Below, in pieces: positions 1 to 33,043 of a DNA stretch of 33,043 nt. Numbering within the stretch: position 1 is the stretch's first letter; every line of letters begins with the position of its first letter. The notes beneath the pieces were generated by a model. The model did no database searches. It had not been told where the DNA came from and saw only the letters and a list, made by a program, of their open reading frames with translations. The stretch covers positions 1 to 33,043 of the forward strand of contig CACOXL010000006.1 of the NCBI GenBank assembly GCA_902631135.1, in the 5' to 3' direction. Made by a program: the position numbers and the translations under genes. Source of the stretch: an uncultured Pelagibacteraceae bacterium (GTDB lineage Bacteria > Pseudomonadota > Alphaproteobacteria > Pelagibacterales > Pelagibacteraceae).

Positions 1-685
1 TTAATTGAACTCTTAGTTCTTTAGATATTTGTGCGGTAGACCAACCACATATCTTAACAAATATGTTCGGACCTACTGTGGATCCTACACACATGTGAGT
101 ATTGTCACAATTTGAAACCCAATATCTCATACACTCACTTACTGCATCAACTAAAGTTTGACTTCCAGAATACACAGGTACTATTTCTGCTCCATTTTTT
201 TTCATAGCTATAACGTTTGGTCTTTGCCTTTTGATATCTTTAGCTCCCATAAAAATTTTACATTTAAGTCCAAATTTTTTAGCTGCCATACTTAACATTT
301 TACCCGCATAGCCTGCACCAGTGTCTCCAACGATATATTTTTTTCCTAAACTTTTTGCAATTAGGCAGTGAACAGTTGCTCCATAAATTTTGTGGGCACC
401 GCCATTTGCTTCTGAAACTATTTTAGCCCAAATTTGAGCACCACCTAAGTGATTTGATAAGTTCTCTAACTTTATTAATGATGTTGGAGAACCAATATAA
501 TTTTTAAAATAAAAATCTTTTTTTTTAATGAATTTTTTATCTTTCCTTAATTTTTCAAATGTATTTGTTAAATCTTCTACAGGTTTTTTTAGTGTTTCAG
601 GAATGTAACTTCCACCAAATTTACCACCCCAAAAACCATGTTTATCATGCTGATCAATTAAAGGAACATTTTTTTTAAGCTTCAT
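1..685 (-). CDS. trpB: Divergent tryptophan synthase beta chain-like protein (N-terminal part, continues beyond window start)
   Basis: Manual translation from ATG at 685: MKLKKNVPLIDQHDKHGFWGGKFGGSYIPETLKKPVEDL...NGGAHKIYG...DTGAGYAGK...MGAKDIKRQRPNVIAMKKNGAEIVPVYSGSQTLVDAV...; overlaps trpF; GGAHK PLP lysine motif present. Confidence 0.8.
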   Translation of the reverse strand, partial: MKLKKNVPLIDQHDKHGFWGGKFGGSYIPETLKKPVEDLTNTFEKLRKDKKFIKKKDFYFKNYIGSPTSLIKLENLSNHLGGAQIWAKIVSEANGGAHKIYGATVHCLIAKSLGKKYIVGDTGAGYAGKMLSMAAKKFGLKCKIFMGAKDIKRQRPNVIAMKKNGAEIVPVYSGSQTLVDAVSECMRYWVSNCDNTHMCVGSTVGPNIFVKICGWSTAQISKELRVQL

Positions 686-1304
686 ATTTCAAGTTTTTAA
701 CATTGTTTAAGAAAATTTCTATTTTGGAAATATCTTTTAATCCAGCAGTTTCTAGCCCACCAGATATATCAATAATATCTGCTATTTTTTTATAATTTTC
801 AAGATCGTCATTCATTTGAATATTTCCAGCCACCATTATCTCTTTATTTAGATTAAGATTTTTAATGAAATTATGATTGAATGACATACTTTTTTCATAC
901 CCTTTACTATCGAATAAATAAATATCAGTTGAGTCTAAATAAAATTGGTATTTATCAACATCATTTTTATTTTCTACAGTAATTGCAGTGATTATTTTTT
1001 TCTTATATTTTTTTTTTATAGATCTAATTTTTTCAGGATTGCAATTATAAAGCTGGTAATAATCAAATGGTAAATCTTTAATTTCCTCAAGTATATTGTG
1101 ATTGGGATTTACAAGTACCGCTACAAACTGAGTATTTTTTTTATCTATTTTTAATAATTCTTTTAGTTTTTCTAAATTAACATATCTCTTAGATTTAGAA
1201 TAATTGACAATAAATCCAACAAATTGAGGTGGGTAAGAGTGATTTATCAAATAATTTAATGTTTTAGAGTCGGAAACTCCACAAATTTTAGACCTAAGAG
1301 TCAT
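675..1304 (-). CDS. trpF: Phosphoribosylanthranilate isomerase
   Basis: KICGV N-terminus, YQLY, DIYLFDSKG, IDISGGLETAGLKD motifs; next to trpB. Confidence 0.88.
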   Translation of the reverse strand: MTLRSKICGVSDSKTLNYLINHSYPPQFVGFIVNYSKSKRYVNLEKLKELLKIDKKNTQFVAVLVNPNHNILEEIKDLPFDYYQLYNCNPEKIRSIKKKYKKKIITAITVENKNDVDKYQFYLDSTDIYLFDSKGYEKSMSFNHNFIKNLNLNKEIMVAGNIQMNDDLENYKKIADIIDISGGLETAGLKDISKIEIFLNNVKNLKYEA

Positions 1305-1975
1305 TGTTTTAAATGATCAATTAATCTATTCATATTTTTTTTGATATTACCTTTTGTTATAGGTCTTCCTATTACAAGCCAATTGCTCCCATTTTTAAAA
1401 GCTTCTTTTGGTGTTAAAGTTCTTTTTTGATCATAATTTTTTGAATTAAATCTTATTCCTGGAGTAATAATTTCTTTTTTAAATACTTTTTTAACTATAT
1501 TAACTTCTTGAGCACTACAAACTATTGCATCTAATTTGGCTTTTGAAGCAAGCTTTGCCTGGAGTAAAACTAGTTTTTTGACATCTTTATTAAATCCGAT
1601 TTGTTTTAAAGCTTTGTTGTCAAGAGATGTTAATATTGTTACCCCAACCAGTTTTATTCTACCAGATACTTTTTTTGCAGATGATAAAGCTTTCAGTCCT
1701 GAGCTAATATGTATTGTTAAATAATTTATTTTTAAATCTCTAATTGCTCTTATAGCAGAAATACATGTATTTGGGATATCATGCAGTTTTAAATCTGCGA
1801 AGATTATTTTATTCTTTAATTTTGATATAAATTGTCTTCCTTTTTTAGAATTTAAAAATTCTAGTCCAAACTTGTAACCTATTTTAAGTTTTGAATTTTC
1901 AGTTTTTTTAATGATTTCTCTTATTTTTAAAATGTTGGTGCTATCACAGGCAACAAATATTTTATTCTTTTTCAT
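1301..1975 (-). CDS. pyrF: Orotidine 5'-phosphate decarboxylase
   Basis: FADLKLHDIPNT motif, VGVTILTS, ITPGIR, GRPIT motifs. Confidence 0.95.
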   Translation of the reverse strand: MKKNKIFVACDSTNILKIREIIKKTENSKLKIGYKFGLEFLNSKKGRQFISKLKNKIIFADLKLHDIPNTCISAIRAIRDLKINYLTIHISSGLKALSSAKKVSGRIKLVGVTILTSLDNKALKQIGFNKDVKKLVLLQAKLASKAKLDAIVCSAQEVNIVKKVFKKEIITPGIRFNSKNYDQKRTLTPKEAFKNGSNWLVIGRPITKGNIKKNMNRLIDHLKQ

Positions 1976-2255
1976 TATTTAATTTTTTAAACAACTCTTT
2001 AGACATTTTAAAGTGAATTGTTTTTTTTTCTGGTGTATTAACTTTTTCACCAGTTTTTGGATTTCTTGAAATCCTTGCTTTTTGTGTATTTGTAAAAAAA
2101 ACACCAAATGTTCTTAATTCTACTCTTTCACCTCTTTTAAGAGTTTTTTTGATTTCATCTAAAATTATTTTTGAAACTTTTTCTAAATCTTTTTTTAAAA
2201 AATTAGGATAATTTTTTGAAAGTTGTTTGATAAGCTTTGATTTTACAATAGCCAA
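1962..2255 (-). CDS. ihfB: Integration host factor beta / HU-family DNA-binding protein
   Basis: 97 aa; VELRTFGVFF...ARISRNPKTGEKVNTPEKKTIHFKMSKEL; directly downstream of rpsA as in many Proteobacteria. Confidence 0.93.
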   Translation of the reverse strand: MAIVKSKLIKQLSKNYPNFLKKDLEKVSKIILDEIKKTLKRGERVELRTFGVFFTNTQKARISRNPKTGEKVNTPEKKTIHFKMSKELFKKLNNEKE

Positions 2256-2271
2256 TTGTTAATCTTTTAAA

Positions 2272-3999
2272 TTATTTTTTTTCTTTATCTTTTTTTTTTA
2301 AATCTTCAGACAGAGAGGAGAATGGTAAATTTTTTCCAGAACCCTCAGAGCCATATTTTTCCAAAGCCTCTTTTTTTTCAATTTCCTCTAAAAGTTTTAT
2401 ACTTAAACTTACTTTTCTTTTGTCTAAATCTAACTCTGAAATCGCACAATCTATTCTATCACCTTCAGTAAACCTTGATTGTCTTTGGTCTGAAGTATTT
2501 ACAGCAATTTGTGATTTTTTAATAATAAAACTTAAGTCTAGTCCCTCAGGTTTAACGAGCAATCCTTTACTATCAGTTGAAATGATTTTTACAGTAATAG
2601 TTTGATTAATTTTCTTATCTTTAAACCAATCGAAAGGATCAGCTTGTGTTTGTTTATGACCAACCCTGATTTTTTGTTCTGAAACTTTAATCTCTAAAAC
2701 TTTAACTTTAATTTTGTCACCTTTTTTAAACTTCGCTAATTCTTGCTCACCATTATTTTGATATGTTAGATCGTTGCAATGCAAAAAAGCATCTATTTGT
2801 AAATTTTCTATTTTAACAAATAACGAATATTCATTTTTATTTACAACTTCTGCATCAACTATTGTTCCAACAGGAAATTTTTTCTCAAATAATTCAAAAG
2901 GGTTTTCTTCAGTTAGTTTATGTGAAATCGCGACACGTCTTTTTTCTTTGTTAATTTCAGTAATTACACAATTTATTTCATCACCAACTTTAAACATTTT
3001 TTTTGCTGAAGCATTCTTTTTTGACCAACTTAATTCACTAGAGTGAAGTAAAGTTGTCAAACCTGGCTCAAGTTCACAAAAAGCTCCAAAGTCCATAATC
3101 TTCACAACCTTTGCTTTATAAACTTTGTTCAACTCATAATTTTCAATATGCTCAAATGGATCTGGAGACAATTGTTTAACTGAGCAACCAACTTGTAACT
3201 TTTCTTTATCAACTGAAATCACTTTTAAATCATGTTTTTCTCCAATATTAAAAACTTCATCCGGATGATTAACTCTTGAATAAGAAATTTCTTGTAAATG
3301 AACCAACACATCTAGTTCATTATTAACATTAAAGAAACAGCCAAAATTACTATAACCTTTTACTTCAGCACTTTTAATTATATCACCAACTTTATATTTT
3401 TCTATAATCTTAGCTTTGTCTTCTTTTTTAAATGAAGATATAATTTCTCTTCTTGAAACACATGCATTACCTCTAATTTTGTCTAATTTAATTAAAGCAA
3501 ATTTTTGAGGTTCGTTCATTAAATGGCTTATGTCTTTTAAAGGTTTGTCACTTATTTGAGATCCTGGCAAAAACATTAAAGAACCAGTTTCTATATGTTC
3601 AACAATACAACCGCCTTTACATTTTGAGGTAATTTTACCCATAATTGGTTCTTTTTTTTCATAAGCTTCCACTAACTTGTCCCACCCTTTTATTTTTTGT
3701 GCTTTACTAGCTGAAACAATTACATCACCATTTTTATCTTCAATTCTCTCTAAAAGGACTGGAATTTTTTCTCCAACTTTTATTTTTTCACTTAAACCCA
3801 TACTTTTTAATTCATTGATATCTACTACAGGCTCACTTTTTAATCCTTCAACAAAAAGAAAAACAAATTTTTCAGTTACTTTGTTTATTTTTCCCTCAAT
3901 TATTTTACCTTCTTCAATATTTGTTTTTGAAAGTTGGCTATTTAATAGTTGTTCGAATTCTTTTGATGCAGGGTTTGAAAGATCTTTATATATTTCCAT
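2272..3999 (-). CDS. rpsA: 30S ribosomal protein S1
   Basis: 575 aa with repeated S1 domains (GCFFNV..LDVLVHLQEIS, GAFCELEPGLTTLLHSSELSWSKK). Confidence 0.96.
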   Translation of the reverse strand: MEIYKDLSNPASKEFEQLLNSQLSKTNIEEGKIIEGKINKVTEKFVFLFVEGLKSEPVVDINELKSMGLSEKIKVGEKIPVLLERIEDKNGDVIVSASKAQKIKGWDKLVEAYEKKEPIMGKITSKCKGGCIVEHIETGSLMFLPGSQISDKPLKDISHLMNEPQKFALIKLDKIRGNACVSRREIISSFKKEDKAKIIEKYKVGDIIKSAEVKGYSNFGCFFNVNNELDVLVHLQEISYSRVNHPDEVFNIGEKHDLKVISVDKEKLQVGCSVKQLSPDPFEHIENYELNKVYKAKVVKIMDFGAFCELEPGLTTLLHSSELSWSKKNASAKKMFKVGDEINCVITEINKEKRRVAISHKLTEENPFELFEKKFPVGTIVDAEVVNKNEYSLFVKIENLQIDAFLHCNDLTYQNNGEQELAKFKKGDKIKVKVLEIKVSEQKIRVGHKQTQADPFDWFKDKKINQTITVKIISTDSKGLLVKPEGLDLSFIIKKSQIAVNTSDQRQSRFTEGDRIDCAISELDLDKRKVSLSIKLLEEIEKKEALEKYGSEGSGKNLPFSSLSEDLKKKDKEKK

Positions 4000-4127
4000 T
4001 AATTTAATAATTTTTTTTAAAACACGAACTTTTAGATAAATTTGGCCATATAATCAATATAGAAAATTAATTTCTAAAATATAATTTAAGTAAACTTTTA
4101 TGAATTTTCCTTATATTTCCTTGATTT

Positions 4128-5453
4128 TTAATCAAATTTTGCGCCAAGATATTTGATTTTATCTAAAAAAGAGGGAAATGAGGTTTTTACAGAGTTTCTA
4201 TCATAAATATTCCATTTTCCACCAAATGCTAAAGCAGCCACAACACTCGTCATAAAAACCCTATGATCTTCTAGAAATTTCTTAATAATTATTTTTTTAT
4301 TAAGCTTTATTTTAGGATTGCCAAATATCTTAATACTGTCTTTTGTAATTTCATTTTTAATCCCAATTTTATTTAATATTTTTGAACCCCATTTGAGTCT
4401 TGGACTTTCCTTTTGATTCAATTCTGAAAGTTTTTTAAAATAAGAAATACCATTAGCTTTTGCTGCAACTAAAAATATGAGAAGGAATTCATCAATTGCA
4501 GCACTATTTAAGCTCACTGGACAATTAATTGGTTTAATTTTACTTACAGAGAAAACATGTAAATCGGCAATTTTTTCTCCTTTGTATATTCTTTTGTTTT
4601 TTAAATATATTTTGATTCCCATTTTTTTTAGAATTCTTAAAACACCTATTCTTGTGGGGTTTATGTTTATATTTTTGATTTTAAGTTTTGATTTTTTTGA
4701 TAAAGCTGTCAGCACTATAAAAAAAGCACTAGAACTTATATCAGAAGGAATTTTATAATTAAGAGGTTTAATTTTATTACCCCCTTTAATTTCTATAGTA
4801 TCATGAATCAAAGATCTTTTAATCTTTATAGGTAACTTAAGATATTTAAATAAAATTTCAGTGTGGTCTCTAGATTTTTTTGCTTTTATGAATGTTTTTC
4901 CTTTTGTATTTAATGCAGCTAACATAATGCTACTTTTGCATTGAGCTGAGCCTTTATTTTCTAAATATGTAATTGGTTTTGGAAATTTAGTTCCTTTAAT
5001 GATTACAGGTAATTTTCCAGAATTAGTTTGTAAAGTTGCTCCAAATCTACTTAATGGTTTTGTCACTCTCAAAAAATCTCTTTTTGAAAGACTCTTATCT
5101 CCCTTAATTGTAACTTTATTTTCAAAGTGAACTAAAAGACCAAGTATAAGTCTTCCTAATGTTCCAGAATTACCTGCATCAAGAGATACTGGTTTTTTAT
5201 AATCAAAACCATTCAAACCCTTACCTATTATTTTACAATAATTTTTTGTTAATTTTATTTTTATACCAAGTTTTTTTAAACATTTAAGAGTATTAATTAC
5301 ATCATCTGATCTTAAAAGATTATATGATGTTGATACACCAGAAGCTTGTGAGGCTATTAAAGCCCATCTAATTGATAAACTTTTATCTCCTTCTATATCT
5401 ATAGATTTATTATATGGTTTGATCTTATCTGAAATTTTAAGGATTTTTTTCAC
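4128..5453 (-). CDS. aroA: 3-phosphoshikimate 1-carboxyvinyltransferase (EPSP synthase)
   Basis: GDKSLSIRWALIAS, LDAGNSGTLGRL, IPSDISSSAFF, DHRVFMTSVVAAL motifs. Confidence 0.95.
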   Translation of the reverse strand: MKKILKISDKIKPYNKSIDIEGDKSLSIRWALIASQASGVSTSYNLLRSDDVINTLKCLKKLGIKIKLTKNYCKIIGKGLNGFDYKKPVSLDAGNSGTLGRLILGLLVHFENKVTIKGDKSLSKRDFLRVTKPLSRFGATLQTNSGKLPVIIKGTKFPKPITYLENKGSAQCKSSIMLAALNTKGKTFIKAKKSRDHTEILFKYLKLPIKIKRSLIHDTIEIKGGNKIKPLNYKIPSDISSSAFFIVLTALSKKSKLKIKNININPTRIGVLRILKKMGIKIYLKNKRIYKGEKIADLHVFSVSKIKPINCPVSLNSAAIDEFLLIFLVAAKANGISYFKKLSELNQKESPRLKWGSKILNKIGIKNEITKDSIKIFGNPKIKLNKKIIIKKFLEDHRVFMTSVVAALAFGGKWNIYDRNSVKTSFPSFLDKIKYLGAKFD

Positions 5454-5461
5454 AATAGTGA

Positions 5462-6238
5462 TTAACTAATTTTAAATGAGTCTCCAAAATATGCATTTCG
5501 AGCATCTATATTTTGGATTAAGTTCGTTGGTGTGCCATGAGCAACTACTTTACCATTATGTATAATGGCAGCCGTATCTACGCAGGCCAATAAATCTCTC
5601 GCCTGGTGATCACACAGCACAATTGATATATTGTTATTACTTTGCAAGTTAACAATTATTTCCTGAAGTGCTTTTACTGTCATGACATCAAGAGCTGCAA
5701 AAGGCTCGTCTAAAAGAAGTATTTTTGGATCTGTAATTAATGCAATCGCAATTACTAATTTTTTCTTTTGCCCACCTGATAAAAAAGTTGCTTTAATATC
5801 TCTTACAGCATCTAATTCAAATTTAGATATTAATGAGTCAATTTTTTCGTCTCTAAAACTTTTATTATTTATAGTAATTTCTGCTATAGCTCTTAAGTTT
5901 TCATATACTGTAAGATCATGAAAAAAACCTCCATATTGAGGAACAAACCCAATTTTAAACTTTAATGTTCTTTGATATATCGGATACTTATTGACTAATT
6001 CTGAATTTATAAAAATTGACCCATAATCAGGAGAAAGTAATCCTGTTATTAAATTGAAAATCGTTGATTTACCAACTCCATTAGGACCAAGTAAACCAAG
6101 TATTTGGCCATTATTGAGCTTTAGGTTAAGATTATCTAAAATAATTTTTCTTCCAAATTTTAAGGAAATTTTTTCTAAATTTAAAATTGATTTTTTTGCT
6201 TTAAAAGATTTTATTCTGAATTTCTTAATATTGCTCAT
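5462..6238 (-). CDS. lptB: LPS export ABC transporter ATP-binding protein
   Basis: Walker A GPNGVGKST, signature LSGGQKKK, Walker B ILLLDEPFAALD; downstream of an lptC-like gene. Confidence 0.92.
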   Translation of the reverse strand: MSNIKKFRIKSFKAKKSILNLEKISLKFGRKIILDNLNLKLNNGQILGLLGPNGVGKSTIFNLITGLLSPDYGSIFINSELVNKYPIYQRTLKFKIGFVPQYGGFFHDLTVYENLRAIAEITINNKSFRDEKIDSLISKFELDAVRDIKATFLSGGQKKKLVIAIALITDPKILLLDEPFAALDVMTVKALQEIIVNLQSNNNISIVLCDHQARDLLACVDTAAIIHNGKVVAHGTPTNLIQNIDARNAYFGDSFKIS

Positions 6239-6819
6239 AGTTTATTTTTAGAAATAATTTCTATTTTTTCTTTGGAATTATTCATAGAAATTTCAATATT
6301 TTTAGTTAATAAGTTTATTTTAATATTATCAGCTTTTCCAATCCCTTGTAATCCTTCGTATACAATATTATCACTTATAATCACAACATTTTCCTCAAAA
6401 TTTAAAGTTAATTTTTCTGATGTAATGAAATTTGTTAAATATTCTATTTTAATTTGATTTTCAAAGACAGTATTGTAAGAAAAATTGTTATATCTAGCAT
6501 TTTTCGATGTAATTTTTAAAAACTCATTATCAGTATTAACAAATATAGCCTCAACATTTTTCATCAAAACAATTTCATTGCCTTTTTCATAAAACAGTTC
6601 ACTTTCAAGAGCAGTAATTGTATAGCTTGTATTATTTTCAAAATTTACATTATATTTTAAATTTTTTATCAAATTATTTGAATTTTCTGATAAAACACTT
6701 TGATCACTTAACTCTTTTTCACTAGTTTTTTTTTCAATATTTAAAAATTTTTGTAAAAAAAAAATTAATAGTAAAGTAGTTGTAATTAAAATAGCTAAAT
6801 AAAGTATTTTTTTTTTCAA
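6235..6819 (-). CDS. lptC: LPS export protein LptC-like (single N-terminal TM helix plus beta-rich domain)
   Basis: N-terminal TM, repetitive beta-strand pattern (ITSKNARYNNFSYNTVFENQIKIEY), position between kdsD and lptB. Confidence 0.75.
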   Translation of the reverse strand: MKKKILYLAILITTTLLLIFFLQKFLNIEKKTSEKELSDQSVLSENSNNLIKNLKYNVNFENNTSYTITALESELFYEKGNEIVLMKNVEAIFVNTDNEFLKITSKNARYNNFSYNTVFENQIKIEYLTNFITSEKLTLNFEENVVIISDNIVYEGLQGIGKADNIKINLLTKNIEISMNNSKEKIEIISKNKL

Positions 6820-6823
6820 TTAT

Positions 6824-7789
6824 TTATCTCGAATTTTTTAAAATATTATGAATATGAATTACACCAATAGTTCTTTTTTTATTTCCTTTTTTATAAACAC
6901 AAGCACTTGTAATTTTTTTTCTATTCATCATTTTTAATATTTCTGTAGCTAAAACATTTTCCTCAACCATAAAAGGATTTTTGGTCATAAATGATTTAAT
7001 TTTAAGTTTATCTATATATTTTTTCTTTTGTAGTAATCTTTTTAGATCACCATCTGTAAAGATACCATTTGTCAAACCTTTGTCGTTAACAACCACAACA
7101 AAACCAAGTTTTTTTGAATTCAATATTTTTAATACATCTTTCATAATTTTATTTTCATTTACAAAAGGAATTTTAGTTTTTATTAACATTAGGTCTGAAG
7201 CAGTTTTAAGTTTATTGCTCAAACTTCCAGAAGGATGAAATTTTTTGAAATCTAGTTTTCCAAATTTCTTTTTTTTCATCAATGAAATTGCAAGTGCATC
7301 GCCAATTGCTAATTGTATTGTAGTACTTGAAGTTGGAACGATTCCATATCCAGACTCTAATACATTTGGAATTAATAAATTAATTTTAGATGATTTAAAT
7401 AAAATAGAGTCTTTATTCGATACAATTCCTATGAGGGTAATTTTATTTTTTTTTGAATATGAAATAATATTTGAAAGTTCAGAGGTATTACCAGAATTGC
7501 TTATTAAAATAAGAATATCATTTTTTGTGATTCTACCTAAATCGCCATGAGAGCAATCAGAAGCTGAGATCGCAAAAGAAGGTGTTCCAACAGAAGATAG
7601 AGTTGCTGAAATTTTTGAAGCAATTATTCCACTTTTTCCAACTCCACAAATAATAATTTTTGATTTACATTTAGTAATTGTATTTACAGCTTTATTGAAA
7701 GATTCATCTAAAGAATATCTTAATTTCTTTAAAGCCTTAATCTGTAAATCAATTACATTTTTACCTATTTCTTTAAAATCATTTTTCAT
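6824..7789 (-). CDS. kdsD: Arabinose-5-phosphate isomerase, KpsF/GutQ family (SIS + CBS domains)
   Basis: KIIICGVGKSGIIASKISATLSSVGTPSFAISASDCSHGDLGRI, FHPSGSL; likely start MKNDFKEIGK at 7789 rather than ORF start 7831. Confidence 0.93.
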   Translation of the reverse strand: MKNDFKEIGKNVIDLQIKALKKLRYSLDESFNKAVNTITKCKSKIIICGVGKSGIIASKISATLSSVGTPSFAISASDCSHGDLGRITKNDILILISNSGNTSELSNIISYSKKNKITLIGIVSNKDSILFKSSKINLLIPNVLESGYGIVPTSSTTIQLAIGDALAISLMKKKKFGKLDFKKFHPSGSLSNKLKTASDLMLIKTKIPFVNENKIMKDVLKILNSKKLGFVVVVNDKGLTNGIFTDGDLKRLLQKKKYIDKLKIKSFMTKNPFMVEENVLATEILKMMNRKKITSACVYKKGNKKRTIGVIHIHNILKNSR

Positions 7790-7790
7790 T

Positions 7791-8402
7791 TTAATGTGAC
7801 CATATATCATCTCTAAATAACGCAAGATCAAGATCTACTCTTGTTTTTAAAAATTTTAAACAATCTTGGTATAGTTCAATTCTATTTTCTCTCGTTAATA
7901 TTTTTTCTAATTCATCGTGAACTTTATGGAGATAAAGAACATCATTTGCACAATATTTCAATTGAGCGGGAGTTAATTCTCCTCCAAAATCTGAACTTTG
8001 AAATTGTTTACTTATATCTATATTAACAAATTCCTTAATTAAAGTTTTCAATGAATGGTTATCTGCATAACTTCTAGCTAATCTAGAGGCAATTTTTGTA
8101 TCAAGAACATTATTTGTTTCAGTTTTTAAGTAATATTTGATATGGGCCATATCTGCTCTTCCATAATGGAAGATTTTTTTTATTTTATTATCAGCTAATA
8201 TTTTTTTTAAATTTGGAGCATCATAATTTGTCCGGTCTAATTGAATAATATGAGCATCGTTTTTTCCTGAAGAAATTTGAATTAAACAAAGAGGGTCTCT
8301 TCGGACATTTAGACCCATAAATTCACCATCAACAGCTATTACATTGCCTAATTTTAATTCATCTGGTAAATCTTTTTGGTAAAGTTTAATATCAATATTC
8401 AT
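7791..8402 (-). CDS. rnd: Ribonuclease D-like 3'-5' exonuclease (short, no HRDC domain)
   Basis: IAVDGEFMGLNVRRDPLCLIQIS, FHYGRADMAHIKY, YCANDVLYLHKVHDEL: DEDD exonuclease motifs. Confidence 0.88.
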   Translation of the reverse strand: MNIDIKLYQKDLPDELKLGNVIAVDGEFMGLNVRRDPLCLIQISSGKNDAHIIQLDRTNYDAPNLKKILADNKIKKIFHYGRADMAHIKYYLKTETNNVLDTKIASRLARSYADNHSLKTLIKEFVNIDISKQFQSSDFGGELTPAQLKYCANDVLYLHKVHDELEKILTRENRIELYQDCLKFLKTRVDLDLALFRDDIWSH

Positions 8403-8418
8403 TTATAAATATATATAT

Positions 8419-9384
8419 ATGAAAGAAAAAAATTGTCTAATTTTTGGCGGAAGTGGTCAAATTGGAAGACATCTTATTAGAAAGTTAACAAAAAATAACT
8501 ATAAAGTTACAGTAGTAACAAGAAATGTACATCAAAAAGGCTATATTATTAAAACCCAAGCTAATGCTGGATATATAGACATTGTTGAGGCTAATATTTT
8601 TGACGAAAAAAAACTTAGACATCTTTTTGAAAAATCACAGATCTGTATTAACTTAATTGGTATTTTGTTTGAGAAAAAATCAAGTACATTTAAGAATATA
8701 CACTCTATTTTTCCTTCATTGCTATCTAAACTTTGCAAAGAGTACGATTTAAAACATTTTATTCATGTTTCATCATTGGGTATTAACGAGGCCTCTGACT
8801 CAAATTATGCTAAGAGCAAATTAGATGGAGAAAAAAACATACTTAATAACTTTCCTCTCACGACTATACTCAGACCCTCAATAGTCTATTCGGTTGACGA
8901 TAATTTTACTACTAATTTTATGACGTTGTTAAATAGACTTCCTTTTTTTCCACTTTATTATTCAGGTAAAACAAAATTTATGCCAATTCATTGTTCAGAC
9001 TTAACAGATATTATTTATGATGTTATTTCTAAAGGGGCTTATCCCAATATTGTAGAATGTGTTGGACCAGAAACTTTTACTTTTAAAGAAATTTTAGAAA
9101 ATCTTTTAAAATTAATTGATAAAAAGAGAATTTTATTACCACTTCCAATAATTTTTGCACAATTATCTGCAAAAATTCTACAATTGTTTCCTTCACCATT
9201 AATAACAGAGGATCAACTTAGACTATTAAGATATGACAATATTGTTTCAGGAAAATATAAAACTAACTTTGATATTGGTTTGCCAAGTCGAAAAACATTT
9301 TATAAAGAAGTAAAGAAATATTGTTATATGTGGAGGGAAGGTGGCCAGTTTTCAACAGATGCTGAAAATGATAAGATAGCTTAA
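8419..9384 (+). CDS. NAD(P)-binding epimerase, complex I NDUFA9-like family
   Basis: Rossmann FGGSGQIGRHLIRKL at N-terminus; HFIHVSSLGI..SNYAKSKLDGE; TILRPSIVYS. Confidence 0.88.
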   Translation: MKEKNCLIFGGSGQIGRHLIRKLTKNNYKVTVVTRNVHQKGYIIKTQANAGYIDIVEANIFDEKKLRHLFEKSQICINLIGILFEKKSSTFKNIHSIFPSLLSKLCKEYDLKHFIHVSSLGINEASDSNYAKSKLDGEKNILNNFPLTTILRPSIVYSVDDNFTTNFMTLLNRLPFFPLYYSGKTKFMPIHCSDLTDIIYDVISKGAYPNIVECVGPETFTFKEILENLLKLIDKKRILLPLPIIFAQLSAKILQLFPSPLITEDQLRLLRYDNIVSGKYKTNFDIGLPSRKTFYKEVKKYCYMWREGGQFSTDAENDKIA

Positions 9385-9387
9385 ATT

Positions 9388-9882
9388 TTAAGCTGACTTG
9401 ATTTTTTTTTCTATGAATTCTGGAACTTCATCTTTATCTAAATTATCTTCTTTTTTGCCTTTAGGTTGATATGCATAAAGTAAATGAAGTTTGCAATATG
9501 AAAAATCTTTAAGGGATGATCTTCCACAAAAATAAAAAGACTCTTCATTAGGATGACCTATGGGCCATTTACAAGTGTTTTCATCAAGTTCCTCTAATTG
9601 TTTTGGATTTTCAGGTTCAAAATCTTTTTCTATAATTAGAGATTTAAATTTACTTTTTCTACCTCTTCTTGATTTAGTATTTTTATCAGCAAAAGAATTT
9701 TCAAAGTTTTGATTTGAGGTAGCAGTTCTAGTTTTTATTTTTGCTGAAAGATTTAATCGATGAGCTTTTCCAATAACCGCATTCCTGCTTATGCCCCCTA
9801 TAATTTCTGCAATTTGGCTTGCAGTATTTCCTTTACCCCAAAGCTCCTTTAATTTGTTTACTTTTTCATCAGTCCAGCTCAT
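9388..9882 (-). CDS. gcrA: GcrA family cell-cycle regulator
   Basis: MSWTDEKVNKLKELWGKGNTASQIAEIIGGISRNAVIGKAHRLNLS; C-terminal CKWPIGHP..FCG...YCKLH; start chosen at MSWTDEK (9882), not ORF start 9921. Confidence 0.93.
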   Translation of the reverse strand: MSWTDEKVNKLKELWGKGNTASQIAEIIGGISRNAVIGKAHRLNLSAKIKTRTATSNQNFENSFADKNTKSRRGRKSKFKSLIIEKDFEPENPKQLEELDENTCKWPIGHPNEESFYFCGRSSLKDFSYCKLHLLYAYQPKGKKEDNLDKDEVPEFIEKKIKSA

Positions 9883-10060
9883 AATAACTATATAATGTGT
9901 TATTTGTTTATAAAAACACAATATACTGATATAAGATTTATGAAAACAAGTAATTATTAAGAGTTATCAACAATTATTGATGATAAATCATAACCGAGAT
10001 GTTCAATCCTGACTTGTATTAAATATTTTTATTTATACAAAGTTTTGATTAAAAAAAAAT

Positions 10061-11242
10061 ATGAGTTTTTTAGCAAAAAATTATAAAAGAAAAAATATTT
10101 CCTTCAAATATGGTAAAGGAAGTTATCTTTATTCAACTAATGGAAAAAAATATCTAGATTTTGTTCAAGGAATAGCTGTGAATTCTTTAGGTCATGCGCA
10201 TCCGAAATTGGTAAAAGCAATTAATCGACAGTCAAAGAAACTTTGGCATGTTTCAAATGCTTTTACAATTCCTGAGGGTGAAGAGTTAGCCAAAAAAATT
10301 GCTAAAAAAACATTTGCTGATTATATAATGTTTCAAAATTCTGGTGCAGAGGCAACAGAGGCATCGATTAAAGTTGCGCGTAGATATTTTTATTCTATAG
10401 GGAAACCTAAAAAAAATAGAATTCTTTGTATAAAAAACGGTTCTTTCCATGGAAGAACAATTGCTGCAATTTTTGCGAGTGGTAGTAAAAAAATGACAGA
10501 AGGTTTTGGTCCAAAAGTACCTGGTTTTGATCATATTAACTTCAGAGATTCAAAACCCAGATTTCCAAATTTAAGAAAAAAAATTAAAAAAAATACAGCA
10601 GCAATAATGGTTGAAACCATATTAGGTGAGGGGGGTATTAAACCTTTACCCGATAAATGTTTGAAGTATTTAAGAAAAATTTGTAATGAAAAAAAGATAT
10701 TGTTAATTTTAGATGAAGTTCAATGTGGAATAGGTAGAAGTGGTGATTTTTTTGCTTTTGAGCAGTCAAAAGTTAAACCAGATATTGTTCCTATAGCTAA
10801 AGGTATTGGAGGAGGCTTTCCTATTGGGGCAGTTCTTATGAATAAAAAAGTTGCTTCTGGTATGACTCCAGGAACACATGGTTCAACTTTTGGAGGCAAC
10901 CCAATGTCTATGGTTATAGCTGGTACAGTAATGGATATAATTCATAAAAAAAGCTTTTTAAAAAATGTTAAGAAGAATTCAAGTTATTTTCATGGTAAAT
11001 TAAATGATTTAAAAAATGAATTTCCAGAAATTATTAAAGAAATACGTGGAAGAGGACTTTTGATCGGTATTCAGCTTTATAAAGAACAAAGTAAATTTAT
11101 AAAAAAACTTATGGATAATCAATTATTAACTATTCGAGCGTCAGAAAATGTTGTTAGAATTTTACCACCTCTAAATGTAAAAAAAATAGAGATAGATCAA
11201 GCTTTAAAGATTATTAAAAAAGTTTGTTCTGAACTTAAATAA
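10061..11242 (+). CDS. argD: Acetylornithine/N-succinyldiaminopimelate aminotransferase
   Basis: FVQGIAVNSLGHAHPKL, FQNSGAEATEASIKVAR, LILDEVQCGIGRSG, PIAKGIGGGFPIGA. Confidence 0.95.
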   Translation: MSFLAKNYKRKNISFKYGKGSYLYSTNGKKYLDFVQGIAVNSLGHAHPKLVKAINRQSKKLWHVSNAFTIPEGEELAKKIAKKTFADYIMFQNSGAEATEASIKVARRYFYSIGKPKKNRILCIKNGSFHGRTIAAIFASGSKKMTEGFGPKVPGFDHINFRDSKPRFPNLRKKIKKNTAAIMVETILGEGGIKPLPDKCLKYLRKICNEKKILLILDEVQCGIGRSGDFFAFEQSKVKPDIVPIAKGIGGGFPIGAVLMNKKVASGMTPGTHGSTFGGNPMSMVIAGTVMDIIHKKSFLKNVKKNSSYFHGKLNDLKNEFPEIIKEIRGRGLLIGIQLYKEQSKFIKKLMDNQLLTIRASENVVRILPPLNVKKIEIDQALKIIKKVCSELK

Positions 11243-11243
11243 G

Positions 11244-12170
11244 ATGAAACATTTCATTGATTTAAAAGAAATTCCAGCAAAGGATCTAAGGAGAATCATA
11301 GATGATGCAAAAAAAAGAAAGAGAGATAGAAAAAAATTGAATAATCTTGAGGCTGATAAAGAGGCACCATTAAAAGGAAAACTTTTAATACAAATGTTTG
11401 AAAAATCTAGCTTGAGAACCAGATTAAGTTTTTATTTAGCAATCAAACAACTTGGTGGTAGTGCATTAACACTTAGACCAGACGAACTGCATTTATCTAA
11501 AGGAGGTGAGAGTATTGAGGATACGGCAAAGATATTATCTAATTTTGGGAACGCTTTTATGCTTAGAACAGACAGTGATAAAAAGTTAGAAGAGTTTAAA
11601 AAATATTTATCGATACCTATTATTAATGGATTAAGTCCATCATCTCATCCAACCCAAGTTTTGTCTGATGTATTCACAGTTGAAGAAATTAAAAAAAAAC
11701 CAATTTCAAAGTTGAATATTACCTGGATAGGCGACTCAAATAATGTACTTAACTCTTTGATTGATGCTTCAATTAAGTTTGCTTTTAGACTAAACATTGG
11801 CTGTCCAAAAAATTATAAACCAAATCAGAAGATTATGAATTATATCAAAAGTAACAAAAATAAAATTTTTATTTTTAATGATCCAAAAAAAGCAGTAATA
11901 GGAGCTGACGCAATTTTTTCTGATAAAGTAATATCTTTAAATGACAAAGTTAACAAAAAAAAAAAATTAAAGGATTTTAATAATTTTAAAATAAGTACAA
12001 ATTTAATGAAATTATGTCCAAGAGCTATATTCCTACATTGCTTGCCGAGAGGAACAGAAGTTGATGAAAAAGTTTTTAAAAGCAAACAATCAAAAGTTTG
12101 GCAACAAGCTTTAAATAGAGTTTATGTTCAAAAATCAATATTACTATATTGTTTTGGAAAATTACGGTAG
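11244..12170 (+). CDS. argF: Ornithine carbamoyltransferase
   Basis: FEKSSLRTRLSF, SSHPTQVLSDVFT, FLHCLPRGTEVDEKVF; adjacent to argD. Confidence 0.95.
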   Translation: MKHFIDLKEIPAKDLRRIIDDAKKRKRDRKKLNNLEADKEAPLKGKLLIQMFEKSSLRTRLSFYLAIKQLGGSALTLRPDELHLSKGGESIEDTAKILSNFGNAFMLRTDSDKKLEEFKKYLSIPIINGLSPSSHPTQVLSDVFTVEEIKKKPISKLNITWIGDSNNVLNSLIDASIKFAFRLNIGCPKNYKPNQKIMNYIKSNKNKIFIFNDPKKAVIGADAIFSDKVISLNDKVNKKKKLKDFNNFKISTNLMKLCPRAIFLHCLPRGTEVDEKVFKSKQSKVWQQALNRVYVQKSILLYCFGKLR

Positions 12171-12704
12171 TGGTAACGGATTATCAGAATTTTGATTCAA
12201 ATATAAAATTACAGAGGCTCTATCTTTTTCTTTTCTCAGACCAGCAAATGCCATTTTTGTACCTTTAATCCATTTAGCTGGTTTTATTAAATAACCGTTT
12301 AATTCCTCAAAAGTCCATTCTTTTCCATATTCTGAAAGTGCTTTAGAATATTTGTAATCACTCACTGAACCAACTTTTCTTGAAACAACATTGTAGAGCG
12401 CCGGTCCTATCGCATTTTTACCTCCTTTAGAAATAGAATGACAAGCCGCACATTTTTTAAAAACTTTTTCTCCAGTTGAAAGGTCTCCCATTGCCATTAA
12501 AGCAGCTATATCAATTTTTTCCACAGTAGTTTCAGGAGTTGATTGTGAATTTGTGGCTACCGCTTGTTCTACTTCAATAGCGTATCCAGGTATTTTAGGT
12601 TTTTCAACATGGAATATTACATCTGAAAGCTTTCCAATACCTATTATTAGAAGAGCAACCATTAAAATTGCTGCTACTATTTTATTAATCTCAAAAGAAT
12701 CCAT
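12162..12704 (-). CDS. Membrane-anchored c-type cytochrome (class I, CycM-like)
   Basis: N-terminal TM helix; CAACHSISKGGKNAIGPALYNVVSRKVGS; KGTKMAFAGL. Confidence 0.92.
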   Translation of the reverse strand: MDSFEINKIVAAILMVALLIIGIGKLSDVIFHVEKPKIPGYAIEVEQAVATNSQSTPETTVEKIDIAALMAMGDLSTGEKVFKKCAACHSISKGGKNAIGPALYNVVSRKVGSVSDYKYSKALSEYGKEWTFEELNGYLIKPAKWIKGTKMAFAGLRKEKDRASVILYLNQNSDNPLPLP

Positions 12705-12813
12705 TTTATTAAAAATTATTTTGAACGTATAACACTATAAACAAAAAATTGCTTATATATTTTATTGTACAATTTTGCCTCTGTTTATATTGTGATGTTT
12801 ATAAAAAAGATCA

Positions 12814-13548
12814 ATGAAAACATTAGTTATAATTCCCTCTAGATTATCTGCTACAAGATTACCTGGTAAGCCATTATTAAAAATTAATGGTATATCAGTG
12901 ATTTCTCATGTTTTTAAGAAAGCAGAAAAAGCGAATATAGGAGAGGTAATAGTAGCAACTGGGGATCAAGAGATAATTGATGATGTAAAAAAAAATGGTG
13001 GCCAAGCGATTTTAACCAAAAAACAACATAAAACTGGAACAGATAGAATTTATGAAGCTTTACAAAAATTTGATAATAAAAATATTGATTTGGTTATGAA
13101 TCTTCAAGGTGATGAACCGTTAATGAATATACAAGATATAAGAAATTTAAATTTTCAAATGATAAAAAATCAATCTCAATTAGGAACATTAGCATCGAAT
13201 ATTAAAGATAAGGTAATCTATGAAAATAAAAATATTGTTAAAGTTATAACAAAAGAAAAGTTAGATGATTTAAATTTTCCCAAAGCATTAAATTTTATGA
13301 GAAAAATTTCAAAACAAAGTGAAAATATTTACCATCATTTAGGAATATATTGTTTTCAAAAGAAAACTCTAAAAAATTTTGTCTCTTTTAATCAATCCTC
13401 CAATGAGATTAAGAACAAATTGGAACAACTTAGAGCATTAGATAACAAAATAAATATTAATGTTGCACTCGCTATATCATCACCAATAGGTATTGATACT
13501 CAAGAGGATTTTGTGGCTATTAAAAAAATTATGGAATATAAATCCTAA
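12814..13548 (+). CDS. kdsB: 3-deoxy-manno-octulosonate cytidylyltransferase
   Basis: IPSRLSATRLPGKPLLKINGISVISHV, NLQGDEPLMN, HHLGIYCF, EQLRALD. Confidence 0.95.
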   Translation: MKTLVIIPSRLSATRLPGKPLLKINGISVISHVFKKAEKANIGEVIVATGDQEIIDDVKKNGGQAILTKKQHKTGTDRIYEALQKFDNKNIDLVMNLQGDEPLMNIQDIRNLNFQMIKNQSQLGTLASNIKDKVIYENKNIVKVITKEKLDDLNFPKALNFMRKISKQSENIYHHLGIYCFQKKTLKNFVSFNQSSNEIKNKLEQLRALDNKININVALAISSPIGIDTQEDFVAIKKIMEYKS

Positions 13549-14378
13549 TGAATAAAATTTATTTTCAAGGAACTTTTGGAGCTTATTCACATCTTGCTGC
13601 CAAATCAATAGACCCAAAAGCTGAGATCATACCTTGTAAAACTTTTGATGAATGTTTTTCTAAAGCTTCAAAAGACTCAAGTTCTAAAATAATTATACCA
13701 GAGTCTAATAGAATAACCGGGAATATTGGTATAGAATATTTGATATTTAAGTATAGACTTAATATTTATTCTGAATATTTTCAAAAAATTGAACATAATT
13801 TACTTGCTATTCCTGGAGCAAAGATTTCAGAAATTAAGAACGTTTATTCTCATTCACAAGCTTTATCTCAATGTTCTAATTTTATTAAATCTAATAATTT
13901 TATTGAACATGTAAGAGCAGATACAGCAGGTTCTGCCGAAATGGTTTCCAAAAATAATGATAAAGGAGATGCTGCAATAGCATCAACTTTAAGTGCTGAA
14001 ACTTATGGATTAGAGGTAATTAAAAGAAATATTGAAAATGAAAAAGGAAATCTCACAAGGTTTTTGATTATGGGAAAAAATATTTTACAACCAGAATATG
14101 GTAACAAAAAATATATTACATCTTTTTTATTTAAACTAAAAAGTAAACCTGCTGCCCTTTATCAATCTTTAGGTGGCTTTGCAATTAATGGAGTAAACTT
14201 GACTAAGCTACAAAGTTATCCAGAAAAAAATTCATTTGACTCTTATTTTTTTCTATGCGACCTAGATGGACACATTGATGACCATAAAGTTCAAAAGTCT
14301 TTAGAGGAATTAGGATTACATTGTGAAGATTTTCACGTCCTAGGTGTTTTTGAAGCTGACAAAATAAGAGAAAAATAA
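13548..14378 (+). CDS. pheA: Prephenate dehydratase (with ACT domain)
   Basis: FQGTFGAYSHLAA, IPESNRITGNI, YSHSQALSQC, TSFLFKLKSKPAALYQSLGGFAINGVNLTKLQSYP. Confidence 0.95.
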   Translation: MNKIYFQGTFGAYSHLAAKSIDPKAEIIPCKTFDECFSKASKDSSSKIIIPESNRITGNIGIEYLIFKYRLNIYSEYFQKIEHNLLAIPGAKISEIKNVYSHSQALSQCSNFIKSNNFIEHVRADTAGSAEMVSKNNDKGDAAIASTLSAETYGLEVIKRNIENEKGNLTRFLIMGKNILQPEYGNKKYITSFLFKLKSKPAALYQSLGGFAINGVNLTKLQSYPEKNSFDSYFFLCDLDGHIDDHKVQKSLEELGLHCEDFHVLGVFEADKIREK

Positions 14379-14426
14379 ATCTTAATCTTTTATTGTGGAT
14401 TAGAAATTATTACTGCTATAATAGTT

Positions 14427-14513
14427 TTGGAGGCTAGGGCGTTTACTGCATGAACCCGACCAGATCCTAACGGAAGCAATCGTAATGACAGCTTGACGGG
14501 TCTAGTCTCCTAA
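14427..14513 (+). ncRNA. ffs: Bacterial small signal recognition particle RNA (4.5S-type)
   Basis: Conserved core tgaacccgaccagatcctaacggaagcaatcg; terminal stem ggaggctag (14429-14437) pairs with ctagtctcc (14502-14510) with one G-U; lies just upstream of dnaX. Confidence 0.92.
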
Positions 14514-14522
14514 GGAAAACAA

Positions 14523-16163
14523 ATGAATAAAAATACAAAAGTTTTAGCACTAAAGTATAGACCTCAAAACTTTGAAGATTTAATTGGTCAAGATATAACA
14601 TCTCAAACAATTATAAATTCAATTAAAGCAAACAAAATTCCAAATGCTTATCTTTTTACTGGAATACGTGGAGTTGGTAAAACAACATTAGCAAGAATTG
14701 TGGCTAAATCTTTAAATTGTAAAAACGGAATAGAAAACATATGTAAAAGTAATTATTGTGATAATTGTTTGGCCATAATGAACTCAAGTCATATTGATGT
14801 TTTAGAAATGGATGCTGCTAGTAAGACGGGAGTTGAAGATGTAAGAGAATTAATTGAATTTTCAAGATATGGGCCAACTTCTTCAAAGTATAAAATATTT
14901 ATAATTGACGAAGTTCATATGTTAAGCAAGCAAGCATTTAATGCTTTATTGAAAACTTTAGAGGAGCCACCAGAGTATTTAAAATTTATTTTTGCAACAA
15001 CAGAATTAAAAAAAATTCCCGTTACAGTAATATCTAGATGTCAAAGATTTGATTTATCTAGAATTAAATCATTAGAATTATTGAATTTTATCAAAAAAAT
15101 AAAAGATAAAGAAAAAGGAAATGTTTCAGAAGATGCCCTTAAGTTGATTGTAAAGATATCTGAGGGCTCAGTTAGAGATGCTTTATCATTGCTGGATAGA
15201 GGTTTGTTGACACTGGGTGAAAAAAAAGAGCTTGATTTAAAAGAAGCGCAAAAGGTTTTTGGATATTTTGATAAATCACAATTGATAGATATTTTTGATT
15301 TAATTTTACAAGGAGAAGAGAAAAAAGTTATTGAAATTTATAGAAATATTTACGATCAAGGTATTGAACCAAAAGTTTTTATAAATGATTTTTTAGAATT
15401 AATTTATTATTTTAAAAATATTGATTTTTTAACAAGTGAAAGCACAAATTTTTCTCTTAATGATGAGGAATTTTCAAAGATTAAAGAAATTTCAAACAAA
15501 GTAGAAAGTCAAGTATTTATTCTTTTTTGGCAATTTACAGTAAAAACTATTGCTGAATTGGATACTGTTTCAAATCAAAATTTATCAGTTGAAATGTTTT
15601 TAATGAGACTAATGTATCTTACGTCATTAAAAAAAAAAAAAGAAAATAATGATCTTCAAGAATCAGTCAAAAATGATTTAGAGGAAAAAGATTTAAAAAC
15701 TTCTTCAAAAAATCAGACAATAAATCAAATAAAAAACATTTCTCAAAATAAAAATATAAAACCTGAAGCTAAAAAAGAGTTTAAAGCTGAAAGTATGATT
15801 TTTATAAATTCGTTTGATCATCTTTTAAAGATTTGTAATGAAAAAAGAGAAATGAAATTAAAGTATGAGCTTGAAAAAAATGTTAATCTTGTTAATTTTG
15901 CAAATAATAGGATTGAAATATCTTTTAATGACAATCTTGATAAAAGTTTTGTTAAAGATTTGTCTTCAAAACTTTTTGATTGGACTGGTGAAAGATGGAT
16001 CATTACATTCAGCAAATTGAAAGGTGATGAAACATTTAAAAAAAAAGAACAAAATAAAAAAAAAGACTCAATTGAGAATATAAGAAACTCAGAATTGTAC
16101 AAAAAAGTTTTGGAAAAGTTTCCTGACGCAAATTTGATTGATGTGAAGAAAAAAAAAGAATAG
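14523..16163 (+). CDS. dnaX: DNA polymerase III subunit tau (and possibly gamma)
   Basis: LALKYRPQNFEDLIGQD, GIRGVGKTTLARI, Zn-binding C...C..C, IIDEVHMLSKQAFNALLKTLEEPP. Confidence 0.96.
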   Translation: MNKNTKVLALKYRPQNFEDLIGQDITSQTIINSIKANKIPNAYLFTGIRGVGKTTLARIVAKSLNCKNGIENICKSNYCDNCLAIMNSSHIDVLEMDAASKTGVEDVRELIEFSRYGPTSSKYKIFIIDEVHMLSKQAFNALLKTLEEPPEYLKFIFATTELKKIPVTVISRCQRFDLSRIKSLELLNFIKKIKDKEKGNVSEDALKLIVKISEGSVRDALSLLDRGLLTLGEKKELDLKEAQKVFGYFDKSQLIDIFDLILQGEEKKVIEIYRNIYDQGIEPKVFINDFLELIYYFKNIDFLTSESTNFSLNDEEFSKIKEISNKVESQVFILFWQFTVKTIAELDTVSNQNLSVEMFLMRLMYLTSLKKKKENNDLQESVKNDLEEKDLKTSSKNQTINQIKNISQNKNIKPEAKKEFKAESMIFINSFDHLLKICNEKREMKLKYELEKNVNLVNFANNRIEISFNDNLDKSFVKDLSSKLFDWTGERWIITFSKLKGDETFKKKEQNKKKDSIENIRNSELYKKVLEKFPDANLIDVKKKKE

Positions 16164-16170
16164 TGATAAA

Positions 16171-16488
16171 ATGACAGATTTTTCAAAAATTTTAGATAAG
16201 GCAAAAGAACTTGAGAACAAAATGAGAGAAAGCCAAGAAAAAATAAAAAGAATAAAAGCTGAAGGTTTTTCGGGATCAAATTCTGTAAAGGTAATCTTAA
16301 ATGGCGATGGTGAAATGGAAAAGATTGAGATTCAAAATGAAATTTTGAAAGAAGACAAATTGATTATCGAAGATCTAATAGTTGCAGCTCACAACAATGC
16401 AAGAGCTCAATTAAAGACCAAAACCTCAGAGGAGATTTCAAAAACAACTGGTGGATTTGGTATTCCAGGATTTAAATGGCCGCTTTGA
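16171..16488 (+). CDS. YbaB/EbfC family nucleoid-associated protein
   Basis: 105 aa; small protein between dnaX and recR; SNSVKVILNGDGEMEKIEI. Confidence 0.92.
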   Translation: MTDFSKILDKAKELENKMRESQEKIKRIKAEGFSGSNSVKVILNGDGEMEKIEIQNEILKEDKLIIEDLIVAAHNNARAQLKTKTSEEISKTTGGFGIPGFKWPL

Positions 16489-16492
16489 AATA

Positions 16493-17104
16493 ATGCAAAA
16501 TATCAATGAAATTGAAGATTTAATAAAATTAATTTCTAAATTTCCAGGGCTTGGACCAAAATCAGCTAAGCGCATCGTTCTTAAACTAATTAATAATAAA
16601 GATGAACTTGTAAAACCATTAGTTAATACTCTTGCACAAGTTTATAAAAATATTATTAGATGCAATTCTTGTGGTTCTTTAAAATCTAATTCTGAAGGAT
16701 GCATAAACTGTGAAAATATAAAAGAAAAATTTTATAAGATTTGCGTAGTCGAAGACATTGCAGATCAATGGTCTATCGAAAATTCAAATATATTTAAAGG
16801 TTATTTTCATATTTTAGGAGGAACGATATCTTCAGTGGGTCAAAGAAAAGAAGATTTGTTGATAGGTTCTTTAATTGAAAGAGTGAATAAAGAGAAAATC
16901 GAGGAAGTAATTTTAGCAACTAGTGCTACAGTTGAGGGTCAAACAACCGCCTATTATATTCAAGACAGTTTGAAAAATTGTAAAGTAAAAGTAACTAAAT
17001 TAGCCCAAGGTTTGCCTGTTGGTGGTGAAATAGAAAGTTTAGATGATGGAACTTTATTTTCAGCATTTAAAAATAGATCAAAATTAAATTCAAATTTAAC
17101 TTAA
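16493..17104 (+). CDS. recR: Recombination mediator protein RecR
   Basis: [20 protein letters not shown], zinc finger [35 protein letters not shown]; start at [13 protein letters not shown]. Confidence 0.95.
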
Positions 17105-19249
17105 TTTTTTTTCTAGTCTATTTAGATGTAAAAGAGGTTCAGTATAACCAGATGGTTGCTCTTTCCCTTTTAGAATAAGATCACAGGCAGTTTTAAAAGC
17201 TATAGACTTTTCAAAATTATCACTCATTCTAATATAATTTTTATCATTTTTGTTTTGGTCGTCTACGACTCTTGCCATCTCTTTCATTATTTCAATAACT
17301 TGAATTTTTGTTGTTATACCGTGATGTATCCAGTTAGCTATATGTTGAGATGATATCCTCAAAGTCGCCCTATCCTCCATAAGTCCAACATTGTTTATAT
17401 CTGGAACTTTAGAACAACCTATTCCTTGATCAATCCATCTAACCACATAACCTAATAAAGTTTGTGCAGAATTTGATATTTCTGAATTAATTTCGTCTAC
17501 AGACCAATTAGGTCTATTGGCTATTGGTATCGTTAGAAGATCATCTAATTTTGCTGGAGCCCTAGAGGCTAACTTTTTTTGTACATCAAATACATTAACT
17601 TTATGATAATGCAAAGCATGTAATGATGCTGCTGTTGGGGACGGAACCCAGGCACAGTTAGCTCCAGCATTAAGGTGTCCTATTTTTTCATCTAACATTT
17701 TTTTCATTTCATCTGGGGCTGCCCACATTCCTTTTCCTATTTGAGCTTTACCAGAGAAACCACATTTTAATCCTAAATCTACATTGTTATTTTCGTAAGC
17801 TTGTATCCATTTAGAAGATTTCATTTCACCTTTTTTGATCATAGGTCCAGCTTCCATTGAGGTGTGCATCTCATCACCTGTACGATCTAGAAAACCAGTA
17901 TTTTGGAAAACTATACGTTTAGATAAAGCTCTTATACATTCTTTAAGATTAGCGGATGTTCTTCTTTCCTCATCCATTAAACCTACTTTAATTGTGTTTG
18001 GTTTTAATTCTAAAATTTCTTCAACTTTAGTAAAAATTAAATCAGTGAAAGCACATTCATCAGGTCCATGCATTTTAGGTTTTACAATATAAATTGAGCC
18101 AGTTCTTGAGTTCTTTTTTCTTTTTAAATCATGAAGTGCAGCAGCAGAAGTAATGAATGCATCCATAATCCCTTCAGGTACTTCACTACCATCTTTTAAA
18201 AGAATAGAGGGGCTTGTCATGAGATGACCAACATTTCTAATAAGTAATAAACTTCTTCCATGTAATTTTAAACCTTTTCCATCTTTTGAGATGTAACTTC
18301 TGTCTGGGTTTAATTTCCTTTCTAAATTTTTACCATTTTTTTCAAATTGAATTTTTAAATTTCCTTTCATTAATCCTAACCAATTTCTATAGCAAACAAC
18401 TTTATCTTCAGCATCAACTGCGGCCACACTATCTTCGTTATCACAGATAGTTGAAACTGCGGACTCAGCTATTACATCACTAATTCCAGCTATATCATGA
18501 GCAGCACTAAATGCTTTTGGGTTAATGATTATTTCAAAATGTAAATTATTGTTCTTTAATATTATAGCCTCTGGTTTATTTGCATCACCTCTATGACCTA
18601 TGAATTTATTCTTATCTTTGAGTTTATATTCGTAATCGTCTTTCAAGATTATAAGATCTTTATTTATTACTTTTAAACCAGCTATATTTTTCCAACTAGT
18701 TCCATCTATCTCAATATATTTATCAAAAAATTCTCTTACGAATTTAATTACTTCCTGACCACGATTTGGATCATATCTCTCACTACCCCCCTCTTCTGAC
18801 TCAATGATATTAGTTCCATAAAGGCTGTCGTATAAACTTACCCACCTAGCATTAGCTGCATTCAACGCATATCTTGCGTTCATTATTGGAACTACTAATT
18901 GTGGACCAGCAATTTTAGATATTTCATCGTCAACATCTGAAGTTTTAATTTTAAAATCAGGCCCTTCATCTTTCAGATAACCAATATGTTTCAAAAATTC
19001 TTTGTATTCATCAATTTTGATTTCATTACTTTTGTTCTTTTTATGCCATTCATCAATCTTTGTCTGGAGATCTTCACGTATTTTTATCAATTCTTTATTT
19101 TTGGGGGTTAATTCATGAACAGATTTATCAAAACCAGACCAGAATTTTTTAGGTGTAATACCAGTATCTTCTAATAATTCGTTATTAACGAATTTTAACA
19201 ATTCATTCGATACTTTAAGGTTTTCGATTTCTAAATAATTTTTATTCAT
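17096..19249 (-). CDS. glcB: Malate synthase G
   Basis: 717 aa; [73 protein letters not shown]. Confidence 0.97.
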
Positions 19250-19300
19250 ACTAAATTTTTAAAACTACAGTAAAATTAAGTCAAATACTTAATAGAAGCA

Positions 19301-19328
19301 TTGACATTTTGTTGTCATTTTTCATAAT
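19301..19328 (+). promoter_or_regulatory. Putative sigma70-type promoter for accA (TTGACA, 16 bp spacer, CATAAT)
   Basis: ttgaca at 19301-19306, cataat at 19323-19328, upstream of accA ATG at 19347. Confidence 0.5.
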
Positions 19329-19346
19329 TAAAAAGAATAACTTTAA

Positions 19347-20444
19347 ATGAAAAACTATCTTAATTTTGAAACTGAAATAAAAAATTTAGAGTCTGAACTC
19401 GAACAACTAAAGGATCCTTTTAATCAAAACGGTCTATCAGAGGTAAACACTCAAAAAATTTCAAAATTACAGTTTCAAATTGATGAAAAATTGAAATCAG
19501 TTTATTCAAATTTAGATCCATGGCAGACGACGATGGTTGCAAGACATGATGACAGACCAAAGTCAAAATTTTTTATTGATAATTTGTTTGAGGATTTTAC
19601 CCCTTTATCAGGGGACAGATTTTATGGTGAAGATCAATCGGTTTTAGCTGGTTTTGCAAAATTTAATGGAGAGTCAGTATTAGTTATTGGTCAGGAAAAA
19701 GGTGATGATCTAAATAGTAGAATAAAAAGAAATTTTGGGATGATGAGACCAGAAGGCTATCGAAAGACAATCAGATTAATGGAACTTGCAGATAGATTTA
19801 ATATTCCCATAATCACTTTTATCGACACACCAGGCGCATATCCAGGAGTTGGCGCAGAAGAAAGAGGTCAGGCAGAAGCAATTGCAAAATCAATAGAGTG
19901 CTGCATGAAATTAAAAGTTCCAACTTTAGGAATAATAATTGGAGAAGGTGGTTCTGGAGGTGCTATCGCACTAGCTTCTTCTAGTAAAGTTGTAATGTTA
20001 GAGAATGCAATTTACTCTGTAATTTCACCAGAAGGATGTGCAACAATATTATGGCGAGACCCAAAAAAAATGCTTGATGCTGCAAAAGCCATGAAGTTGT
20101 CAGCAAAAGATTTATTAGAGTTAGAAATTATTGATGAAATCATTTCTGAGCCGGTTGGAGGGGCTCATAGAGATCGAGATTTAATTTTAAATAATATTAA
20201 GAACTCAATTAAAAAAAATTTGAATTATTTTAAATCAATGACATCAGATGAGATTTATAATGAAAGGAAGAATAAATTTCTAAAAATTGGAAGAGGAAAA
20301 GGGTTCATGAGCGATGTAGAACAATTAAGTTCATTAAAAGTTAAAGAAAATAATTTAAAAAATTTTTTTATTTCAAATAAAAATCTTATTATTTCTATAG
20401 GGGTATTTTTAGCTGTTTTAATTTCTTTAATGTTTTTTTTATAA
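19347..20444 (+). CDS. accA: Acetyl-CoA carboxylase carboxyltransferase subunit alpha with C-terminal TM extension
   Basis: FIDTPGAYPGVGAEERGQAEAIA, IGEGGSGGAIAL, SPEGCATILWRD; C-term NLIISIGVFLAVLISLMFFL. Confidence 0.95.
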   Translation: MKNYLNFETEIKNLESELEQLKDPFNQNGLSEVNTQKISKLQFQIDEKLKSVYSNLDPWQTTMVARHDDRPKSKFFIDNLFEDFTPLSGDRFYGEDQSVLAGFAKFNGESVLVIGQEKGDDLNSRIKRNFGMMRPEGYRKTIRLMELADRFNIPIITFIDTPGAYPGVGAEERGQAEAIAKSIECCMKLKVPTLGIIIGEGGSGGAIALASSSKVVMLENAIYSVISPEGCATILWRDPKKMLDAAKAMKLSAKDLLELEIIDEIISEPVGGAHRDRDLILNNIKNSIKKNLNYFKSMTSDEIYNERKNKFLKIGRGKGFMSDVEQLSSLKVKENNLKNFFISNKNLIISIGVFLAVLISLMFFL

Positions 20445-22979
20445 AGACGCACCACAACAATGTTTGTATTTTTTTCCTGAACCACAAAAACAAGGCTCAT
20501 TTCTCCTCATTTTTTTTCCAATATATTTTGGATCTATCTTTGTTTCTTTAATTTCCTCATTAGGTTTTTCGACTATCTTTAAATTCATTAAGATAGTTAC
20601 GTAGTCTAATTTTAACTTATTTAATAAATTTTCAAAAAGTTCAAAAGCTTCTTTTTTGTATTCAATTAAAGGATCTCTTTGGCCATAAGATCTCAATCCA
20701 ATTACCTGTCTTAATTGTTCTAAATATTGTATGTGGGATTTCCAATTTAAATCAATAGATTGTAAAAAAATTCTTTTTTCTATTTCTTTAGCTTGGGTCT
20801 CACCTAGTAATTTAATTCTATCATTTCTTGTTTCTTTGAATTTATCAATTATTTTTTCTTTTAATATTTTATCACTATCAGAAAGAAGGATTTTAAATTC
20901 TGACTCTTCAAAGTTTTTACCTAGAATAGATTTCAATTTATTATCAAAATCTTTATTTTTAGGATTAGATAGTTTTTCGATCTTTAATTTAATTAGGTTA
21001 TCTAATATTTCCTCCAAAAAATCTTCTGAATATTCAAATATTTTATCACTATTCATCGCCTCGTCTCTTTGAGAAAAAATTACATGTCTTTGATCATTTA
21101 AAACATTGTCAAATTTTATTAATGTTTTTCTAATATCAAAGTTTCTAGCTTCTACTTTTTGTTGTGCTCTTTCCAGTGCTTTATTTATCCATGGATGATC
21201 AATACTTTCACCATCTTTTAAACCTAATTTTTCAAGAATATTATTCATGGACTCTGATCCAAATATTCTCATCAAGTCATCTTCAAGGCTTACATAAAAA
21301 ATTGAACTACCTTCATCACCTTGACGCCCGGATCTTCCTCTAGCTTGATTATCAACTCTTCTAGACTCCATTCTTTCGGTACCGATAACAAATAATCCTC
21401 CCATAGATTTAATTTGATCTTTGTTATTCTTTAATTGTTCTTCGGGAATAGATCCTTTCTTCCCACCTAATTGAATATCTACTCCTCTACCCGAAATACT
21501 TGTAGTAATTATTACCGAGTCTTTCTTACCTGCATTAGCAATTATTTCCGCTTCATTTTCATGATTTTTTGCGTTTAAAACAACATGATTTATTTTTTCT
21601 TTTTTTAAAAAATCTGAATATATTTCTGATTTGTTTACACTTGATGTAAAAACTAATAGTGGTTGACCTTTTTTATGACAATCAGTAATTTTTTTTATGA
21701 TTGCAATATTCTTTTCTTTTTCAGTTCTAAAAATTTGATCATTTAAATCATTTCTTATCATTTTTTTATTCGTAGGAATTATAATGACTGGTAATTTGTA
21801 GATTTCAAAAAATTCTTCAGCCTCAGTAGCAGCCGTTCCGGTACATCCAGAAATTTTCTTATAAAGTTTAAAATAATTTTGGTAGGTAATTGATGCTAGA
21901 GTTTGATTCTCTGCTTGTATTTCAATTTTTTCTTTTGCTTCAAGTGCCTGATGCAATCCATCTCCAAATCTTCTGCCCTCAAGAATTCTGCCAGTGAGTT
22001 CATCTATTATCTTTAGGCTGTTTTCTTGTACTATATAATCCTTACCTTTTTTAAATAAATGGTTAGCTCGCAAAGCCTGATTTACATGATGTACTAAATT
22101 TAGATTTTCTGGATCATAAAAGTTTTCATTTTTTAAAATTCCAGCTTTGCTTAAAAATTTTTCAATATTGTTTATACCCTCATTGGTTAAAAGAACATTT
22201 TTGTCTTTTTCATCAACCTCATAGTCATTATCATTTAAATTTTTTATAAATTTATCAATTACAATATATTGATTTGTTTTATCCTCTGCTGCCCCAGATA
22301 TTACTAGAGGTGTACGAGCCTCATCGATTAAACAAGAATCTATTTCGTCTACTATTGAAAAAAAATGTCCTCTTTGAACTTTTTCATCTATAGAATATTT
22401 CATGTTGTCTCTGAGATAATCAAATCCAAGTTCACTATTAGTCGCGTAAGTGATATCACAATTATAATTTTTCTTTCTATCAAAATCATTTTGATCATTG
22501 TTTATAAATCCCGAACTCAAGCCTAGAAAATTATATATTTGACCCATTTCTTGAGAATCTCTTTTTGCTAAATAGTCATTTACAGTTACAATGTGCACAC
22601 CTTTTTCTTGTAAGGCATTCAAATAAGCAGCAAGAGTAATAGTTAGTGTTTTACCTTCACCTGTTCTCATTTCTGCAATTTTTGACTCATGTAATGTGAC
22701 GCCCCCAATTAATTGCACATCGAAATGACGTTCATTTCTTGTTCTTTTTGCAGCTTCTCTTACTAAAGCAAAAGCCTCAGGCAACAATTCATCAAGTGAA
22801 GAACCTTTTTTGATTTTTTCCTTAAATTCCAATGTTTTTTTTGGAAAATCATCATCTTTTAAATCTTTTACTTTTTCCTCATTTAAGTTAATTTTTTTAA
22901 CTATTTTTCCTATTCTATCTAGCTCTCTCTGATTATTAGATTTGATGAATTTTGTAAGAAAGTTAATAGGATTTAACAT
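20439..22979 (-). CDS. secA: Preprotein translocase subunit SecA
   Basis: EMRTGEGKTLTITLAAYLNAL, VTVNDYLAKRD, QARGRSGRQGDEGSS, C-terminal CFCGSGKKYKHCCG zinc motif. Confidence 0.98.
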   Translation of the reverse strand: MLNPINFLTKFIKSNNQRELDRIGKIVKKINLNEEKVKDLKDDDFPKKTLEFKEKIKKGSSLDELLPEAFALVREAAKRTRNERHFDVQLIGGVTLHESKIAEMRTGEGKTLTITLAAYLNALQEKGVHIVTVNDYLAKRDSQEMGQIYNFLGLSSGFINNDQNDFDRKKNYNCDITYATNSELGFDYLRDNMKYSIDEKVQRGHFFSIVDEIDSCLIDEARTPLVISGAAEDKTNQYIVIDKFIKNLNDNDYEVDEKDKNVLLTNEGINNIEKFLSKAGILKNENFYDPENLNLVHHVNQALRANHLFKKGKDYIVQENSLKIIDELTGRILEGRRFGDGLHQALEAKEKIEIQAENQTLASITYQNYFKLYKKISGCTGTAATEAEEFFEIYKLPVIIIPTNKKMIRNDLNDQIFRTEKEKNIAIIKKITDCHKKGQPLLVFTSSVNKSEIYSDFLKKEKINHVVLNAKNHENEAEIIANAGKKDSVIITTSISGRGVDIQLGGKKGSIPEEQLKNNKDQIKSMGGLFVIGTERMESRRVDNQARGRSGRQGDEGSSIFYVSLEDDLMRIFGSESMNNILEKLGLKDGESIDHPWINKALERAQQKVEARNFDIRKTLIKFDNVLNDQRHVIFSQRDEAMNSDKIFEYSEDFLEEILDNLIKLKIEKLSNPKNKDFDNKLKSILGKNFEESEFKILLSDSDKILKEKIIDKFKETRNDRIKLLGETQAKEIEKRIFLQSIDLNWKSHIQYLEQLRQVIGLRSYGQRDPLIEYKKEAFELFENLLNKLKLDYVTILMNLKIVEKPNEEIKETKIDPKYIGKKMRRNEPCFCGSGKKYKHCCGASL

Positions 22980-23044
22980 TAGTTTTTGATTTATTATTTA
23001 CTTATAACCTTTAATATAATTATAAAATAAATATTTTAAATACT

Positions 23045-24346
23045 ATGGGTATAAATTTAACAAATTTCCTGTCTTCTAAATCAAAAAACAAGAGAATGGC
23101 GGAGTTTCAAGACCTAGATCATATTGATGGTGTTTCAATTTCAACAGTGAGTGCAGATTTATACGACAATCCAAGAGATGATTTAGTAATGTTTTATTTT
23201 AGAGAGGGCGCGAATTATGCCTCTGTATATACGCAATCAAAATTAATTTCAGAGAATATCAAATGGAATTTGAATCAAAAAGTACAGAAAATTTTTGCTT
23301 TAATGGTTAACACCAGAAATGCTAATTGTTTTACTGGGAAGCTAGGGTATAAAAGCTTGCAAAAAATTGCTGAAGATATTTCAAGCAAATTATCAGAAAA
23401 ACAAAAAGAGGACGAAAGTAATCCAATTAAAATAAGACCCAAAGAAATAATTTTTGGATGTACTGGTACTATAGGTGAAATTTTTCCAGAGGAAAAGATA
23501 AGGAATAAAATCAACGAATTAATTGATAAAATTAAATATACGCAAAATAAGTATATTTGGATGAAAGCTGCGCTAGGTATAATGACTACAGATACACAGC
23601 CAAAAATGGCTATGGAAGAATGCCATATTGGAAATAGTAGAATTAAAATATTTGGTATCGCAAAAGGCTCAGGAATGATTCAACCTAATATGGCAACGAC
23701 ATTGGGTTATATTTTCACTGATGCTGATATTCCTAATAATATTTTAAAAAAACTTCTTCAAAAAAATGTATTAACGACATTTAATGCGATTACATGTGAT
23801 AGTGATACAAGCACAAATGATATGGTTTCAATTTTTTCAACTGCAAAAATTAAGCATGCAAAGTTAAATAATATATATGATGAGAAGTTAAACGAATTTG
23901 ATCTTGCTTTAAATAAGGTTTTATTAAATTTAGCTAAAAGAGTTGTGGCTGATGGCGAAGGTGCTTCAAAGTTTATAACTATAAATGTAAGAAATTGTAA
24001 AACTGAAGGTGATGCCAAAAAAATTGCATTCTCTATTGCTAATTCTCCATTAGTAAAAACTGCAATAGCAGGTGAGGATCCTAACTGGGGACGAATTATC
24101 ATGGCTATAGGAAAGGCAGGAGTTACAATTGATATTGAAAAATTTTCCGTAAAATTTGGTGACTCAATGATTATTGCAAATGGAAAATTGGATAATAATT
24201 ATAATGAGGATCAAGTGTCGGAATATATGAAAGGTGGCAATATTAATATATCTATTGATATTTCTAGTGGCTCAAAAAGTTTTACAGCCTACACAATGGA
24301 TTTAACAAAAAAATATATAGAAATTAATGCAGATTATAGAAGCTGA
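23045..24346 (+). CDS. argJ: ArgJ-family glutamate N-acetyltransferase/amino-acid acetyltransferase
   Basis: KGSGMIQPNMATTLGYIFTDA autoprocessing region, KAALGIMTTDTQPK, CDSDTSTNDMV, GEDPNWGRI. Confidence 0.92.
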   Translation: MGINLTNFLSSKSKNKRMAEFQDLDHIDGVSISTVSADLYDNPRDDLVMFYFREGANYASVYTQSKLISENIKWNLNQKVQKIFALMVNTRNANCFTGKLGYKSLQKIAEDISSKLSEKQKEDESNPIKIRPKEIIFGCTGTIGEIFPEEKIRNKINELIDKIKYTQNKYIWMKAALGIMTTDTQPKMAMEECHIGNSRIKIFGIAKGSGMIQPNMATTLGYIFTDADIPNNILKKLLQKNVLTTFNAITCDSDTSTNDMVSIFSTAKIKHAKLNNIYDEKLNEFDLALNKVLLNLAKRVVADGEGASKFITINVRNCKTEGDAKKIAFSIANSPLVKTAIAGEDPNWGRIIMAIGKAGVTIDIEKFSVKFGDSMIIANGKLDNNYNEDQVSEYMKGGNINISIDISSGSKSFTAYTMDLTKKYIEINADYRS

Positions 24347-24386
24347 ATATATTGAATTTTTTAAAAGTTTTATTAAATAGAAACTA

Positions 24387-24809
24387 ATGATTAAATATAG
24401 ATTAATTTGCAAAAACTGTAATTTATCCTTTGATAGTTGGTTTGCTTCATCTTTCGAGTATGAAAAGCTAAAAACAAAAAAGTTTTTAAGTTGCCATTAC
24501 TGTGATTCAAAAAAAATTGAAAAAACTTTAATGGCACCAAAAATATTAAGTAAAACAAAAAAAGTTAACGAAAAAAAATTGAAATTAAATCAAATTAATG
24601 AAAAAATTAAAGAATATCAAAAATTTATTAAAGATAATTTTGAATATGTTGGTGATAACTTTACTTACGAGGCAAGATCTATTCACTATAATAAAAAAAA
24701 AAAAGAAAAAAATATTTACGGTACGGCTTCAAATGAGGAAATAAAAGAGCTTAAAGAAGAAGGTATTGAAACAGAGGTAATACCTTGGATAGAGAATAAA
24801 AATAATTAA
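24387..24809 (+). CDS. DUF1178 family protein
   Basis: MIKYRLICKNCNLSFDSWFASSFEYEKL...CHYCDSKKIEKTLMAPKI. Confidence 0.8.
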   Translation: MIKYRLICKNCNLSFDSWFASSFEYEKLKTKKFLSCHYCDSKKIEKTLMAPKILSKTKKVNEKKLKLNQINEKIKEYQKFIKDNFEYVGDNFTYEARSIHYNKKKKEKNIYGTASNEEIKELKEEGIETEVIPWIENKNN

Positions 24810-25534
24810 TTTTTTATAAATTTACCTATATAATTAATTGACTGATCATTGCTAATTTTCCATTCATCTTTAATTAAATTAAATTTCATGCCTACTAAAT
24901 TTTCTAGTTTAAGATTATTTTTATCCTGTATTCTGATCAACTCATCTGGTGGTACAAATTTTTCCCAGTCATGAGTACCGATAGGTAGCCATCTTAAAAT
25001 ATATTCGGCACCTATTATTGCAAATAAATAAGATTTTAATGTTCTATTTATTGTTGCAACAAACATAATACCATTTTTCTTTAAAAGTTTTGAGCATGAC
25101 TCTAAAAAAAAATTTATATCTTCGACATGCTCAACAATTTCCATATTGAGTATTACATCAAATTTAGTTTCAGTTTTAAAATTTTCAGGAGATGCACATT
25201 TATAATCAATATTAAGATTATTTTTTTTTGCATGTAATTTGGCAATACTAATATTTCTTTCTGAGGCATCAATACCAAATACTTGAGCTCCTAATCTACA
25301 CATTGGTTCTGATAATAGCCCACCTCCACAACCAATATCCAATATCCTAACATTATCTAAAGGTTTATTAATATTATTTAACTTAAAAGAATTAATAATG
25401 TTCTCTTTTATGTATGAAATCCTTATAGGATTAAATTTATGTAATGGTTTAAATTTACCTTCAGGATTCCACCATTCTTCAGCAATTTTGGAAAATTTTT
25501 CTATTTCTTTTTTATTTATTGTGTTATTTTTCAT
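24806..25534 (-). CDS. ubiG: Bifunctional ubiquinone biosynthesis O-methyltransferase
   Basis: EEWWNPEGKFKPLHKFNPIRISYI, ILDIGCGGGLLSEPMCRLGAQVFGIDAS, NMEIVEHVED. Confidence 0.95.
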   Translation of the reverse strand: MKNNTINKKEIEKFSKIAEEWWNPEGKFKPLHKFNPIRISYIKENIINSFKLNNINKPLDNVRILDIGCGGGLLSEPMCRLGAQVFGIDASERNISIAKLHAKKNNLNIDYKCASPENFKTETKFDVILNMEIVEHVEDINFFLESCSKLLKKNGIMFVATINRTLKSYLFAIIGAEYILRWLPIGTHDWEKFVPPDELIRIQDKNNLKLENLVGMKFNLIKDEWKISNDQSINYIGKFIKN

Positions 25535-25601
25535 TAGTAAGTTGACTTTATATTCAACATGTATTTATTCAATATTTTTTAATTTTTTGAGATAATCTAT
25601 C

Positions 25602-26822
25602 ATGAAAATTGTAGTTTTAAAATTCGGAGGCACTTCAGTAGGCACAATTGAAAAAATAAAGAAAGTTGCCGAAATAATTACAGACTATAAAAAGAAAAGC
25701 TATAGAGTAATTGTTGTTTCATCAGCGATGAGTGGTGTGACAAATCAGTTAATAAAAAAATCTTTACAAATTAGTAATAATTTTTCTAGTTCAGAGCATG
25801 ATGTTTTGGTTTCTTCTGGAGAACAAGTGGCTTGTTCTTTAATAGCTGGAAGGTTAATACACAAGGGTTACAAATCCAGATCTTGGTTGTCTTGGCAGAT
25901 CCCTATTTTTACTAAGGGAGTTCATAAAAATTCTAGAATTAATCAAATTAATAAAAACAAAATAATCAAATATTTAAAAGAGGGTGGCATACCAATTATA
26001 ACAGGGTTTCAGGGAATTAACGATGAAAGTAGAATTACTACTATTGGGCGAGGTGGATCTGATGCAAGTGCAATAATGATTGCAAAATTTTTTGATGCTA
26101 AAAGATGCATTATTTATACGGATGTTGAAGGAATTTACACTACTGATCCAAATAAATTGAAGAAAGCAAAAAAAATTAAAGTAATTTCATACGAGGAAAT
26201 GTTAGAAATGGCTTCCCTGGGAGCGAAAGTAATGCAGCCGGTTTCTATTCAGGATGCAAGATTAAATAGAATTGATGTTGAGGTAAAATCATCATTTATC
26301 AAGAAGCCGGGAACTTTAATTACTAAAAGATCTAATATTATTAAAAATAAGATTGTAACGGGCATTACATCTACTCAAAATGACTCGAAAGTTTCTTTAA
26401 TAGGAGTGAAAGATAAGCCTGGTGTTGCTGCATCAATTTTTAAACCACTCTCAAAAAATTTAATAAATGTTGATATGGTTGTTCAAAATATTTCTGCTAA
26501 TGGTAAAGAGACAGACTTAACATTTACAATTAAGACAGAGGATCTGAATAAAACAAAAAAAATAATTAAAGCTAATAAAAATATAAAATTTAGAAAATTA
26601 TTGTTGAAAAAAGATGTCTCTAAAATTTCAGTAATCGGTGTTGGGATGATAACGACACCAGGTGTAACTTTTAGAATGTTTCAATCACTTGCTAATAAAA
26701 GAATCAATATTCAAGTAATTTCAACATCTGAAATCAAAATATCAGTTTTAATTGACAAAAAAAATACTAAAAAAGCATTGATAGCTTTACATAAAGAATT
26801 TCAATTAGATAATAAAAAATGA
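25602..26822 (+). CDS. lysC: Aspartate kinase
   Basis: [45 protein letters not shown], two ACT regions. Confidence 0.96.
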
Positions 26823-27916
26823 GCATTAGACCATTCAGAGATATTAAAAGAAGAAAAACTAAAGAAATTAATGTTGGAAAAGTGAAAGTAGGAGGAAACA
26901 ATCCTATTTCAGTTCAATCGATGACAAATACTCTCACCACAAACATAAAAGCTACAATTAAACAGATAAATGAAATTCATAGTGAAGGAGCCGATATAGT
27001 TAGAGTTTCTTGTCCTGATGAAGAATCTTCGAGAGCTTTAAAAGAAATTATTAAGCATGTTGACGTTCCGATAGTAGCAGATATTCATTTTCATTATAAA
27101 AGAGCAATTGAAGCTGCAGAAAATGGTGCAAGTTGTTTAAGAATTAATCCAGGAAATATTGGTGATGTAAACAAAATAAAAGAAGTTGTAAAAGCCGCAA
27201 AGGACAACAATTGTTCAATAAGAGTGGGTGTTAATGCCGGATCTTTGGAAAAAGATATATTGGAAAAATTTAAAGAACCTTGCCCAGAAGCATTAGTTGA
27301 AAGCGCTTTAAGGAACATTAAAATTTTAGAGAATGAAAATTTTAATGATTTAAAAATAAGCGTCAAATCATCTGATATTTTTTTAACAATAGAAGCTTAT
27401 CGTAAACTATCAAAGACTACAGATTATCCTCTTCATTTAGGAATAACAGAAGCGGGTAGCTTCATTCCAGGTAGCATAAGATCTTCAATTGGATTAGGAA
27501 CCTTACTTCTTGAGGGAATAGGTGATACGATTAGAATTTCTTTGTCAGATGATCCAGTAAAAGAAGTTAAAATTGGTAATGAAATTTTAAAAACACTTAA
27601 TTTAAAGGAGAAAGGTGTTAGAATTATCTCATGTCCTTCATGTGCAAGACAAGGATTTCAAGTAATAGAAACTGTAAAAGTTTTAGAAGAAAAACTCTCA
27701 CATATTAAAACACCAATTACATTATCTGTTATAGGGTGCGTAGTAAATGGTCCAGGAGAAGCTGCTATGACAGATGTGGGAATTACAGGAGGTAAAAGGG
27801 GAAACAATATGCTTTATCTGTCAGGTGTTCAGTCTGAAAAAGTTTTAACCAGCGAAATGATTGAGAGAATTGTAAGTGAAGTTGAAAAAAAAGCCTCTGA
27901 ATTAGAAAATAGTTGA
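26819..27916 (+). CDS. ispG: 4-hydroxy-3-methylbut-2-en-1-yl diphosphate synthase (GcpE)
   Basis: [58 protein letters not shown]. Confidence 0.95.
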
Positions 27917-27917
27917 G

Positions 27918-28991
27918 ATGATACCACTTAATACAATTCAAGATTTAATTAACAAACATTCTTCATTGGAAAAAGATTTATCATCTGGAAAAATTGATAA
28001 AAAAGCTTTTGCTGAAAAATCAAAAGAATATTCAGATTTAAATGAAATCATAAATGATGCAAAAAAATATCTCTCATTTGAGAAAGATAAGTTTGAATTA
28101 GAAAAAATTTTGACAGATCAGAATAGTGATGAAGAATTAATTAAAATGGCAGATAAAGAATTAGAGGATTTAAAATTACAGCATGAAAAGAGTGAAAAAA
28201 AATTAAAATTATTTTTACTTCCAAAAGATGAAGCAGATAAAAAAAATGCTATTATAGAAATTAGAGCTGGAACAGGTGGACTCGAAGCAAGTTTATTTGC
28301 TGCCGATCTTTTTAAGATGTATGAAAAAGTAAGTCACAAAAAAAAATGGTCTTTAGAATTAATTTCTATCTCAAAAAGTGATGCTGGTGGTTTAAAGGAA
28401 GTGATTGCCTCTATTAAAGGTGCAAACATTTATTCAACACTAAAATATGAAAGTGGAGTACATCGAGTTCAAAGAGTTCCTGATACTGAGACACAAGGAA
28501 GAGTACATACATCAGCTGCAACAGTAGCAGTACTACCTGAAGCTGAGGAAATTGATCTTAAAATAAATGAAACAGATTTAAGAATTGATGTTTTTAGAGC
28601 AGGAGGACCAGGAGGTCAGTCGGTGAACACTACTGACAGTGCAGTAAGAATAACTCATATACCTTCAGGTATTTCTGTATCACAGCAAGATGAAAAATCT
28701 CAGCACAAAAATAAATCTAAAGGTATGAAAATTTTAAGAGCAAGGTTGTATGAATTAGAAAGATCTAGAATTGATCAAGAAAGATCTAAAGATAGAAAAA
28801 GTAAAATAGGAACTGGAGATAGGTCAGAAAGAATTAGAACGTATAATTTTCCTCAGGGTAGGGTGACCGATCATAGAATAAATTTGACATTGCATAAATT
28901 AGAGGAATTTCTCGAAGGAGAAGTTTTTGATGAAATGATCGAGTCTTTAACATTACAAGCGCAAGAAGAAAGTTTAAATTATTTAAAATAA
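27918..28991 (+). CDS. prfA: Peptide chain release factor 1
   Basis: GGQ motif [42 protein letters not shown]. Confidence 0.97.
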
Positions 28992-28992
28992 T

Positions 28993-29835
28993 ATGAATAT
29001 TAATGATGCAATTTATAAAGGAAAATGTGTTTTAGAAAAAAATTTTATTAAAAACTCACAACTAGATAGTGAAATTTTAATGTCAAAAGTTTTTAATAAA
29101 GATAGAAAATTTGTAATCTTAAATTCTAAAAATAAATTAGATAAAGAAAAAATTAATTTCTTTAATGTTTTAATTTCTCAGAGATCTAAAGGAAAACCAA
29201 TAGCTTATATATTAAACAAAAAAGATTTTTGGAAATATGAATTTAAAGTTGAGAAAGATGTTTTAATCCCTAGACCAGATACAGAAATATTAGTGGAACA
29301 AGCATTAAAATTTACAAAAAATAAAATAAATTTAAGGGTTTTGGATATTGGAACTGGATCTGGGTGTATTTTATTATCAATCTTAAAAGAAAAAAAAAAT
29401 TTTTATGGTGTAGGTGTGGATATCAGTAAAAAATGTATAAATTTAAGTAAAACTAACGCTTTCAAACTAGGAATAAAAAATAGATTAAAGTTATTTAATT
29501 CTAGTATTGACAATTTCAGATATGGCAAATATGATTTAATTATATCTAATCCTCCTTATATAAATAAATTAGATTTTAAATATTTAAATAAAGATGTGGT
29601 TAATTTTGAGCCAAAATCGGCTCTTTACGGTGGATTGGACGGAACATCAGAAATCAGAAAAGTAATTAAAAGATCATCTGAGCTGATAAAAAAAAATGGT
29701 AAGTTAATATTAGAAATTGGTTTTGACCAAAAAAAAAAAGTAACAAAACTATTAAATCATAATGGATTTTATATTAATAAAATTTTTAAGGACTTAGCAA
29801 AAAACGATAGATGTATAGTAAGCACAAAAATATAA
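28993..29835 (+). CDS. prmC: Release factor glutamine methyltransferase
   Basis: LIPRPDTEILVEQ, VLDIGTGSGCILLSIL, ISNPPYI; next to prfA. Confidence 0.95.
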   Translation: MNINDAIYKGKCVLEKNFIKNSQLDSEILMSKVFNKDRKFVILNSKNKLDKEKINFFNVLISQRSKGKPIAYILNKKDFWKYEFKVEKDVLIPRPDTEILVEQALKFTKNKINLRVLDIGTGSGCILLSILKEKKNFYGVGVDISKKCINLSKTNAFKLGIKNRLKLFNSSIDNFRYGKYDLIISNPPYINKLDFKYLNKDVVNFEPKSALYGGLDGTSEIRKVIKRSSELIKKNGKLILEIGFDQKKKVTKLLNHNGFYINKIFKDLAKNDRCIVSTKI

Positions 29836-29848
29836 GAAGAGTTAAATT

Positions 29849-30259
29849 ATGGTAACATTCAGAAATAATAATAGAAGAAATAACTTTAGAAGAAACGATA
29901 GAAACTTTAAGTCTAATGGTGACCGTTCTAAGTTTGGGTCAAGTTTTTCAAATAATGAAAATTTTCAGAGAAAATCGCCTGGCAGAAATAATCATAATGC
30001 TCAAAAACTAATCGAAAAGTATAGTAATCTTGCAAGAGAGGCATTATCTAGTGGGGATAAAATTCTTTCAGAAAATTATTTTCAGCATGCAGATCATTTT
30101 ACTAGAATTTTAAATGACCAAGAGAATTTTAAAAAATCAAAATATTCAGAAAACGTATCAACTAAGTCTGATCAGTCTACAGAGAATAATAAAGAGGTTG
30201 AAAATTTCTCTGAAAAAGAAAAAGATAATCCAGAAAAGCTTCAGACTGAGGCAAATTAA
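29849..30259 (+). CDS. DUF4167 family (Asn/Arg-rich) protein
   Basis: RNNNRRNNFRRNDRNF...NAQKLIEKYSNLAREALSSGDKILSENYFQHADHFTRI. Confidence 0.85.
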   Translation: MVTFRNNNRRNNFRRNDRNFKSNGDRSKFGSSFSNNENFQRKSPGRNNHNAQKLIEKYSNLAREALSSGDKILSENYFQHADHFTRILNDQENFKKSKYSENVSTKSDQSTENNKEVENFSEKEKDNPEKLQTEAN

Positions 30260-31035
30260 TTTAATCCAATAATTTTTTCTGATTTAAGTACGTCTAACTT
30301 AATTTTTTTTGTCTCAAATATTTCTCTTTGTTTGCCTTTAAGTATTTTACCAGATGGTAATTTCAATTTTTGAGAGTTAATTCTTTTACCATTTACTATA
30401 ACTTCGTAGTGCAAATGAGGACCAGTAGATTTACCTGTAGATCCAACATACCCAATAGTTTGTCCTTGTTTTACTCTTACACCAGAACCAATTCCTTTTG
30501 CAAACTTTGACATATGAGCATAAACAGTTTGATAAGTTGAATTATGTTTAATTACTACACAGTTACCACCGCCTCCACACCAACCTGCTTTTTTAACCAC
30601 ACCATCACCAGACGCCATTATTGGAGTTCCCATTGGCGCTGCAAAATCAGTTCCTCTATGCATCTTATTAAAACCATCTATTGGATGTTTTCTCATTCCA
30701 AAAGGGGACGAAAGTCTAGCACCATTAATTGGTGTTTTCATTAAAGCTTTTTTAACACTTTTTCCACTTTTGTCATAATGACCTTCACTTCCACCATAAT
30801 CAAAGTAGTATAAAGAGTTATCCTGACCGCTAAGTTTTAAATTTGCATAAAGAATATTGCCTGTTTCAATTATTTTTCCATTATCATTTTTAAATACTTC
30901 GTACATAATTTGAAAACTATCTTTTCTTCTAATATCTCTTTGAAAATCAACTTGAAAACCATAAATTCTTGCAAATTCTATAATTAAATTTGCAGGAATT
31001 TTTTTTTCAGTAGCAGATTTATACAAGCTATTCAT
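30256..31035 (-). CDS. M23 family metallopeptidase, apparently lacking the usual N-terminal region
   Basis: SPFGMRKHPIDGFNKMHRGTDFAAPMGTPIMASGDGVV, VYAHMSKFAKGIGSG, GSTGKSTGPHLHYEVIVNG; no signal peptide or TM at the ORF start. Confidence 0.88.
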   Translation of the reverse strand: MNSLYKSATEKKIPANLIIEFARIYGFQVDFQRDIRRKDSFQIMYEVFKNDNGKIIETGNILYANLKLSGQDNSLYYFDYGGSEGHYDKSGKSVKKALMKTPINGARLSSPFGMRKHPIDGFNKMHRGTDFAAPMGTPIMASGDGVVKKAGWCGGGGNCVVIKHNSTYQTVYAHMSKFAKGIGSGVRVKQGQTIGYVGSTGKSTGPHLHYEVIVNGKRINSQKLKLPSGKILKGKQREIFETKKIKLDVLKSEKIIGLN

Positions 31036-31089
31036 TATAATGTTTTCTTTATATGAAATATTTTTCCTTAACTTTGTAACAAGTGTTTT

Positions 31090-31165
31090 TGGTGGAGGAT
31101 AGCGGGATCGAACCGCTGACCTCCTGAATGCAAATCAGGCGCTCTCCCAGCTGAGCTAATCCCCC
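31090..31165 (-). tRNA. tRNA-Ala (UGC), CCA encoded
   Basis: Reverse complement folds as GGGGGAT TA GCTC...CTGATTTGCAAATCAG...GGTTCGATCC...ATCCTCC A CCA. Confidence 0.96.
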
Positions 31166-31177
31166 CTTAATCTTATT

Positions 31178-31254
31178 TGGTGGGCCGAGAAAGACTCGAA
31201 CTTTCGACCCCACCCTTATCAAGGGTGTGCTCTAACCAACTGAGCTACCGGCCC
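31178..31254 (-). tRNA. tRNA-Ile (GAU), CCA encoded
   Basis: Reverse complement GGGCCGGTAGCTCAGTTGG...ACCCTTGATAAGGGT...AGTCTTTCTCGGCCCACCA. Confidence 0.96.
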
Positions 31255-31277
31255 CCATGCAAGAGAAACACTAAACT

Positions 31278-31312
31278 TTTAAGAAGAGAAATGAGGACGG
31301 TCAACATTAACC
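31278..31312 (-). other. 3' arm of pre-16S processing stem
   Basis: tttaagaagagaaatgaggacggtcaacattaacc is a near-perfect inverted repeat of 32911-32944. Confidence 0.8.
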
Positions 31313-31356
31313 GTGTAAATTATTTAGAATGAAAAGTAATTTTTCATTCATCCTTA

Positions 31357-32831
<1,475 letters not shown>

Positions 32832-32840
32832 TAAAAACGG

Positions 32841-32901
32841 CGCACACTAGCTTCTATATAAATTCTAAGAATAAAATTTATATAATGTTGAAGTGTGTAC
32901 G
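32841..32901 (-). other. Leader hairpin just upstream of the 16S 5' end
   Basis: cgcacact...tatataaatt-loop-aatttatata...agtgtgt inverted repeats. Confidence 0.6.
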
Positions 32902-32910
32902 ACAAATTTT

Positions 32911-32944
32911 GGTAACCTTAACCGTCCACACTTCTCTTCTTAAA
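32911..32944 (-). other. 5' arm of pre-16S processing stem
   Basis: ggtaaccttaaccgtccacacttctcttcttaaa complements 31278-31312. Confidence 0.8.
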
Positions 32945-32965
32945 TATTTACTTTTTAAATAACTA

Positions 32966-32986
32966 ATTGAGCCTAATAGGCTCAAT
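32966..32986. repeat. Perfect inverted repeat attgagccta-a-taggctcaat (possible terminator of the gene upstream of 16S)
   Basis: 10-bp arms with a 1-nt centre, upstream of the rRNA leader. Confidence 0.6.
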
Positions 32987-33043
32987 AATCCTCACAAATT
33001 TTGCATAAACAATATTTTCTTGAGAAAGTTCGATGCTTATAGG

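Follow-up and report, generated by a model that had tools for sequence, protein, structure and literature searches.

TrpB of SAR11 bacteria: a probable sole, working tryptophan synthase beta subunit with a rebuilt active site

The gene at the start of a 33,043-nucleotide stretch of DNA from an uncultured Pelagibacteraceae bacterium (the window, meaning the whole stretch analysed) encodes part of a tryptophan synthase beta subunit (TrpB) in which several residues that hardly vary in other bacteria are replaced. Judged from sequence comparisons, it is most probably (roughly 0.87) the sole, working beta subunit of a SAR11 cell, with a rebuilt active site matched to its own TrpA. The strict TrpB signature (Glu109 and the GAGQHG loop) is absent from the protein; its ancestry, fold, operon and single copy place it with TrpB1, as a distinct branch.

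The trpB reading frame runs on the reverse strand from 685 to 2, with an ATG start and 228 stop-free codons, and pyrF and an IHF-type gene are found upstream of trpB and trpF, an arrangement usual for SAR11. The features of this region are as follows:

2-685, minus strand: trpB, the 5' 228 codons (of about 410) of a SAR11-type tryptophan synthase beta subunit (open reading frame, profile and PDB matches)
56-73, minus strand: GPNIFV, which is GPHPYP elsewhere (sequence, alignment)
149-151, minus strand: Val replacing beta-Lys167, the partner of alpha-Asp56 (alignment)
302-325, minus strand: DTGAGYAG, the substrate-carboxylate loop with E109D, Q114Y and H115A (sequence, alignment)
389-397, minus strand: AHK, whose Lys forms the Schiff base (Lys87 of E. 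coli); SEANGG stands before it in the place of LNHTG (alignment to E. coli TrpB)
675-1304, minus strand: trpF, phosphoribosylanthranilate isomerase, overlapping trpB (profile search)
1301-1975, minus strand: pyrF, orotidine-5'-phosphate decarboxylase (profile search)
1962-2255, minus strand: feature placed by gene order in L010 and related loci and by PMC2395257

The first base of the window is also that of its contig (G000:C6:1), which belongs to a fragmentary, 55%-complete genome, and this position together with the open frame indicates that trpB is truncated, not frameshifted. As the contig stops inside the gene, the window contains neither the PLP phosphate loop nor trpA, and both were read in relatives. 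The fragment matched the NCBIfam trpB model TIGR00263 (E 1e-62) and PDB TrpB chains (E down to 3e-51). The altered motifs pointed out in the preliminary description were all recovered, namely AKIVSEANGGAHKIYG around AHK (397 to 389), DTGAGYAG (325 to 302) and GPNIFV (73 to 56). Comparison with the closest relative (L004, 93% identity) gave a dN/dS of about 0.04, synonymous sites being almost saturated, which argues for a functional protein under strong purifying selection and against a decaying copy.

Searching bacterial and archaeal genomes yielded at least 581 related stretches, from which 80 loci were kept, all of them Pelagibacterales records with 85-93% identity. Full-length proteins of this SAR11 type have about 410 residues, occur also in single-contig genomes, and align from residue 19 to residue 405 with TrpB crystal structures (E down to 6e-99). 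Two of them scored 393.2 (L004) and 388.3 bits (L010) against TIGR00263, on either side of its curated cut-off of 392.45 bits. This cut-off also divides the order, 58 of 117 Pelagibacterales genomes lying above it, so that automatic annotation may miss many trpB genes and label some genomes tryptophan auxotrophs. Outside Pelagibacterales, no protein above 45% identity was found among 385 genomes of the class, and the best 25 TrpBs from these genomes all carried ETGAGQHG.

The active sites of the 80 SAR11-type loci were compared with those of 25 canonical alphaproteobacterial TrpBs, using E. coli TrpB numbering. Ten positions were changed in 80/80 SAR11-type loci (E109D, Q114Y, H115A, R148A, K167V, Y186M, H195N, P196I, P198V and R202G), and four more in all 79 loci that were long enough (N236S, G310S, R379D and G380A), whereas E109, Q114, H115, K167, H195, N236 and R379 were present in 25/25 of the canonical proteins. 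Cys377 instead of Ser, likewise found in 79/79 long enough loci, is normal for Alphaproteobacteria (23/25). DTGAG was present in each of the 80 close Pelagibacterales loci and the canonical GAGQHG loop in none; further loops with Asp109 were DTGAGMFG, DTGAGYNG, DTGAGMAG, DTGAGMNG and DTGAGASG. The PLP Schiff-base lysine in (G)AHK was conserved in all 80 loci, and H86, K87, R141, N145, G232-S235, D305 and E350 were retained in all full-length rows, T110-G113 also being kept in the SAR11 type. The PLP phosphate loop, which the preliminary description proposed to look for beyond the window, was present in full-length relatives as far as GGGS is concerned, but it reads GGGSSA (101/111 loci, reflecting N236S) and not the canonical GGGSNA. 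A natural Q114M with Glu109 kept (ETGAGMHG) was seen in 8 of the 30 TrpBs of a phylum-level search (L166-L195). An AlphaFold2 model based on 47 SAR11-type TrpBs (pLDDT 50, pTM 0.47) was too poor for checking the active site.

Asp109 retains a carboxylate, one CH2 shorter than that of Glu109, and the Salmonella E109D enzyme of Brzovic et al. (1992) is reportedly strongly impaired. In the published scheme, the indole N-H is held by Glu109, the closed state has Gln114 bonded to Asn145 and Arg148 and a salt bridge between Arg141 and Asp305, and changes of Gln114 derail the reaction (PMC9512447). Read against these roles, the SAR11 type has changed the indole N-H carboxylate conservatively and lost two of the three corners of the Gln114 network, while keeping Arg141-Asp305; altered kinetics are plausible from the published work on E109 and Q114. 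In the proposed mechanism, PLP on Lys87 would take up L-serine and, after beta-elimination to the aminoacrylate, add the indole supplied by TrpA. Asp109 would replace Glu109 as the carboxylate holding the indole N-H, the rebuilt loop GAGYAG and Ala148 would substitute for the Gln114-Asn145-Arg148 hydrogen-bond network, and the Arg141-Asp305 salt bridge of the closed state is retained.

The partner subunit showed a parallel change. The preliminary description suggested seeking trpA past the window start, and in relatives it directly follows trpB, the order trpF-trpB-trpA being found in nearly all related loci read with their neighbours (in G090 no trpF was recognised). The catalytic residues E49, D60 and T183 were kept in 79/79 SAR11-type TrpAs. 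In M. tuberculosis crystal structures alphaAsp64 contacts betaLys181 (PMC6608616); the former is stated there to correspond to Salmonella alpha56, and we infer that the latter corresponds to beta167. The alpha56/beta167 pairs of 133 loci were D-K (28), E-K (6), T-V (88), A-V (6), C-V (4) and T-L (1), that is, an acidic alpha56 occurred only with beta167 Lys and an uncharged one only with Val or Leu, with no mixed pair. This covariation is supporting, not conclusive, as the independent changes are few (essentially the SAR11-type stem and G082). In SAR11 an uncharged T/V pair takes the place of the alphaD56-betaK167 contact, suggesting a beta subunit tuned to its own TrpA.

Each of 10 near-complete Pelagibacterales genomes carried three or four members of the PALP family (PF00291), made up of one or two strong matches of another kind, the locus trpB and a threonine-synthase-like match; no second TrpB was found among the PALP-family genes of these genomes, and trpC (indole-glycerol-phosphate synthase family) was present in 10/10. 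A single copy argues for tryptophan formation from indole and serine. Kagan et al. 2008 (PMC2395257) state that there is only one trpB in HTCC1062 and that it must for this reason serve tryptophan synthesis. Besides the trpB fragment, the window's own genome has one threonine-synthase-like and one dehydratase-like PALP gene, the family match of the latter (L001, G000:C11:6775-7671) containing an in-frame TGA, for which a frameshift, an error or a short C-terminus are candidate explanations. In G018 an additional TrpB2-like gene (ETGAGQWG; L128 5479-6903; 140 bits against TIGR00263) lies away from the trp locus. Three genomes that are 94-96% complete (G078, G101 and G106) gave only weak, dehydratase-family-like matches to the TrpB model (E no better than 2.6e-7); these genomes may be tryptophan auxotrophs, carry a type that was not recognised, or have a gap in the assembly at this locus.

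With TrpB1 (TIGR00263; Salmonella and E. coli) the SAR11 protein shares the fold, length, PLP lysine, GGGS loop, Arg141-Asp305, Glu350, trpA partner and operon, differing in E109D, Q114Y, H115A, R148A, K167V, N236S, R379D and GPNIFV for GPHPYP, and it is at most 45% identical to alphaproteobacterial TrpBs outside the order. TrpB2 (TIGR01415 / COG1350) belongs to the same superfamily, and a TrpB2 identity was rejected on scores of 92 (L004) and 89 bits (L010) against a cut-off of 518.85. A rival reading, raised in the preliminary description, is a TrpB-fold enzyme that stayed in the trp operon but acts on another substrate; its main substrate would be a different amino-acid donor or a nucleophile other than indole. 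The changes do fall exactly at the substrate-carboxylate and indole-activating residues. Moreover, TrpB becomes a tyrosine synthase when Gly, Ala or Ser takes the place of the equivalent Glu (Almhjell 2024, as cited in PMC12727527). Unlike that engineered TmTyrS, however, SAR11 has a conservative Asp that keeps the carboxylate. The protein also covaries with TrpA and is the sole TrpB in genomes keeping trpC and trpA, which a different substrate would leave without tryptophan synthesis. This reading was accordingly left without support and is improbable.

Still less probable is a pseudoenzyme that merely activates TrpA to release indole, like the plant TSB-like proteins, in which the catalytic Glu is likewise replaced (PMC12727527). 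The residue found there is Ala, Ser or Pro, with Glu at the position of Asp305, whereas SAR11 keeps an acidic D109 and D305; furthermore, TSB-like proteins coexist with a true TSB, and no true TrpB was found beside the SAR11 gene in the 10 near-complete genomes. Membership of the TSB-like class was rejected on these grounds. As to a sequencing error, chimera or binning artefact, a gene at the contig end of such an incomplete assembly might invite it, but 80 independent records, and single-contig genomes as well, carry this sequence type at the corresponding locus. D109, Y114, A115 and V167 are identical in 80/80 loci of other genomes and so are no sequencing error, and the frame is open from its ATG. 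The artefact, frameshift included, which the preliminary description had kept in mind, is thereby refuted and its probability negligible.

In a TrpB tree of 56 rows (mixture model), the SAR11 type formed one Pelagibacterales clade (support 100/100), whose stem measured 1.8 changes per site. This branch and its very long stem, the trp operon and the status of sole TrpB in 10 genomes bear out the earlier idea of a lineage-specific TrpB. Placement within ordinary SAR11 TrpB, named in the preliminary description as part of a refuting outcome, does hold for the tree, but the altered motifs are common to every SAR11-type TrpB. Ordinary TrpBs nested among Alphaproteobacteria were found in three Pelagibacterales (G006, G093 and G100); vertical descent of the SAR11 type from these canonical forms was rejected, a single clade having a p-AU of 0.0023, subject to a long-branch caveat. 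A second divergent group (99/97) united G027/G085 (ETGAGAHL) with G026/G024/G103 (ESGAGQHY/F), and a clade of the SAR11 type with this G026/G027 group was not rejected (p 0.43). The TrpB of G082 (ETGASMNA) had an extremely long branch. The TrpA tree recovered the same groups. A DTGAG codon pattern was present in 143 of 155 Pelagibacterales genomes (90% completeness filter, G000 included), which is an upper estimate since at least one match (G103) lies outside trpB; the reversed pattern, used as control, matched twice. The 12 genomes without it include four known E109 types (G006, G024, G026 and G082).

In some relatives trpB and trpA were replaced in place as a pair by ESGAGQHY/F, ETGAGAHL, ETGASMNA or canonical types, the flanks remaining SAR11-like and the replacement sometimes including accD-folC. 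The replaced pairs and the divergent genes to their right are located as follows:

Replaced trpB-trpA pairs (against L131, L010 and L125): L114 5786-7799; L115 5337-7341; L116 6041-8057; L120 6119-8195; L124 5838-7857
Divergent accD/folC: L118 2795-5093; L120 8171-10403; L115 3115-5346

A tree of flank proteins (aroA, rpsA, ihf and pyrF; 24 loci) scattered the types, its five states requiring seven changes as a raw count. The clearest case is G024, grouped with G011 at 100/100 in this tree. Their identities are 79% (aroA), 85% (cmk), 90% (rpsA), 86% (ihf), 90% (pyrF) and 73% (trpF), then 37% (trpB), 31% (trpA), 48% (accD), 31% (folC) and 65% (trx). The flanks of G024 from aroA to trpF are 53-67% identical to those of G103, yet trpB and trpA reach 95 and 80%. 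The 100%-complete, one-contig genome G026 compared with L010 gave 40% (trpB), 30% (trpA) and 85% (accD), and G006 compared with G027 gave 84% (rpsA), 51% (trpB), 42% (trpA) and 95% (trx). These profiles indicate that trpB and trpA move together, with variable right-hand edges. The allosteric bridge differs in the non-SAR11 types, being Q305 with R141 in G026/G024/G103 and L141/N305 in G027/G085.

To the right of trpA, accD and folC are also strongly divergent (folC about 30% identity) and do not always match the trpBA type; the accD-folC region is a local replacement hot spot. No relative of the SAR11 or G082 types was found in viral contigs, which gives no sign of viral carriage, and for the G026/G024/G103 type 249 genomes of the phylum revealed no source from outside, the best match having 51% identity. 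A bolder and rather doubtful proposal is that Pelagibacterales tryptophan synthase is under unusual selection, with repeated swaps of the pair in place between five or more divergent types whose catalytic and allosteric residues are not the same (D109 or E109; R141-D305, Q305 or L141/N305). The exchanges might perhaps allow escape from an environmental inhibitor or a change in substrate use, and some types might thus follow a non-textbook kinetic or allosteric scheme.

The SAR11 (Pelagibacter) trpB cluster and its single copy have been known since 2008, Kagan et al. (PMC2395257) dealing with the same organism group, gene order and copy number. The sections consulted hold no description of the active-site residues, the covariation with TrpA or the other Pelagibacterales types, and no published account of the SAR11 TrpB active-site changes was found in the literature searched. 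As far as that literature shows, the new points are the remodelling of the site, the covariation of this site with TrpA and the replacement of the pair in place. In this model allosteric enzyme, Glu109 and the GAGQHG loop are regarded as almost invariant; a lineage that does without them in an apparently essential protein, and that is one of the most abundant groups of bacteria in the ocean, would show that another solution is compatible with the chemistry. Asp109, the Arg141-Asp305 bridge lost in other types and the altered alpha-beta contact are natural experiments for tests of allostery and for biocatalyst design, and the paired exchange of trpB and trpA clearly illustrates how a tightly coupled enzyme complex moves as one unit.
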